64,000 nucleotides of DNA from Saprospiraceae bacterium (GTDB lineage: Bacteria; Bacteroidota; Bacteroidia; Chitinophagales; Saprospiraceae): the NCBI GenBank assembly GCA_027488935.1, contig JAIYAP010000001.1, positions 1 to 64,000 of the forward strand, in the 5' to 3' direction. Below the pieces are notes generated by a model, which saw only the letters and a program-made list of their open reading frames with translations, was not told the origin of the DNA and made no database searches. A program made the position numbers and the translations under genes. Positions 1-64,000 of the stretch are shown here, piece by piece (positions within the stretch are counted from its first letter, which is position 1; the number at the start of each line of letters is the position of its first letter).

Positions 1-90
<90 letters not shown>

Positions 91-101
91 AAAATTTTCT
101 T

Positions 102-476
102 ATGGAAAAAAGGAAAGACGTACTCAGTGAAAAAAGTATGCTTTTTGCAATCCGGATTGTGAGGCTTTACCAGTACCTCGTGGCAGAGAAAAAAGAATTT
201 ATCATGAGCAAACAACTATTACGATCGGGAACAAACCCGGGGGCTATGGTTCGGGAGGCAGGAAATGCAGAAAGTGGCAGCGACTTCATCCATAAATTGG
301 GGATTGCGCAGAAAGAGTTAGGGGAAACGATTTATTGGCTTGAACTGCTTTTTGCAACCGAATATTTGACAAAAAAAGAATTCGAATCGATAGTAAAGGA
401 TGCGGAAGAAATCACTCGAATTGTGAAGAGTTCAATTTTAACCAAAAAAAGGAATATCAACTCAAACTCCAAATAA
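102..476 (+). CDS. four-helix-bundle protein (S23 / 23S rRNA intervening-sequence family)
   Basis: A 124-residue, all-alpha, charged protein without signal peptide or membrane segment. The pattern of an N-terminal helix with FAIRIVRLYQYL, then SKQLLRSGTNPGAMVREA, then a KLGIAQKELGETIYWLELL helix is typical of the S23-like four-helix-bundle family, which is related to the Avd accessory proteins of diversity-generating retroelements. The molecular function of the stand-alone family is not established. The gene sits directly upstream of ftsI, where ftsL is normally found in Bacteroidota dcw clusters, and is bracketed by inverted heptamer arrays. This suggests it arrived as a cassette. The ATG at 102 follows the repeat by 11 bases. 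Confidence 0.9.
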   Translation: MEKRKDVLSEKSMLFAIRIVRLYQYLVAEKKEFIMSKQLLRSGTNPGAMVREAGNAESGSDFIHKLGIAQKELGETIYWLELLFATEYLTKKEFESIVKDAEEITRIVKSSILTKKRNINSNSK

Positions 477-545
477 ACCACAATTAACTGTCACAACGAA
501 AATGGCAAATAGGACACAAATTCAAAAATCGATCTGTTTCCTGTG

Positions 546-564
546 GGTGCTATGCTTTAGCACC
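546..564. other. short hairpin upstream of ftsI
   Basis: GGTGCTA (546-552) pairs with TAGCACC (558-564) around a five-base loop, immediately before the TCATCAT array. No T-run follows, so it is not an obvious terminator. It may be part of the repeat-bounded cassette. Confidence 0.4.
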
Positions 565-567
565 ACC

Positions 568-598
<31 letters not shown>

Positions 599-601
599 AA
601 A

Positions 602-2770
602 ATGTTGCTGAACGTCAAAAACGAAGTCCTACTAAGACTCTACCTGGTTTCGGCCGGAGTGGTGCTGGCTTCGTTTGTGATTTGGGGAAGGATGTACCAA
701 CTCTCGGTCACACAGGCCGATCGCTGGGAAGCCAAAGCGGATAGTTTGTATGTGAAATGGGTGGATGTGCATGCCGATCGCGGGAATATATTGGCCGACG
801 ACGGAAGTTTGATGGCGACCTCTTTGCCGTTTTTTGATATCCATTTTGATGCAAAAGCAGAAGGCCTGACCGATGAGGTGTTTGAAGCCAATGTGGACAG
901 CCTCGCATTTCTGCTTTCTACATATGTGGACCAACAATATACGCCTGGTAAGTACAAGGAATGGTTGGACTCTTTGCGGATGGCGGATATTCGTACCCGA
1001 GGCATCCGGTATGTGCCGATTGCAAAGGAAGTGCCCTACAATAAAGCATTGATTATCAAAAACTTCCCTTTGTTTCGATTGGGACGATATAAGGGCGGTC
1101 TCATTATTGAGCAAAAGCCAAAACGCGAACGCCCCTTTAAAATGCTCGCGCAACGCACCATTGGATACACCCGGGAAGGAGCGTTGCCGGTGGGATTAGA
1201 AGGCAGTTTTGACAATATATTAGGCGGTTCCCTGGGGAAACAATTGATGCTCCGGGTACCCGGCGATGTGTATATTCCAATCAACGATCTGGCTGAAATT
1301 GAGCCCAAAGCGGGCAGCGATGTGGTAACTACCTTGGATATTAACATCCAGGACGTTGCCGAAAATGCCCTGCTCAAGGCCTGCCAAACCCACGATGCCG
1401 ATCATGGTTGTGTGGTCGTCATGGAAGTAAAAACGGGCGCAATTCGGGCAATGGCCAATATTGGGCGCACCCCAGAGGGCTGGTGGGAAACCTATAATTA
1501 CGCCGTAGGGGAGCGCGTGGAACCCGGATCCATGTTCAAGCTAGCCTCCTTTATGGCCATGTTGGAAGATGGCTATATCAACGATTTTGAAGAAAAAATA
1601 CCCGTTTATGGCGGGAAGGTGAAAATATACGACGAGGAATTGATTGATGCCGAACCGCATGGCATGGATACGATGAATATTTGGCAGGTGTTTGCAAAAT
1701 CGTCTAATGTCGGTACCGCAACCATGGTCCAAAAATATTACGGCAAAGGGAAAGCCGCCAATTTTGTAGATCAAATCAGATCTTTTGGACTGGATTTGCC
1801 CACCAACATCGAATTGGGCGGCGAAGACGCACCGATTATTAAAAATCCAAATGATCCCAAAAGTGAATGGTCGGGCACTACCCTGCCCTGGATGAGTATC
1901 GGCTACGAATTGCTGATTACCCCACTCCAATTGCTTACGTTTTACAACGCGGTTGCCAACGATGGGCGCATGATGAAGCCTTATATCGTACAACGCATCG
2001 AACAATACGGAGAAACGGAGAAAGAATTCAAACCAACTGTCATCAAACGGAACATCGCCTCTAAAAACACCATTTTAAAAGCACAGGAATTGCTCAAAAG
2101 GGTGGTTGAAAATGGTACCGCGCACAATATCCGAACAGACAATTATAGCATCGCAGGCAAAACAGGTACGGCGCAATTGAACTACCATAAATTCAAAGCC
2201 CAAACAGGAATTCGACATCAGGCCGGATTTTGTGGTTTTTTCCCGGCCGACAACCCTGTATATTCCTGTATCGTGGTGATCAGTGAGCCGCAAAAAGGCG
2301 GTTACCATGGCTCTGAAGTGGCAGCACCCGTGTTTCGGACCATTTCAGACAAATGCTTTGCCATGAAAGCAGCCTTGCATGCGCCGATCAATGCCGGCCC
2401 GAAACCAAAGCAAAAAACCAATATGTTGCCCAGTTATGAGGCCGGTACCAAGAAAGAATTAGCGGCGAGTTTGAAATGGCTGGGCATTGATGCCTACGAA
2501 GGAAACGGTTCGGAGGAAACAGAAGCGCAAAAAAACAACGAATGGGCGGTTTTAAAAGCAGAAAACGACTCCCTGCTGGTGCTCAATCGGTTTGTAAATG
2601 ATAAAACCCTTCCATCCGTGATTGGAATGGGCCTGAAAGACGCCATTTACCTGGTCGAAAACCGCGGCTGTCGCGTGCGGGTAGAAGGCGTGGGTAAAGT
2701 GCGCGCACAAAGTTTGTCACCCGGAACCCATTGTGGGAAAAACAGCATTTGTGTGCTCAGATTGGAATAA
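602..2770 (+). CDS. ftsI: division-specific penicillin-binding protein (FtsI/SpoVD-like transpeptidase)
   Basis: A DD-transpeptidase that cross-links septal murein, working with FtsW. The 722-residue protein has one N-terminal membrane segment (about residues 12-30), a dimerisation domain, then the transpeptidase domain. All three penicillin-binding motifs are visible: SMFK with S310/K313, SSN at 367-369 and KTG at 520-522. A single PASTA domain follows at about 665-722, as usual in Bacteroidota. The gene is the first clearly recognised dcw member here, and murE starts three bases after its stop. The ATG at 602 lies right after the heptamer array, leaving essentially no ribosome-binding sequence. 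Confidence 0.97.
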   Translation: MLLNVKNEVLLRLYLVSAGVVLASFVIWGRMYQLSVTQADRWEAKADSLYVKWVDVHADRGNILADDGSLMATSLPFFDIHFDAKAEGLTDEVFEANVDSLAFLLSTYVDQQYTPGKYKEWLDSLRMADIRTRGIRYVPIAKEVPYNKALIIKNFPLFRLGRYKGGLIIEQKPKRERPFKMLAQRTIGYTREGALPVGLEGSFDNILGGSLGKQLMLRVPGDVYIPINDLAEIEPKAGSDVVTTLDINIQDVAENALLKACQTHDADHGCVVVMEVKTGAIRAMANIGRTPEGWWETYNYAVGERVEPGSMFKLASFMAMLEDGYINDFEEKIPVYGGKVKIYDEELIDAEPHGMDTMNIWQVFAKSSNVGTATMVQKYYGKGKAANFVDQIRSFGLDLPTNIELGGEDAPIIKNPNDPKSEWSGTTLPWMSIGYELLITPLQLLTFYNAVANDGRMMKPYIVQRIEQYGETEKEFKPTVIKRNIASKNTILKAQELLKRVVENGTAHNIRTDNYSIAGKTGTAQLNYHKFKAQTGIRHQAGFCGFFPADNPVYSCIVVISEPQKGGYHGSEVAAPVFRTISDKCFAMKAALHAPINAGPKPKQKTNMLPSYEAGTKKELAASLKWLGIDAYEGNGSEETEAQKNNEWAVLKAENDSLLVLNRFVNDKTLPSVIGMGLKDAIYLVENRGCRVRVEGVGKVRAQSLSPGTHCGKNSICVLRLE

Positions 2771-2773
2771 ATC

Positions 2774-4550
<1,777 letters not shown>

Positions 4551-5810
4551 ATGTTATACCATCTTTTTGAATTTTTGCGAAAAAACTATGACTTGCCGGG
4601 CGCAGGTTTGTTTCAGTTTATCTCGTTCCGGGCGGGATTAGCCATGATTTTGTCTTTGCTCATTTCCCTTGTGATTGGCAAATACATCATCAATTGGCTG
4701 CGCTCCTTGCAGATAGGTGAAACCGTGCGTGTCCTGGGCTTGCAAGGCGAAAATTTGAAGGCTGGTACCCCTACGATGGGTGGAATTATCATTATCGCAG
4801 CCACATTGATACCCTGTTTATTGTTGGCGCGCTTGGATAATGTGTACATTCTCTTGATGTTATTCTCCACCATTTGGATGGCAACCATTGGATTTGTGGA
4901 TGATTATATCAAGGTTTTTAAAAAGGATAAAAAGGGATTAAAAGGCATATTTAAGGTGATGGGGCAGGTAGGCTTGGGCCTCATTGTTGGAATTACGCTG
5001 CTGGTGAGCGATGAAGTAGTGGTACGGATGGATCCTGAAGTAGCAGCACAACGCGGCTATGAAGTGATGCGGACTGTTTTTGTAAAGGACAATGAAGCAC
5101 CCAATACTTACAAAGAATTGGTGCATGTAAAAGCGGCGATTACCAATGTGCCGTTTTTTAAAAATAATGAGCTCGATTATTCGAAAATACTGTGGTTTTT
5201 GGGCGACAATGCAGCGAGTTTAGTGTGGATTGTATTTGTCATCATGACCATATTAGTGATTACCGCCGTGAGCAATGGTGCGAATTTGACCGATGGTTTG
5301 GATGGATTAGCAACCGGCGTTTCGGCCATCGTGATCCTGACCCTGGGTATTTTGACCTACCTGAGCGGAAACTCGGTCGCAGCCGATTTTTTGAAAATCC
5401 TGTATATACCGAACAGTTCAGAACTTGTGATTTTTTGTGCTTGTTTGTTGGGTGGATGTATTGGTTTTTTGTGGTACAACACCTATCCGGCAAAGGTTTT
5501 TATGGGCGATACGGGTAGTTTGACCCTGGGCGGCATCATCGCTGCTTTGGCGATCATCATCCGCAAAGAATTGTTAATTCCGGTGTTGTGTGGAGTGTTT
5601 TTGGTGGAAAATGTGAGTGTGATTATGCAAGTATGGTATTTCAAATATACCAAAAAGAAGTATGGTGAAGGTCGCCGGATCTTCCTGATGGCCCCACTGC
5701 ACCACCATTTTCAGAAAAAAGGATTGCATGAAGTAACGATTGCAGTACGCTTCTGGATCATTCAGATTCTCTTGGCAGTTTTGACCGTTATTACCCTGAA
5801 AATCAGATAA
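4551..5810 (+). CDS. mraY: phospho-MurNAc-pentapeptide transferase
   Basis: An integral membrane enzyme that transfers phospho-MurNAc-pentapeptide from UDP to undecaprenyl phosphate, giving lipid I. It has about ten membrane helices. The hallmark motifs [18 protein letters not shown] and APLHHHFQ are present. At 419 residues it is longer than the usual ~360. The extra segment of about 50 residues, near 160-215, sits between membrane helices and is typical of Bacteroidota MraY. murD follows after five bases. Confidence 0.97.
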
Positions 5811-5815
5811 TTACC

Positions 5816-7156
5816 ATGAAAAAACCGATCGTAATATTAGGAGCAGGCGAATCCGGAACCGGCGCTGCAATCTTGGCAAAACAGCTGGGGTATGCTGTAT
5901 TTGTTTCCGATAAAAGCCCGATCCTGCCAGCCTTCAAGGCTGCTTTGGAGGCACACGGCATTCCTTACGAAGCGGGTACCCATACCCTGAAAACCATCCT
6001 GAACGCCCGGGAAGTGATCAAAAGTCCAGGCATTCCGGAAACAACAGAGGTGATGCAGGCGATTCGGGCCAAAGGGATCAACGTAATCGGTGAAATTGAA
6101 TTTGGTGCACGACATGTAGGCAAATGCACCCTGATTGCCATTACAGGCTCTAACGGAAAAACAACAACCACACGTTTGGTACACCATTTATTACAACATG
6201 GTGGTTTGGATGCTCGAATGGGTGGAAACGTGGGAATTTCTTTTGCTGAATTGGTCGCAAACGACTTGCGTAATGGCAGAACAAACGATGAAAAAAGAAT
6301 CTTTGTCCTGGAAACCAGCAGTTTTCAATTGGATGATATTCAAAAATTCCGTCCCAAAATTGCCGTTTTGCTCAATATCACACCCGATCACCTCGACCGT
6401 TACGAGTATCAAATGGCCAATTACGTGCGCTCAAAATTCAGAATTACCCTGAATCAAAAGCGTGGCGACTGGCTCATTACCAATGGAGATGACCCGGAAA
6501 TACAACAGTTTTTGGCTTTAAATCCCGATACTGTTCAATGTAAAATGGATCAAATTAAAAGCACTGACCTCAAAAACGGATATGTGCGCGTGGGACAAAA
6601 AATGTGTTTCGACGTATCGAGCACTTCCCTGCAAGGACCGCACAACCGTTTTAATGCAGCATGTGCCATTCGAATTGCCGTGCGCATGGGTATCGATCAA
6701 ATGACCATTGAAGAAGGATTGTACCATTTCACGCCCCCACCCCACCGCATGGAAAAAGTGGCAGAACACAATGGAATCGTGTACATCAATGATAGCAAGG
6801 CAACCAATGTAGATTCGGTGTTTTATGCCATTCAATCGATGGACCGCCCCACCGTCTGGATTGTGGGCGGTACGGACAAAGGCAACGATTACAGTGTGTT
6901 AATGCCCCATGTTGAAAAACGCATAAAAGCCATTGTGTGTATGGGATTGGACAATTCGAAGATCCTGGCTGCCTTTCAGCACCTCAAAAAACCCATGGTC
7001 GAAACCCAAAGCGCTAAAGCCGCCGTGAAAGCTGCTACTGAACTGGCGGTTCCAGGCGACGCCGTTTTGCTCAGCCCGGCTTGTGCAAGTTTTGATTTGT
7101 TTAAAAATTACGAACAACGAGGCGACCTTTTCCGGGAAGCCGTGTTAAATCTATAA
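5816..7156 (+). CDS. murD: UDP-MurNAc-L-alanine:D-glutamate ligase
   Basis: A cytoplasmic ATP-dependent ligase adding D-glutamate to UDP-MurNAc-L-Ala. The 446-residue protein has an N-terminal Rossmann-like domain (GAGESGTG), the central P-loop GSNGKTTTT at 111-119 and the C-terminal Mur ligase domain. It follows mraY after five bases and precedes ftsW by nine, so it is translated from the same transcript. Confidence 0.97.
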   Translation: MKKPIVILGAGESGTGAAILAKQLGYAVFVSDKSPILPAFKAALEAHGIPYEAGTHTLKTILNAREVIKSPGIPETTEVMQAIRAKGINVIGEIEFGARHVGKCTLIAITGSNGKTTTTRLVHHLLQHGGLDARMGGNVGISFAELVANDLRNGRTNDEKRIFVLETSSFQLDDIQKFRPKIAVLLNITPDHLDRYEYQMANYVRSKFRITLNQKRGDWLITNGDDPEIQQFLALNPDTVQCKMDQIKSTDLKNGYVRVGQKMCFDVSSTSLQGPHNRFNAACAIRIAVRMGIDQMTIEEGLYHFTPPPHRMEKVAEHNGIVYINDSKATNVDSVFYAIQSMDRPTVWIVGGTDKGNDYSVLMPHVEKRIKAIVCMGLDNSKILAAFQHLKKPMVETQSAKAAVKAATELAVPGDAVLLSPACASFDLFKNYEQRGDLFREAVLNL

Positions 7157-7165
7157 ACTAATAAT

Positions 7166-8296
7166 ATGTCACTCGGAAATCGAATTGCAGCAGAATTAAG
7201 GGGCGACCGCAGCATCTGGATGATCATCGCCGTGCTGTGCTTGTTCAGCGTGCTGGCTGTGTATAGCGCGACCGGCTCCTTAGCATGGCAATCGAAAAAC
7301 GGCAATACGACCTATTATTTGGTCACCCACTTGGTGCGTTTAGGCTTTGGCTTATTCCTGATTTACCTCGGGCATTTGATGCATTACCGACGATACCAGG
7401 CTTTTGCGCCTTTTTTAATCCTCATTGCGGTGCCCTTGCTGGCAGTTACCCTGTTGTTTGGCCGCCATGTAAACGACGCCAACCGCTGGATTGACATTTT
7501 TGGTTTTAGTTTTCAAACCTCTGATTTCGCCAAAATTGCCTTGATTATTTACATCGCCCGCGAGTTGACGCGCAAGCAAGAGTACATCAGCAGTTTCCGC
7601 GATGCCTTTATGCCGATCATCATTCCGGTCATCCTGGTTTGCGGATTAATTGCACCGGCCAACCTGTCTACGGCATTGATCTTGTTTTTTACCTGCATTG
7701 TGCTGATGTTTATTGGCCGGGTGAGTTTGAAATACATCGGATTAATGGGCTTAATGGGGGTTGTGGTATTTGCCGGGTTGATCGTGGTGGGCCGTTTTCA
7801 GCCTGATATGGTACGGGTAGACACGTGGGTTTCTCGGGTACAGGAATATTTGCACAACCCCGATGGTGGTTATCAGGTACAACAGGCAAAAATTGCCATT
7901 GCGCGGGGCGGTTTATTTGGGGTTGGGCCAGGCAATTCGATTGCACGCAATTTCTTGCCCTACTCATATGCCGACTTCATTTATGCCATTATTTGTGAAG
8001 AATATGGCTTGTTGGGCGGCACGGCAGTATTGGCGTTATATGTCATGCTTTTTTTACGCACCGTAAAACTGGTCACCAAAAGCCCAAAAGCATTCGGCAC
8101 CTTTTTGGCCATCGGCTTGAGTCTGTCGCTCACCGTGCAGGCTTTGGCCAACATAGCGGTATCGGTGCATTTAGTGCCCGTAACCGGTTTGACGCTGCCC
8201 TTGATATCCATGGGTGGAACAAGTTTGATTTTTACCTGTATTTCGCTGGGTATGATCCTGAGTGTGAGCAAATTCATTGAGGAAAGCGGATCCTAA
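7166..8296 (+). CDS. ftsW: septal peptidoglycan glycosyltransferase (SEDS family)
   Basis: A multi-pass membrane glycosyltransferase that polymerises lipid II at the septum with FtsI. The 376-residue protein has about ten hydrophobic segments. The SEDS signature region is clear, with VGPGNS, then the Y-A-D-F-I-Y-A-I-I-C-E-E-Y-G-L-L-G segment, then the PLISMGGTS stretch near the C-terminus. It sits between murD and murG as in other Bacteroidota. Confidence 0.96.
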   Translation: MSLGNRIAAELRGDRSIWMIIAVLCLFSVLAVYSATGSLAWQSKNGNTTYYLVTHLVRLGFGLFLIYLGHLMHYRRYQAFAPFLILIAVPLLAVTLLFGRHVNDANRWIDIFGFSFQTSDFAKIALIIYIARELTRKQEYISSFRDAFMPIIIPVILVCGLIAPANLSTALILFFTCIVLMFIGRVSLKYIGLMGLMGVVVFAGLIVVGRFQPDMVRVDTWVSRVQEYLHNPDGGYQVQQAKIAIARGGLFGVGPGNSIARNFLPYSYADFIYAIICEEYGLLGGTAVLALYVMLFLRTVKLVTKSPKAFGTFLAIGLSLSLTVQALANIAVSVHLVPVTGLTLPLISMGGTSLIFTCISLGMILSVSKFIEESGS

Positions 8297-8322
8297 ACAG
8301 CAGAATTTTTAACGATAAAACA

Positions 8323-9489
8323 ATGGCAAACGACAACAAATATAAAATTTTGATCACGGGCGGCGGTACCGGGGGACATGTATTCCCGGCGATTGCAATT
8401 GCAGACGCAATTCGCGGCCTGCATCCGGAAGCAGAATTTCTGTTTGTAGGCGCCAATGGAAAAATGGAAATGGAACGGGTGCCCAAGGCAGGTTATCCCA
8501 TCGAAGGACTCAATATCGCTGGTTTTCACCGGGGTATGTCGTGGACGAGTATCAGCCGAAACGTTTCGTTTCCATTCAAACTCTTTGGCAGTGCGATTAA
8601 AGCAAGCAGAATTATCCGAAAGTTCAAACCCCATGTAGTAGTGGGTACTGGCGGTTATGCCTCCGGACCGGTCATGCGGGCCGCACAAAACGCAGGCATC
8701 CCAACTTTAATCCAGGAACAAAACTCGTACGCGGGCGTAACCAACAAGCTGCTGGCGCGGAAAGCAAAAGCAATCTGCGTAGCTTATGACCACATGCAAG
8801 CCTATTTCCCAGAAGATAAAATCATTTTTACCGGCAACCCGGTTCGATCCGATTTTATGCACACCGAGGGGAAACGCGCAGAAGCAATAGCGTACTACGA
8901 ACTGGACCCTGCCAAGAAGACCATTATTATCATTGGCGGAAGTTTGGGCGCGCGAACGCTCAACAATGCCATGCGTGAAAATACTGAATTGATTGCCGCG
9001 CACCCGAATGTGCAAATTTTGTGGCAATGTGGCCGTTTTTACGAATTTGAATTCAACAATTGTGATACTGCGCAATTGCCCAATGTGCAAATCCGGGCAT
9101 TTATTGATCGCATGGACTTGTTATATGCCGCAGCCGATGTAGTCATTTCTCGTGCGGGCGCGCTGAGTATCAGTGAGTTGTGCATGGTCGGCAAACCCGC
9201 AATTTTGGTGCCTTCGCCCAATGTTGCCGAAGACCATCAAACTAAAAATGCACTGGCTTTGGTTGAAAAAGGTGCCGCTCGAATTGTACGTGATGCCGAC
9301 GCCAGTGAAAAAATGCTGCCGGAAGCCTATATGATACTCGAAAATGAAGCACTTGGTTTTGGTTTGGCCGAATCCATTCATCAATTGAGCCGCCCGAAAG
9401 CCGCCGAAGCAATTGCGCTTTCCGTGCTGAAACTCGCTGAAAAACAATACGAAGCAAAACCAAAACGCTATCAAAACAAATCGGTATAA
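8323..9489 (+). CDS. murG: lipid II synthase (UDP-GlcNAc transferase)
   Basis: A peripheral membrane GT28 glycosyltransferase that adds GlcNAc to lipid I on the cytoplasmic face. The 388-residue protein has the N-terminal glycine-rich loop GGTGGHVFPA (about 11-20), a second glycine loop GGSLGA, and the donor-binding region with AGALSISE and PNVAEDHQ. It is a little longer than the ~355-residue norm because of a charged C-terminal tail. Confidence 0.97.
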   Translation: MANDNKYKILITGGGTGGHVFPAIAIADAIRGLHPEAEFLFVGANGKMEMERVPKAGYPIEGLNIAGFHRGMSWTSISRNVSFPFKLFGSAIKASRIIRKFKPHVVVGTGGYASGPVMRAAQNAGIPTLIQEQNSYAGVTNKLLARKAKAICVAYDHMQAYFPEDKIIFTGNPVRSDFMHTEGKRAEAIAYYELDPAKKTIIIIGGSLGARTLNNAMRENTELIAAHPNVQILWQCGRFYEFEFNNCDTAQLPNVQIRAFIDRMDLLYAAADVVISRAGALSISELCMVGKPAILVPSPNVAEDHQTKNALALVEKGAARIVRDADASEKMLPEAYMILENEALGFGLAESIHQLSRPKAAEAIALSVLKLAEKQYEAKPKRYQNKSV

Positions 9490-9512
9490 CACCATTTAAA
9501 ACAACATAACCC

Positions 9513-9875
9513 ATGCGCAACGCACTTTTAGTATGCATCCTTCTTTGCGGTTTTATGGCTTGCCAAAAGGCAAATGATAAAAATCCGGCCCTTTTTGGCA
9601 AATGGCAGGGCGAAAAATGGTTGATTTTTGATAAACCATCTGATTTGGATGCCAAAAAGGTGAGTTTTGAATTTAAAGAAGATGGTACCTACTCTTCCAA
9701 ATTTGGAGAACAAGGCGATTCAGGTGTTTGGCGCACGGAAAAAGACAAATTATACACCCAAGCCGAAGGGAAAAAAGAAATTATGGTGCGTTTGATCACT
9801 GCCGATGGAACCCACTTGAACTTTGAAATGAATCGGGGTGGACAAAAAGAAACCCTCGAACTCATCAAACAATAA
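9513..9875 (+). CDS. small lipocalin-like lipoprotein inside the dcw cluster
   Basis: A 120-residue predicted lipoprotein. The N-terminus is hydrophobic and ends in the lipobox G-F-M-A-C with Cys17. The rest is a small beta-rich domain with FGKWQGE, FEFKEDGTY and GVWRTEKDKLY, the layout seen in lipocalin-like DUF families of Bacteroidota that bear a K-W-x-G start. The specific ligand is unknown. It lies 23 bases after murG and 8 bases before murC, so it is cotranscribed with division genes. This is not a standard dcw member. Confidence 0.85.
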   Translation: MRNALLVCILLCGFMACQKANDKNPALFGKWQGEKWLIFDKPSDLDAKKVSFEFKEDGTYSSKFGEQGDSGVWRTEKDKLYTQAEGKKEIMVRLITADGTHLNFEMNRGGQKETLELIKQ

Positions 9876-9883
9876 ATAACAGC

Positions 9884-11257
9884 ATGAACCTGAGCGATAT
9901 CCATCGGATCTATTTTATCGGTATTGGCGGCATTGGCATGTCGGCACTGGCCCGCTTTTTCCACCTGCAAGGCGCGGAAGTGTATGGTTATGACCGTACT
10001 GAATCCGACTTGTGCAAAGAACTGGCGATGGAAGGCATGTGGATTCACTATGAAGATGATCCAAGCCTAATTCCAGGCGATGTAGATTTGGTGGTTTGGA
10101 CCCCCGCCGTGCCAAAAGATCATCAGGAACTCAACTGGTTCATCGAACACGGATATCCGATCAAAAAACGCGCGGAAGTGTTGGGTATTATCAGCAAAGG
10201 CAAACGCTGCATTGCCATTGCAGGCACCCACGGGAAAACCACCACGACGACCATGGCGGCTTACTTGTTGCGTACCTGTGGCGTGGATGCATCGGCCTTT
10301 TTGGGCGGCATTTCGGCCAATTTCCGCTCCAATTTCGTGGAAGGAACCGAAGATTGGGTGGTCGCAGAAGCAGACGAATACGACCGGAGTTTTTTGCAAT
10401 TGTATCCTGAAATCGCCGTCATCAATTCCATCGACCCCGACCATCTGGATATTTATGGCACCGAAGAAGCCGTCGTAGCATCTTACGAACAGTTTATCCG
10501 CCAAATTAAACCAGGTGGTACGCTGTTGTATAAACACGGCCTGCCCTTGGATGCCATTGCCGAAGAATTGCGTGCTTCCGGGCGTAAAGTATTCACTTTC
10601 GGCATCGACCAGGGCGATTTTGAAGCATACAACGTACGGGTTGAAAACGGGCAAATGGCCTTTGGGCTGCGCTCCAGCATCATGCATTGGGATGAATTGC
10701 GGCTCGATTATCCCGGCAGGCACAATGTGGAAAATGCCACGGCGGCCATTGCAGTGACCCTGTTGGCGGGTGGATTTACACCCAGTTTACCCGATGCACT
10801 GGCTGGATTCCGGGGGGTAAAACGCCGCTTCGAGTTTATTTTCCGAAGTCCGGATCAAGTGTACATCGACGATTACGCCCACCACCCGGCCGAATTGGAA
10901 GCGGTGATCGGCGCGGCTAAAATGCTGTTTCCCGATCGAAAAGTAACTGGCATTTTTCAGCCGCATTTGTACAGCCGCACCCGCGATTTTGCTGAAGGGT
11001 TTGCAGCAGCGCTCGACCGTTTAGATGAGGTAATCCTGCTGGATATTTACCCCGCACGTGAACAACCGATCCCAGGCGTCACATCGTCCTTGATTTTTGA
11101 TAAAATGAAGCAAACCAAGAAGATATTATTGGCAAAAACTGCTTTGATGAACTACCTGAACGACCACCCGGCTACCATTTTATTGACGATGGGGGCTGGC
11201 GATATCGACACTTATATTGCACCAATTAAACGCCTTTTTGAGGCAAAAAACAATTAG
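9884..11257 (+). CDS. murC: UDP-MurNAc:L-alanine ligase
   Basis: A cytoplasmic ligase adding the first amino acid of the murein stem peptide. The 457-residue protein starts with the Rossmann glycine motif GIGGIGMSALA, carries the P-loop GTHGKTTTT at 114-122, and has the C-terminal region with YIDDYAHHP, usual for MurC. Although MurC acts before MurD and MurE in the pathway, its gene comes after them, as in other dcw clusters. Confidence 0.97.
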   Translation: MNLSDIHRIYFIGIGGIGMSALARFFHLQGAEVYGYDRTESDLCKELAMEGMWIHYEDDPSLIPGDVDLVVWTPAVPKDHQELNWFIEHGYPIKKRAEVLGIISKGKRCIAIAGTHGKTTTTTMAAYLLRTCGVDASAFLGGISANFRSNFVEGTEDWVVAEADEYDRSFLQLYPEIAVINSIDPDHLDIYGTEEAVVASYEQFIRQIKPGGTLLYKHGLPLDAIAEELRASGRKVFTFGIDQGDFEAYNVRVENGQMAFGLRSSIMHWDELRLDYPGRHNVENATAAIAVTLLAGGFTPSLPDALAGFRGVKRRFEFIFRSPDQVYIDDYAHHPAELEAVIGAAKMLFPDRKVTGIFQPHLYSRTRDFAEGFAAALDRLDEVILLDIYPAREQPIPGVTSSLIFDKMKQTKKILLAKTALMNYLNDHPATILLTMGAGDIDTYIAPIKRLFEAKNN

Positions 11258-11272
11258 TTCACCACCTGAACC

Positions 11273-12052
11273 ATGTTAAACCTGCGTTTGCCAAATCTTC
11301 GTTACGACCGCATCTATTGGGTGCTGTTTCTGGTGATCATCACGGTGATCCTCATCGGGGCGATCACGCGCAAACGCAACAGTTACCCAAACAGCACCGA
11401 AGTAAATGTGGTGGCGCTGGCCAATGGAGAAAAACTGATCTCGGAAGGCGATGTGCGACAAGCTCTGTTGCGTGCTTTTGGCAATGACCTTGAAAATACA
11501 GAAATTGCAACCCTCGACGTGGAACGCATGGAACGCGTAATGGAAGAAGATCCTTTCGTGGAAGACGCAGAAACCTATGTTGATCAGAATAATATTTTGC
11601 ATGTTGAGATCCGCCAAAGAGCCCCGATGTTGCGGATTTTAGATCAAAATGGCGGCAATTATTACCTGGATGATAAGGGTGTCAAAATGCCTCCATCCAC
11701 CAACTTTACCGCAAGGGTATTGGTCGCTACCGGCAATATTGCGCCCTATACCCCGGAGTTTATGCAAAAAAAACGCAATACGCTTAAAGACCTGGTAACG
11801 ATCACCAAGGCCATTTTGAAAGACGATTTTTTGGCCGATAATATCCAGCAAGTGCATGTTAACAATGCCGGTGAATTTATCCTGGTGCCTTTGGTGGGCG
11901 ACCAGAAAATCATCCTCGGAAACGCGCGCCGCCTGGACAACAAGTTTGACCGACTTAAAACATTTTATAAAAAAGCGATGCCTTATGTGGGCTGGCAACA
12001 GTACCGCAGCATCAATTTGAAGTTCAATGGACAAGTCGTTTGCAAGCGATAA
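11273..12052 (+). CDS. ftsQ: cell division protein FtsQ/DivIB
   Basis: A bitopic divisome protein linking cytoplasmic and periplasmic components. The 259-residue protein has one membrane segment at about residues 15-30. It is followed by a divergent POTRA-like region (about 40-115) and a beta domain. The call rests on this architecture plus position between murC and ftsA, because FtsQ sequences are poorly conserved in Bacteroidota. It is the last gene before the promoter gap that precedes ftsA. Confidence 0.88.
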   Translation: MLNLRLPNLRYDRIYWVLFLVIITVILIGAITRKRNSYPNSTEVNVVALANGEKLISEGDVRQALLRAFGNDLENTEIATLDVERMERVMEEDPFVEDAETYVDQNNILHVEIRQRAPMLRILDQNGGNYYLDDKGVKMPPSTNFTARVLVATGNIAPYTPEFMQKKRNTLKDLVTITKAILKDDFLADNIQQVHVNNAGEFILVPLVGDQKIILGNARRLDNKFDRLKTFYKKAMPYVGWQQYRSINLKFNGQVVCKR

Positions 12053-12186
12053 TCGAAAAATTCCATTTTCACAAAGCTGATTTAACGATCTGTAAAGCTA
12101 GTGAGAATGAAAATAATAAAATAAAACACGTGCTTACACGCACTTTTTAGCTAAGCTAAGTGTTTTAAACAAAAATCATGCATTAA

Positions 12187-12213
12187 AATTTTGAAGCTAA
12201 AAGCTTTAAAATT
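12187..12213. promoter_or_regulatory. palindrome within the ftsA promoter (candidate operator)
   Basis: AATTTTGAAGCT (12187-12198) is followed by AAA and then AGCTTTAAAATT (12202-12213). The arms match at 11 of 12 positions. The palindrome covers the -33 element and reaches the first base of the -7 element. It could be a repressor site, or a hairpin in read-through RNA. The assignment is inference from position. Confidence 0.45.
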
Positions 12214-12220
12214 ATCTTTG
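12190..12220 (+). promoter_or_regulatory. Bacteroidota-type promoter for ftsA-ftsZ
   Basis: TTTG at 12190-12193 and TATCTTTG at 12213-12220 are separated by 19 bases, matching the Bacteroidota consensus TTTG-N19-21-TAnnTTTG. Transcription would start near 12227, giving a leader of about 70 bases. The 244-base gap after ftsQ is the widest in the later part of the cluster, which supports separate control of ftsA and ftsZ. Confidence 0.75.
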
Positions 12221-12296
12221 TCGCGGGAAAAAGTTTCTGCCCGCCGGCAGAGGGAAAATGTAAAAACTGAAACTTAACTAAAATTAATCTATTACT

Positions 12297-13625
12297 ATGA
12301 CCGAATTAGTCCCACAACCCTCGGATGTAGTTGTAGCCTTAGACATTGGCACAACGAAGGTCTGTTGCCTTGCCGGCAGAAAGAATACCCATGGAAAACT
12401 CGAAATTCTAGGAATAGGAAAGGTAGAGAGTATCGGTGTATTGCGCGGCGTGGTGAGCAACATTGAAAAAACCGTAAATGCGATCCGTGAAGCAGTGGAA
12501 ATTGCTGAACGTCAAGCAAAAATGAAATTCAGCGTGGTACACGTTGGCATTGCAGGTCAGCACATTAAAAGCCTGCAGCACCGCGGTATTATCATGCGTG
12601 AAACCGATCATTCCGAAATCGCCAAGCGCGACGTGGATCGCCTTAAAAGCGACATGTATAAATTGGTGTTGCCTCCGGGCGACAAAATTATCCATGTTTT
12701 TGAGCAGGAGTTTACGGTCGATAACGAACAAGGCATTACCGACCCGATCGGTATGTGTGGCGTGCGTTTGGAGGCAAATTTCCACATTATTACCGGCCAA
12801 ATTACCGCTGTAAACAACATTTACCGCTGTGTAGAAAAGGTTGGCTTGAAAGTGGCCGAACTCACCCTCGAACCCATCGCCAGTTCCGATGCAGTCCTGT
12901 TTGAGGAAGAAAAGCAGGCAGGCGTTGCGCTGGTGGATATTGGTGGCGGCACAACCGACATCACGATTTTCCACGATGGCATTATTCGCCACACCGCAGT
13001 GATTCCTTTTGGTGGCAATGTGATTACGGCCGATATTAAAGAAGGCTGTACCGTGATGCAACCACAGGCAGAAAAATTGAAAGTAAAATTTGGTTCCGCC
13101 ATGGCGAATGAGGTGTTCGACAACCGCATCATCACCATTCCGGGCCTGAAAGGAAGGGATCACAAAGAAATCAGTGAAAAAAACCTCGCCCGGATCATCC
13201 AGGCGCGTACCGAGGAAATCCTCGATTATGTGCTGTGGGAAGTTCGGCGCAGCGGCTACGAACGCAAATTGATCGGAGGCATTGTACTCACAGGCGGCGG
13301 CGCACTCATGGGCCACATTGAAAAACTCACCGAATACCACACCGGCATGTCTTGCCGCATTGGTATCCCGGTTGAACACCTGGCACATGGGTACCACGAA
13401 CATGTAAGCAGCCCGATTTTCAGCACCGCCATCGGTCTGATGATCCGCGGTATGGCTGAACTGAACGGCGCCAATCCGATTTTGACCGAAACCAAACCAA
13501 AAGAGGCTTCCGAAAGCGAACCTTCCAATGCCGAAGAAAAATCGGCTTCCTGGTTGGACAATGTTTTCAAAAAGACCAAGGAGTGGTTTGAAGCCGAACC
13601 AGACATCGACTTCACCAAGAAGTAA
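12297..13625 (+). CDS. ftsA: cell division protein FtsA (actin-like membrane tether for FtsZ)
   Basis: An actin-fold ATPase that anchors FtsZ to the membrane and recruits later divisome proteins. The 442-residue protein has the phosphate-1 motif LDIGTTKV near residue 15, the SHS2 1C domain region, phosphate-2 VDIGGGTTDI and the adenosine motif GGIVLTGGGA. The C-terminus ends in a helix with WLDNVFKKTKEWFE, consistent with the amphipathic membrane-targeting helix, plus a short acidic tail. ftsZ follows after 49 bases. Confidence 0.97.
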   Translation: MTELVPQPSDVVVALDIGTTKVCCLAGRKNTHGKLEILGIGKVESIGVLRGVVSNIEKTVNAIREAVEIAERQAKMKFSVVHVGIAGQHIKSLQHRGIIMRETDHSEIAKRDVDRLKSDMYKLVLPPGDKIIHVFEQEFTVDNEQGITDPIGMCGVRLEANFHIITGQITAVNNIYRCVEKVGLKVAELTLEPIASSDAVLFEEEKQAGVALVDIGGGTTDITIFHDGIIRHTAVIPFGGNVITADIKEGCTVMQPQAEKLKVKFGSAMANEVFDNRIITIPGLKGRDHKEISEKNLARIIQARTEEILDYVLWEVRRSGYERKLIGGIVLTGGGALMGHIEKLTEYHTGMSCRIGIPVEHLAHGYHEHVSSPIFSTAIGLMIRGMAELNGANPILTETKPKEASESEPSNAEEKSASWLDNVFKKTKEWFEAEPDIDFTKK

Positions 13626-13674
13626 ACCACCTGCGGATCACTTTTCTTTTTTTCACTCTTAGACTATTCAGGTT

Positions 13675-15168
13675 ATGCTTTTCCCAGAGAAGGAGGAACC
13701 TTCAATCATCAAAATAATAGGTGTCGGCGGCGGCGGAAGCAACGCAGTGACCTATATGTATAAGCAAGGCATTGTTGGTGTCGATTACGCCATTTGTAAT
13801 ACCGATGCGCAAGCCATGCAACTCAGCCCGGTACCCACCAAAATATCACTTGGTCAACAAGTTACAAAAGGTCACGGTGCCGGCAGCAAACCATCCGTAG
13901 GCAAACAAGCCTGTATGGAAAGCATCGAGGAGGTAAAACGCCACCTCGAAAACAACACCAAAATGGTATTTATCACCGCCGGAATGGGTGGTGGTACCGG
14001 TACAGGTGCTGCACCAATCATCGCGAAAGCGGCCCAGGAATTAGGTATCCTGACCGTTGGTATCGTGACGCTTCCCTTCAGTTTTGAGGGACGCGTGCGC
14101 GTGGGCAACGGATACGAGGGCCTCGAAGAACTGCGCCGTGCGGTAGACTGCCTCGTTGTGATCAGCAACGATAAATTGCGCGATATTCATGGCAATTTGT
14201 CGATTTCACAGGCATTTAGCCAGGCCGATAATATTCTGTGTACTGCCGCAAAAGGCATCGCAGAGATTATCACCGTGCCCGGTTATGTGAATGTCGACTT
14301 CGAAGACGTGAACACTGTGATGCGTGATTCAGGTGTGGCCATCATGGGCACCGCGACCACCGACGGCGACAACCGCGCCCTGCGTGCTGTAGATGAGGCA
14401 CTTAACTCGCCTTTGCTGGAAGACAACAACATCCGCGGCGCCAAAAACATCCTGGTAAATATCACCTCAGGCTTGAAAGAAGCCACCATGGATGAAATTT
14501 TCCAGATCACCGAGTTCGTGCAAAAAGAAGCGGGCGACGAAGCAAACCTCATTTGGGGTAACTGCTACGACGAACGCTTGGGCGAAAAACTCTCCGTGAC
14601 AGTAATTGCCACCGGCTTTGAGGCAAAAGAGAAACGCGCACCCTTGGCGACCATTTTTTCACAGAAAAAACCAGCCACCGGCGCAAACGACCGTCAGGTT
14701 GTACACCTGGATGATGATGTAAAAAAGTCTCAGCCTTCTCTTTTTACAATAAGCGCTGATCAGGAGTACACCCCGGTTGAAGAGAAGGCAGCGAGCGCCA
14801 TTGAATTCGAATTTGATAATATTCGCGAAACGGTAGATCAAATTCGTCGCACACAAAGCAGTGGAAATGACCCATTTGTACGCCGCGATGCCGACGATTT
14901 GACCCCGGAAGAACGCCGTAAACGCATCGAAGAGGCCCAACGCCGCAAAGAAGAAGCGCGCAACCGGCCTTTGAATGTGGTAAAACTCAATTCGCCACAA
15001 ACCATCATCGAACTCGAAAGCCAACCGGCTTACCTGCGCAAAAATGTGAACCTGGATAATGTGCCCGATGCCGACCAACATGATATGTCGAGCTGGACCA
15101 TTTCCTTGGAAGAAGAAACGGAAGTACGCCTCGGTGGCAATTCGTTTTTACACGATAATGTAGACTAA
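13675..15168 (+). CDS. ftsZ: cell division GTPase FtsZ
   Basis: A tubulin homologue that polymerises into the division ring. The GTPase core occupies about residues 10-320, with the G-box GVGGGGSNAV near 16-25 and the tubulin signature GGGTGTG at 105-111. At 497 residues it is long, because Bacteroidota FtsZ has an extended, charged C-terminal linker (about 330-470). The end, NSFLHDNVD, is the Bacteroidota version of the conserved C-terminal peptide that binds FtsA. A strong terminator follows. Confidence 0.98.
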   Translation: MLFPEKEEPSIIKIIGVGGGGSNAVTYMYKQGIVGVDYAICNTDAQAMQLSPVPTKISLGQQVTKGHGAGSKPSVGKQACMESIEEVKRHLENNTKMVFITAGMGGGTGTGAAPIIAKAAQELGILTVGIVTLPFSFEGRVRVGNGYEGLEELRRAVDCLVVISNDKLRDIHGNLSISQAFSQADNILCTAAKGIAEIITVPGYVNVDFEDVNTVMRDSGVAIMGTATTDGDNRALRAVDEALNSPLLEDNNIRGAKNILVNITSGLKEATMDEIFQITEFVQKEAGDEANLIWGNCYDERLGEKLSVTVIATGFEAKEKRAPLATIFSQKKPATGANDRQVVHLDDDVKKSQPSLFTISADQEYTPVEEKAASAIEFEFDNIRETVDQIRRTQSSGNDPFVRRDADDLTPEERRKRIEEAQRRKEEARNRPLNVVKLNSPQTIIELESQPAYLRKNVNLDNVPDADQHDMSSWTISLEEETEVRLGGNSFLHDNVD

Positions 15169-15223
15169 TTCTTCACAGTACATATACTAATTCGGTTAAT
15201 ACCATAGTATTTCTGCTATTGTT

Positions 15224-15260
15224 AGCGGCCTTGATGTGTGGGACATCAGGCCGCTTTTTT
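15224..15260 (+). terminator. rho-independent terminator of the dcw cluster
   Basis: AGCGGCC TTGATGT pairs with ACATCA GGCCGCT around a short loop, and six T residues follow. It lies 55 bases after the ftsZ stop and ends the cluster. Confidence 0.9.
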
Positions 15261-15276
15261 ATGTTTGCCTCGAACC

Positions 15277-16914
15277 TTAACGCAACAACGTAACCGCCCC
15301 CGAAAACCGTTCCACCCTACCCCCAAACAACACCAAATCAGCCCAATACACATATACCCCCGGCAGTGCAATCCGCCCCCCTACCCGACCATCCCAACCC
15401 AAATTTTCAACATTGGGAAAAAAATCGGTCCGACTAAATACCCGCGAACCCCAGCGATCAAAGACATGAAATGCCTGTACTTCGGTTACGCAAGCGCCGC
15501 CAAAAACCGTAAAATAATCATTAAACCCATCATCGTCCGGCGAAAACACATTCGGTATAAATACGGCTTTACAGGGCAACACCTTTATCCGAACAGTATC
15601 CATCGCTGTACAAGTACCCAAAGTATCTTCCGCAATCAATATATAAGTAGTTGTTTCAGATGGTTTTGCTACCGGATCAGGGCAATCCGCGCAACTCAGT
15701 CCAATGGCTGGCTGCCAGATTAAAGCAACATGGGTGGTCCTGGAGACAAGGCTATTTAACTGAATCGAATCCCCCAATGCTAATTCTGTAAAATCTGGCG
15801 TTACGGACAAGGTCAACGGAACATCCGTAATCACCGTGGTAAAAATGGTGCTATCACAGCCAATTTCGTCTACCAGGCGATCCACATAATTGCCACTTTG
15901 ATCATAAAAATTCGCTCCTACCTGCACGCCCTCGCCTGCACACAAATAGATCGTTTGCCGGGTGGTATCAGGCACCTTTATGGTCAACTGTGTAAAAATC
16001 ATGCTATCACAGCCCGGCAACTCAATAGTATCGCGGTAAAAGCCTGTTTTTGTATAAAAATTGTTTAAAACCTGCACTGTATCACCCAGACAACGGGTAA
16101 AATTCTGCTGCAACGGCTGGTTAAACCATTTCAAAGTAGTCACCACCGTACTGTCATTGCAGCCTTGCCCAATCGGAAACAAGTCGGTATAAACACCCGG
16201 TTCGGTGTACAATTTTGTCCCAACTGGAAAACTTTCGCCGGCACAAATGGTCAATTCCTGGGTAGTAAGCGGGCTGCACAAATACAATTCAAAATCATCA
16301 ATCGCCAGGTCATTGCCACAAGCCCCTTTTGCATTGTTACTAAGCACCACCTCTGCTTCGGTCTGATCCATCGGCACATAAAACGTAAGCGCATATTGTT
16401 GCCACAAAGCCGTTGGTAGCAAGGGAATCGGCCCGGAACTGGTTTGGCCGAGCACCGCGCCCGTATTTACATCCCGCAATTCGAATAATATATCTGGCCG
16501 CACTTCCTGCCCGTTACAGTCCCCTGGAATTTGAACATTCATCGCCCAGCAGGAAAAAGTATATTTAGAACCACTGCAAAGTCCTGTCAAGCGCCGCCTG
16601 AAAAACACCCCTGGCTCCACACTGGCATCAAAAACCAGCATAAAACCATTGACATCGTTGGGCGTATGATCGAGTGAATTATGCCAAAAACTGCCATTTA
16701 CCGCACTGTTATTTACGACCACATAATTACCCGGTGCAATCGCTCCGAAATTATACGTGGTAGCATCGGCCGGCAGTTGCGGACCTAAATCGACGGCACC
16801 TGTACCGAACGTTTCGGAATACACAATGGGGCCTGGAATACCCGTGCAGAGTTGGGCATGCAGGAAATGTGCATTATTCAGAAAACAAAAAAGTAATATG
16901 ATACGCATCATCAT
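15277..16914 (-). CDS. T9SS-exported protein with gliding-motility-type C-terminal domain
   Basis: A 545-residue secreted protein. The signal peptide (about 1-20) ends in HAQ. A beta-sandwich of the carbohydrate-binding or adhesin type follows (about 25-210, with the D-L-A-I-D-D-F-E-L-Y ending common in such modules). Then come three or so repeats with the pattern T-I-C-A-G-E/D-x-V, each followed by a G-C-D-S-x-x segment, of the kind seen in Bacteroidota cell-surface proteins. The last ~95 residues, from IPNVFSPDDDGFND to WDGR and the final strands, match the type B sorting domain of gliding-motility-associated proteins. It is probably attached to the surface. The ligand is unknown. Three in-frame ATG codons begin the gene. 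Confidence 0.88.
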   Translation of the reverse strand: MMMRIILLFCFLNNAHFLHAQLCTGIPGPIVYSETFGTGAVDLGPQLPADATTYNFGAIAPGNYVVVNNSAVNGSFWHNSLDHTPNDVNGFMLVFDASVEPGVFFRRRLTGLCSGSKYTFSCWAMNVQIPGDCNGQEVRPDILFELRDVNTGAVLGQTSSGPIPLLPTALWQQYALTFYVPMDQTEAEVVLSNNAKGACGNDLAIDDFELYLCSPLTTQELTICAGESFPVGTKLYTEPGVYTDLFPIGQGCNDSTVVTTLKWFNQPLQQNFTRCLGDTVQVLNNFYTKTGFYRDTIELPGCDSMIFTQLTIKVPDTTRQTIYLCAGEGVQVGANFYDQSGNYVDRLVDEIGCDSTIFTTVITDVPLTLSVTPDFTELALGDSIQLNSLVSRTTHVALIWQPAIGLSCADCPDPVAKPSETTTYILIAEDTLGTCTAMDTVRIKVLPCKAVFIPNVFSPDDDGFNDYFTVFGGACVTEVQAFHVFDRWGSRVFSRTDFFPNVENLGWDGRVGGRIALPGVYVYWADLVLFGGRVERFSGAVTLLR

Positions 16915-16920
16915 AATCCA

Positions 16921-17000
16921 GGTCGGAAGGATCCCCCCACGTCGGAAGCGTCCGGGGACGCTTCCGACGTGGGCGAAATAGGCGGGACACCCTTCCGACC
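16921..17000. repeat. REP-like nested palindrome downstream of the RAYT gene
   Basis: A perfect 18-bp stem (16936-16953 and 16956-16973, two-base centre) contains the core ACGTCGGAAGCGTCC. An outer 10-bp perfect stem, GGTCGGAAGG (16921-16930) and CCTTCCGACC (16991-17000), encloses it. The same CCACGTCGGAAGCGTCC core recurs inside the neighbouring transposase gene. The layout fits REP/BIME elements mobilised by RAYT proteins. Confidence 0.85.
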
Positions 17001-17015
17001 TTCTGTTTTTACAGG

Positions 17016-17732
17016 TTATTCAAATTCAATTTCAAAATGATCCAAATCGGCCAAAATCTGGTTTCCAAAGAGGTAACGCTCAAATTCTGTCCGATTTCCA
17101 AACCAATTTAAAACTTGGTTTCGCTCCAGCAAGGTATTTCTTTTTGATATTAGGGCGTGAAAAGAAGAATGGGGATATGTTCTAAAATCCCTTACAAACC
17201 CATGTTTTTCAGGGTTTCTATGAATATAATAGACCAATTGCACGAAATAGGCTTCATCATGAACGGGTATCCGCCGAAAAGACTCCTCGAACAACCCGCC
17301 TGTTCGCCCATATTTCTTGTTAATGGTTTGGGTATAGGCATTAAACAAATTGGCAAACTGCGTACTGACCCGTTTTTCGGCAAGTTGGATTGCCACGTCG
17401 GAAGCGTCCCCCGGAGTCCTGGACACGTCGGAAGCGTTTTGAACGCTTCCGACGTGTCCAGGACTCCGGGGGACGCTTCCGACGTGGGGCTGGCGTTCGT
17501 GCTCATACCAATGGTTCACAACCGACGCCGACCGAATGCGCACCAACAAATGAAAATGATTTTTTAACAAACAATAGGCATACGTTTCCGCTACCGGATG
17601 AATATGCTTGGTAAATTTGTTTAAAAACAAGGCAAAACTGCGCTCATCCTTAAACAAATCCTCGCCATTAATGCCCCTGTTATAAATGTGGTAAAATACC
17701 CCACAACGCATGCGATAAGTGTGCTTCTTCAC
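17016..17732 (-). CDS. REP-associated tyrosine transposase (Y1/IS200-like RAYT) with in-frame palindrome
   Basis: A single-strand DNA transposase of the HUH Y1 class. The 238-residue protein shows the HUH motif N-H-F-H-L-L-V (H59, H61) and the RAYT hallmark Y-I-H-R-N-P at 169-174. QFANLFNAYTQTINKKYGRT precedes the latter. Residues about 82-113 (for example HVGSVPRSPGHVGSV) are not family sequence. They are the translation of a 95-bp perfect palindrome of the REP type, inserted in frame between the HUH strand and the next helix. The frame stays open, so the protein may remain active. Translation appears to start at GTG 17732, with ATG 17711 as an alternative. The matching REP hairpin lies just downstream. 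Confidence 0.92.
   Translation of the reverse strand: MKKHTYRMRCGVFYHIYNRGINGEDLFKDERSFALFLNKFTKHIHPVAETYAYCLLKNHFHLLVRIRSASVVNHWYEHERQPHVGSVPRSPGHVGSVQNASDVSRTPGDASDVAIQLAEKRVSTQFANLFNAYTQTINKKYGRTGGLFEESFRRIPVHDEAYFVQLVYYIHRNPEKHGFVRDFRTYPHSSFHALISKRNTLLERNQVLNWFGNRTEFERYLFGNQILADLDHFEIEFE
17393..17487. repeat. 95-bp perfect palindrome (two REP cores per arm) inside the RAYT gene
   Basis: Arms 17393-17438 and 17442-17487 are exact 46-bp reverse complements around a three-base loop. Each arm carries the core ACGTCGGAAGCGT twice, giving four cores in all. CCACGTCGGAAGCGTCC is shared with the hairpin at 16936-16973. It is translated as part of the transposase. Confidence 0.95.
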
Positions 17733-17856
17733 GGATTAAAGGATTAAAAGATTAAAATGATGGTTTTGGTTTCAAAAAGTGCTACAAAAGTAAGCCTGAA
17801 TGGAATGCCGCGCAACTAAGTCTTGCGAACTTTACAGACTCAAACAAATTCCCAAG

Positions 17857-17891
17857 TTGACGATTAACCCGTAAATATTTATTTATATTTG
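17857..17891 (+). promoter_or_regulatory. Bacteroidota-type promoter for the amylase gene
   Basis: TTG at 17857-17859 and TATATTTG at 17884-17891 have the expected spacing. The predicted transcript starts near 17897, about 60 bases before the ATG at 17956. This also argues against a start at the earlier in-frame ATG, 17905. Confidence 0.65.
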
Positions 17892-17955
17892 TGACCGAAC
17901 GTGCATGAACCATTATAAATGCCTAGTTCAACACGAAATTAAATTCTATACAGAC

Positions 17956-19725
17956 ATGCAACTTCTTTCCCGCATCTCCATCAGCTGCCTGACATTGGTA
18001 CTGCTCGCTCTCAGCGCTTGCACCAGCCCGACAACTCAAAAACAACCTGTTTCCATGGATCAGAATTGGTGGAAAGAAGCCGTCGTATATCAAATTTACC
18101 CACGCTCTTTTAAAGACACAAATGGCGACGGCATCGGCGATTTAAAAGGTGTCCTCGAAAAACTGGATTACATCAAAAGCCTGGGCATTGATGTCGTTTG
18201 GCTAAATCCCATTTTTGCCTCCCCTAATGACGATAATGGATACGATATCAGCGATTACCGCGATATTATGAAAGATTTTGGCACGATGGCCGACTTCGAT
18301 GCCCTGCTCAAAGGCATGCACGAGCGCGGCATCAAACTGGTGCTCGACCTGGTGGCCAACCATTGCAGCGACGAACACGCCTGGTTCAAGGAATCACGCA
18401 AATCACGCGACAATCCTTACCGCGATTATTTCCACTGGTGGCCCGCAGAAAAAGGAAAACCCAATCCGCGTATCAGCTTTTTCGATGTTAACAACGATGC
18501 CTGGAAATACGATTCTATTACCAATGCCTATTATTTACACTATTTTTCCCAAAAACAGCCCGATTTAAACTGGGAAAACCCTAAGGTGCGGAAGGAAATC
18601 TTCGACATGATGAATTTCTGGTTCGATAAAGGCATCGACGGTTTCCGCATGGATGTAATTTCGATCATCGGTAAAGACACCACTTTTCCGCCCATCCCCG
18701 CGCAATACGCCAACGACGTTTTCCAATATTATGCTGAAGGCCAGGGAAATCGCACCCATACTTATTTGCAGGAAATGTACGCGCAATCTCTTAGCAAATA
18801 CAATGTTATGAGTGTCGCGGAAGGCGCTGGCGTAACGGATAAAACCGCACTCGATTTTGTGGATGCCAATCGCAAGGAACTCAACATGTTATACCACTTC
18901 GAAGGGGTGAGTTATGGCTACCTCAAAGGAAAATTCAAAACACCCGACCCAAAAGGGTATGATTTGGTGGGTTTTAAAGATATTTATACCAAATGGAATG
19001 ATGTTTTTGCCGAAAAAGGTTGGGGTACGATTTACCTCGGCAACCACGATCAACCCCGCATGCTCACCCGATGGGGCAATGACACACCCGAATTCGGTAC
19101 GGTATCCTCCAAAATGCTGACGACCTTTTTGATGACCATGCGCGCTACGCCCTATTATTATTTTGGCGATGAATTGGGCATGAACAACATCAAATTTGAT
19201 CGTATTGAAGATTACAAAGACATTGAATCCATCAATAATTACAAAATTGTCAAAGATAAAGGGGAAGACCTTCAAGCATTCCTGGATGCTCAGAAAATTT
19301 CAGCGCGCGACAATGGACGCACGCCTTTTCAGTGGGATAACACATCGAATGCAGGGTTCACCACCGGCACACCTTGGTTGAAAGTCAATCCAAATTATAC
19401 TGCGGTAAATGTGCAAGCGCAAGAAGCAGATCCTAACTCTACGCTCAATTATTTCCGTAAAATTGTTCAACTGCGCAAACAGAACCCTGCCTTAATTTAC
19501 GGAAAATATCAGTTGCTCGACCGAGAAAACCCATCCGTTTACGCGTATACCCGGGAATGGGAAGGCCGGAAATATTTAGTTTTGCTCAATTTTAAAGCCC
19601 AAAATGCAGCAGCAAACCTGAATCTAGACCTTTCAAACGCAAAAATCGTCATCAACAATTACCCGGACGCAAAACCTGCTACCAGTCTGCGCCCCTATGA
19701 AGCGATGGTATTGGAGTTGAAATAA
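17956..19725 (+). CDS. alpha-glucosidase / alpha-amylase family GH13 lipoprotein
   Basis: Hydrolyses alpha-1,4 or alpha-1,6 glucosidic bonds of malto-oligosaccharides, probably on the outside of the cell or in the periplasm. The 589-residue product begins with a lipoprotein signal whose lipobox is L-S-A-C (Cys22). The GH13 motifs follow in order: VVYQIYPRSF, then LVLDLVANHCSDEH, the nucleophile region GIDGFRMDVIS, the acid/base region VAEG and the LGNHDQPR transition-state stabiliser. The overall layout is closest to oligo-1,6-glucosidases. The in-frame ATG at 17905 was not used because the lipobox is best placed from 17956. No sus-type transporter lies nearby. Confidence 0.9.
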   Translation: MQLLSRISISCLTLVLLALSACTSPTTQKQPVSMDQNWWKEAVVYQIYPRSFKDTNGDGIGDLKGVLEKLDYIKSLGIDVVWLNPIFASPNDDNGYDISDYRDIMKDFGTMADFDALLKGMHERGIKLVLDLVANHCSDEHAWFKESRKSRDNPYRDYFHWWPAEKGKPNPRISFFDVNNDAWKYDSITNAYYLHYFSQKQPDLNWENPKVRKEIFDMMNFWFDKGIDGFRMDVISIIGKDTTFPPIPAQYANDVFQYYAEGQGNRTHTYLQEMYAQSLSKYNVMSVAEGAGVTDKTALDFVDANRKELNMLYHFEGVSYGYLKGKFKTPDPKGYDLVGFKDIYTKWNDVFAEKGWGTIYLGNHDQPRMLTRWGNDTPEFGTVSSKMLTTFLMTMRATPYYYFGDELGMNNIKFDRIEDYKDIESINNYKIVKDKGEDLQAFLDAQKISARDNGRTPFQWDNTSNAGFTTGTPWLKVNPNYTAVNVQAQEADPNSTLNYFRKIVQLRKQNPALIYGKYQLLDRENPSVYAYTREWEGRKYLVLLNFKAQNAAANLNLDLSNAKIVINNYPDAKPATSLRPYEAMVLELK

Positions 19726-19738
19726 CGGTGCTCAAAAT

Positions 19739-20251
19739 TTAATGGCATTTAAAATAATCAAAAGGCTCCCGACATTCCAAACACCGAAACAAGGCCTTGC
19801 AAGCCGTGGATCCAAACTGCGATAACATTTCTGTTTGCTCCGATCCACAATGCGGGCATTTAATCGACGATTTTTCGCCCAATAAGGCCTTTTTGTCAAT
19901 GGAAACCGATGCAGGAGCCGCAATGCCATATTTTTCTAACTTTTCCCTACCTGCAGCACTCAGCCAATCGGTGGTCCAGGATGGACTAAGCACTGTTGTT
20001 ACTTTAACCGGTTCTATACCAGCCGATTGTAAGGCTGCGCGGATATTTACCTCAATAACCCCCATGGCAGGGCAGCCACTATAAGTAGGGGTGATCACCA
20101 CTTCCAAAGTTTCATCCGCCAATAAATTTACGGAACGTATAATACCAAGATCGTCAATGGTTAATACCGGTATTTCAGGATCACAAACTTGTTCTAAAAC
20201 CCGTTTTGCCTGCGATAAGCGGTCGGCACCCAAGTGTTTAAGTTCTTCCAT
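19739..20251 (-). CDS. paaD: PaaD-like phenylacetyl-CoA epoxidase subunit / DUF59 protein
   Basis: A 170-residue cytoplasmic protein with an N-terminal DUF59 (MIP18-like) domain: DPEIPVLTIDDLGI and TPTYSGCPAMG. A C-terminal zinc ribbon follows with Cys-Pro-x-Cys and Cys-Leu-x-Cys pairs. That combination is specific to PaaD, which helps assemble the iron centres of the phenylacetyl-CoA epoxidase PaaABCE. No other paa gene is present in the window. The ATG at 20251 fits the family better than the TTG seven codons upstream. It lies about 50 bases downstream of the DUF5995 gene and may share its transcript. Confidence 0.85.
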   Translation of the reverse strand: MEELKHLGADRLSQAKRVLEQVCDPEIPVLTIDDLGIIRSVNLLADETLEVVITPTYSGCPAMGVIEVNIRAALQSAGIEPVKVTTVLSPSWTTDWLSAAGREKLEKYGIAAPASVSIDKKALLGEKSSIKCPHCGSEQTEMLSQFGSTACKALFRCLECREPFDYFKCH

Positions 20252-20302
20252 AAATCGTTTAATTGGAAACAAAACACAAGTTTTCAGGGCTTGGTTGCAA
20301 GA

Positions 20303-21049
20303 TTATGCCAATAATAAATCTATTTTTTCTGCAACAGTGCCGATTTCCCATCGACGCATCCACCACAAACCCAAGCCAATGAAATAACCCGGATGCAACA
20401 ATCGATTTCCAAATACCGCAACGGCTGCATCCAATTCCTCAATTAATTTCCGTTCTGCCTCCACATTAGGCGCAAAGGCAATTGCAGTCGCGGTTTGCCA
20501 GGCAGCCCCGCGCGCCATTTTGATGCTAAAATTAATCATTCCCTCATCACCCGTCCGCAACAGCCAATCCATCCAGCGAAAAGGCAACCATATCTTTGCT
20601 AGCCGATTTTGGGTATCATCTACCAGAATACCAATCGTTGAGTTGACCAACTCAAAATCATGTTTTAAGCCAAAAATGGCATCTTTAGATCGGGTGTGGG
20701 CCGCCGCAATGCCCAAATCAAGGTTGATGTGCGCATTTACCCCCAATATTAAATGTTGTAAAACAGGAACAGATGGGTCTTCTGTTGCCTCAAACGCAAC
20801 TTTCCAGGCTTTCGTAACAGGCTTGCCTTGTTGCCAGGCATCCCAGGCATCCAAATAACGTTGGGCAAAAATTACATCCAAACGCTCCATGCGGGTGCCA
20901 TTTTCAAACATATTGGCATTGATCCCCGCCTCCACCGCCTTGGTCATTTGATAATACAACGCAGCAAAATACCCTTGAGGTGATTGATGCGCTTTGGCCC
21001 ACGCCAATATAATTTCCAGCCGTTGTAATACTTCGGAGATTGATGCCAT
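20303..21049 (-). CDS. DUF5995 family protein
   Basis: A 248-residue mostly helical soluble protein. The ERLDVIFAQRYLDAWDAW and LGVNAHINLDLGIAA segments are the family's conserved core; the histidines and acidic residues there could bind metal. The function is unknown. The start was placed at ATG 21049 (MASISEVL) rather than nine codons earlier, because it fits the N-terminus of relatives and sits about 50 bases after a predicted transcription start. Confidence 0.8.
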   Translation of the reverse strand: MASISEVLQRLEIILAWAKAHQSPQGYFAALYYQMTKAVEAGINANMFENGTRMERLDVIFAQRYLDAWDAWQQGKPVTKAWKVAFEATEDPSVPVLQHLILGVNAHINLDLGIAAAHTRSKDAIFGLKHDFELVNSTIGILVDDTQNRLAKIWLPFRWMDWLLRTGDEGMINFSIKMARGAAWQTATAIAFAPNVEAERKLIEELDAAVAVFGNRLLHPGYFIGLGLWWMRRWEIGTVAEKIDLLLA

Positions 21050-21105
21050 GTAAATTTTCAATAATGGGTAACGCACCTGATAAGGAACGTGCTGTAATTG
21101 CAGGG

Positions 21106-21113
21106 CAAATATA
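21106..21113 (-). promoter_or_regulatory. -7 element (TATATTTG) for the DUF5995-paaD pair
   Basis: On the minus strand the sequence reads TATATTTG, matching TAnnTTTG. No clear -33 TTG was found, so only the -7 half is supported. Confidence 0.4.
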
Positions 21114-21164
21114 CCTTTCTAATTTAAAAATCTACTTCCATCTTTACGACTTCAAAAAAAACTT

Positions 21165-21812
21165 ATGCGCAATACCTTCTTACTTTTCCTGCTTTTTTGG
21201 GGCACTTCTTGTAGCAGCCCCGAACAACAATTGAATCGACTGCAATATGATTTGATTTACAAACATCCAAAACCGGAAACATTTCTGATAAAAACACCAG
21301 CCGATACCCTTCAATTGCCGATTCCGCAGGTACACAACGAAGCAACACAGGCTTTTATCGCCCGCTGCAAACAACGCGCCCAATCAATTCCCGCAGCAAT
21401 GCTTCCGGTAACTTCACAGAAAAAATTGTTTTATCTGCTGTTTGCACTCGACTCCCTGCATCGAAGTTATGGACAAATCATACACCCGCAAGATTATGCC
21501 CTGCATGTTATGACGCAACGTGTTTGGTCGCCGGAAAAAGGGCTACAAAATCCTGCGCTCCTAATGGCCCTGCTCGAAAAAATTCCGGTCTATTATGATT
21601 TGGTGGAAAGCCGCTGGATCAAACCCCAACTTGCCGACTTGCCGAAGGCTATTGCCACTGCTCAATCGGCACTTGATGCACTAAATACGCTAGAAAAAAC
21701 ACCTGAAGGCTTGAATTCAGCGCAAAAAACAGCATTTACAAACCTGCTGTCACCCGCAAAAGCGGCGCTAAAAAACTACATCGGATTGTGCCAAAGCGGC
21801 TATTTATTATAA
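21165..21812 (+). CDS. hypothetical lipoprotein
   Basis: A 215-residue predicted lipoprotein with the lipobox G-T-S-C (Cys16). The mature part is helical and ends in a segment of regularly spaced Ala, Leu and Lys residues (about 150-215), suggesting a helical bundle. The PVYYDLVESRWIKPQL segment is loosely reminiscent of DUF885 proteins, but the catalytic motif of that family is absent, so no function is assigned. It is divergent from the DUF5995 gene. Confidence 0.7.
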   Translation: MRNTFLLFLLFWGTSCSSPEQQLNRLQYDLIYKHPKPETFLIKTPADTLQLPIPQVHNEATQAFIARCKQRAQSIPAAMLPVTSQKKLFYLLFALDSLHRSYGQIIHPQDYALHVMTQRVWSPEKGLQNPALLMALLEKIPVYYDLVESRWIKPQLADLPKAIATAQSALDALNTLEKTPEGLNSAQKTAFTNLLSPAKAALKNYIGLCQSGYLL

Positions 21813-21819
21813 AATAAAA

Positions 21820-22257
21820 TCAAATATATTTCGTCTGCTCTTTGTCCTGTAACACATCTTTTAACTCCTTCAAATAAGCATATTGTGCGGGTAAACTGCG
21901 TTTAAACGCTTCTTTTACTGCAACAAAAGCACCATTTTCCATGGACGGAACGAGGCTTTTGATGCGTTGTTTGGCCTTTTCTTTTGCAACGCGATAATCT
22001 TCATAAATTAAAGCACGCAACGATGGAATTTCATGCCAATCCGCTTCAATGGCAATGGCTTTACGAGATTCTCCGTTTTCTAACGTAACAGGTTCCAACT
22101 CAATGCAATTGGTAAAATTTGCGGGTAGCGACTGCAAAGTTTCAGTGGCTTCCCACTGGGCCTCATCTGCACCTACTGCGCATTTATTTACCATAAAAAC
22201 CTCCAAACCCGTATCCCGCATTCGGTAAATGATCACATCCACTTGTTCGTTTGCCAT
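21820..22257 (-). CDS. conserved hypothetical protein, Nudix-like fold without Nudix box
   Basis: A 145-residue soluble protein. The N-terminus (VDVIIYRMRDTGLEVFMVNK) looks like the first strands of a Nudix fold, but no G-x5-E-x7-REUxEE motif is present. The C-terminal half is helical and charged. It converges with the lipoprotein gene upstream (7 bases between stops). The function is unknown. Confidence 0.6.
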   Translation of the reverse strand: MANEQVDVIIYRMRDTGLEVFMVNKCAVGADEAQWEATETLQSLPANFTNCIELEPVTLENGESRKAIAIEADWHEIPSLRALIYEDYRVAKEKAKQRIKSLVPSMENGAFVAVKEAFKRSLPAQYAYLKELKDVLQDKEQTKYI

Positions 22258-22456
22258 AATAAAATCCTTTAATCAAAGACTGATTGCCCCGTACAACACC
22301 TTACTGAAAGAAAAGTTCTGGCATTTCAGGCACTTGTTGAAGTGTAAATCGCCTGCAAAGAACGGACAAAACTTCCAGAAACCCCAACAAAAGCAACGCT
22401 TATGCACAATTGGCACACTTCGTGTTGATTATAAATGACTTATACCTGCAGGGGCA

Positions 22457-22942
22457 TTATATACGGGTCGTCTTGATTTTGGAAATTTTCGGATCCACGG
22501 TTGGCCCTTTTTTGGGCACTGTAGCCTTTGGCGTCTTTTCGTCCTCCAACCGCAAGCGTTCTTCTGGCAACAATCCATCTTCCGTATTCGGATTCGCACC
22601 GTCATCCGCAGGTAATGGGTGTCTTTGCCCAAACATCGCGCGGTCTAGTTGCCGGGAAAGCGAATCCATTTCTTCATAAAAATCAAATTCAGCGCCAGGG
22701 CGCATTCCCAGGGTTTGGGGATTCAACCGAAAAAAGAAACTACCGTTGCCATCTTGCCGCAAGGTGTCCCATTTGAAATAAATCGTGGTGTCTTGCCCCG
22801 GACCAAATGCCATACCAGCGCGCATTTGATCCATCATTTTCTGAAAAGCACGCTCCATCTCTTCAAACGGGTCTGAAGATTGTGCAGCAGCGGAAAAAAC
22901 AAACATCAAAAGGAAAAAGCAGGAAAAAAACCATTTTTTCAT
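22457..22942 (-). CDS. secreted hypothetical protein
   Basis: A 161-residue protein with a clear signal peptide (MKKWFFSCFFLLMFVFSAAA then QS). An amphipathic helix rich in Met and acidic residues follows (about 25-45), then a low-complexity C-terminal tail rich in Pro, Asp, Glu and Lys. No known domain was recognised. The ATG at 22942 was chosen because the signal peptide starts there; an upstream in-frame extension would bury it. The 199-base gap between this stop and the preceding gene holds no recognisable feature. Confidence 0.65.
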   Translation of the reverse strand: MKKWFFSCFFLLMFVFSAAAQSSDPFEEMERAFQKMMDQMRAGMAFGPGQDTTIYFKWDTLRQDGNGSFFFRLNPQTLGMRPGAEFDFYEEMDSLSRQLDRAMFGQRHPLPADDGANPNTEDGLLPEERLRLEDEKTPKATVPKKGPTVDPKISKIKTTRI

Positions 22943-23060
22943 AGCAAAGCATCTTTTTGGAGCACAAAGATAAGGTGATTCTACCTTTGACTGCAAGCCC
23001 CAAATCATTAGAAATATGGTCCAATCTATGTTTTTACATCAAGCAAGCCGTGAAACAGCC

Positions 23061-23294
23061 TCAAGGCTCGCTGCTTTCCTTACGTTCCCGTTCCCAATCT
23101 GTATTGGCAAAAACCGTAATTAATACGCCTGCAAGCACCATTAAAATTTTAAAAACAAATGCAAACAGTCGGCCAGGCAACTCCAAAAAGCCCAAAAACA
23201 CCCACTGGGTTCCAACCATTTGCAGCACCAATCCGGTAAAGCCAAATACCACGAGCAAAAAACCCAGTAAAAGCCAGTATCCCTTATTTTTCAT
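23061..23294 (-). CDS. small two-helix membrane protein
   Basis: A 77-residue protein with two hydrophobic segments (about 6-25 and 40-62) separated by a short loop with G-F-L-E-L-P, and a charged C-terminal tail. It is a conserved-hypothetical type of small inner-membrane protein with no assigned function. It is divergent from the HMG-CoA lyase gene. Confidence 0.6.
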   Translation of the reverse strand: MKNKGYWLLLGFLLVVFGFTGLVLQMVGTQWVFLGFLELPGRLFAFVFKILMVLAGVLITVFANTDWERERKESSEP

Positions 23295-23303
23295 ATCCTT
23301 GAG

Positions 23304-23336
23304 TTGATTAATTTAACTTGTACTCCACTAACTTTG
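23304..23336 (+). promoter_or_regulatory. Bacteroidota-type promoter for HMG-CoA lyase
   Basis: TTG at 23304-23306 and TAACTTTG at 23329-23336 are correctly spaced. Transcription would begin near 23343. That rules out a translation start at the in-frame TTG 23304 and supports the TTG at 23379. Confidence 0.65.
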
Positions 23337-23378
23337 TCGGACAAAATTTGTTTACACCCGAACAAAATAAAATCGAAT

Positions 23379-24260
23379 TTGACACCCACCACTGTTCAAA
23401 GTCAGCCAAACGCAATTCAGTTAATTGAATGTCCCCGCGATGCGATGCAGGGCTTGCACGATTTTATCGAAACCGACATAAAAGTTGCCTACATCAATCA
23501 ATTGTTGCGTGTTGGCTTCGATACCATCGATTTTGGATCGTTTGTTAGTCCTAAAGCCATTCCGCAAATGCGCGATACCGCCGAAGTGCTCGCAAAATTA
23601 GACCTTTCTCAAACCAACACCAAATTATTGGCCATTGTTGCCAATCAACGCGGGGCAGAAGATGCCTGTCAATACCCGGAAATCGATTTTCTGGGGTACC
23701 CATTTAGCATCAGCGAAACATTTCAATTGCGCAATACCAACGCGACCATTGCCGAGAGCCTCGAACGCACCAAAGCCATTCAGGAATTGTGCGTTGCCCA
23801 CAACAAACAATTGGTCTTGTACATTTCCATGGGGTTTGGAAATCCGTACGGCGACCCCTGGAATGGCGAAATTGTGCATAAATGGGTGGATATGCTGGCA
23901 ACTTACGGCATTCGCATCTTTTCTTTGTCGGATACCATTGGGTGCTCCAACCCGGAAAATATTTCTTATTTATTCAGCAACCTTATTCCCAAGTATCCAA
24001 AGCTCGAATTTGGTGCCCACTTGCACACACAACCCCACAATTGGCGCGAAAAAATAGAGGCTGCCTGGGAAAACGGCTGCCGCAGGTTCGATGGAGCCAT
24101 GCGGGGCTATGGTGGCTGCCCGATGGCCAAAGACGACCTTACAGGCAACATGGCGACCGAAAACCTGGTGTTCTTCTTTGATGAAAACCATGAAAACCTG
24201 CCCATCGACCGGGCTGCCTTCGGGAAAAGCATGGCGATGGCCTTGGAAGTATTTCCTTAA
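23379..24260 (+). CDS. hydroxymethylglutaryl-CoA lyase
   Basis: Cleaves HMG-CoA to acetyl-CoA and acetoacetate in leucine degradation or ketone-body metabolism. The protein is a TIM barrel of about 293 residues. The family motifs IECPRDAMQG (active-site entry), FGSFVSPKAIPQM, GAHLHTQ and the glycine-rich GYGGCPMA with its catalytic Cys are present. No ATG precedes the first conserved strand, so a TTG start at 23379 is proposed, about 36 bases after the predicted transcription start. It is monocistronic in this window. Confidence 0.9.
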   Translation: MTPTTVQSQPNAIQLIECPRDAMQGLHDFIETDIKVAYINQLLRVGFDTIDFGSFVSPKAIPQMRDTAEVLAKLDLSQTNTKLLAIVANQRGAEDACQYPEIDFLGYPFSISETFQLRNTNATIAESLERTKAIQELCVAHNKQLVLYISMGFGNPYGDPWNGEIVHKWVDMLATYGIRIFSLSDTIGCSNPENISYLFSNLIPKYPKLEFGAHLHTQPHNWREKIEAAWENGCRRFDGAMRGYGGCPMAKDDLTGNMATENLVFFFDENHENLPIDRAAFGKSMAMALEVFP

Positions 24261-24528
24261 CCGACTTCTATTCATATCATGCAAATTGCTTGTTAAACCG
24301 TGGTTAAAATTTTAAAACAATTTGAGTTTTAGTTACAAACAAACAATTGATAATCAAATCATTAGAATTCATTTAGTAAAAATTTTTAAGACTTTCAGAC
24401 AACTACAACCTTGTACTCTGCATCAAAGCACCACACGGAGCAGGGAAAACCCATACTTTTGGCCCGAAAGCGCAATTTTAAAAGTACACGCTTCGTCCTT
24501 ACTCTTTACATCAACATCGACTAAAGCC

Positions 24529-25041
24529 ATGTTAAAAAAATTCTTTTCCACCGCACTGCTGCTTGTTACCCTTAGTGGATTTGCGACCGCACAACGTATT
24601 GCTTATGTAGACGTTACCGCTGTTTTGGAAGCGTTGCCGGAATACCAGAAAGCACAAGAACAATTGGATAAAATTGCCACCCAATGGCGTCAGGAAATTG
24701 CTGGCGAACAGGATAAAATCAAAGGCATGTACAGTAAGTATCAAGCCGAGCAAGTGTTGCTCAGCGAAGAAATGAAAAAGACCCGCGAAGAAGAAATTTT
24801 AGCCAAGGAAAAAGAAGTGCGTGAAATGCAACGTCAGAAATTTGGACCAGAAGGCGCTTTGTTTAAAAAACGCGAAGAACTGGTAAAACCAATTCAGGAT
24901 AAGGTGTACGCTACCATCACTTCCTTTGCAGAATCCAAGGGTTTTGAGTTTATTTTTGACAAAGGCAGTGCTTCCGGAATGCTGTTTGCTGATAAAAAAT
25001 ACGACAAAACAGAAGATATTAAGTCGCTTTTGACAAAATAA
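24529..25041 (+). CDS. Skp/OmpH-family periplasmic chaperone (first copy)
   Basis: A 170-residue periplasmic protein that holds unfolded outer-membrane proteins between the Sec channel and the BAM complex. The signal peptide ends in ATAQ. A short beta segment (RIAYVDVTAVLEALPEY) then leads into long coiled-coil helices rich in Glu, Lys and Gln (about 45-125), and the sequence returns to beta strands. That is the tentacle layout of Skp. It starts at ATG 24529. A second paralogue of identical length follows. The 268-base gap upstream contains only AT-rich DNA with an isolated TACTTTTG at 24454-24461. Confidence 0.9.
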   Translation: MLKKFFSTALLLVTLSGFATAQRIAYVDVTAVLEALPEYQKAQEQLDKIATQWRQEIAGEQDKIKGMYSKYQAEQVLLSEEMKKTREEEILAKEKEVREMQRQKFGPEGALFKKREELVKPIQDKVYATITSFAESKGFEFIFDKGSASGMLFADKKYDKTEDIKSLLTK

Positions 25042-25118
25042 TCCCTTCTTAATCAGGCGGTAAGTTGTTTGTTTCCATCGCATTCGTTTTCGATAGCGCA
25101 AAAATCAGGAACTCGTTC

Positions 25119-25126
25119 TATTTTTG
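25119..25126 (+). promoter_or_regulatory. -7 element (TATTTTTG) for the second Skp gene
   Basis: Matches TAnnTTTG 55 bases before the ATG at 25181. The -33 region has TTTTCG rather than TTTG, so the call is tentative. Confidence 0.45.
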
Positions 25127-25180
25127 CGGCGGCAACCAGGCAACTTACTGCCTTTTGATTTTACAACATTACGCACACAC

Positions 25181-25693
25181 ATGAAAAATACAATTGTCCT
25201 AACCCTCAGTCTGCTGCTTTTTGCCTCAACTGCTGGTTTTTCTCAAAAATTTGGCTACTGCAACTCCGAATTATTGCTCACACAGATTCCGGAAGTAAAA
25301 GCAGCCGACAGTGAATTGCAAGCATTTCAAAATCAATTGACCAAACGCGGTCAGGAACGGGTAAAAGCCCTTCAGGAAGCGGCTGCAGATTTGGCACGCA
25401 AAAAGGAACAGGGTACCATTTCGCCTAAAGACTACGAAGCGCAAGCGGCAAAATTGAAGGAGGAAGAAACTTCGATTGGCGCTTATGAGAAGGAAGTATA
25501 TGAAAAACTCGGCAAAAAGCGCGAGGAATTGTTCAAACCCCTGCTCGATAAGGTGAACACTGCCATGAATGATGTTGCCAAAGAAAACGGCTATATGTTT
25601 GTGTTCGATTCCAGCACCTCTTTTTTGCTGTATGCCAGCGAAACCCTGGATGTAACTAAATTAGTAAAGGCAAAATTAGGCATCACCAACTAA
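25181..25693 (+). CDS. Skp/OmpH-family periplasmic chaperone (second copy)
   Basis: A 170-residue paralogue of the preceding chaperone. The signal peptide ends in AGFSQ, KFGYCNSELLLTQIPE corresponds to the first strand, a long charged coiled coil follows, then MFVFDSS near the end. A tandem pair of OmpH-like genes is common in Bacteroidota downstream of bamA. bamA is not in this window. murI follows after 6 bases. Confidence 0.9.
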   Translation: MKNTIVLTLSLLLFASTAGFSQKFGYCNSELLLTQIPEVKAADSELQAFQNQLTKRGQERVKALQEAAADLARKKEQGTISPKDYEAQAAKLKEEETSIGAYEKEVYEKLGKKREELFKPLLDKVNTAMNDVAKENGYMFVFDSSTSFLLYASETLDVTKLVKAKLGITN

Positions 25694-25699
25694 GCCTTT

Positions 25700-26449
25700 A
25701 TGGCGGCCATCGGTTTTTTTGATTCAGGTATTGGCGGTTTAACAGTACTGCAAGAAGCGTTACAACGACTTCCCAATGCGCAATACCTGTACTATGCCGA
25801 TAGCGACCATGCTCCATATGGCACCAAATCGAAAGAGGAGGTGCTTTTGCATTTTATACATGCCATGGATTTTATCGTGGACCATGATGTAGCGGCCATT
25901 GTAGTAGCCTGTAACACAGCAACAAGTGTTGGGATTGAGGCCGCAAGAGCGCGCTATAGCATTCCGATCATCGGGATGGAACCGGCGGTAAAACCAGCAC
26001 TTGCTGCTGCGGGCAACAAACGGGTGCTGGTTTTTGCCACCAAACTTACCTTGCAACTGGAAAAATTTCGAAACCTCGTTGAACGCGTCGATGCCGACAA
26101 CCGGGTAGATTATTTGCCTTTGCAAGAATTGGTTCAGTTTGCCGAACGTTTTGAATTTTCAGACGAACTGATTTTACCTTATTTACACGCGCAACTCGCC
26201 GAAATAGACCTGACCCAATATGGCGCCGTGGTATTGGGATGCACCCATTTCCCTTTCTTCCGAAAACAATTTGAAGCGGTATTGCCACCTGATGTGCAAA
26301 TTGTGGATGGAAACGTCGGCACCATTAATAACTTGATGACGCGCCTGGGCAAGGATACCGTTGGCGGTCCAGGTGGTGTTCGGTATTTTATCTCGGGGAA
26401 GGAGGTTGATTTTGAACCTATTCGATCTGTTTTAAAACTTAGGACATAA
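25700..26449 (+). CDS. murI: glutamate racemase
   Basis: Makes D-glutamate for MurD. The 249-residue cytoplasmic enzyme has GFFDSGIGGLTV with the N-terminal Asp (D8), the first catalytic Cys in VACNTATS, and the second in GCTHFPFF. The three motifs are intact. It is cotranscribed with the second Skp gene. Its 3' end overlaps the 3' end of the convergent porP-like gene by 18 bases. Confidence 0.96.
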   Translation: MAAIGFFDSGIGGLTVLQEALQRLPNAQYLYYADSDHAPYGTKSKEEVLLHFIHAMDFIVDHDVAAIVVACNTATSVGIEAARARYSIPIIGMEPAVKPALAAAGNKRVLVFATKLTLQLEKFRNLVERVDADNRVDYLPLQELVQFAERFEFSDELILPYLHAQLAEIDLTQYGAVVLGCTHFPFFRKQFEAVLPPDVQIVDGNVGTINNLMTRLGKDTVGGPGGVRYFISGKEVDFEPIRSVLKLRT

Positions 26450-27469
26450 AATCTCCTCGTTTTCATAATTGCCCAAATACACCACCGAAATCTCAAAAGA
26501 TGCCTGGCGTTGGTTGGCCTGCAAGGCGTTCAAATTCAAATCGTAACTCATCCCGAGCAGCACATTTTCGAACTCCAGGCCCATCAAGGCAACAACCGCA
26601 TCCAGGCCCATGCCGTCGGTATTGCGCACGGGACGCAACCAGGTTCCAAAGTGCAAGGCTGTCGAACCGTATTTTCCCATCGCAAAACGAATATTCGTAC
26701 CTGCGTTCATTTCAAGGTGTGGACCCTGAATCGCAAACAGGAAGCGTGGCAACAAAGACACCCGATTATTGTGCGTCAACGGAATATTTGAAGAAAACTG
26801 TCCGGATATTTTACGGTATAATTTATCTCCTTTTTGCGTATTTTCGGCAAATGAAATATTGGGCTCTAGGAAATGGTGCAAGGCCAATCCAGCAAAAACA
26901 GCCCCGTATCGGCCAATTTTGGCGGTATAGTTGATACCTGCGTTGTAATCGGTATAAGAAATGTTATTCCCTGGCAGGTCTTCCCCCGTACCAAAAGTAT
27001 AACCCGTACTTCCATCAAACTGATCGTGAAATTGCAAAGAACCATAATTGACACTCCGCTGGGTCAAACCTGCTTGTAAGCCCAAGGAAAGAAATTGCCG
27101 ATCATTGACATCCAACGACTTATGATAAGCAACCGAAATGCCTATTTGTGTGGTGTTAAAATCGATTACCGGTACTTTATCGTTGTAAAAATTCAAACCA
27201 AGCCCGATTGCGTCTTTCCGTACATGCCTGCCGGGTGCATTAAACCGCAAATCAGCCGCCACCCCAAAAGTTTTTATCGGGTTGTCCAACACATTACGCC
27301 ATTGATCACGGTAAATAAGCCCCACACGGTATTTGCCCTCCATAGCCCCGGTCAAAGCTGGATTTAAACTCAATGGAGCGGCATAAAACTGCGTAAAATG
27401 CTTGTCTTGCGCAAAAACTTGGTGCAACAGACAGCTTACAAAGACGAAAAGGAGGATAATTTTCTTCAT
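26432..27469 (-). CDS. PorP/SprF-family type IX secretion-associated outer-membrane protein
   Basis: A 345-residue outer-membrane protein. The signal peptide ends in VFAQ. The mature start DKHFTQFYAAPLSLNPALTG is the family hallmark, and the rest alternates beta strands with short turns, as in a barrel of 14 or so strands. PorP/SprF proteins anchor T9SS cargo that carry type B C-terminal domains, so the protein exported from 15277-16914 is a possible client. The ATG at 27469 is used because the signal peptide begins there. Confidence 0.9.
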   Translation of the reverse strand: MKKIILLFVFVSCLLHQVFAQDKHFTQFYAAPLSLNPALTGAMEGKYRVGLIYRDQWRNVLDNPIKTFGVAADLRFNAPGRHVRKDAIGLGLNFYNDKVPVIDFNTTQIGISVAYHKSLDVNDRQFLSLGLQAGLTQRSVNYGSLQFHDQFDGSTGYTFGTGEDLPGNNISYTDYNAGINYTAKIGRYGAVFAGLALHHFLEPNISFAENTQKGDKLYRKISGQFSSNIPLTHNNRVSLLPRFLFAIQGPHLEMNAGTNIRFAMGKYGSTALHFGTWLRPVRNTDGMGLDAVVALMGLEFENVLLGMSYDLNLNALQANQRQASFEISVVYLGNYENEEILCPKF

Positions 27470-27489
27470 ACGTTCAGGCAAAATTTTGG

Positions 27490-27497
27490 CAAAGGTA
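27490..27497 (-). promoter_or_regulatory. -7 element (TACCTTTG) for the porP-like gene
   Basis: On the minus strand, TACCTTTG lies about 21 bases before the ATG at 27469. No clean -33 TTG is present. The leader would be short. The rest of the 249-base gap up to 27731 is AT-rich and contains a direct repeat of TCAATTTTCAAT near 27646-27672. Confidence 0.45.
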
Positions 27498-27730
27498 CAT
27501 ATAAACGTTTTACTAGAAGGAATCTACAAGCAAGAAGCGCTTATTTCCTGCCACAAACGTACCAAATGAGAATTAATTGGCGCAGTCGGATAGAATTAAC
27601 GATTACACCATTCATTTTTTATGCACCAAACAGCCAAACCACGTCAATTTTCAATCATCAATTTTCAATTAAATTCTACCTTTCGCCTGAAAACACACCT
27701 GTCACCCATTGATTTGTAAAACACCTGGAA

Positions 27731-29764
27731 ATGGCTCAACATCAACGTTCTGAATTCAAACCATACATTGCTGCCGACGATCGAAGCGTCAAGGAGTTTA
27801 CCTTGCGGGCAGTTTTACTCGGCTCCTTATTTGGCATCCTGTTTGGTGCCGCAACCGTATACCTCGCCCTGAAGGCGGGTTTGACCGTATCCGCGTCCAT
27901 TCCGATTGCCGTTTTGGCCATTTCCCTGGGCCGCCGATTTTTAGGCACCACCATTCTTGAAAACAACATCATTCAAACCACCGGCTCTGCGGGCGAATCG
28001 GTAGCTGCCGGGGTGGTATTTACCTTACCTGCTTTTTTATTTTTAAGTGATGGCATCGGAAAAGGGTACTTTAATTACTGGACCATTTTAATGTTGGCCA
28101 TTTTTGGGGGCATCCTGGGGGTATTGATGATGATTCCGTTGCGCCGTTCCTTAATTGTTAAAGAACACGATAATTTGCCTTACCCGGAAGGTACGGCCTG
28201 CGCACAAGTGCTGATTGCGGGCGAGAAGGGAGGCGATTTTGCTAAAACAGCCTATCAGGGGCTTGGCTTTGCCTTTGTTTTTGCCATTTTACAAAAAGTA
28301 CTGCACGTGATTGCGGAAGTACCCAAGTTTGCCACCGCAGCAGCCAATAAATATTTGCCAGCGGCGGTAGTCAGTGGTGAAATCACGCCAGAATACCTCG
28401 GCGTGGGCTATATTATTGGTCCGCGCATCGCGGGCGTACTCGTTGCAGGCGGCGTGTTGGCCTGGCTTGGACTGATTCCATTGTTAGCCACCTTGGTTCC
28501 TGCGGATACGATTGCGGCTCAATTGGCAAAATTAGGGTTGATGGATCCAACTGTTGCGAACGCGCGTTTTGGATGGGACCCGATGGCCCATTCCTTTGCC
28601 AACTTGTCGGATGCTGTGTATCGGGCTTATGTGCGTCAAATTGGGGCTGGTGCCGTAGCTGGGGCCGGCTTTATCACCTTGTTTAAAACCATGCCTACGA
28701 TTATTTCCTCTTTTCGGGAGAGCTTGGCCGACATGCGCAACCGCGATAAAAACGCTGCGGTGGTGCGCACCGAGGATGATCTTTCGATGAAAGTGGTCGG
28801 AATAGGCATTTTGGCATTAATTTTATTGATGGCGATCTTACCCAACGTACCCGGTGATAATTTTTTCAGTAAATTATTGATTGGCGTGTTGGTGATCGTG
28901 TTTGGATTTTTCTTTGTGACGGTATCCAGCCGTATTGTTGGAATCATCGGAAGCAGCAACAACCCGATTTCGGGTATGACCATTGCGACCATTATGGGTA
29001 CCGCATTGGTATTTATTGGGGTAGGCTGGACCGGGAAAGTGTACGAACCCATGGCTTTGGTAGTAGGCAGTATGATTTGTATTGCAGCGGCCAACGCGGG
29101 CGCTACTTCTCAGGATTTAAAAACTGGCTATATAGTAGGTGCAACACCGCGTTATCAGCAGTTGGCCTTATTTATAGGTGTCATTGTTTCTACTTTAGTC
29201 ATCGGGTTTACGGTACAGTTTTTGGATAATCCGACTGCGGAAATGCGCGCAGCGGGGATCGAACATGCCATTGGTGAAAAATTCAATGCGCCCCAGGCGA
29301 CCTTAATGGCTACGTTGATCAAGGGTTTGCTTTCGTTTAACCTCGATTGGCAGTTTGTTTTGGTGGGGCTGTTTATTTCCATCACAATGGAACTTTGTGC
29401 GGTCAAATCCTTGTCTTTTGCGGTAGGCCTGTATTTGCCCCTTTCAACTACCCTTCCGATTTATGCGGGTGGTGCATTGCGCGGTTTAACCGATTGGATG
29501 GCCAAACGCAAAGGGGAAGAATTGGAGGACGCCGATTTGGGCAAGGGCAGTTTGTTTGCAACCGGATTGGTGGCAGGCGGCGCGCTGGCTGGCGTGGTTG
29601 TTGCGATGTTACAAGCAGCCGATGCCACGGCCAAACCATTAGAAACCTTAAGTTTGGAACATGGGCTGACCGGCAGTCTGGGCGTGGGCGGATACGATGG
29701 CTTAGGCTTGGCGTTCTTTACCATCCTTGCGGTATTTTTAGTACGTGCAGCACGAAAGAAATAA
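27731..29764 (+). CDS. OPT-family oligopeptide transporter
   Basis: A 677-residue inner-membrane protein with about 15 hydrophobic helices. Motifs of the bacterial OPT group are present: the N-terminal FTLRAVLLGSLFGILFGAA, the NNIIQTTGSAGESVAAGV segment and DLKTGYIVGATP. Members move oligopeptides or metal-chelate substrates by proton symport. The substrate cannot be read from sequence. It appears monocistronic. Confidence 0.92.
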   Translation: MAQHQRSEFKPYIAADDRSVKEFTLRAVLLGSLFGILFGAATVYLALKAGLTVSASIPIAVLAISLGRRFLGTTILENNIIQTTGSAGESVAAGVVFTLPAFLFLSDGIGKGYFNYWTILMLAIFGGILGVLMMIPLRRSLIVKEHDNLPYPEGTACAQVLIAGEKGGDFAKTAYQGLGFAFVFAILQKVLHVIAEVPKFATAAANKYLPAAVVSGEITPEYLGVGYIIGPRIAGVLVAGGVLAWLGLIPLLATLVPADTIAAQLAKLGLMDPTVANARFGWDPMAHSFANLSDAVYRAYVRQIGAGAVAGAGFITLFKTMPTIISSFRESLADMRNRDKNAAVVRTEDDLSMKVVGIGILALILLMAILPNVPGDNFFSKLLIGVLVIVFGFFFVTVSSRIVGIIGSSNNPISGMTIATIMGTALVFIGVGWTGKVYEPMALVVGSMICIAAANAGATSQDLKTGYIVGATPRYQQLALFIGVIVSTLVIGFTVQFLDNPTAEMRAAGIEHAIGEKFNAPQATLMATLIKGLLSFNLDWQFVLVGLFISITMELCAVKSLSFAVGLYLPLSTTLPIYAGGALRGLTDWMAKRKGEELEDADLGKGSLFATGLVAGGALAGVVVAMLQAADATAKPLETLSLEHGLTGSLGVGGYDGLGLAFFTILAVFLVRAARKK

Positions 29765-29874
29765 GGTTTTTTGGGCGATCAAGTTTTGATTATGTCTAAA
29801 TAAGGTCAAATATCAATTCCTTTCCAACAGAATATTTGGTGGATGCGTTCTGCCAAGTAGTTTTACAGCGAAAA

Positions 29875-29902
29875 TATCACTTATCACTCGTCACTCATCA
29901 CA
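29875..29902. repeat. degenerate heptamer array (YRTCACT) before sdhC
   Basis: Four consecutive heptamers, TATCACT, TATCACT, CGTCACT and CATCACA, end five bases before the sdhC start. The period and base pattern resemble the TCATCAT arrays near ftsI and murE, so this may be a decayed relative. Confidence 0.75.
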
Positions 29903-29906
29903 ATCA

Positions 29907-30590
29907 ATGAGTTGGTTAACTAAATTCTTAACATCTTCCATCGGCCAGAAATTTGTCATGGCCTTGAGCGGTATCTTTCTGATGCTGTTTTTGATCGTTC
30001 ACCTAATTGGAAATTTACAACTTTTGAACGATGACGGTGGAGAATCTTTCAATGCGTATGCGCATTTCATGACCCATAACCCATTGATCAAAATTGTATC
30101 TTATCTGTTGTATGCTTCTATTTTGTTGCATGCGATCCAAGGGTTGTTGTTGTGGCAGCACAATAAGGCTTCCCGCGGGACAGTAAGGTATGCAGTAAAT
30201 CATGTGCGGAGCAGCGAAGTTTCTTCGCGCAACATGGCTTGGTTGGGTATTGTCATTTTAGTGTTTTTGATCTTGCATATGTACCAATACTGGTTTCAAA
30301 TGCACTGGGGTAATGTTCCATTCATCGAATACAACAGCCTAGATCATCCGGTAAAAGATTTGTATGCGCTAGTTGGTGCTTCCTATCAGAACCTGGGTTA
30401 TGTGCTGTTTTATGTAATTTGCATGGGTGTTGTCTCCTACCATTTGTGGCATGGCTTCTGGTCTTCTTTCCAGTCTTTGGGTCTTAACCACCGGAAATAC
30501 ACGCCCCTCATCAAAGGTGTGGGCATTGCCTATTCCGTTGGTGTACCTGTTTTGTTTGCTGTAATTCCGGTTTGGATGTACATCAAATAA
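29907..30590 (+). CDS. sdhC: succinate dehydrogenase cytochrome b subunit
   Basis: The membrane anchor of complex II, carrying haem b and passing electrons to menaquinone. The 227-residue protein has five hydrophobic helices. Haem-ligand histidines are evident in LIVHLIGN, YASILLHAIQG, LHMYQ and SYHLWHG. This is the single-subunit, di-haem type typical of menaquinone-using Bacteroidota. It is the first gene of the sdhCAB operon. Confidence 0.94.
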   Translation: MSWLTKFLTSSIGQKFVMALSGIFLMLFLIVHLIGNLQLLNDDGGESFNAYAHFMTHNPLIKIVSYLLYASILLHAIQGLLLWQHNKASRGTVRYAVNHVRSSEVSSRNMAWLGIVILVFLILHMYQYWFQMHWGNVPFIEYNSLDHPVKDLYALVGASYQNLGYVLFYVICMGVVSYHLWHGFWSSFQSLGLNHRKYTPLIKGVGIAYSVGVPVLFAVIPVWMYIK

Positions 30591-30665
30591 TCAATACACA
30601 CATTTTTGGGCATTTATTTGCTCGTTTTCAACCATCGTATATACAACCAATACAACAATATAGCA

Positions 30666-32591
30666 ATGGATCCGAAACTCGATTCTAAAGTACCTGTCGG
30701 TGACATGGCGGAAAAATGGACCCACTATAAAGGTTCCGTTCCGCTGGTAGCGCCCAACAACAAACGCCGCATCGATGTAATCATCATTGGTACCGGTTTG
30801 GCTGGCGCGTCTGCGGCCGCTTCCCTGGGTGAGTTAGGTTATAACGTGAAATGTTTTACGTTTCACGACAGTCCACGGCGTGCGCACTCAATTGCAGCAC
30901 AAGGTGGTATTAATGCAGCAAAAAACTATCAAAACGACGGTGACTCTGTGTACCGCCTGTTTTATGATACCATCAAAGGGGGCGATTACCGCGCCCGGGA
31001 AGGCAATGTACACCGCCTGGCGGAAGTTTCTGGTTCGATCATCGACCAGTGTGTTGCGCAAGGTGTACCTTTTGCACGTGATTACGGTGGCTTGCTTGAT
31101 AACCGCTCTTTTGGCGGCACCCAGGTATCACGTACTTTTTACGCACGGGGCCAAACCGGACAGCAATTGCTGATCGGCGCATACCAATCTTTGAGCCGTC
31201 AGGTAGCTATAGGCAATGTGAAACTCTACAACCGCCACGAAATGTTGGATGTAGTGGTGGTGGATGGTAAATGCCGCGGTGTCATTGTGCGCAACTTGCT
31301 TACGGGCGAATTGGAACGCCACGCTGGCCATGCAGTTGTATTGGCAACGGGTGGTTATGGCAACGTATTCTATTTGAGTACTAATGCCATGATGTGTAAC
31401 ACAACAGCCACCTGGCGCGCGCACCGACGTGGCGCTTTCTTCGGCAATCCTTGCTATACTCAAATTCACCCGACCTGTATTCCGGTTTCGGGCGATTACC
31501 AGTCAAAACTGACGCTGATGTCGGAGTCCTTGCGCAATGATGGCCGTTGCTGGGTACCGAAAGATCCGGCCGACCGCCTCAAGCACCCGACACAGATTCC
31601 GGAAGAAGCACGCGATTATTACCTCGAGCGCCGTTATCCAGCATTTGGCAACTTGGTTCCGCGTGACATCGCCAGCCGCGCCGCAAAAATTGAGTGCGAC
31701 AATGGAAAAGGTGTAGGTTCTACTGGTTTGGCCGTGTACCTCGATTTCGCAGATTCCATCAAGCGTCTTGGAAAAGAAACTGTAGCCGCCCGTTATGGCA
31801 ACCTGTTTGAAATGTACCAAAAAATTACCGGCGATAACCCTTATGAAGTACCGATGCGTATTTACCCAGCGGTACACTATACCATGGGCGGTTTGTGGGT
31901 AGATTATAATTTGATGACCACCATCCCGGGCTTGTATGCTTGTGGAGAAGCCAATTTTAGTGATCACGGCGCCAATCGCTTAGGTGCTTCTGCCCTGATG
32001 CAGGGCCTGGCGGATGGCTATTTCGTTTTACCTTACACCATTGGTTCTTACCTGAGCGGCGAAATCCGGACAGGAAAATTGAGCACCGATTTGCCGGAGT
32101 TTGAAGCCGCCGAGAACGATGTTCGCAGCCGGATTGAAAAATTCAAATCCCTCAAAGGCAATCAAAGTGTGGAAAGTTTCCACCGTCGTTTGGGCAAAAT
32201 CATTTGGGATTACTGCGGTATGGCACGCAATGAAGCCGGTTTGAAAAAAGCCATCGAAATGGTTCGTGCATTGCGGGAAGAATTTTGGAAAGATGCTTAC
32301 GTGCCAGGTGGTTCGGATGAATTCAATCCCGAGTTAGAAAAGGCTTGGCGTGTGGCTGATTTTATCGAACTGGGCGAATTAATGTGCATTGATGCCTTAA
32401 ACCGCAACGAGTCTTGTGGCGGCCACTTCCGTGAAGAATACCAAACGGAAGAAGGAGAGGCATTGCGCGATGACCAAAACTACATGTATGTAGCAGCTTG
32501 GGAATTTAAAGGAGAGGGTGCCGAACCTGAACTGCACAAAGAAGCACTGGAATATGAAGTAGTGAAAGTAACGCAAAGGAGTTACAAGTAA
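30666..32591 (+). CDS. sdhA: succinate dehydrogenase / fumarate reductase flavoprotein subunit
   Basis: Oxidises succinate to fumarate with covalently bound FAD. The product has 641 residues from ATG 30666. The FAD loop [12 protein letters not shown], the flavinylation region [15 protein letters not shown] (His attached to FAD), the catalytic Arg region ending in GLYACGEAN and the [14 protein letters not shown] segment are all present. An in-frame TTG further upstream at 30606 was rejected because it overlaps no conserved sequence. Confidence 0.96.
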
Positions 32592-32633
32592 TCATCAACG
32601 TATTATCATTCATCATTTCGCATCTACCAAAAG

Positions 32634-33383
32634 ATGAAACTGAATCTCAAAATATGGCGCCAAGGCGGCCGTTATAAAGGTGAATTTGTCACCTATACCC
32701 TCGACAATGTCAATGAGCATATGTCCTTCCTGGAAATGCTCGATGTGTTGAACGAAAGTTTGATTGGAAAAAAAGAAGAGCCAGTTGCTTTTGAACACGA
32801 TTGCCGCGAAGGTATCTGCGGTACTTGTTCGCTCGTAATTGATGGCCGCGCACACGGCCCAATGCAGGGTACCACTACCTGCCAAGTACATATGCGCCAC
32901 TACAAAGATGGCGAAACCATTGTGATTGAGCCATTTCGCGCAAAAGCATTTCCGGTGATCAAAGACTTGGTGGTAGACCGTTCTGCGTTCGACCGCATCA
33001 TTCAGTCGGGTGGGTACGTGAGCGTAAACACTGGCCAGGCGCAAGATGCCAACTCTATTCCCATAGAAAAGGAGCAGGCATCCCACGCCTTTGATGCAGC
33101 AGCATGTATTGGCTGCGGTGCTTGTGTTGCGGCTTGCCCAAATGCTTCCGCGATGTTGTTTACTTCTGCAAAAATTTCACACCTTGCTTTATTGCCACAG
33201 GGCCAGGTGGAACGTCAGCGCCGGGTAATTTCCATGATCGCACGGATGGATGCAGAAGGTTTCGGCCAATGCTCCAATGTAAAAGCGTGTGAAGCCGAAT
33301 GTCCAAAAGAAATTTCGGTAGAAAACATCGCCCGCATGAACCGTGAATACTTGTCGGCCGTACTTACTTCTGATATTGCATAG
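32634..33383 (+). CDS. sdhB: succinate dehydrogenase / fumarate reductase iron-sulfur subunit
   Basis: Relays electrons from FAD to haem through three iron-sulfur clusters. The 249-residue protein has the [2Fe-2S] ligands C57, C62, C65 and C83. The [4Fe-4S] motif is [12 protein letters not shown], and a third set of cysteines lies in [12 protein letters not shown]. It is the last gene of the sdhCAB operon, with a hairpin-rich repeat after the stop. Confidence 0.96.
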
Positions 33384-33390
33384 GACCAAC

Positions 33391-33482
33391 GCGGGTTGAT
33401 TAAGCGCTTATTTCAACTTAAATAGACGCTTAATCAGCCCTGCGTATTTCTTAAATATACGCTTAATCAGCCCTGCGTATTT
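33391..33482. repeat. direct and inverted repeats downstream of sdhB
   Basis: A 24-base unit beginning ACGCTTAATCAGCCCTGCGT occurs at 33426-33449 and again at 33459-33482, a period of 33. An inverted copy with one mismatch and one indel is at 33391-33406 (GCGGGTTGATTAAGCG). The second direct copy encodes the last residues of the convergent membrane-protein gene. The inverted arms could form a terminator for sdhCAB. Confidence 0.85.
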
Positions 33483-34329
33483 TAGGTATTGGTGTTCCTG
33501 CACCAGCCTTCCCTGAATCTGAAATAACGGGCGGCTGTATACCACGATTGCCCGTTATTTCAGGCTCATTTGGGTTAAATGATTCTTCTCCACCACCCTG
33601 GTTATTGGTCGGTGGCGTTGGTGGCACGATCGGGTCAACAACGTCGGCTTGGGTAGGTACACCAAACAAGGTTTTAGCAGTTTCTTTCAATCTTTCCATA
33701 AATTCCTGCGAAGCAAAACCGGCAATAAAGGCGATGCCGATATAAGGAAACATGCCATTGAGCGTTTGCCAACCCGCTACATCGCTTTGGGTGAGTGCGC
33801 CTGCGAAGAAACTGCTCACGAAAAAAGTAAACAGGCCGCAAATCACGCCAGACACCGGGCGTACATAGAATGGAATTTCCAGATAAGCAGGGAAATAGGT
33901 TTTATCGCGCGCAAATTCAAAGATACCCCGCAAATTAGACAAGGCACCACCCAAGCCGCCTGCCAGGAAAATAGCCCACAACACATAAGCAATCATTTGG
34001 GGCATCGCAGGTGTTTTTTCTGTTTTCGCTTCTACGATGGTTGATTTACCTGTTGCAGAATCGGAGCGTGTTACCACAGAATCAATGGTGGTAATTGAAC
34101 TGTCTTTGCCATTGCTCCCTGGCACTTGTTTTACACTTACTTTTTTTTCCACTTTAATCTGCAGTGCCTGCTCCGAATTTGTCAGGGCAGCCTCTGCCAT
34201 CGCGGCTTTGAAAATGGTTTGATACAGCAATGCAGAAAATAAAAGGGTAATACCGATGTTGTAGGCAACAAGGTAAAGGGTTCGGGTACGGCTCAGGTCA
34301 GAGCCAGGCGTTTCATTGGTCGCAGCCAT
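33463..34329 (-). CDS. membrane protein of unknown function
   Basis: A 288-residue protein. One hydrophobic segment lies near residues 18-42, followed by a charged extracytoplasmic stretch (about 50-105). Three or so further helices occupy about 108-215, and the C-terminal tail is soluble and rich in Pro, Asn and Gly. The segment IAGFASQEFMERLKETAKTL after the last helix suggests a cytoplasmic amphipathic region. No family was recognised. The last codons fall within a duplicated 24-base repeat. Confidence 0.65.
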   Translation of the reverse strand: MAATNETPGSDLSRTRTLYLVAYNIGITLLFSALLYQTIFKAAMAEAALTNSEQALQIKVEKKVSVKQVPGSNGKDSSITTIDSVVTRSDSATGKSTIVEAKTEKTPAMPQMIAYVLWAIFLAGGLGGALSNLRGIFEFARDKTYFPAYLEIPFYVRPVSGVICGLFTFFVSSFFAGALTQSDVAGWQTLNGMFPYIGIAFIAGFASQEFMERLKETAKTLFGVPTQADVVDPIVPPTPPTNNQGGGEESFNPNEPEITGNRGIQPPVISDSGKAGAGTPIPKIRRAD

Positions 34330-34384
34330 GGGTGTTAGGTTGTTTTCTGTAAAAATATAAAAAATTGAAAATCAAGCATTTACT

Positions 34385-35035
34385 TTAAAAAAGATATACC
34401 CCTTGCAAATACAGGCAGTGCCCGATCCAACTATTCGCAATCGGGGCCGGGTTCCAGTCTTTCGGGTTGTACATGGCTCCGAGCGATCGCACATAGCGCA
34501 AGGTAATACCCAGGTGTTGGGTAAAAAACACATTCGCCCCAAGGACCAGGCTAATGTCATTTTTTTTCAAATAATCCTTGGAAACCACCTCAATGCCATT
34601 GGGTTCGCCCCGAAACCTACTGCTAAAAAACCGGGCATAAGATAAACCCAGGTCAAATGCAACGCGGTAATAATCTTCGCTTTCATTATCCCCTTCGATC
34701 AACCAGTCTTTATAATGCCATTGAACGGGTACTTCGATATAGTTGAGCGTGAGGGCAAAGTTATTTGGGTTAAAATTATCGCGTACCAATTCACTTTGAG
34801 CGCCGCGCTGTGCAAACAGGAGTTCAATACTGCCATCGGTGCGTTCGCCAATACGGCTTACGACCCTGAAACCGGCCACTAGTCCGGGTTTGTTGTACCC
34901 AGCGGAATTATCGCCATTTATTTGGGAAGCCGTTACTCCTGCGATGATGCCTGCACGAAACCGTTGTTGGGCGTTCAAAATAAAGGGTAAAAGCGCAATT
35001 CCAATGGCAAAAAAAAGTGTTTTATGCTTCATCAT
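34385..35035 (-). CDS. outer-membrane beta-barrel protein (PorT-like domain)
   Basis: A 216-residue protein with a signal peptide ending in LNAQ. It is followed by alternating strands: RFRAGIIAGVTASQINGD, then GLVAGFRVV and SIELLFAQRG. This is the pattern of the outer-membrane beta-barrel domain found in PorT and many small Bacteroidota barrels. The final residues, LYLQGVYLF, end in Phe as barrel proteins usually do. The specific role is unknown. Confidence 0.8.
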   Translation of the reverse strand: MMKHKTLFFAIGIALLPFILNAQQRFRAGIIAGVTASQINGDNSAGYNKPGLVAGFRVVSRIGERTDGSIELLFAQRGAQSELVRDNFNPNNFALTLNYIEVPVQWHYKDWLIEGDNESEDYYRVAFDLGLSYARFFSSRFRGEPNGIEVVSKDYLKKNDISLVLGANVFFTQHLGITLRYVRSLGAMYNPKDWNPAPIANSWIGHCLYLQGVYLF

Positions 35036-35066
35036 GGTTCAAATTCGAATACTGGTAAAATTTGGA

Positions 35067-35074
35067 TACTTTTG
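35067..35074 (+). promoter_or_regulatory. -7 element (TACTTTTG) for the 35140-39682 gene run
   Basis: Matches TAnnTTTG about 66 bases before the first gene of a tightly packed run. A clear -33 TTG was not found. Confidence 0.45.
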
Positions 35075-35139
35075 CGTACTGCTTTTATGGGCTAGATCAT
35101 TGTCAACAAAGGCACTAATATAAGTCAATCTTCACTTTG

Positions 35140-35406
35140 ATGCGCTATACTCAGGGAAATTTAAAAAAATTGGAGGAGTTGTTTACAGAACTGGACTATT
35201 CCATTCGCTATGAAAAAGGCAATTTCCAAAGCGGCTATTGTATTGTGGAAAGTAAACGCATTGCTGTTATCAACAAGTTTTTTGACATTGAAGCACGCGT
35301 TAATTGCTTGCTTGATATCCTTTCCGGCCTCGATTACGACCCGGCAAACCTTAGCGAGAAATCCCGGGAACTTATAGAAAAATGGAAAAAGGCGCAAGCA
35401 GATTAA
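35140..35406 (+). CDS. small conserved hypothetical protein
   Basis: An 88-residue soluble protein with the segments LEELFTELDYSIRYEKGNFQ and GYCIVESKRIAVINKFFD. Short proteins of this form are conserved in Bacteroidota, but no activity is known to me. The ATG at 35140 follows an in-frame TTG. Its 3' end overlaps the MBL hydrolase start by 25 bases, implying translational coupling. Confidence 0.75.
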   Translation: MRYTQGNLKKLEELFTELDYSIRYEKGNFQSGYCIVESKRIAVINKFFDIEARVNCLLDILSGLDYDPANLSEKSRELIEKWKKAQAD

Positions 35407-36164
35407 AATTAACCTTGCTCGGAACAGGCACCTCCCAAGGTGTGCCGGTTATTGGTTGTGGATGTGCGGTATGCAGTTCTACCAACCCGCGCGACAACCG
35501 ATTGCGTTCGTCCGCACTGATAGAATATGGCGATTTGAATATTTTGATTGATGCCGGGCCCGATTTTCGGCAACAAATGTTGCGGGCAAACGTGCAACAC
35601 CTGGAAGCCATTCTGCTTACCCACGAACACAACGACCATGTAATTGGGATGGATGATATACGTCCCTTCAATTTCAATTCGGACCGTGCGATGGCCGTGT
35701 ACGCCCTCCCGCGCGTAGCCGCGGAGGTACAAAAACGCTTCGAATATGTATTTACCGAGCATATACCCGGTCTTCCACGTATTGAATTGCATTTAATTGA
35801 AAAGAACCAGCATTTATATTTTGAAGACCTTGAAATTCAGACGATTGGGGTTATGCACGGTAAACTGCCAATTTTAGGGTATAAAATAGGTGATTTGTGC
35901 TATCTTACGGATGTAAAAACCTTACTTCCAGAAGATTTAGAACAAATAAAAGGAGTCAAATATTTGATTGTAAATGCCTTGCACCATGCGCAACATCCTA
36001 CCCACCTGAACCTTGAAGAGGCGCTTGCCTTTGTGGAGGCTGTGCAACCGGAACAAGCCTGGCTTACACATCTTAGCCATCAAATGGGATTAATGACCGA
36101 TATTGCCACACTTTTGCCCGACCACGTAGCATTTGCATACGATGGATTGACGATATCCACCTGA
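35382..36164 (+). CDS. MBL-fold metal-dependent hydrolase (PhnP-like)
   Basis: A 260-residue metallo-beta-lactamase-fold hydrolase. The GTGTSQGVPVIGCGCAVC start has the cysteine pair typical of PhnP-like cyclic-phosphate phosphodiesterases. The metal-binding motif THEHNDHVIG, the later YLTDV Asp and the HHAQHPTH histidines are in place. The substrate is probably a cyclic nucleotide or phosphate diester. It overlaps the upstream gene by 25 bases and precedes the acyltransferase by 27. Confidence 0.88.
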   Translation: MEKGASRLKLTLLGTGTSQGVPVIGCGCAVCSSTNPRDNRLRSSALIEYGDLNILIDAGPDFRQQMLRANVQHLEAILLTHEHNDHVIGMDDIRPFNFNSDRAMAVYALPRVAAEVQKRFEYVFTEHIPGLPRIELHLIEKNQHLYFEDLEIQTIGVMHGKLPILGYKIGDLCYLTDVKTLLPEDLEQIKGVKYLIVNALHHAQHPTHLNLEEALAFVEAVQPEQAWLTHLSHQMGLMTDIATLLPDHVAFAYDGLTIST

Positions 36165-36191
36165 CCTTTTGATCTGACTGTTTCCGACTCT

Positions 36192-37283
36192 GTGCCTACA
36201 CCCAACTTAGTTACTGCAGCCCCTCCCCCACCAAACAATCTTATTTGGGCCGACCGGCTCCGCAACCTGGCTACCGTTTTGGTGGTGGCCATTCATGTTG
36301 CCGGACCAATTGCCCACCAAAACACCGAATATAATACCTGGTATTGGTGGTCGGCCAACCTGTGGGATTCATTTTCAAGGCCTTCGGTGCCTTTGTTTAT
36401 CATGTTGAGTGGTTTTTTGTTGTTAAGTAAAGATTATCCGCTGGGTGATTTCCTAAAACGGCGTTTTTCGCGCATTGTGTTGCCCTGGATATTTTGGTCG
36501 ATTGTATTTAGCATTTATAATCATATTTCAAAAAACCAGCCAGCAACATTTGCGGAAGCCTTTCAAAATTTGGCAGAGAACAATGTTCATTACCACCTGT
36601 GGTTTTTATACCTGATTCTGGGATTATACCTGGTATATCCCATCTTACGGCCTTGGGTACGCAATGCGCGCGAACAGGATTTTTGGTATTTTTTTGCTCT
36701 ATGCATGATTGGCGCATGGGGGTACAAAATTTTAGATCAGTTTTTCAACATTCATTTAGGGTTTTATTTTGAATTGTGTTCCAACCAGGTTGGCACCTTT
36801 GTGTTGGGATATTATTTGGGGACAAAGTTTATTGCCACTGATGAAATGGGCCATATTAAACCCTGGCGCTTCAGTCGGAAACAGTTATGGCTACTTTCAA
36901 TTGCCATGATTTTACTAGGATCTTTAGCCACAGCGGGCGGAACCTGGTGGGCAAGCAGCACGTTCGGGGGCAAATTTCACCCCTATTTTTACGACTACTT
37001 AACCCCGAATGTAGGTATTGCCGCAGCAGGATGGTTTATCTTTGCCCAATTGGCGTTCCAGGGCAAGGCGTTGTTGGATTTTGAGAAAGAATTCGCGGCT
37101 GCCAGTTTCGGAATTTATTTCGTGCATGTGCTCATGCTGGACTGGTGGAGTCGGTCGGGATATTGGGTGTATAAATTTCATCCCGCCAAGTGTATTCCCA
37201 TTATTTTGGCATTGGTTTGTTTGACCTCCTTTCTTTTTGTCGTGCTCATTCGTACCCTTCCGGGAGGTAAAAAAATAACCTGA
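36192..37283 (+). CDS. acyltransferase 3 family membrane protein
   Basis: A 363-residue inner-membrane protein with about ten helices. The N-terminal DRLRNLATVLVVAIHVAGP contains the conserved His of acyltransferase 3 proteins, and RPSVPLFIMLSGFLLLSK is the second family motif. Members O-acetylate or O-succinylate surface sugars, lipids or murein. GTG 36192 is the likely start, as no ATG lies nearby in frame. It sits 10 bases before the isoprenoid-synthase-like gene. Confidence 0.87.
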   Translation: MPTPNLVTAAPPPPNNLIWADRLRNLATVLVVAIHVAGPIAHQNTEYNTWYWWSANLWDSFSRPSVPLFIMLSGFLLLSKDYPLGDFLKRRFSRIVLPWIFWSIVFSIYNHISKNQPATFAEAFQNLAENNVHYHLWFLYLILGLYLVYPILRPWVRNAREQDFWYFFALCMIGAWGYKILDQFFNIHLGFYFELCSNQVGTFVLGYYLGTKFIATDEMGHIKPWRFSRKQLWLLSIAMILLGSLATAGGTWWASSTFGGKFHPYFYDYLTPNVGIAAAGWFIFAQLAFQGKALLDFEKEFAAASFGIYFVHVLMLDWWSRSGYWVYKFHPAKCIPIILALVCLTSFLFVVLIRTLPGGKKIT

Positions 37284-37293
37284 TCGAATTTTT

Positions 37294-38361
37294 ATGAACA
37301 CCCAATCCGCTGCAGCGCCCCCCAAAAACCGGCAAAACGGGCGGGGCTATGCCCTACTTCGGCATTGGTATTTTTTATTTCACGCAACACTTTGGCTAAG
37401 TGGCGCCTTTATTCGTGCTGCCTGGTACTTTAAAACCCGGGCCGTATACGATTTACAACTTCCCCACCCTGAATTAATTACATCTAAAGAAAAACGCCGG
37501 CTTCAACATTACTTTTACGGAACGACCTATTTAAGCATTGTATTTTGCAGCTTGCGTGGTCGTACGCGTAGCCCGGACGAAAAGAACCTCTTTAGCAATT
37601 TGGCCGCCCTGGCTTATTTCTTTGATGATTTAGCCGATGTGTACCATAACCAGGATCAATCAGGACAGCAATGGCAAGACAATCCAGAAATGTATGGGCA
37701 AGCAATCGATCCGCGCGGGTTGGCCCTGCATTTTTTGCAAAATATAAATGCCGCATTGCCCGATCAGGACCAAAGTGAATTTAAAAAATACATGCATCGG
37801 GTATTTAATGTGGAGACCGAAGGCAGGCAAATTAGTGCTAACGTGTTTAATACAAAGGAATTAGATCAAATTGCTGCCGATAAAGGAGGGTATTCTGTTT
37901 TAATGTTTCGCCGCATTTTAGCAAATACATTGTCCGAAGCAGAAAAGCATGCCTTGTATAAATTAGGCCATTTGATTCAAACCTGTGATGATATTTTTGA
38001 TGTTTGGTTTGATCAAAAGGATGGAATCAAGACCCTGCCTTTAGCCCTGCTGGAAGCTGGCAATATTGCAGATTTGAAATTGCGGTTCGAACAGTTAGTT
38101 GCCGAAACATATCGGGCCTTTATGCAGGTACGTCCTGAAAAAATTTCACGCTGGCGGTATTTAGGGCTGCGCCATGCGCGTACTTCCTGGGCGGTGGTGC
38201 ATTATTTAGTGACGGTGACCAGAGTTTGTTTGCAGCATTATCAAAAATTGCAAAAAAAGCATGGAACTTTGCCCCTCACCGATCGACATCAAATCGTGGT
38301 AGACATGGAGCGTTGGGACAATCGTTTCAAAAGCGTGTTTTATTTGATTGCCAAAACTTGA
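37294..38361 (+). CDS. isoprenoid-synthase-fold protein of unknown product
   Basis: A 355-residue, largely helical protein. Two Asp-rich motifs are visible: FFDDLADVYHN (about residue 110) and Q-T-C-D-D-I-F-D-V-W-F-D (about 230), the latter with the D-G-I-K-T-L-P segment after it. Two DDxxD-type motifs about 120 residues apart are the magnesium-diphosphate binding layout of class I isoprenoid synthases. It does not closely fit farnesyl, squalene or phytoene synthase. The N-terminus has hydrophobic stretches suggesting membrane association. The neighbours are an acyltransferase and a GmhA-like isomerase. Confidence 0.7.
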   Translation: MNTQSAAAPPKNRQNGRGYALLRHWYFLFHATLWLSGAFIRAAWYFKTRAVYDLQLPHPELITSKEKRRLQHYFYGTTYLSIVFCSLRGRTRSPDEKNLFSNLAALAYFFDDLADVYHNQDQSGQQWQDNPEMYGQAIDPRGLALHFLQNINAALPDQDQSEFKKYMHRVFNVETEGRQISANVFNTKELDQIAADKGGYSVLMFRRILANTLSEAEKHALYKLGHLIQTCDDIFDVWFDQKDGIKTLPLALLEAGNIADLKLRFEQLVAETYRAFMQVRPEKISRWRYLGLRHARTSWAVVHYLVTVTRVCLQHYQKLQKKHGTLPLTDRHQIVVDMERWDNRFKSVFYLIAKT

Positions 38362-38385
38362 TCGTTTGTTTTATCAGAAACGTAT

Positions 38386-38961
38386 ATGAACACTTTGATT
38401 TCCGCGCTTATTGGAGAAAGTATCGCCACCAAACAAGCAATTTTGAATGATCCGGCATTTGTGGCCGAAATTGAGGCTACTGCGGCCGCCTGGGTGCGGT
38501 GTTTTGAGGCAAAGGGGAAAATCCTGTTTTGTGGCAATGGCGGCAGTGCGGCCGATGCGCAACATATAGCGGCAGAGCTCTCGGGCCGTTTTTACCTCGA
38601 TCGGGCGCCTTTATTCGCAGAAGCATTGCATGTAAACAGTTCATATATGACCGCTGTGGCCAATGATTATGGCTATGAAGCAGTTTATGCCCGTATGGTG
38701 CAGGCTGCTGGTCGAACCGGGGATATTTTGGTTGCATTTAGTACTTCCGGCAATTCGCCCAACATTTTGAAAGCGATTGAAGTTGCACGCCAGATCGGGA
38801 TGCAGGTAGTAGGCTTTACCGGAGCTACCGGCGGAAAAATGGCAGATCTTTGCGATCATATATTCAAAGTACCCTCTTCCAACACCCCGCGTATCCAGGA
38901 GGCGCATATTTTAATTGGACATATCTTGTGTCAAATTACCGAAAAAACCATTTTTGCCTGA
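38386..38961 (+). CDS. gmhA: SIS-domain phosphoheptose isomerase (GmhA-like)
   Basis: Converts sedoheptulose 7-phosphate to a heptose 7-phosphate for lipopolysaccharide core or surface glycan. The 191-residue cytoplasmic protein has the GmhA motifs ILFCGNGGSAADAQHIAAEL, STSGNSPN and QEAHILIGH (catalytic Glu/His). It lies 24 bases after the isoprenoid-synthase-like gene. No other heptose gene is in the window. Confidence 0.9.
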   Translation: MNTLISALIGESIATKQAILNDPAFVAEIEATAAAWVRCFEAKGKILFCGNGGSAADAQHIAAELSGRFYLDRAPLFAEALHVNSSYMTAVANDYGYEAVYARMVQAAGRTGDILVAFSTSGNSPNILKAIEVARQIGMQVVGFTGATGGKMADLCDHIFKVPSSNTPRIQEAHILIGHILCQITEKTIFA

Positions 38962-38983
38962 ATTTTTAAACCATCGGTTATCC

Positions 38984-39682
38984 ATGCCCATTCCAATCCT
39001 GCTTACGGTTGATGCTGTTGTTTTTGGGTATACCCCACAACGTGATTTACATGTACTGCTTATTCAGCGTGGACATGATCCATTTGCGGGGCATTGGGCA
39101 TTACCAGGTGGGTTTGTATTGCCCAATGAGCACATTGAACACGCCGTACGCCGCGAACTCAAAGAAGAAGCGGGCATCGAACCCGATTATCTCGAACAAC
39201 TTTACACCTTTGGTAACCCCAACCGCGATCCGCGCGGCCAAGTCGTATCCGTGGCATATTATGTGTTGGTGAAACCTTCCAAATTTACCTTAACGGCTGG
39301 CACCGATGCCACCGACGCCCAGTGGTGGCCCATCGCCGACCTCCCCCCGCTTGCTTTTGACCACGCCGAAATATTGAAGGTAGCCTTCAACCGCTTAAGC
39401 GCAAAAGTGACCTACGAACCGATCGGCTTTGAATTACTGGATGAAAAATTCCCCTTTTCCCACTTGGAGCACTTATACACCACCCTATTGCGCCATAGCA
39501 TTGATCGTCGCAACTTTCGCAAAAAGATCATGCAATTTGGTATCCTTGAATCACTTAATGAAAAATCTGCTCCTTCTGGCAGCGGCCGCCCGGCCGCTTT
39601 GTTTCGTTTCAATCGCGCAAGGTATTTTGAGTTAAAAAACAGCGGTTTTGCATTGGATTTGTCTACCCCGGCGGTGAAATAG
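38984..39682 (+). CDS. nrtR: NrtR-family Nudix transcriptional regulator
   Basis: A 232-residue DNA-binding protein with an N-terminal Nudix domain and a C-terminal winged helix. The Nudix box is intact: GGFVLPNE, seven residues, then REL-KEEAGIE. The C-terminal half (from about residue 145) has FELLDEKFPFSHLEHLY, DRRNFRKKI and SGRPAALFRF, which are diagnostic for NrtR/AraR-like regulators rather than plain Nudix hydrolases. The next genes make and salvage NAD, so it is probably the NAD-responsive NrtR type. It starts at ATG 38984, although an earlier in-frame start is possible. Confidence 0.88.
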   Translation: MPIPILLTVDAVVFGYTPQRDLHVLLIQRGHDPFAGHWALPGGFVLPNEHIEHAVRRELKEEAGIEPDYLEQLYTFGNPNRDPRGQVVSVAYYVLVKPSKFTLTAGTDATDAQWWPIADLPPLAFDHAEILKVAFNRLSAKVTYEPIGFELLDEKFPFSHLEHLYTTLLRHSIDRRNFRKKIMQFGILESLNEKSAPSGSGRPAALFRFNRARYFELKNSGFALDLSTPAVK

Positions 39683-39688
39683 GTATTG

Positions 39689-39717
39689 GAGGTGACACCT
39701 TCCGAGGTGACACCTTC
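39689..39717. repeat. tandem GAGGTGACACCTTC repeat
   Basis: Two exact copies, 39689-39702 and 39704-39717, each containing the near-palindrome AGGTG-A-CACCT. They lie between the nrtR stop and the nadM promoter. They could be a REP-type element or a second regulatory site. Confidence 0.75.
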
Positions 39718-39734
39718 AAATCACCCCAAAAAAA

Positions 39735-39761
39735 TTTTTTGCGTATTTTTTACACAAAAAA
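39735..39761. promoter_or_regulatory. 27-bp palindrome overlapping the nadM promoter (candidate NrtR operator)
   Basis: TTTTTTGCGTA (39735-39745), five T, then TACACAAAAAA (39751-39761). The arms match at 10 of 11 positions. It ends two bases before the -33 TTG of the nadM promoter, an ideal place for a repressor. The NrtR-like gene lies immediately upstream. The assignment to NrtR is inference. Confidence 0.6.
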
Positions 39762-39762
39762 C

Positions 39763-39793
39763 TTGACAAGCCCATTTACACCTCATATCTTTG
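39763..39793 (+). promoter_or_regulatory. Bacteroidota-type promoter for nadM-nadV
   Basis: TTG at 39763-39765 and TATCTTTG at 39786-39793, correctly spaced. The transcript would begin near 39800, about 30 bases before the ATG at 39829. Confidence 0.75.
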
Positions 39794-39828
39794 CCCCATA
39801 CAAACCAAATAAGAAAAACACCAACGTC

Positions 39829-40758
39829 ATGTCCGACCCTATTGAGACATCAAACCTACCTCAAAACCCCGATTTAGATGCCATTGGTATCGTTGTAGGC
39901 CGTTTTCAAATTCATGCATTACACCCAGGGCACCTGCATTTGTTGGATACGGTGCTCCAATACCACGCAACCGCAATCGTATTGTTAGGCGTGCGCCCCG
40001 GTAACCCAACCCGACGCAATCCACTCAACTTTGAAGCGCGCAAAAAAATGCTCTTGGCTACTTATGGCGATCGCGTTCAAGTAGTTCCGCTGCTGGATCA
40101 TGCCGAAGACCATGTATGGGATGCGTTGCTCGATCAGCAAATTCTTGAACATGCGCCACACGGAAAAGTGGTGCTTTATGGTTCTCGTGACTCGTTTGTA
40201 TTGGGCTATAAAGGCCAATTTCCTACCCAATACATTGAAACGCCCCTTCCTGGCTATAATGCAACTGAATTTCGTGCTTCCATCTTGGAAGAACCCATGG
40301 ATACACCCGATTTTCGCGCAGGCATGATTTATGCTGTGAGCCAGCGCCATCCAGCGGTGTACCCAACGGTGGATATAGCAATTTTCAACCCAGAAAAAAC
40401 GCAATTGCTGTTGGGTAAAAAGCCCAATGAGACCCGCTACCGTTTTCCTGGTGGATTTGTAGACCCCACTGATCCCGATTTTGAAGCAGCAGCGCGCCGG
40501 GAAGCAGCCGAAGAATGCGGCCCCATCGAACTTTCGGCTATGCAATACATTGGTTCGCGGCAAGTAGATGATTGGCGTTACCAACGCACCGAAGACCGCA
40601 TCTGCACGACCCTCTTTGCCTGTACTTTGCAAAATGGGATGCCTGTGGCAAGCGATGATCTGGCCGAATTACGCTGGTTTTCAATCGCAGAAATCACCCA
40701 AAATGACCTTATTCCTGGTCACTGGACCTTGTTTCAAATGCTTTTAAACCAAATTTAA
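39829..40758 (+). CDS. nadM: bifunctional NMN adenylyltransferase / Nudix hydrolase
   Basis: The N-terminal nucleotidyltransferase makes NAD from NMN and ATP, and the C-terminal Nudix domain hydrolyses ADP-ribose-type products. The 309-residue protein has GRFQIHALHPGHLHLL with the HxGH signature, then NATEFRASI. A Nudix domain follows from about residue 180, with GGFVDPTDPDFEAAARRE-AAEECG. The start is ATG 39829, after the promoter; an earlier in-frame start would overlap the promoter. nadV follows after 18 bases. Confidence 0.93.
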   Translation: MSDPIETSNLPQNPDLDAIGIVVGRFQIHALHPGHLHLLDTVLQYHATAIVLLGVRPGNPTRRNPLNFEARKKMLLATYGDRVQVVPLLDHAEDHVWDALLDQQILEHAPHGKVVLYGSRDSFVLGYKGQFPTQYIETPLPGYNATEFRASILEEPMDTPDFRAGMIYAVSQRHPAVYPTVDIAIFNPEKTQLLLGKKPNETRYRFPGGFVDPTDPDFEAAARREAAEECGPIELSAMQYIGSRQVDDWRYQRTEDRICTTLFACTLQNGMPVASDDLAELRWFSIAEITQNDLIPGHWTLFQMLLNQI

Positions 40759-40776
40759 ATAAAAAAACACCCTATT

Positions 40777-42201
40777 ATGAATGCCATTTTGCTTTCTGAC
40801 GCCTATAAATACAGCCACCACCGTTTTTACCACCCCAACACGGAAAAAATCTATTCCTACCTCGAATCGCGCGGAGGTGCTTTCGACGAAACGGTGTTCT
40901 TCGGCCTGCAGTATATCCTAAAAACTTACCTCAGTAAACCCTTCACCAAAGCCGATATCGATGAAGCGGAATGGATCATGAATGGGGTGTTTGGTCGCCC
41001 GGACGTATTTGAACGCGCCCGCTTTGAGTACATTTTGGAAAAACACGGCGGATTTTTCCCGGTCCGCATCAAAGCAGTGCCCGAAGGCAGTGTCATTCCT
41101 TTTCGCAATGTGCTGATGACCATCGAAAACACCGACCCAAATTGTTCCTGGGTAACCAATTTCTTGGAAAGTCTCCTGCTCCAACTTTGGTACCCCACCA
41201 CCGTTGCTACCCTTTCCCGCAAAATTCGGCTGATATTAACAAAATACTTGCAAGAAACCAGCGAGCAAACCAATACCGATTTTATGCTCAATGACTTCGG
41301 TTTTCGCGGGGTTTCCAGCGTAGAATCGGCCGGAATTGGTGGCGCGGCACACTTGGTTAATTTTCGAGGCTCTGATAATGTGGTAGGTTCGATGTTGATT
41401 CATCAGTTTTACAATACCCAAACAGTATACGGATTGTCTATCCCGGCCACCGAACACAGCATTTGTACCCAGGAAGGCGAAGCAGGCGAACTCGAAGTGT
41501 ACCGCCGCATTTTGGCCACTTACCCGGATGGCATGGTGGCTTGCGTGTCGGATAGTTTTGATATTTTCCGTGCCTGTCGCGAATACTGGGGCGGCACTTT
41601 AAAAGAAGATATTTTAAAACGCAACGGCGCTTTAGTGATTCGTCCAGATTCTGGTGATCCAACGCGAACCTTGTTGGAAGTATTTAAAATTTTGTTTGAA
41701 CAGTTTGGTAGCACACTCAATTCCAAAGGATACCGCGTTTTACCACCTCAGATACGGGTGATACAAGGCGATGGGGTCAATATTGACAGTATTCAGGAAA
41801 TACTAGAAACACTTAAAAATGAAGGCATTGCAGCCGAAAACCTGGCGTTTGGCATGGGAGGGAAGTTGCTCCAAGGCGTCAACCGCGATACGATGAACTT
41901 TGCGATCAAATGTTCTTATACAGAATATGATGGCATGGGACGCAGCGTGATCAAAACGCCTGTGGAAATGGATGCTGAGGGAAATTTGCAGCGTTCGTTT
42001 AAAAAATCAAAAAGCGGCCAATTGGTTTTATTACAGCACCAAAGCACCCACGAGATCAAAACGTTTAATGCCCTGGATATTGTCGGTCCAGCCTGGAGCG
42101 AGGATCTTTTAGTACCTGTTTTTGAAAATGGGCGGTTGTTGGAAGATTGGACTTTTGAAAGTATTCGGGAGCGGGCTATGGCTACGGTGCCTCAATCCTA
42201 G
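40777..42201 (+). CDS. nadV: nicotinamide phosphoribosyltransferase
   Basis: Converts nicotinamide and PRPP to NMN, the substrate of NadM. The 474-residue cytoplasmic enzyme belongs to the NadV/Nampt group: LSDAYKYSHH at the start, GGAAHLVNFRGSDNV, the catalytic ATEHSI histidine and the phosphate-binding RPDSGDP. With nadM it forms a two-step route from nicotinamide to NAD that bypasses deamidation. Confidence 0.95.
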   Translation: MNAILLSDAYKYSHHRFYHPNTEKIYSYLESRGGAFDETVFFGLQYILKTYLSKPFTKADIDEAEWIMNGVFGRPDVFERARFEYILEKHGGFFPVRIKAVPEGSVIPFRNVLMTIENTDPNCSWVTNFLESLLLQLWYPTTVATLSRKIRLILTKYLQETSEQTNTDFMLNDFGFRGVSSVESAGIGGAAHLVNFRGSDNVVGSMLIHQFYNTQTVYGLSIPATEHSICTQEGEAGELEVYRRILATYPDGMVACVSDSFDIFRACREYWGGTLKEDILKRNGALVIRPDSGDPTRTLLEVFKILFEQFGSTLNSKGYRVLPPQIRVIQGDGVNIDSIQEILETLKNEGIAAENLAFGMGGKLLQGVNRDTMNFAIKCSYTEYDGMGRSVIKTPVEMDAEGNLQRSFKKSKSGQLVLLQHQSTHEIKTFNALDIVGPAWSEDLLVPVFENGRLLEDWTFESIRERAMATVPQS

Positions 42202-42253
42202 TGCTTTAATTTAATAAAAACACCTAATTTGCTGGCATAAAAATCAAAATGCC

Positions 42254-42817
42254 ATGCAAAAAAAACGATACCTCCAATCAGGGATGCTGTGCTTCTTACT
42301 CGTAGCATCCCTTCCTATTTTCGCGCAAAATACAACACAATCCAAAAGACCCCTCCCGTCGGAACCACCCTCCAAAGTGTTGTTATCCCTTCGTCCTGGG
42401 TACCACGCCATGATCTCCAACCAACGCCCACTCGTTTACAGCGGTATTCAATTTTCGTACGAACGAAGCGGCATGTATGACAAAATATCAATCGGGATAG
42501 AAGGCGGCGTACACACTGGCATTCAGACAGAGGGCACACTTTATTTACCCGCAGCCAAAACTACCTTTTCGGTTTTAATGCCCTTGATGTATTATCCAAG
42601 TGGTGCTTTTAACAAGTTTTGCTTCGGGTTGCGACCAGATTACCGTTTTGCGATAAAAGGGAAAGCCACCAAACCCCTTAGTTTGAGTGTACCACTTGGT
42701 TATTATTATAATATAGGAAGACAAGGCAAACTGGGTATTTTCACTGCTTTCGGCACCGCATTCAAGGAAAATTACTTTTTGGATGCATCGCTGAAAATTG
42801 GTTACTCTTTTTATTAA
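42254..42817 (+). CDS. secreted or outer-membrane hypothetical protein
   Basis: A 187-residue protein with a signal peptide ending in IFAQ. The mature part is made of alternating hydrophobic strands (LLSLRPGYHAM, YSGIQFSYERSG, ISIGIEGGVHTG) and ends in IGYSFY, consistent with a small outer-membrane barrel. No family was recognised. It is probably transcribed independently of nadV. Confidence 0.65.
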   Translation: MQKKRYLQSGMLCFLLVASLPIFAQNTTQSKRPLPSEPPSKVLLSLRPGYHAMISNQRPLVYSGIQFSYERSGMYDKISIGIEGGVHTGIQTEGTLYLPAAKTTFSVLMPLMYYPSGAFNKFCFGLRPDYRFAIKGKATKPLSLSVPLGYYYNIGRQGKLGIFTAFGTAFKENYFLDASLKIGYSFY

Positions 42818-42932
42818 ATGAAGCGGTAACGCCGTATTATTGCCAAGATAAACCTGTAAAAACCAGCAACCTCACAATTCCTTGATTATCAATCTACTCC
42901 CTTAATTTTAAAATCTTTTATCCTCTTGGTTC

Positions 42933-44918
42933 ATGCATCGGATTTTCACTAAAAGTTATAGCCTTTTACTTCTATTGTCGCTGTGCAGTAGTTGGTATTC
43001 CCCCCTCCAAGCCAACATTCGCCTGCCCCAACTTTTTGCCAGCCATATGGTGCTTCAGCGCGACCGTCCGATTCCAATCTGGGGTTGGGCCAATCCGAAA
43101 GAAACCATCACAGTTACGTTTAAAGGACAAACCCAAACGGTTGTTGCCGGCAAAGATGGTACCTGGCGCATCACCTTAAAACCAGAACCCACAGGCGGAC
43201 CGTTCGATTTGAGTTTTAAGGGGAAAAATCAAATCGTCCTACAAGATATTCTGCTGGGGGACGTATGGATTTGCTCCGGTCAATCAAATATGGAATGGGA
43301 AGTGGAAGATTCAGAAAACGCCCCTCAGGAAATAGCCAATGCTCAATTCCCCCAAATCAGGCATTTTAAAATAAATAAAACGCTGGCGATCATCCCGCAA
43401 TCAGATGTACCTTCCGGCGGCTGGAATATTTGCAGCCCCGAAACAGTGGCAAAATTTACGGCAATAGGTTACTTTTTTGCCCGGGAATTGAACCAGCAAC
43501 TCCATATACCCATCGGCCTGATTAATACCAGCTGGGGCGGCACAATGGTCGAAACCTGGATTAGCAAAGAAGCCTTTGCCCAAAATCCCGATTTTAAAGA
43601 CATGATCGCCGATTTGCCGGTGATTGACCTCGATTCTTTGTCGAAAGTGAAAAAGGCAACGCTAAACAAGCATGTGCTAAGGCTACAAGGCCCATTTTCT
43701 GACAGCAGCATGATTAGCCAATGGAAAAATCTGAACTATAACGACTCGAACTGGCCATCGTTGATTGCACCCGGCAATTGGGAAACTCAATCACTCGGCG
43801 AATTTGACGGGGAAGTATGGCTGCGCAAAACGTTTGAACTGGATTCAGCAGATCATATTAAAGATGCCCTGCTTCGGCTCGCCAAGATTGATGATTGGGA
43901 CGAAACCTACCTCAACGGCGTCCGCATCGGCGGTATGGATCGCTATACTTTCTTGCGTAAATATGCAATCCCAGCCGGTTTATTGCAAAAAGGCAAAAAT
44001 GTCATCGCGGTAAAAGTAACCGATACGGGCGGCGGTGGCGGTATTTGGGGTGACGCCAGCGATTTATTTTTGACAATGGATCAAATACAACTTTCCTTGG
44101 CAGGCGCCTGGAAATTTCAGGTTGCAAAGATTTCCATCATTAGCCATGGCATTGGCCCCAACGACTACCCTACCCTCCTGTACAACGCCATGATCGCACC
44201 GCTTATTCCGGCAGGCATCAAAGGCGCAATTTGGTACCAGGGCGAATCGAATGCCAATCGTGCGGAGGAATACCAAAAAAGTTTTCCGCTGCTCATCAAT
44301 GACTGGCGCAAACGTTGGAATCAGGGCGATTTTCCGTTCTATTTTGTGCAATTGGCCAGTTTTAAAGCCCAAAATGGCAATAGCAAACAAGGCAGTACCT
44401 GGGCCGAATTGCGCGAAGCCCAAACCAAAACCTTGCAATTACCCCATACCGGCATGGCAATTACGACCGACATCGGGAACCCCGAGGATATTCACCCCCG
44501 CAACAAACAAGATGTTGGGAAACGATTGGCCGCGCTCGCCCTAAACAACGACTATGGACAAGCAACCATTTGTCAAGGCCCTACCTTAAATGCAATGACG
44601 GTGGAAGGAAATCGAGCCATTTTATCCTTTGGCAACCTGGGAACGGGTTTGATGACAAAAGACAAATACGGATACCTGAGAGGCTTTGAAATAGCAGGAG
44701 CAGATCAGAAATTTTACTATGCCAAAGCATGGATTGAAAACAACCATGTAGTTGTATTTCAGGAAAATGTACCTGCTCCTGTGGCGGTACGGTATGGCTG
44801 GGCCGATGATGCTGGCGATAACAATCTATACAATCAGGAAGGATTTCCAGCACCACCTTTCAGAACAGACAACTGGCCTGGCATCACGGCTGGAAGAAAA
44901 TATAAAATAAAACCATAA
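42933..44918 (+). CDS. sialate O-acetylesterase family protein
   Basis: An exported esterase of the SGNH/GDSL superfamily that removes acetyl groups from sialic acids or other acetylated glycans. The 661-residue protein has a signal peptide (cleaved near LQA). The N-terminal LFASHMVLQRDRPIPIWGWA is the family start, the nucleophile is in CSGQSNMEW, and a later block is GAIWYQGESNANR. A lectin-like beta insertion (about 245-380) interrupts the SGNH domain, as in other members. It acts in the periplasm or at the surface. Confidence 0.92.
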   Translation: MHRIFTKSYSLLLLLSLCSSWYSPLQANIRLPQLFASHMVLQRDRPIPIWGWANPKETITVTFKGQTQTVVAGKDGTWRITLKPEPTGGPFDLSFKGKNQIVLQDILLGDVWICSGQSNMEWEVEDSENAPQEIANAQFPQIRHFKINKTLAIIPQSDVPSGGWNICSPETVAKFTAIGYFFARELNQQLHIPIGLINTSWGGTMVETWISKEAFAQNPDFKDMIADLPVIDLDSLSKVKKATLNKHVLRLQGPFSDSSMISQWKNLNYNDSNWPSLIAPGNWETQSLGEFDGEVWLRKTFELDSADHIKDALLRLAKIDDWDETYLNGVRIGGMDRYTFLRKYAIPAGLLQKGKNVIAVKVTDTGGGGGIWGDASDLFLTMDQIQLSLAGAWKFQVAKISIISHGIGPNDYPTLLYNAMIAPLIPAGIKGAIWYQGESNANRAEEYQKSFPLLINDWRKRWNQGDFPFYFVQLASFKAQNGNSKQGSTWAELREAQTKTLQLPHTGMAITTDIGNPEDIHPRNKQDVGKRLAALALNNDYGQATICQGPTLNAMTVEGNRAILSFGNLGTGLMTKDKYGYLRGFEIAGADQKFYYAKAWIENNHVVVFQENVPAPVAVRYGWADDAGDNNLYNQEGFPAPPFRTDNWPGITAGRKYKIKP

Positions 44919-45107
44919 CTTTTCCTTCGAATCCCACAACACCTTAAAAGCAAGTTAGAAATTCCTTAGAATTTTTAAAAGCAAAACTTTTACCCTCTAA
45001 ATCCCCTACTTTTGCAAGGCAAGGGCTCAAAGGAGGCTTTGTTTTTGCTTAATTTTGGAAAAAAGTGTTGTTTATACAAATTTTGATTGGAAACTGAGCG
45101 CTTGGTG

Positions 45108-45171
45108 GAGCGAAGACCTGCTAAACAACGGATGAATGCGAGACCATCCGGATGCTTATAAGCCTTCGCTC
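45108..45171. other. structured intergenic region downstream of the phosphohexomutase gene
   Basis: GAGCGAAG (45108-45115) pairs with CTTCGCTC (45164-45171), and a perfect 10-bp palindrome CATCCGGATG lies between them. The region sits in the 278-base gap between the esterase and the phosphohexomutase stop. It could be a structured RNA, a terminator-like fold or the relic of a short gene. Nothing here is conclusive. Confidence 0.3.
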
Positions 45172-45196
45172 TGCCTTTCGACCAGTGCACTTTTGG

Positions 45197-46597
45197 CTAC
45201 AAAATAGTAGCCTTTGCAGCGTCCAACATTTTCCGTGTATCCGCCAACGTTGCTGCCTGCGCGTACACCCGAAGCACCGGCTCGGTACCAGATGCCCGAA
45301 TCATCACCCAGGTATCATTGCCAAGGAGGAATTTCCAGCCATCCAAGTCTTCCATTCCCAGAATTTTATAGTCGCCAAATGCCGTATAATGTTTAGCCTT
45401 ACAAGCAGCAATTACCGCTTGTTTTTGCTCCTCGGTGATGTGTAAATCGTCGCGGTCAAAGGCAAATGCGCCTACTTCGTCATACACTTCCTGCACCAAA
45501 CCTTTCACCGTTTTGCCGGTGGCAGCCATAAACTCCATCACCAGCAAGCCCATCCAGATACCATCGCGCTCCGGGATATGGCCTTTTACGGCCAAACCAC
45601 CCGATTCCTCACCGCCTACCAACACATCTTCTTTGGTCATGATTTCGGCGATGTACTTGAAGCCTACTTTTGTGATTTCGTAAGGCAGACCAAATTTCTC
45701 GGCCATTTTTTTCAATTTATCGGTCACGGAGAACGTAAATACTACTTTTCCGCGCATGTTTTTGTACTTGTAGAGGTACAACAACAAAATCAGTAGGAGG
45801 TGATGGCTATCGATGAAGTTTCCATCCTCATCGTACATACCAATCCGGTCGGCATCGCCATCGGTGGCCAAACCTGCATCAATTTTCGGGTTCTTTTTGA
45901 TCAAATTGCTCAATTCCAGCAAGTTGCGGTGGATGGGCTCTGGCGCCTGTCCGTGCATACCCGGGTTCCAATCGCAATGCAAAAAGATAGAACGAGGCAA
46001 TAATGCCTTCACAGCGCGCTGTCCCGCGCCATACATCGCATCGTAAGCTAATTTAATACCTGCGCCTTTCATCAGTTTTAAATCAAAACTTTTACGCGCA
46101 TGTTGCAAATACAATTTCTCCAAATCTGCATCTACAACCAATTTCTTTTGCACCAAATCGTAGATAGATGGCAAATTGGTAACCGAGCAAACTTCCGGAA
46201 TAAAGGTTTCAACCTCCGCAATATCGGACGGAATCATCGGGCCACCGTAAGCCGCTTTCAGTTTGTAACCATTGTAAGAAGGCGGGTTATGGCTGGCGGT
46301 GATGACAATACCCAAATCGGCTTTCAGTTTAACTACACCCAAGGAAACCATCGGTGTACTTACAAATCCGACCCCAATGTGGCTTTTGATACCATGTGCG
46401 CCAAGCACCCGTGCGGTGACTTCCGTGAACAGCAAACCGCCAAACCGGCAATCGTAGCCGATCACCGCTTTTTTCATTTTATGCTTTTTCATAAAGAGCG
46501 CAGTCGCTTCTGCGACCCGCATCACGTTTTCAACCGTGTAGTCGTCGGCAATGATTGCGCGCCAACCATCGGTACCGAATTTGATAGGAATAGCCAT
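45197..46597 (-). CDS. phosphoglucomutase / phosphomannomutase family protein
   Basis: Interconverts hexose 1- and 6-phosphates for glycan precursors. The 466-residue enzyme has all four family motifs: the phosphoserine loop TASHNP, the metal-binding DGDADRIG, the sugar-binding GEESGG and the phosphate-binding RASGTEP. Its substrate preference (glucose, mannose or glucosamine) cannot be told from sequence. It is divergent from pcm. Confidence 0.92.
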   Translation of the reverse strand: MAIPIKFGTDGWRAIIADDYTVENVMRVAEATALFMKKHKMKKAVIGYDCRFGGLLFTEVTARVLGAHGIKSHIGVGFVSTPMVSLGVVKLKADLGIVITASHNPPSYNGYKLKAAYGGPMIPSDIAEVETFIPEVCSVTNLPSIYDLVQKKLVVDADLEKLYLQHARKSFDLKLMKGAGIKLAYDAMYGAGQRAVKALLPRSIFLHCDWNPGMHGQAPEPIHRNLLELSNLIKKNPKIDAGLATDGDADRIGMYDEDGNFIDSHHLLLILLLYLYKYKNMRGKVVFTFSVTDKLKKMAEKFGLPYEITKVGFKYIAEIMTKEDVLVGGEESGGLAVKGHIPERDGIWMGLLVMEFMAATGKTVKGLVQEVYDEVGAFAFDRDDLHITEEQKQAVIAACKAKHYTAFGDYKILGMEDLDGWKFLLGNDTWVMIRASGTEPVLRVYAQAATLADTRKMLDAAKATIL

Positions 46598-46714
46598 GTT
46601 TTAAATATGCGTTATGATTTGAAGATGAGATTTGGACATGCTGCAAATATTGTTCCTTTAAAAATCACTTGTGATTTGCACAACATTTTGGGCAAATGTA
46701 TTGGTTCATAAGCG

Positions 46715-46722
46715 TAGTTTTG
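46715..46722 (+). promoter_or_regulatory. -7 element (TAGTTTTG) for pcm-rlmB
   Basis: Matches TAnnTTTG. A TTTG at 46687-46690 is spaced by 24 bases, slightly more than ideal. The transcript would start near 46729, about 20 bases before the TTG start codon of pcm. Confidence 0.5.
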
Positions 46723-46750
46723 TGCGGATATTAAAAAAAACACATAAAAG

Positions 46751-47398
46751 TTGACAGATTCTTACCGACATAAAGGCTTGCGCAAACGATTGGTCGATAC
46801 GCTGCGTAAACGAGGCATTACTGATGAAGCTGTTTTGGCGGCTTTGCTGGCCGTGCCGCGGCATTTTTTCCTCGATAATGCCTTTGCCGAGCATGCTTAT
46901 GAGGATAAAGCCTTCCCAATTGGTAACGAACAAACCATTTCCCAGCCTTTCACGGTGGCCTATCAAACCATGCTGCTGGATGTGCATGCAAACGACCGCA
47001 TCCTTGAAATTGGCACAGGTTCGGGCTACCAGGCTGCTATTTTGGCCGCCCTCGGCGCACGGGTGTATACCATCGAACGACAGGAGGATTTACACCTGGC
47101 ATCCAAAGACCTGCTCCAAAAAATGGGTTTTAAAACGATTCAATGTTTTTTTGGCGACGGCACCAAGGGTTTACCCGATTTTGCCCCCTACGATAAAATT
47201 ATTGTTACGGCCGGCGCACCTGTCATCCCGGATGCCCTAAAAGCCCAGTTAATGATTGGAGGAAGTTTGGTTATTCCAGTTGGCGAATCGGTACAATATA
47301 TGCACCATATTAAAAGGTTGGCAGCCGGGTCTTATCAGACTGAAGTGTTGGAAGCTTGCCGTTTTGTTCCGTTTCTTGAAGGTGTTCAGAAACGCTAA
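46751..47398 (+). CDS. pcm: protein-L-isoaspartate O-methyltransferase
   Basis: Repairs isoaspartyl residues in damaged proteins using SAM. The 215-residue protein has VPRHFF, the N-terminal IGNEQTISQP motif and the SAM-binding EIGTGSGYQAAILA. It appears to start at TTG 46751; no suitable ATG precedes the first conserved helix, and the predicted transcript begins only about 22 bases upstream. It is cotranscribed with rlmB. Confidence 0.92.
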   Translation: MTDSYRHKGLRKRLVDTLRKRGITDEAVLAALLAVPRHFFLDNAFAEHAYEDKAFPIGNEQTISQPFTVAYQTMLLDVHANDRILEIGTGSGYQAAILAALGARVYTIERQEDLHLASKDLLQKMGFKTIQCFFGDGTKGLPDFAPYDKIIVTAGAPVIPDALKAQLMIGGSLVIPVGESVQYMHHIKRLAAGSYQTEVLEACRFVPFLEGVQKR

Positions 47399-47409
47399 AC
47401 CACTCAAAT

Positions 47410-48147
47410 ATGTCTAATTTAATATATGGCCACCATCCGGTAGTCGAAGCAATTCGCGCCGGCAAAGCAGTAGAAAAATTGTTTTTTCAGCAAGGCGTAC
47501 GTGGCGAATTGGAAAAGGAAATTCGGCACCTTGCCAAAGAATACGGCATTCCATTGCAAGTGGTGCCCAAAGAAAAACTCAACAAGCTGGCTGGAGGTAA
47601 CCACCAAGGCGTGGCAGCGTATCTGGCACTCGTTGATTTTCAGTCGATTGAAGATATTTTGCCCCTGGTTTTTGAACAAGGCCAGATTCCATTGCTGTTG
47701 ATGCTGGACAGTGTGAGCGATGTGCGCAATTTTGGGGCCATTTGCCGCTCAGCCGAATGTATGGGCGTGCATGCCATTATTGTGCCGCAGGCAGGATCGG
47801 CTCCGGCCAACGAAGATGCCATGAAATCCTCGGCAGGCGCCCTCGCACGTGTACGCATTTGTCGTGTGCGCAGCCTCTTTTCTACCTTGGAATGGCTACA
47901 ACAGGCTGGTATTCAAATTGTTGCAACTGCATTAACCGCCCAGGCATACCCAACCTATGAGGTAGATTTTACCCTGCCCACTGCCATTTTGATGGGCTCG
48001 GAAGGGGTTGGCGTACATCCCAAACTCATCAAAATGTCGGACCAGGTGGTGAAGATTCCGCAAGCAACCGATTTTGATTCCCTCAATGTGAGCGTTGCGG
48101 CAGGTATTCTCTTGTATGAATCTATCCGACAACGCGCCCTGTTATGA
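47410..48147 (+). CDS. rlmB: 23S rRNA (guanosine-2'-O-)-methyltransferase RlmB
   Basis: A SpoU-family SAM-dependent enzyme that methylates a guanosine in 23S rRNA. The 245-residue protein begins with YGHHPVVEAIRAGK, the substrate-binding domain of RlmB. The three knot motifs (DSVSDVRNFGAICRSAE, ILMGSEGVGV, SLNVSVAAGILLYE) are intact. Its stop overlaps the start of the next gene by four bases (ATGA). Confidence 0.93.
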   Translation: MSNLIYGHHPVVEAIRAGKAVEKLFFQQGVRGELEKEIRHLAKEYGIPLQVVPKEKLNKLAGGNHQGVAAYLALVDFQSIEDILPLVFEQGQIPLLLMLDSVSDVRNFGAICRSAECMGVHAIIVPQAGSAPANEDAMKSSAGALARVRICRVRSLFSTLEWLQQAGIQIVATALTAQAYPTYEVDFTLPTAILMGSEGVGVHPKLIKMSDQVVKIPQATDFDSLNVSVAAGILLYESIRQRALL

Positions 48148-48947
48148 TGTTTTTGGATCAAATGCACCGTAAAGTGGAACTCCCGCATTTTCCACCGCAA
48201 CGGATTATTTCCCTGGTGCCGTCTCAAACCGAACTGCTGCATGCCCTTGGTTTATCCGAACAGATACTTGGTATTACCAAATTTTGCACCGATCCAAAAG
48301 AATGGTTACAGACAAAAAAAACAGTAGGCGGTACAAAAACATTGAATATTGGAACGATTGAAGCCCTTCAACCTGATTTAATCCTGGGAAACAAAGAAGA
48401 AAACGAGCAAACGCAAGTATTGGCTTTAATGGAGCGTTATCCCGTGTGGATGAGCGATATTATGACTCTAGAAGATGCCTGCGCAATGATACTCGGCATT
48501 GGTGCAATAACTGATCGCCTCAAGCAGGCTGAAAACTTGGTGACTGAAATTCAACATGCATTTGCAACACTTTCGGTTCCCAACCCAACCCAACGGAAGC
48601 GTACGGCGTATTTTATATGGCGCAAACCATTTATGGTAGCAGGTGCAGGCACTTTTATTGATGCAATGATGGAAAAAGCAGGCTTTGAGAATGTCTTTGG
48701 CAATCAGACCCGTTATCCTGAAATCAGCCTCGAAATCTTGAAGGCCTTGCAACCAGAAATATTATTGCTCTCTTCCGAACCCTATCCTTTTGCCTCAAAA
48801 CACCTGGCCGATTTTCAGGAACTTTGTCCCAAGGCAACCATTTTACTGGTAGATGGCACCTACTTCTCTTGGTACGGAAGCAGACTCCGCGCAGCACCGG
48901 CCTATTTTGCCCAATTGCAACAAAGTTTACACATTAGCGCAAAATAG
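48144..48947 (+). CDS. helical-backbone metal-receptor-like protein without signal peptide
   Basis: A 267-residue protein resembling vitamin B12 or iron-chelate binding proteins (BtuF-like). RIISLVPSQTELLHALG, then KTVGGTKTLNIGTIEALQPDLIL, and ALQPEILLLSSEPYPF are family segments. Unlike its periplasmic relatives it starts MMFLDQMHRKVELP and has neither signal peptide nor lipobox, so it should stay in the cytoplasm. It is translationally coupled to rlmB by a 4-base overlap. Confidence 0.82.
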   Translation: MMFLDQMHRKVELPHFPPQRIISLVPSQTELLHALGLSEQILGITKFCTDPKEWLQTKKTVGGTKTLNIGTIEALQPDLILGNKEENEQTQVLALMERYPVWMSDIMTLEDACAMILGIGAITDRLKQAENLVTEIQHAFATLSVPNPTQRKRTAYFIWRKPFMVAGAGTFIDAMMEKAGFENVFGNQTRYPEISLEILKALQPEILLLSSEPYPFASKHLADFQELCPKATILLVDGTYFSWYGSRLRAAPAYFAQLQQSLHISAK

Positions 48948-49069
48948 CGCAAATTCTAGCTTCACCTTTTTGGGGATCAGGATTATTTCCTTTTTCTTTG
49001 AATTTTAATTGAGTCATTGTCCTATTGTAGCTTCTAAACCACGTTTTTTGCTTTTTTGATTTTTAACCC

Positions 49070-50731
49070 ATGAGAAATTTTGTACTTGTATTGCTTTGGG
49101 GCATCAGCCTGCCTTTGTTCGCACAAATTTATTCGGCCAATAATGCCGCCATTCCTGACGGCAATACCCCAGGCAGCATCAAAGCGGGTGAATTGATTAT
49201 TCAAACCGATGGCACCAATCCAACGAACATCGAAGCGCTCAACCGCACCGGAAGCATGGTGCTGTGGATCAAGCCAATCGCATTTGATTGGAATATGTAT
49301 TTAATTGGTTATGATAATAATCAAATAAGCGCCGACTTAGCCCTGGAACAAATACGTCAAATTCGGGGTATTGTGACCGTGCAATTCAATCACCGCGCCA
49401 TCGACCGGGATATTGAACCCAACGACCCTTCGTGGCTCTCCCAAGATGATATGACCCTCATTGAAGCTCCGAAAGCCTGGACCGCATCGACCGGCGGACT
49501 TACCCCGGCAGGTGATACCATTGTTGTTGCAGTGCTCGAAAAAGGTATTTTGTTTTCGCATCCAGACTTGGTGGGCAATCGGTGGTATAACTACCAGGAA
49601 ATTCCGTCAAATGGCGTGGATGATGACAACAACGGCTACATCGACGATTTTGCAGGCTGGAATCCTCGGACCAACAAAGATGACACGGGCACAAATGGCA
49701 CACACGGCACCGGCGTTACCGGGATCATTGGCGCAACGGGCAACAATGGCATCGGTGTGACCGGCGTCAACTGGAAGGTTAAAATGATGTCGATCGCCAA
49801 TGTAGAATATGAAGACGAAATCATTGCGGGCTACAATTATGTGAATAAAATGCGCAAATTGTATAACAGCAGCCAAGGGAAAAAAGGCGCTTTTGTGGTA
49901 GTCACCAATGCTTCTTTTGGCATTGACAATGCGCAACCCGAATCCCACCCACTATGGTGCGCCGTATATGACTCGCTGGGTAAAAACGGTGTGTTAAATA
50001 TAGGTGCTACTTCCAACGCCAATGTAAATGTAGAAGTGAGCGGCGATATGCCTACCCGTTGTACCAGTGAATACCTCATCGCGGTGAACAACATCACCAA
50101 ATTGGGCGTAAAAGCACCCGCTACCGGGTATGGTAAAACCTCCATCGACCTGGGTGCACCGGGTACCGATACATATACGACAGCCAACCTCGGTTCGCCT
50201 ACCCCCATTCCAAGTTATGGCAAATTAGGCGGTACTTCTGCTGCAACTCCCCATGTAACCGGCGCCGTGGGGTTGCTGTATAGTTTTGATTGCCCGACCT
50301 TCACCAGCGATGCCCGCACCGATCCTGCCGCTTGCGCACGCCGGGTGCGCGATGCCATTCTGCTTAATACAGAACCAGAACCAACACTTGCAAATATCAC
50401 CACAACCGGCGGCTACCTCAATTTGAGCAGGGCACTGGATTCGGTCATCAAACTCTGCGAGGGCGTGGTTGGAACGCTCCAAATCCTGAAAGTAAATACA
50501 CAACCCGATGGCCAAAAGATCACGGTGTTTTATCAGACGCCCACTTTTGACACCTACACCTTGCGCGTGTTCAACATGCTGGGGCAACAATTGCACGAAC
50601 AAACCTTATATCCGCAGCAATTTCAGGCAAATTTTGTTGAAATCAACTTAAAGGAACTTCCTGCGGGCATGTATGTGTTGAATATAAACAAGGGTAAAAA
50701 CATGGTCGCAAGAAAATTTCCAAAATTTTAA
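49070..50731 (+). CDS. T9SS-exported S8 (subtilisin-like) peptidase with altered catalytic Asp
   Basis: A 553-residue secreted serine peptidase. The signal peptide ends in LFAQ. The peptidase domain runs from about residue 130 to 460. His212 (T-H-G-T-G-V) and Ser390 (G-T-S-A-A-T-P-H) of the triad are in place, but the position usually occupied by Asp (V-A-V-x-D-x-G) is Glu157 (VAVLEKG followed by HPDL). The last ~80 residues form a type A T9SS sorting domain ending in ARKFPKF. Activity is therefore uncertain. Confidence 0.88.
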   Translation: MRNFVLVLLWGISLPLFAQIYSANNAAIPDGNTPGSIKAGELIIQTDGTNPTNIEALNRTGSMVLWIKPIAFDWNMYLIGYDNNQISADLALEQIRQIRGIVTVQFNHRAIDRDIEPNDPSWLSQDDMTLIEAPKAWTASTGGLTPAGDTIVVAVLEKGILFSHPDLVGNRWYNYQEIPSNGVDDDNNGYIDDFAGWNPRTNKDDTGTNGTHGTGVTGIIGATGNNGIGVTGVNWKVKMMSIANVEYEDEIIAGYNYVNKMRKLYNSSQGKKGAFVVVTNASFGIDNAQPESHPLWCAVYDSLGKNGVLNIGATSNANVNVEVSGDMPTRCTSEYLIAVNNITKLGVKAPATGYGKTSIDLGAPGTDTYTTANLGSPTPIPSYGKLGGTSAATPHVTGAVGLLYSFDCPTFTSDARTDPAACARRVRDAILLNTEPEPTLANITTTGGYLNLSRALDSVIKLCEGVVGTLQILKVNTQPDGQKITVFYQTPTFDTYTLRVFNMLGQQLHEQTLYPQQFQANFVEINLKELPAGMYVLNINKGKNMVARKFPKF

Positions 50732-50739
50732 AACATTTC

Positions 50740-50771
50740 TTGGTTTTTAGATTGTCCTTGTATTATCTTTG
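50740..50771 (+). promoter_or_regulatory. Bacteroidota-type promoter for tRNA-Arg
   Basis: TTG at 50740-50742 and TATCTTTG at 50764-50771. Predicted transcription starts about 15 bases before the tRNA. Confidence 0.65.
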
Positions 50772-50793
50772 CAGCCCGAAAGTACAAGGATTC

Positions 50794-50869
50794 GGCTTCG
50801 TAGCTTAATGGATAGAGCATCTGACTACGGATCAGAAGGTTAGTGGTTCGAGTCCACTCGAGGTCACCA
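50794..50869 (+). tRNA. tRNA-Arg (anticodon ACG)
   Basis: A 76-base cloverleaf. The acceptor GGCTTCG (50794-50800) pairs with CGAGGTC, with two G-U wobbles. The anticodon stem TCTGA/TCAGA has loop CTACGGA, giving anticodon ACG. The T arm is AGTGG-TTCGAGT-CCACT. The CCA end is encoded (50867-50869). It lies upstream of the ribosomal protein genes and may share their transcript. Confidence 0.95.
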
Positions 50870-50874
50870 GATTT

Positions 50875-50949
50875 AAGTGCCTGTGTGTGTAGATGTTGAA
50901 TAAGATTTTAAAACCTTATTTAACAAACATACTAAACACACGGGCACTT
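50875..50949. promoter_or_regulatory. long imperfect hairpin between tRNA-Arg and rpmB
   Basis: The left arm (50875-50904) and right arm (50915-50949) pair over most of their length. The outer AAGTGCC/GGCACTT and inner AATAAG/CTTATT blocks are perfect, with small bulges between. A short T-run follows. It could end the tRNA transcript, act as a processing site, or be a leader controlling L28-L33. The sequence alone cannot decide. Confidence 0.6.
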
Positions 50950-50980
50950 TTACACTTAAACACTCAAGAATAAAAGAGTC

Positions 50981-51241
50981 ATGCCAAAAGTTTGTGATTT
51001 GACGGGCAAAAAGCCGATCACGGGAAACCATGTATCGCACTCCAACCGAAAAACCAAGCGTCGGTTCCTTCCTAACCTGCAAACGAAGAAATTCTTTATG
51101 CCGGAAACAGGTGAGTGGATTACGCTGAAGGTGAGCGCCTCTGCGATTCGCACGATCAGTAAATTAGGCCTTTACTCCTACATTAAAAAGTTGGAGAAAA
51201 AAGGTGAAATCATTTACAACGGCGACGAAGCAGGCATGTAA
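50981..51241 (+). CDS. rpmB: 50S ribosomal protein L28
   Basis: A component of the large ribosomal subunit. The 86-residue basic protein starts MPKVCDLTGKKPITGNHVSH, the L28 signature, and has the RRFLPNLQ segment. In Bacteroidota it lies next to L33 and DUF4295, exactly as here. Confidence 0.96.
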   Translation: MPKVCDLTGKKPITGNHVSHSNRKTKRRFLPNLQTKKFFMPETGEWITLKVSASAIRTISKLGLYSYIKKLEKKGEIIYNGDEAGM

Positions 51242-51277
51242 GCCTTTTCATTTATTATTTTTAAAAGTTTTTGAACA

Positions 51278-51466
51278 ATGGCAAAGAAAAGCAGAGGCAA
51301 TCGTATCCAGATCATTCTGGAATGCACGGAACACAAAACAAGTGGTTTGCCCGGCACTTCACGTCACATCACACAAAAGAACCGGAAGAACACACCGGAT
51401 CGGATGGAACTGAAAAAGTACAACCCGATCATGCGTAAGTACACCGTTCACCGTGAGATTAAATAA
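51278..51466 (+). CDS. rpmG: 50S ribosomal protein L33
   Basis: A 62-residue basic large-subunit protein. [19 protein letters not shown] and the [16 protein letters not shown] ending are typical of L33. The zinc-binding Cys pairs of the C+ form are missing (only one Cys), so this is the zinc-independent type. Confidence 0.95.
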
Positions 51467-51497
51467 CATTCCTACACCTCGTAAACGATAAAGGAAC

Positions 51498-51677
51498 ATG
51501 GCAAAGAAAGTTTCTAAAAACGCCCGTGTAGCACAACGTGCTGCAAACGCAGGTTCCGGTAAAGACCACGTGAAAGTGGTTAAATCTGTTAAAGATCCGG
51601 TTACTGGTCGTTACACTTACAAAGCAATGATCGTTCACAAAGACAAAGTGAAAGATTTCTTCGCTGACGTGAAGTAA
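51498..51677 (+). CDS. DUF4295 family protein (ribosome-linked small protein)
   Basis: A 59-residue, very basic protein with MAKKVSKNARVAQRAAN and VTGRYTYKAMIVHKDKV. The family is confined to Bacteroidota and is nearly always encoded next to L28 and L33, which suggests a ribosomal or ribosome-assembly role. The gene spans ATG 51498 to TAA 51677 and is shorter than 60 codons, so it is easily missed. Confidence 0.93.
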   Translation: MAKKVSKNARVAQRAANAGSGKDHVKVVKSVKDPVTGRYTYKAMIVHKDKVKDFFADVK

Positions 51678-51715
51678 CATATCACCTGGTTTTTATCAGG
51701 TAATATGGTTATAAA

Positions 51716-51755
51716 AAAAGGCTGCATCTTAAGTTCGCTTAAGGTGCAGCCTTTT
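51716..51755. terminator. bidirectional rho-independent terminator
   Basis: An 18-bp stem (51716-51733 and 51738-51755, one G-U pair) is closed by a TTCG tetraloop. A T-run flanks each side, so it can end rpmB-rpmG-DUF4295 transcription and also that of the convergent T9SS gene. Confidence 0.92.
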
Positions 51756-51861
51756 GGCTATTTTACCCAGATTTAAATGGATTTGAAGGATGGATGGATA
51801 AAATTGATTTTCAAAGGATTAGAAGACAGCTGTTTTCTTAACCACTTTGCGTTGACTATAC

Positions 51862-53814
51862 CTATTGACGTATGATCTTTCCTGTAAACAATGCCTCCCC
51901 GATGTTCAAGCGATACACATAAGCACCTGCCTGTGTAAAGGCATACGCTGGCAACACCAGCGATTGGGGGCCCTCTGCCAATTCCTGCACTGCCTGATAC
52001 ACCAACTTCCCCTGCATATCAAAAACGGCAAGCACCGTCGTTTGAGGTTTGTCCAGTTGCACCGAAAACTGCGTAGCACCTGTAAAGGGATTCGGACTGG
52101 GCAAATAGCACTGTACGCCTGATGCGAAATCTTGCTTCATGGAAGTGCGCAATTCAATCGGATGACGCTGATAATCAGCCGATTGCAATGTATAAGCCTC
52201 CGGTGTTAAGGTCCGAGCATCCAGCGCAATACACTTTGTGAGATCAGCCCCTTGCCGCATTTTTAATTTTAAGACAAACAGTACATCGCCCGTTTGGAAA
52301 GGATTGCCCCCTTCATCCCAATTTAAAATGCGTAACACACCATCCGGGCTAAGCTGATAGTTTTCTGCTGAAATACCTTCAATACCTTCTAACTCGACAG
52401 CGGCCAGATCAAGTTGTAAGGCCATTTGCCACCCATCCAATTGTACATCGGATGCACAATGAAACACTGCCCGTTGCTGGGTTCCAATGGCTGCCCAATT
52501 TGTCGCATCCAGCATGATTGTCACGGGTAAACCCGCGCCACGGTCTTCCGGATCGGCTCCAAACGCTGCGCTCTGGTTGACATCCCCATATTTGACCGCA
52601 AGAAAATTGAAGTTGTACAGGGAAGTATCTTGTAGTAAACCGTTCAAATTGATTTGGTAGGTATCCCGCACGGCGTTGAAGGCGATTAAATTGGAGGGAT
52701 CAGGCACCGGTCGGATCAGGCGCCAGGCCGGAATCCCCGGCAATGAATCATAAATCCCAAGCAGCAGTTTTCGAATTTCGACAATATCGAATGAGGTGAC
52801 CGAATTGCTTCGGTTGACATCCGCGGCCAATACCTGGTAAAAAGTTTGAAAAGACTGAATCGCCAAAATGTGCCGACTAATTTGCAATAAATCAAAGGTA
52901 GAAACCCCATTTAAATGACTGTTGCTGAGTGCACTTTGACTGGCGCGGATGTCCATACGGTATGATCCGCCAAAGGGCAATTTATCATAAGCAACATTGG
53001 AACAGGAATCGACCACCACCTTACTTCTGTTTTTCGTGATGGTATTGGGTACACCGCCTGTCGAAACCAGGCTACTCTGAAGGGTATAACCGGGCAGTTT
53101 TTTATCGGCGACGGTTTTGACACAAGCATGGAGTTTCACATCACCATCCGGATCGCAGTTGCACCCGCCGCTGTTGGGCTGCACGAGCACGTAATTTTGG
53201 CACGAATTGGTGAGGCCGTTTGCATCGCGTACCCAAACCTCTACGAAATTGGTTCCGACATCGCATTTGCCATATGTGACCGTTGTTTCGGATGGAAAAC
53301 CCGTGCCCGTACCAAATTTTCGAATCCCTACTTGAATCTGGTTGGTCGGGGTACAATTATCCGTAGTGCTCAAAATAAATGTAGAAGCAATAAAGGTTTC
53401 TTCGCACAATGGCGCATCCAGCCCTTGTGTCAAGCCATTGATGCACAATAAATTGGGAGGCTGACAGTCTTTTACGGTAAACAAATAGGTACAACTGTTC
53501 ACGTTGCCACAAGCATCGGTTGCCCTCCAACTGATTTTATGGATGCCTGCGGCAAAACTTGTACTTATGGTATCATCCGAAGAATTAATATCGGTACTTC
53601 CATTGTTATTTAGGTCAATTCGATAAGAATAATTCACCGTACTGCTAAAACTACAGTTGGTGACGGCCTGCTGGGTCATAAACACATTGCCTTGGGCGCA
53701 GGAATTCTGGTTGAGGCAAAAGGTTTTATCCGAGCAATCGCTGATCCAAACAATACTTTGGGCAGAAAGGCCGCAGCAAAGCAGCAAAAACAAGAGGGGT
53801 AAAAGCCGACACAT
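51862..53814 (-). CDS. T9SS-exported protein with dockerin-like and cohesin-like modules
   Basis: A 650-residue secreted protein. After the signal peptide (ending GLSAQ) there are HYR/Ig-like beta modules (about 30-215) rich in Cys. Next comes a dockerin-type region with two repeats, VSTFDLLQISRHIL and VTSFDIVEIRKLLLGI (about 305-360). A cohesin-like beta sandwich follows (about 430-550, with VTIMLDATNWAAIGTQ and LDGWQMALQLD). It ends with a type A T9SS sorting domain (SPNPF to TGKIIRQ). In Saprospiria such proteins are surface-bound. The partner is unknown. Confidence 0.82.
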   Translation of the reverse strand: MCRLLPLLFLLLCCGLSAQSIVWISDCSDKTFCLNQNSCAQGNVFMTQQAVTNCSFSSTVNYSYRIDLNNNGSTDINSSDDTISTSFAAGIHKISWRATDACGNVNSCTYLFTVKDCQPPNLLCINGLTQGLDAPLCEETFIASTFILSTTDNCTPTNQIQVGIRKFGTGTGFPSETTVTYGKCDVGTNFVEVWVRDANGLTNSCQNYVLVQPNSGGCNCDPDGDVKLHACVKTVADKKLPGYTLQSSLVSTGGVPNTITKNRSKVVVDSCSNVAYDKLPFGGSYRMDIRASQSALSNSHLNGVSTFDLLQISRHILAIQSFQTFYQVLAADVNRSNSVTSFDIVEIRKLLLGIYDSLPGIPAWRLIRPVPDPSNLIAFNAVRDTYQINLNGLLQDTSLYNFNFLAVKYGDVNQSAAFGADPEDRGAGLPVTIMLDATNWAAIGTQQRAVFHCASDVQLDGWQMALQLDLAAVELEGIEGISAENYQLSPDGVLRILNWDEGGNPFQTGDVLFVLKLKMRQGADLTKCIALDARTLTPEAYTLQSADYQRHPIELRTSMKQDFASGVQCYLPSPNPFTGATQFSVQLDKPQTTVLAVFDMQGKLVYQAVQELAEGPQSLVLPAYAFTQAGAYVYRLNIGEALFTGKIIRQ

Positions 53815-53901
53815 GGGAAAATCGATTTTATGAGCAATGAACAGAAGTCAGCAAGCAAGATTATCTAGAAGGATTACACCACGAAGATACTGGTTTGAAC
53901 T

Positions 53902-53945
53902 AAAAAAACAGCGGCCCTTTCGGGTAAATTCCTGAAAGGGCCGCT
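53902..53945 (-). terminator. terminator of the amino-acid permease gene
   Basis: AGCGGCCCTTTC (53910-53921) pairs with GAAAGGGCCGCT (53934-53945), extended by three further pairs. Read on the minus strand it is followed by seven T residues. It lies just after the permease stop. Confidence 0.9.
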
Positions 53946-53964
53946 ACACACGTATTACTTCTTC

Positions 53965-55449
53965 CTATTTCTGCAACAAACTATGGCGTTTGCTATACCC
54001 AAAGTAAATCAGTAAGCCAAATACCATCCAGCCTAAAGCACTCAACAAGGTAGGACCAGGCAAACCAACAATCATTGCAGTACAAACCACCATGCCCAAA
54101 ATTGGCACCAACGGAACCAGCGGCGTTTTAAATGGCCGTTTTAATTCCGGATTGGTGCGGCGCATGACCCAAACCCCCAAACTAACCAATACAAAAGCAA
54201 ATAACGTGCCGATACTAGTTAAATCACCCGCAACACTGCCTGGAATGAAGGCCGCAAATGCACCCACAAACACAAACAAAATCCAGTTGGATTTGTAAGG
54301 CGTGCGAAACTTAGGGTGAATTTCAGAAAATGCTTTAGGCAACAAACCATCGTTCGACATCGAGTAAAACACCCGGCTTTGGCCCATCAACATTACCAAA
54401 ATAACCGAGGAGAAACCTGCCAGAATGGCTACGGTAATCAAAGTAGCCAGCCAATCGTATCCTGGCATGTATGCCCGGATCGCATAAGCCACTGAAGCCT
54501 CTTTCCCTTCATGCATAAAGTCGCTGTAAGGCGCCAATCCGGTCAAAACATGTGAAAACAGGATATACAAAATGGTACAAACCACCAAAGAGCCTAAAAT
54601 ACCAATCGGCATGTCGCGGCTCGGATTTTTTGCTTCCTGTGCGGCGGTTGAAACGGCATCAAAACCGATAAATGCAAAAAACACAATACCAGCGCCGGTT
54701 AAAACGCCGCCCCAGCCATGCCGGAAAAAGCCGCTGTAGCTATACGTTGATCCATCGGCCAAAATTGCATCTGGTGCATTGGCAGGAATCAGGTACGGCA
54801 TGTGGTTGGCCGGATTGATAAATTGCCATCCCAAAGCGATAAACGCCAAAACGATCGCTACTTTTACAAACACGATCACCGCGTTTACGATTGCCGATTG
54901 CTGGGTGCCACGGATAAGCAACAAAGTGAGTGCAAGCAGGATAACCAAGGCCGGTGCATTCATAATACCTGAATGCATTACGCCTTCAATCAATGCTGAT
55001 TCCATCGGCGAGTGGCACCATTCATAGGGTATTGCCCCCCCCAGCAACAGGTTTAGGTATTCGCTCCAGGCAATGGATACGGTTGCGGCGCCCAAGGCAT
55101 ATTCCAGCACCAAGGCCCAACCAATGATCCAGGCCACGATTTCACCCATGGTTGCATAGGCATACGTGTACGCGCTGCCCGCAATGGGAATCATGGATGC
55201 AAATTCGGCATAACAAAGGCCTGCAAAAGCACAGCCCAAGGCCGCAACAATAAATGAAATGGTCACTGCCGGTCCGGCATGCGCACCCGCCGCTGCAGCA
55301 GTACGCACAAACAGGCCCGCGCCAATGATTGCACCAATGCCGAGTGCGATGAGGTTCCAGGCGCCCAGCGTCCGCTTAAGCCCCTTATCCGAATCAGCAG
55401 CCATCATCATTAGTTGCTCGATCGGTTTTTTTACCCAAAGATTTGCCAT
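53965..55449 (-). CDS. APC-family amino-acid permease (CAT type)
   Basis: A 494-residue inner-membrane transporter with about 12-14 helices. The first has the APC signature ALGIGAIIGAGLFVRTAAAAG, and the helix 6-8 block FFAFIGFDAVSTAAQEAKNPSRDMPIGI is characteristic of the cationic amino-acid transporter subfamily. Uptake is likely proton- or gradient-coupled. It is monocistronic between its own promoter and terminator. Confidence 0.93.
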   Translation of the reverse strand: MANLWVKKPIEQLMMMAADSDKGLKRTLGAWNLIALGIGAIIGAGLFVRTAAAAGAHAGPAVTISFIVAALGCAFAGLCYAEFASMIPIAGSAYTYAYATMGEIVAWIIGWALVLEYALGAATVSIAWSEYLNLLLGGAIPYEWCHSPMESALIEGVMHSGIMNAPALVILLALTLLLIRGTQQSAIVNAVIVFVKVAIVLAFIALGWQFINPANHMPYLIPANAPDAILADGSTYSYSGFFRHGWGGVLTGAGIVFFAFIGFDAVSTAAQEAKNPSRDMPIGILGSLVVCTILYILFSHVLTGLAPYSDFMHEGKEASVAYAIRAYMPGYDWLATLITVAILAGFSSVILVMLMGQSRVFYSMSNDGLLPKAFSEIHPKFRTPYKSNWILFVFVGAFAAFIPGSVAGDLTSIGTLFAFVLVSLGVWVMRRTNPELKRPFKTPLVPLVPILGMVVCTAMIVGLPGPTLLSALGWMVFGLLIYFGYSKRHSLLQK

Positions 55450-55501
55450 AGTTTAGTTTAACGTTGTAAAAAGAGTTGTTTTCGTCGGATATTTCGAGCG
55501 G

Positions 55502-55530
55502 GAAAGATAGAACGGATTTTGCACTTTCAA
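55502..55530 (-). promoter_or_regulatory. promoter for the amino-acid permease
   Basis: On the minus strand, TTG (complement of 55528-55530) is followed 18 bases later by TATCTTTC (complement of 55502-55509), a one-base departure from TAnnTTTG. The start would be near 55496, about 45 bases before the ATG. The rest of the 222-base gap to hemD is AT-rich with nothing else recognised. Confidence 0.55.
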
Positions 55531-55671
55531 TTTTCATTTCAAAAAATCATTACAGTTTTTCACGATTCCCCCAAACATTAAACGCTAATTGGCTTTTTTT
55601 TACCCAATTGTATCACCCAACCCACTGGTTTTCCCTATAAAAAAGGGTGATTCCTGCCATCCTGTCCGTAT

Positions 55672-56349
55672 ATGAAAATTTTTATTTCAAGGGAATTGCA
55701 ACCTGATTCAGCATTACTGCACCTCTTGGTCCCCTACAATTGGGCCATTGAAGCACGTACGCTGTTGCAATTGCAGGGTATTCCGTTTGCATTGCCGTCC
55801 GCACAAGACTGGATTTTTTTTAGCAGCAAAAATGGTGTTGCGTTTTTTTTTCAGGCGCTGCGCAAACAGCAATGGCCTGTTCCGACTGTGCGCTGGGCCT
55901 GCATCGGCAGCGCGACGGCCGAGGCACTGAAACAACAGGGCATCACACCCAATTTTGTTGGTACCGGCGACCCGGATACAACTGCTGTGTTGTTCAAGCC
56001 CGTGGCGCAGGGACAAAAAATCTTGTTTGCAGGTGCCTCGCATGCGCGGGCGACCCTGCACCTGGCCGTACAGCAATTTGCCCAAACAACCTTGCTGCCT
56101 GTTTACGACAACCGGCCCATACCGGAACCCGCAGCGAGTGATGCCGAGGTACTGATATTTACAAGTCCGATGAATGCCAGCAGTTATTTTGGGAAAAATC
56201 CATTGCAAGCACATCAACAACTAATAGCGATTGGAAAAAGTACTGCCCAGTGCTTGCAGGAATTTGGATTTACGCAAATAGGGATACCTGAAAACCCAAG
56301 TGAAACAGCGCTTGCTCAATTACTTTTGCAGAAATATGGGCCTGCCTAA
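55672..56349 (+). CDS. hemD: uroporphyrinogen-III synthase
   Basis: Cyclises hydroxymethylbilane to uroporphyrinogen III in haem synthesis. The 225-residue protein has the two-domain HemD layout. IFFSSKNGVAFFF in the first half and ILFAGASHARATL in the second are typical, as is VLIFTSPMNASSYF followed by AIGKSTAQCLQEFG. HemD is poorly conserved, so the call rests on the pattern rather than on catalytic residues. The 83-base gap to the next gene holds no clear promoter. Confidence 0.87.
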   Translation: MKIFISRELQPDSALLHLLVPYNWAIEARTLLQLQGIPFALPSAQDWIFFSSKNGVAFFFQALRKQQWPVPTVRWACIGSATAEALKQQGITPNFVGTGDPDTTAVLFKPVAQGQKILFAGASHARATLHLAVQQFAQTTLLPVYDNRPIPEPAASDAEVLIFTSPMNASSYFGKNPLQAHQQLIAIGKSTAQCLQEFGFTQIGIPENPSETALAQLLLQKYGPA

Positions 56350-56432
56350 TCAAGCGGCTCAATTTCAATTTTTGCAATACCTTTAGCGCCAAGGAACCTT
56401 ATTTTCCCTATTCTATTTAACAGCACCTTGTT

Positions 56433-58271
56433 ATGCGCAACACCTGCATTATTTTAGGCACCTTCCTGCTGATAACCTGCTTTGGGCACCTGCTCCCAGC
56501 TCAAAGCAATCCCTGGTTGACCATTCCTCTACAAGACCGAAGCGCGCTCCGCAATCCGGAGGCGAACTGGAAAATCTGTGGCAACGCACATGCGGATCTG
56601 GAAAAATCGGAGGTGCTTCACACCCTGGCTGGTACCGGTATTTTGGCCAATTTGCCAGATGGCAAAGTCCGGGGCAACCTGTTTCTTCAACTTGAACACG
56701 GCGATATAGACCTGGAACTGGAGTTTATGATGGCACGCCACTCCAATTCAGGCATTTACCTGCAAGGAAGGTATGAAGTGCAATTATTTGATAGTTGGGG
56801 TGTTTCATCCCCTGGTTTTAGCGATGTAGGCGGCATTTATGAGCGCTGGGATGATGCCCGTCCCAATGGTCAACAAGGTTATGAGGGTTATGCCCCCCGC
56901 GTAAATGCGGCACATGCACCCGGCTTATGGCAAAAATTACATATTTCATTCATGGCGCCGCGCTTTAACGAGGCTGGGGTTAAAATAGCGAACGCGCGCA
57001 TTTTAAAAATTGAACTGAATGGTGCCACCCTGCACGAAAACCTGGAATTGACGGGCCCTACACGCGGACAGGCCGTACCAGGGGAAGCCGCCCTGGGGCC
57101 ACTCTTTTTCCAGGGCGATCATGGTCCGGTAGCCTTTCGCAACATCCGCTATAAAACATATTCCGGGAAGGCGGCGCAACTCGAACAACTCCAATACACG
57201 GTATATCAGGGAGATTATGTTACCCTGCCCGATTTTAAAACGCTCACCCCCAAAGCAAGCGGTGAAAGTAAGGTGCTGACCCATGAGGTAGCCCACATGA
57301 CCGAAGACTTATTGTTGCGCTATACAGGGTTGTTTGTGGCCCCAAAAGCAGGTACGTACCATTTTTGGCTGAATACTTTTGGCAATGGCCAATTATATCT
57401 GCAGGGAAAAACGGTGTTGCCTTTTGGTTCTTGGAACCGTGATGCAAGTGTAGATTTGCCCGCAGGCACCTTTCCGATCGAAATTATTTACAACAAACGC
57501 GACAATTGGTTCCCGAATGGCCTTGCGCTGGAAGTGGAAGGCCCCGGTTTCCGCAGGCTTGCCCTGAATACGCTGAGTTCCCTGGCACCGGCAAATCCGC
57601 AGAAACCCATCATCGTTGGTGTACTACCAGAAACCAATATGTTGCGCAGTTTTGTTGATTTTGCAACCAACGATACCCAAAAGACACACCGCATAACCCG
57701 TGCGATATCGGTTGGCTTCCCGGACAAAACCAGTTATGGCTATAATTTGGACAACGGCGCCTTGTTTCAGGTATGGAAAGGCGGCTTCCTGAACGCTACC
57801 CCTATGTGGGATTCGCGCGGCGACGGCAATTCCCGTCCTGATGGTGCCATATTGCGATTGGAAGATGCCCCTACCCTCCTGCGCATGGGAAAAGCCGAAA
57901 TGGCCATCTCTGACACCTTGGATACAGATGCCGATTTCCGTTCATTGGGTTATACCTTGGATGCCGGACAAAATCCAGGCTTTGAATACCGTATCTGGAA
58001 TACAGCGGTCAATGATCGAATTTTGAGCGCCGAAGCGGGCAAAAGCATTACCCGTACCATTGAAATTGGCACACCCGGAACCAGCGACCTAGCATTTTGT
58101 TTGGCACGCGGCACGCTCATTGAAACGATTTCAAAGCAATGGTACCGTATTAATGGTCAATATTATGTTCAAACAGCCGAAAACGCCCAAATTTTGGTGC
58201 GCGGTGGACAACAATTCCTCATCGTACCGCTCCAAACTGCACAAACCCTGCGTTACACCATTCTTTGGTAA
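56433..58271 (+). CDS. exported DUF1080 plus PA14-domain protein
   Basis: A 612-residue secreted protein. The signal peptide ends in LPAQ. A DUF1080 (3-keto-disaccharide hydrolase-type) beta sandwich spans about 35-240, with HGDIDLELEFMMARHSNSGIYLQGRYEVQ. A PA14-like domain covers about 260-385 (YTGLFVAPKAGTYHFWLNTFG). The last ~200 residues are beta-rich and unassigned. DUF1080 proteins act on glycosides. The next gene starts 30 bases later and probably forms an operon with it. Confidence 0.87.
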   Translation: MRNTCIILGTFLLITCFGHLLPAQSNPWLTIPLQDRSALRNPEANWKICGNAHADLEKSEVLHTLAGTGILANLPDGKVRGNLFLQLEHGDIDLELEFMMARHSNSGIYLQGRYEVQLFDSWGVSSPGFSDVGGIYERWDDARPNGQQGYEGYAPRVNAAHAPGLWQKLHISFMAPRFNEAGVKIANARILKIELNGATLHENLELTGPTRGQAVPGEAALGPLFFQGDHGPVAFRNIRYKTYSGKAAQLEQLQYTVYQGDYVTLPDFKTLTPKASGESKVLTHEVAHMTEDLLLRYTGLFVAPKAGTYHFWLNTFGNGQLYLQGKTVLPFGSWNRDASVDLPAGTFPIEIIYNKRDNWFPNGLALEVEGPGFRRLALNTLSSLAPANPQKPIIVGVLPETNMLRSFVDFATNDTQKTHRITRAISVGFPDKTSYGYNLDNGALFQVWKGGFLNATPMWDSRGDGNSRPDGAILRLEDAPTLLRMGKAEMAISDTLDTDADFRSLGYTLDAGQNPGFEYRIWNTAVNDRILSAEAGKSITRTIEIGTPGTSDLAFCLARGTLIETISKQWYRINGQYYVQTAENAQILVRGGQQFLIVPLQTAQTLRYTILW

Positions 58272-58301
58272 AAGCCTGCTCAAACATTAAATTTCGGTTT
58301 C

Positions 58302-60443
58302 ATGCAACACTTTTTCGCAATTATATGCCTTTTAGCGGCTCCATTTTTATTTCAAAATACCCTTTTGGCGCAACAAGCAGCTTCCGATTTGCCGCCACAA
58401 GAGGATGAATATTATAAAATTATCACCCTGCCTATTCCCGAGCACATTGAGTTGGAAGTAGGCGGTTTGGCGGCCCTGCCCAATGGCTCAATCGCTGCGG
58501 CTACCCGCCACGGTGAGGTATGGGTGGTGGAAAATCCGTATGCCACTGAACCCGTGCAGCCCTTTTTTCGAAAATTTGCAAGCGGCTTGCACGAAGCATT
58601 AGGTTTGGCTTGGCGCGACGGTGCGTTTTATACCGCCCAGCGCAGCGAGTTAACCAAATTGACCGATACCAACGGCGATGGCCGGGCCGACAAATACGAA
58701 ACCGTGTACAATTGGCCACTTTCGGGCAATTACCACGAATATTCTTACGGCCCCAAAATAGCACCTGATGGCAGCATGTTTGTCACCACTAACGTCGGCT
58801 TTTTTGATCCGGAATGGTGGCGCGGACAAAGTCGGGTGCCCTGGCGCGGCTGGACCCTGCACATTACGCCCGACGGTAAAATGGAGCCTTGGGCAACCGG
58901 CATGCGCTCCCCTTGTGGCATCGGCTTTATCGGCAATGACTTTTTTTACGCCGACAATCAGGGCGACTGGATGGGTTCGGGCGGACTTGTACAGGTTGAA
59001 AAAGGCGATTTCACCGGGCATCCTGCCGGGTTGATGTGGACCAATCGGCCCGAATCGCCGCTTAAACTGAGTCAAACCGACATTTACCGCGCTGTGGATC
59101 CGCGGCTGAGTCCAAGCTGGTCTGATGCACCCACCAAACCGGAAAACCTTGAAACCGAGGTGCCCAAGCCCTTGTTTGAGGTAGCCAAGCAGTATCCCGA
59201 TATCAAAACACCCGCCGTTTGGTTGCCACACGGCATCTTGGGCATTTCCACTTCAGAAGTAATTACCGACGATAGCAAAGGCGGTTTCGGGCCATTTACA
59301 GGCCAAATTTTCATTGGCGATCAGGGACAAAGTAAAATTACGCGGGTTTTCCTGGAAAAAGTAGACAGCGTGTACCAAGGCGCAGCCTTTGGTTTTCGCG
59401 AAGGATTTCAATCGGGGGTATTGCGTATGTGCTGGGGCAAGGATGGCTCTTTGTTCGTCGGACAAACCAACCGCGGCTGGGGCTCTACCGGACCAGATGG
59501 GTTTGGACTGCAACGGGTTGTGTGGACCGGGAAAGTACCTTTTGAAATGAAGGCCGTGCGCGCGATGCCCGATGGCTTTGAAATTGAATTTACCCAACCT
59601 GTTGAAAAAGCAAGTGCGGCCGATCCAGACCATTATACAGTAACCGGATTTATTTACAAATACCATCCTGTATATGGTAGCCCGATCGTAAACCAGCAAA
59701 CACATTTCGTAAAAGGCGTTGTTGTATCCGAGGACGGGCTGAAAGTGCGCCTGGTCGTAGATAGTTTGCGGGAACATTACATCCACGAAATCAAACCGGA
59801 AGGCGTGCGCTCTTATGCCAATAACAGCGCTTTATTGCACGGTACCGCCTATTATACCCTCAATAAAATACCGGAAGGCACAAAACTAACCGTTCCTACC
59901 CGCAAACGCACCGAAAATACTGTTACAAAACCGTCTAAAGAAACAGAAAAGGCCGAGCACAGTGATCACGCTAAAATGCACCCAAGTGGGACACCAACGG
60001 TGAACAATCGGCCGCTCGTTGCCCAAAAGCGACAGACAAAAATGCCCGCTGATTGGAATGGCAAGGTCGATCAAAACCTCGCGCTCGGAACACAGCCTGG
60101 TTTAAAATACGATAAAATATTGCTGACCGTAAAAGCTGGCAGTAAAGTGAAATTGAGTTTCAGCAACAAGGATGATATGCCCCATAACTTTGTGTTGGTA
60201 CAGCCAGGAGAAGCCAATGCGGTGGGCGACCTCGCCATCAAGCTTGGAATAAAAGGACCAGAGTTGAACTATGTACCCAAAACCCCGAAAGTGTTGTTTC
60301 ACACCCGCTTAGTACCACCAGCCGCTTCTGAAAGTATTTATTTCGTAGCCCCGGCCAAAGCAGGTGATTACACCTATTTATGCACCGTGCCCGGACATGC
60401 ACAAATCATGCGTGGTGTGTTGCGTGTAGTGAGCGAAAAGTAA
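58302..60443 (+). CDS. exported beta-propeller dehydrogenase-like protein with C-terminal cupredoxin
   Basis: A 713-residue secreted protein. After a signal peptide (ending LLAQQ) comes a six-bladed propeller of the sorbosone/glucose dehydrogenase type (about 40-420; EVGGLAALPNGSIAAATRHGEVW, KLTDTNGDGRADKYETVY). A beta domain and a charged linker follow. The C-terminal ~110 residues are a type I copper domain with ligands His628 (DMPHNF), Cys694, His699 and Met703 (CTVPGHAQIM). Joining a sugar-oxidising propeller to a blue-copper domain suggests electron transfer from the substrate. It is probably coexpressed with the DUF1080 gene. Confidence 0.85.
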   Translation: MQHFFAIICLLAAPFLFQNTLLAQQAASDLPPQEDEYYKIITLPIPEHIELEVGGLAALPNGSIAAATRHGEVWVVENPYATEPVQPFFRKFASGLHEALGLAWRDGAFYTAQRSELTKLTDTNGDGRADKYETVYNWPLSGNYHEYSYGPKIAPDGSMFVTTNVGFFDPEWWRGQSRVPWRGWTLHITPDGKMEPWATGMRSPCGIGFIGNDFFYADNQGDWMGSGGLVQVEKGDFTGHPAGLMWTNRPESPLKLSQTDIYRAVDPRLSPSWSDAPTKPENLETEVPKPLFEVAKQYPDIKTPAVWLPHGILGISTSEVITDDSKGGFGPFTGQIFIGDQGQSKITRVFLEKVDSVYQGAAFGFREGFQSGVLRMCWGKDGSLFVGQTNRGWGSTGPDGFGLQRVVWTGKVPFEMKAVRAMPDGFEIEFTQPVEKASAADPDHYTVTGFIYKYHPVYGSPIVNQQTHFVKGVVVSEDGLKVRLVVDSLREHYIHEIKPEGVRSYANNSALLHGTAYYTLNKIPEGTKLTVPTRKRTENTVTKPSKETEKAEHSDHAKMHPSGTPTVNNRPLVAQKRQTKMPADWNGKVDQNLALGTQPGLKYDKILLTVKAGSKVKLSFSNKDDMPHNFVLVQPGEANAVGDLAIKLGIKGPELNYVPKTPKVLFHTRLVPPAASESIYFVAPAKAGDYTYLCTVPGHAQIMRGVLRVVSEK

Positions 60444-60514
60444 TCAACATACCCTGCTGTAATCGGTTTTGGGCAAAATATTTGGGTCGTTCAAATCCAA
60501 TAGCACAAAACCCA

Positions 60515-60542
60515 TTGCTGTGGCGTTTAAACCTTATTTTTG
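60515..60542 (+). promoter_or_regulatory. Bacteroidota-type promoter for the TMTC-like gene
   Basis: TTG at 60515-60517 and TATTTTTG at 60535-60542. Spacing is slightly short but acceptable. Transcription would begin near 60548, 54 bases before the ATG. Confidence 0.6.
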
Positions 60543-60601
60543 CGCCGCTTTAAGCAGCTTTTACTGAAAAAATCATCCAAAACGAAAATACCTGATTCGG
60601 C

Positions 60602-62638
60602 ATGGCAAAGAAATCGGTCCCGACCAAAGCAAAAAACACCCCTGTACGTAAACCTGCCCCCAAGGCGGTTTCAAATACGGCGTCAACGCCTTCTTTGGAA
60701 CCCAACGGTTGGCGAAGTTATGCCATTGCCGTATTGATTATCACGGCCTTATGTTATTTGCCCACCCTGCAAAACGGATTGGTAAACTGGGATGACGATC
60801 CGAACATTACGGAAAACCCCAATCTGGAACGCATCGGAAAAGGCGCAAGCTGGGGCGAAACGGTTGCCAATATTTTTGACCTGAAAAAAGGCGCGGTAAT
60901 CGGTAACTACAACCCGTTGCCCATTTTGACCTTTGGGATCGAGAAGGCCATTGCGGGCGATTTTAACACGACCCTGATACACTTTACCAACCTGGTGTTG
61001 CATTTGCTCACGGTATTGTTGGCCATGCGGTTGTTGTTTCGCATGGGATTAGGGGTGTGGGGCGCTACGGCAGGCGGTTTGTTGTTTGGCATCCATCCCA
61101 TGCGGGTAGAATCGGTGGCCTGGGCAACCGAACGCAAAGACGTTTTATTCGCGGTATTTTTCTTTGCGGCGCTGTTGTATTATGTCCGTTGGATCAAATC
61201 GGAAGACCAAGGAAAACGCACCCGATATTATGTTTTCATGTTGGTATTGGCTTTGTTGTCCTTGTTTTCAAAAGTACAGGCCGTAACCTTGCCGCTTTCC
61301 ATGCTGGCACTCGATTATTTTTACCGCCGGCCCCTTAATTTTAAACTAATTTGGGAAAAAACGCCCTTTTGGCTGCTTTCCTTGGCCTTTGGTATCATCA
61401 ACTTGATCACCTTGAAAGCCCAGGGATCAACAGTGGACGACCAAACCAATTTTAATATCCTGGATCGTTTGTGTATCGGTGCATATTCGTTTTGTGTGTA
61501 TTTGTACAAACTGCTTTTGCCATATCCCATGTCGCCCTTGTACCCTTATCCGAAGCCTTTGCCGATTTGGGTGTACCTGGCACCAATATTATTTGCAGCC
61601 ATCTGGTTTGGTGTTTGGCGCATGTGGAAAACAGACCGCCGCATTTGGGTATTTGGTGCCTTGTTCTTCTTTTTTAATGTCATGTTTTTGTTGCAGGTAT
61701 TGGGTGCTGGTCAGGGTTATTTGGCCGATCGCTTTACCTATGTGCCATATTTTGGCCTTTTCGCCATTGCGGCCTGGTATTTTGACCAATATGCCAAAGA
61801 AGAAAAATGGAAAAGTTCCCTGCAGATTGCGCTTGGTGCATTAACCGTTATTTACGCCATCTGGACCGTACAGCAAATTAAGGTTTGGAAAAATGGCGAA
61901 ACCCTTTGGAGTCACGTGATCAAGTTTGAAGGCAAAACCAATTCCCTACCTTATTGGAACCGCGCGCAATTTTACCGGGCACAGAAAAAAATTGACCTTT
62001 CCTTGCGCGACTACACCCAGGCGATCACCATTAATCCGACCAATCCGGAATTGTATAATAGCCGGGGTAAAACCTATTTTGACCTGGCAATGGCCAAAAA
62101 CCCGAACGATCCGCAATTTAAAGAAACCATACAAAAGGCGATTGCCGATTACTCGAATGGTATCCGCCAGCCCAATAAAAAGCCGGCCTCGCACGCTGAA
62201 TTGCTGATCAACCGGGGGGCTGCATTTGGCGCCTTAGAAAACCTGCAAGCAGCCATTACCGATCTATCGGAGGGGATTCAATTGAATCCTGACAATAAAA
62301 ACGGCTATTTTAACCGTTCCATTGCTTATTATAATTCAGGTCAACTTGAAAATGCGTTAAAAGATTATCAGTCTTACTTGAAATTTGATGCTTATAATGC
62401 CAATGTTTGGTATGAATGCGGCATGTTGTACCGTGCCTTGAATCGCCTTCCGGAGTCGCTCACCAGTTTGAATAAAGCCATTGAACTGAACCCTAAATTT
62501 GGCCTGGCCTATCTGGAGCGCGGACGTTCCAAGGCCCAGGGTGGCGATAAAGCCTCAGCGCAAAGCGACTATATGCAAGCCAAACAATTGGGGGTTTCGT
62601 TGACCTCCAAGGACATTGAAATGCTGAACGGCCAGTAG
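60602..62638 (+). CDS. TMTC-like GT-C membrane protein with C-terminal TPRs
   Basis: A 678-residue inner-membrane protein. A basic, Pro-rich N-terminus (about 1-40) precedes about ten hydrophobic helices (about 40-430). The first loop has NWDDDPNITENP, and another has HPMRVESVAWATERKDVLF; both are hallmarks of the TMTC family, which in eukaryotes transfers O-mannose. Four or five tetratricopeptide repeats follow (about 445-660, for example GYFNRSIAYYNSGQLENALKDY). A role as a protein glycosyltransferase is plausible but unproven. Confidence 0.83.
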   Translation: MAKKSVPTKAKNTPVRKPAPKAVSNTASTPSLEPNGWRSYAIAVLIITALCYLPTLQNGLVNWDDDPNITENPNLERIGKGASWGETVANIFDLKKGAVIGNYNPLPILTFGIEKAIAGDFNTTLIHFTNLVLHLLTVLLAMRLLFRMGLGVWGATAGGLLFGIHPMRVESVAWATERKDVLFAVFFFAALLYYVRWIKSEDQGKRTRYYVFMLVLALLSLFSKVQAVTLPLSMLALDYFYRRPLNFKLIWEKTPFWLLSLAFGIINLITLKAQGSTVDDQTNFNILDRLCIGAYSFCVYLYKLLLPYPMSPLYPYPKPLPIWVYLAPILFAAIWFGVWRMWKTDRRIWVFGALFFFFNVMFLLQVLGAGQGYLADRFTYVPYFGLFAIAAWYFDQYAKEEKWKSSLQIALGALTVIYAIWTVQQIKVWKNGETLWSHVIKFEGKTNSLPYWNRAQFYRAQKKIDLSLRDYTQAITINPTNPELYNSRGKTYFDLAMAKNPNDPQFKETIQKAIADYSNGIRQPNKKPASHAELLINRGAAFGALENLQAAITDLSEGIQLNPDNKNGYFNRSIAYYNSGQLENALKDYQSYLKFDAYNANVWYECGMLYRALNRLPESLTSLNKAIELNPKFGLAYLERGRSKAQGGDKASAQSDYMQAKQLGVSLTSKDIEMLNGQ

Positions 62639-62732
62639 TAGGATGATTCATCTTTCGCATTACAAGGCATAATGATGGATGCATCTACGCGCGATTTTTT
62701 GATGCTTAAGATTTTATCAAGAATTTGTGGTA

Positions 62733-62791
62733 GCGTGTAAATTTTATTGGCGGGGTGACTGAAAAAGTCGCCCCGTCAATAAAATTTACGC
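62733..62791. repeat. long imperfect inverted repeat downstream of the TMTC-like gene
   Basis: The left arm (62733-62760) and right arm (62766-62791) pair over about 26 bases around the loop GAAAA. The AT-rich outer part TAAATTTTATTG and GC-rich inner part CGGGG are both shared. It may be a terminator or a small palindromic mobile element. Confidence 0.8.
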
Positions 62792-62900
62792 TTTTATGTG
62801 GGACTAAAGGAGGCTTTAGAGGTTATGCTTGATATAGGTAGCCTTGGTAACTTAAGTTCGTTTTTTTTTGTCTTCATGCTGGATACTCTTAATAATAAAT

Positions 62901-62942
62901 AAAAATCCCGAATTTTGGTGGAACCCAAAATTCGGGATTTTT
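62901..62942. repeat. first copy of the TCCCGAATTTTGG palindrome (terminator-like)
   Basis: AAAAATCCCGAATTTTGG (62901-62918) and its exact complement at 62925-62942 around a six-base loop, with T-runs on both sides. It can act as a bidirectional terminator. The same 13-base arms recur at 63536. Confidence 0.9.
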
Positions 62943-62986
62943 TATCCACTATATCGAACACCCGGCAAAGCAGAAACATTTGGGTA

Positions 62987-63066
62987 AGATATTCGACCTC
63001 TAGCGAGGTCGTGCGGAAAAAATATCATTGGGCGTTGCTACAGATATTTGACCTCCAGGGAGGTCA
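62987..63066. repeat. two diverged 55-base hairpin units
   Basis: AGATATTCGACCTC with hairpin CGACCTC-TAGC-GAGGTCG at 62994-63011 is followed exactly 55 bases later by AGATATTTGACCTC with hairpin TGACCTC-CAGG-GAGGTCA at 63049-63066. They are earlier, divergent members of the array that follows. Confidence 0.8.
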
Positions 63067-63138
63067 GTGCCTTGTCTTTGAGATGCCGGGTATCTTTTAA
63101 GGAAATGGTTTTAAATCAATGAATTATTGGGCAACGCG

Positions 63139-63450
63139 ACGACCTCGCGAGCGGTCGAACATTTGTAGAAAAGATACAATGTCCGAACCCGCTCACGACT
63201 TCGGAGAAGTCGTGCATTTGTAGAAAACATACAAAGACCGAACCCGCTCACGACTTCGGAGAAGTCGTGCATTTGTAGAAAATATACAAAGACCGAACCC
63301 GCTCATGACTTCGGAGAAGTCGTGCATTTGTAGAAAAGATACAATGTCCGAACCCGCTCACGACTTCGGAGAAGTCGTGCATTTGTAGAAAACATACAAA
63401 GACCGAACCCCGCTCACGACTTCGGAGAAGTCGTGCATTTGTAGGTCAAG
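63139..63450. repeat. tandem array of 55-base hairpin units
   Basis: Six units, anchored by CATTTGTAG at 63160, 63215, 63270, 63325, 63380 and 63436. The last five each begin with the hairpin CACGACTTC-GGA-GAAGTCGTG (one copy has CATGACTTC); the first has a related hairpin with CGACC/GGTCG. The tails read GATACAATGTCC, ACATACAAAGACC, ATATACAAAGACC, GATACAATGTCC, ACATACAAAGACC, a 1-2-3-1-2 order. TTTGTA and TACAAA in most tails can form a second small stem. Confidence 0.93.
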
Positions 63451-63535
63451 CATTTGTAGGTTAATAAGTCGCAAAATCAGGATTTGAATAATGCCGGAAG
63501 AAACGCAAACTAAAGATCTCAAAAAAGAAAAGCCA

Positions 63536-63567
63536 TCCCGAATTTTGGTAAAATCCAAAATTCGGGA
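63536..63567. repeat. second copy of the TCCCGAATTTTGG palindrome
   Basis: Arms 63536-63548 and 63555-63567, identical to the copy at 62906-62937, with a different six-base loop. It lies 31 bases after the stop of the tonB-like gene and, read on the minus strand, is followed by T-rich DNA, so it may also serve as that gene's terminator. Confidence 0.9.
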
Positions 63568-63598
63568 CAATGCATATTTTACTATAAAAAAACCAAAA

Positions 63599-64000
63599 CT
63601 ACTTCAATCGGAAGTTAAACGTAATCGTTCCACATTCTTTACCGCTGGCGGAAGGTGCAAATTCAAATTGTTTGGCGGCTGCGATCGCTTTTGAGCGCAA
63701 TTCACTGTCGCTCGTAGTTGATCCGCGTTGTGTATAATCGGCGCTAATCACATTGCCGCTGTTATCGACACATACCTCTACCACCACCGTTCCTTTTTTC
63801 TGCGAATTGTCATTCACACGGCCGCGGCGTACCACCTTTCTACCGCCCAGTCCGCCGCCTACGGATGCGCCGGTTCCGGTACCATCGCCTCCGCCGGTGC
63901 CACCGCCCGTGCCATTGCTTTTACCAAATGGATTATCGCCGGTACCGCCCGGAATGCCCTGGTTGCCCGGTTTGCCGGTATTGCCTTGTCCGGTGCCTGT
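63599..64000 (-). CDS. TonB-family energy transducer, partial (5' end beyond the window)
   Basis: At least 133 residues of the C-terminus, open to the window edge. The visible start is a Gly-rich, collagen-like linker (repeats such as GTGGGTGGG). It is followed by RKVVRRGRVND and a TonB C-terminal domain with GTVVVEVCVDNSGNVISADY and FEFAPSASGKECGTITFNFRLK. TonB-type domains in Bacteroidota link the inner-membrane ExbBD motor to outer-membrane receptors. The GTG at 63835 is internal, not the start. Confidence 0.85.
   Translation of the reverse strand, partial: TGTGQGNTGKPGNQGIPGGTGDNPFGKSNGTGGGTGGGDGTGTGASVGGGLGGRKVVRRGRVNDNSQKKGTVVVEVCVDNSGNVISADYTQRGSTTSDSELRSKAIAAAKQFEFAPSASGKECGTITFNFRLK

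Follow-up and report, generated by a model that had tools for sequence, protein, structure and literature searches.

Why does a transposase gene encode, in its own reading frame, the palindromic repeat that also lies beside it? The question is raised by a gene in a 64,000-nt stretch of a Saprospiraceae bacterium genome (assembly GCA_027488935.1, contig JAIYAP010000001.1, positions 1–64,000), here called the window. An initial annotation, made from the sequence alone, read the locus as a REP-associated tyrosine transposase (RAYT) gene that had tolerated an insertion of the element it mobilizes. How REPs are disseminated is described as poorly understood in the abstract of PMC8266576 (2021). The locus was compared with related loci, and with repeat copies in its own and related genomes.

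Materials and methods

The window's genome (G000) is a 6.28-Mb draft of 88 contigs. Related loci came from 60 relatives and from 396 genomes of the order, the latter searched with a profile (E ≤ 1e-25) and represented by no more than about seven scored candidates each. A total of 139 loci were examined; 125 have an ORF matching models of both gene halves, and 122 are distinct, the window gene included. The other 14 loci, which lack such an ORF, were left out, and the match G009:C135 likewise lies outside the sample. Palindromes were called with arms of at least 12 nt, a loop of at most 8 nt, and at most one mismatch. Flanks are 800 nt, some cut by contig ends.

Results

The features of the locus are listed in Table 1. 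The window protein has NHFH at residues 58–61, YIHRNP from residue 169, and a C-terminal PHSS. NCBIfam NF047646 (REP-associated tyrosine transposase) matched it with 48.1 bits (1.1e-12), below the cut-off of 80, and was matched by five of five alignment members. The protein also gave a weak profile match to TnpA_REP (PDB 4er8; E = 0.0013). A Pfam search with the window protein found no family, and AlphaFold, run on the single sequence, returned a mean pLDDT of 35. The best paralogs in G000 are about 40% identical.

Table 1. Transposase gene, palindromes, and neighboring genes in the window
Feature	Position	Strand	Details
RAYT-like HUH/Y1 transposase gene	17016..17732	minus	238 codons, GTG start, TAA stop
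Nested in-frame palindrome	17393..17487		95 bp; codons 82–114; 46-bp arms at 17393–17438 and 17442–17487, 100% complementary, 3-nt center
Inner 33-bp REP-like palindrome, CACGTCGGAAGCGTT(TTG)AACGCTTCCGACGTG	17424..17456		Encodes HVGSVQNASDV in the gene frame
REP-like hairpin 3′ of the transposase gene	16936..16973		18-nt arms, 2-nt loop
Outer imperfect REP half-pair around the 3′ hairpin, nested	16920..17001		18 nt, 83% complementary
Neighboring gene	15277..16914		CHU_C type IX secretion signal
Neighboring gene	17905..19725		Alpha-amylase gene

The palindrome lies in the transposase gene at the position and in the frame first described, and its core is indeed common to the hairpin just downstream. 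Its earlier description as a 95-bp palindrome holds for the perfect arms. The sequence is nested, with an outer REP half-pair enclosing the 33-bp REP and the spacer mirrored, so 95 bp is not the length of a single REP unit. RAYT-associated repeats are marked by a GT[AG]G tetranucleotide at the 5′ foot; at the window palindromes the order is reversed, with CCAC 5′ and GTGG 3′, and ACAC/GTGT takes this place in many of the genome's other copies. Across the family, a string resembling GT[AG]G stands at the foot of 26 of 185 flanking palindromes, a count that includes non-REP palindromes.

The initial reading called for further copies in the genome, and these exist: G000 has 25 clusters of at least two half-sites, counting the window's two. 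The 15-mer ACGTCGGAAGCGTCC occurs 23 times in the 6.28 Mb, and its reversed-pattern control 0 times. A looser half-site gave 73 exact matches and 96 at up to one mismatch, against 32 for the control at up to one mismatch. Twenty stretches, comprising all exact half-site places outside the window except C57, plus C63 (matched with one mismatch only), hold 28 clusters, five of them single half-sites. Several clusters are nested, with plus-strand half-sites to the left and minus-strand half-sites to the right of a common center and mirrored spacers. A linker palindrome is also present in the second RAYT gene of G000 (C10, L088); the genome has a single further copy of it, two mismatches off.

A second intragenic REP of this genome lies at L083:1557-1664 (G000:C70), where half-sites are in frame in a metallophosphatase/5′-nucleotidase gene. 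This cluster sits just past the gene's probable signal peptide, a putative twin-arginine signal. The remaining stretches were described by their stop-to-stop ORFs.

The linker that follows the HUH motif bears a palindrome in 29 of the 122 family genes. Palindrome density per kb is 2.64 in the linker (31 in the 29 genes), 0.14 in the N half (3), and 0.09 in the C half (4), with 0.96 in the 800 nt upstream (89) and 1.08 downstream (96). The linker, 15% of the length, thus holds 31 of 38 intra-ORF palindromes (binomial P = 2.7e-19, kinship ignored). Dinucleotide-shuffled linkers contain a palindrome (arm ≥12) in a mean of 0.36 of 122 genes, versus the 29 observed. Of the seven intra-ORF palindromes elsewhere, five have 12- to 14-nt arms and flank scores of 8–14. 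The one in L112 lies 895 nt short of the end of an ORF that is unusually long, and the one in L165 straddles a CDS end and is matched in its own flank. Presence of a flanking palindrome did not predict a linker one (23/83 versus 6/39; P = 0.17). The linker palindrome is a recurrent feature of the family, no one-off accident.

Relatives in the genus carry palindromes at this site whose sequences differ: G007 (L010), G026 (L014), G027 (L013), and G023 (L012/L039). The contig of the G023 ortholog stops within the palindrome, and this truncated ortholog was the sole locus found in a related-locus search of genome contigs. In L045 and L155, a palindrome occurs twice in one linker. At L013:1480-1560 (G027:C239), a RAYT gene lacks its first half and the rest begins approximately at the linker REP. 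This remnant apparently abuts another gene's end, and the REP looks as though it marked the edge of a deletion.

Linker palindromes resemble those in their own flanks. The central part scored a mean of 25.9 against own flanks and 10.2 against swapped ones (99th percentile, 23). The own flank ranked first of 122 for 18 of the 29 linker palindromes and in the top three for 24. Those 24 match their own flanks with scores of at least 23, and five (L014, L061, L088, L155, and L166) have no own-flank match within 800 nt. The L166 palindrome, with a 12-nt arm, may be due to chance. For the window gene, the own flank came second with a score of 23, behind the flank of the G007 gene at 27.

Thirty-seven pairs of related genes with linker palindromes and at least 55% identity outside the linker were compared; they are drawn from only 20 genes and are therefore not independent. 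Mean scores were 13.6 for linker against linker, 27.7 and 26.9 for linker against own flank, and 13.8 and 15.6 for linker against the other flank. In 28 pairs, each of the two linkers is closer to its own flank than to the partner linker. The remaining nine comprise four pairs with L014, three with L088, L009/L010, and L092/L093. The linker palindromes of L027 and L101, which share 84% identity outside the linker, are dissimilar (score 5 of 33), and each finds a match in the flanks of its own gene (29 and 33 of 33). No flanking palindrome was called at L027, where the available upstream sequence is only 20 nt. Between G000 and G023, nine differences were counted by eye in the approximately 225 nt before the palindrome, and the palindrome's spacer and center differ. 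Linker and flanking copies change together, in concerted turnover.

Cores across whole genomes were counted with a degenerate 31-nt pattern at up to two mismatches, as forward counts, some overlapping; the control gave 0 in 10 of 10 genomes. Counts were 13 in G000, 16 in G007, 4 in G008, 4 in G023, 2 in G026, 38 in G027, 13 in G226, and 19 in G248. Among the matches listed, which for G023 are a part, the predominant core is GGAAGCGT in G000 and G023, GGAAGGGTT in G007 and G008, and GGCAGGGTT in G027; some GGAAGGGT cores also occur in G000. G226 and G248 contribute counts only.

G008 has four palindromes of the G007 type, and the search of relatives found no related transposase there; these are possibly REPs left behind without the enzyme. 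In L025 and L026, which are 97% identical outside the linker, the long downstream palindromes differ, each being perfect or nearly so, which suggests fast arm-to-arm correction. Template-switch correction of palindromes can yield compensatory arm changes, and such changes were for that reason not counted as evidence of selection.

The palindrome center falls at codon position 1 in 14 genes, position 2 in 10, and position 3 in 5. A tree built by a quick method from the 122 proteins with the linker removed has many weak forks; on it, presence or absence of the linker palindrome requires 14 changes, at least 7 of them forced by starred branches, and codon phase requires four among the 29 palindrome genes. 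With three phases in use, there must have been two or more changes and hence at least three origins or reframings; the palindrome has been inserted or reframed several times. Members of the window's own clade (L009, L010, L014, L041, and L042) have one common phase, so a single old insertion is likely there.

The initial interpretation is upheld in part: the wider sample favors insertion and speaks against a single event. The linker is a recurrent site, used in three phases and changing with the flanks, and recurrence in the family rules out a single tolerated accident. Relatives lacking exactly 31–32 residues, which had been expected, were not found; linkers range from 10 to 121 residues. A homolog with a non-palindromic linker of similar length had been named as evidence against insertion, and one exists in the sister gene L011 (56 versus 55 residues). 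It belongs to G004, which, like G047, has 0 matches to the degenerate 31-nt pattern at up to two mismatches. This pair counts against the claim, and the wider sample favors it.

Some linker copies have no partners. Searches for lone copies covered G026, G375, G300, and G000, with G112 (L166) left out. G026 has a single exact match, the linker copy, and one further place at two mismatches. The linker copy of G375 is perfect and is the sole match at up to three mismatches, and in G300 both copies found sit in the linker. With central loop bases excluded, arm mismatches occur in three of five palindromes without a flank match and in three of 24 with one (P = 0.046), which is weak evidence that linker palindromes without partners decay.

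Arms of at least 20 nt were found in 46 palindromes of the examined loci, two of which overlap a CDS end (L036 and L137). The linker and flanking palindromes of L036 have arms of 50–59 nt. The left arm of its downstream palindrome starts with the last 25 nt of coding sequence plus the stop codon, so the end of the transposase gene is mirrored across the REP core. These few cases suggest that local DNA may be copied into the second arm of long palindromes. HUH enzymes leave a 3′-OH able to prime synthesis, as stated in PMC8266576, and fold-back priming from this end is a possible route to long arms.

Discussion

The family bears the HUH motif and the single catalytic Tyr motif of RAYT/TnpA_REP proteins, and has cognate palindromic repeats beside the gene and elsewhere in the genome. 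Simple regular expressions found NHFH in 108 of 122 proteins (no HUH match in 2), YIHxNP in 75 (variants in 38, no match in 9), F at the presumed W position in 113, and SS or TS within 40 residues past the Y motif in 107. The main source for comparison is a 2018 paper with Quentin as first author, PMC6006769.

TnpA_REP subclass 2.4, with Bacteroidetes among its hosts, has REPs inside the gene between HuH and Y as well as flanking it, and is further defined by YIxNNP, W, no C-terminal extension, and a HuH-Y distance of 88 (PMC6006769). The present family is alike in the in-gene REP between HuH and Y, found in 29 of its 122 genes, and differs in having YIHxNP, F for W, a C-terminal SS extension, and mostly flanking palindromes without a GT[AG]G foot. 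Subclass 2.6 is described there as a Bacteroidetes group with YIH[QN]NP, an SS extension, NH[LIV]H, W, a HuH-Y distance of 82, and "atypical secondary structures" flanking the gene (PMC6006769). Host phylum, Y motif, SS extension, and atypical flanking palindromes fit or nearly fit, whereas the window family has NHFH for NH[LIV]H and F for W; in-gene REPs are not mentioned for subclass 2.6 in the excerpted text. The HuH-Y distance (family median, 85) does not discriminate. Judged by simple regular expressions against published descriptions rather than labeled sequences, the family appears to fit subclass 2.6 better than 2.4, and not fully.

Intragenic REPs, among them the Rickettsia palindromic elements, are a further known case of palindromic repeats in frame in a gene (Di Nocera et al. 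2013, PMC3733652). The intragenic REP examples in the excerpts are in host genes such as uvrA, uvrB, and recB, whereas here the associated transposase's own gene is hit at one recurrent site (PMC3733652). REPs of the CGTC superfamily are described as having a CGTC tag, an 8- to 9-bp stem starting with AT, and a CCA tail (PMC3733652). The window palindrome holds CGTC near its end, but its stem starts with GG, its arms are about 16 bp, and a transposase is associated; the stem (GGAAG..., longer arms) rules out membership. TIRYT are RAYT-like genes flanked by long inverted repeats, and thus share with this family flanking palindromes other than GTAG REPs; the excerpts of PMC3733652 make no mention of a linker copy in them. 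As far as the partly available sources go, an in-gene REP is an already described kind of feature, and a literature search found no published three-phase insertion, concerted linker/flank change, or lone linker copies. Three-phase insertion and concerted turnover are what is added here.

We favor, at a probability of roughly 55%, an explanation in which the linker is a tolerant loop where REP copies land, to be overwritten whenever the cognate REP changes. The gene would encode a REP-associated HUH/Y1 transposase with a palindrome of about 33 bp as its cognate repeat, and copies of this would land near and inside the gene. Within the gene, such copies would survive almost exclusively between the HUH strand (beta-3) and the following helix (alpha-C), since extra peptide in this loop would leave the enzyme intact. 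Once the genome's cognate REP family changes, the linker copy would be replaced or corrected, and linker and flanks would therefore stay alike. Position bias, own-flank match, several insertions or reframings, and concerted change are the observed parts of this account. That the window protein makes the REP copies is probable, as is, by analogy with characterized TnpA_REP proteins, its recognition of single-stranded hairpins; the linker is presumably the beta-3/alpha-C loop and presumably does no more than tolerate the insert. Counted against the account are the five palindromes without flank match, the second rank of the window flank, the nine exceptional pairs, the 93 of 122 genes without a linker palindrome, and the failure of flanking palindromes to predict linker ones. 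A passive insert should also decay in G375, G300, and G026, and the G375 copy is perfect.

These lone copies (the sole one found in G375, the sole two in G300, and the sole exact one in G026) would also fit a hairpin that, in the gene or its mRNA, is bound by the protein, stalls translation, or is cut by RNase III, so that the transposase stays scarce. The linker copy would then be kept by selection and shift with the protein's specificity, and linkers do follow flanks. The RNA stem has 46 bp, and the 121-nt palindrome region folds at −105.6 kcal/mol, versus a shuffle mean of −42.0 (SD 3.8, n = 200). Even so, we consider such autoregulation unlikely. The hairpin lies deep within the coding region, and ribosomes unwind RNA inside coding regions. 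Most family genes lack the palindrome, and palindromes unmatched in the flanks are more often mismatched, which resembles decay. REP hairpins have been suggested to down-regulate RAYT expression, as seen for IS200, according to excerpts of PMC3733652.

The lone copies would likewise suit a linker REP that is the source of the other copies and is hard to lose without losing the enzyme, and in G000, G007, and G027 a core is common to the linker and genomic copies. However, a linker palindrome is missing from 60 of the 83 genes that have flanking ones, and the direction of copying is unreadable from present sequences. We regard a master copy as quite unlikely.

A further alternative is that the encoded peptide alone is selected and the DNA palindrome is a by-product. 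Twelve of 14 phase-0 linker palindromes encode [DN]-[LF]-x-x-[FL]-x-x-L-x-x-L (kinship not removed), and phase 0 is used even though 11 of the 14 have another phase free of stops; selection on the peptide is possible for these. But 15 genes encode unrelated peptides from the two other phases, a peptide does not require a perfect DNA palindrome, and linker peptides shift along with the flanking DNA. As a general explanation, this is improbable.

Chance or a draft-assembly artefact, to which the 88 contigs and the G023 contig ending in a palindrome could point, is most improbable and is ruled out by the family sample, in which many separate genomes, among them one of 9 contigs (G007), share the architecture and shuffles yield 0.36 of 122 genes.

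Beyond the tolerant loop, a more speculative proposal, which we hold only tentatively, is that the linker palindrome functions within the system, as a copy protected inside the transposase gene; recurring across the order, it would be switched together with flanking and genomic copies when specificity changes. The long arms seem to mirror local DNA, which would fit fold-back copying primed by an enzyme-cut 3′ end.

The system bears on how REPs spread and how transposase and repeat remain matched. Enzyme and repeat share one reading frame here, and in some close relatives the repeat has been exchanged altogether; with L027 and L101, for instance, a change of specificity can be tested directly. 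The in-gene repeat is real and recurrent, and presents a testable case of coevolution between a transposase and its repeat.
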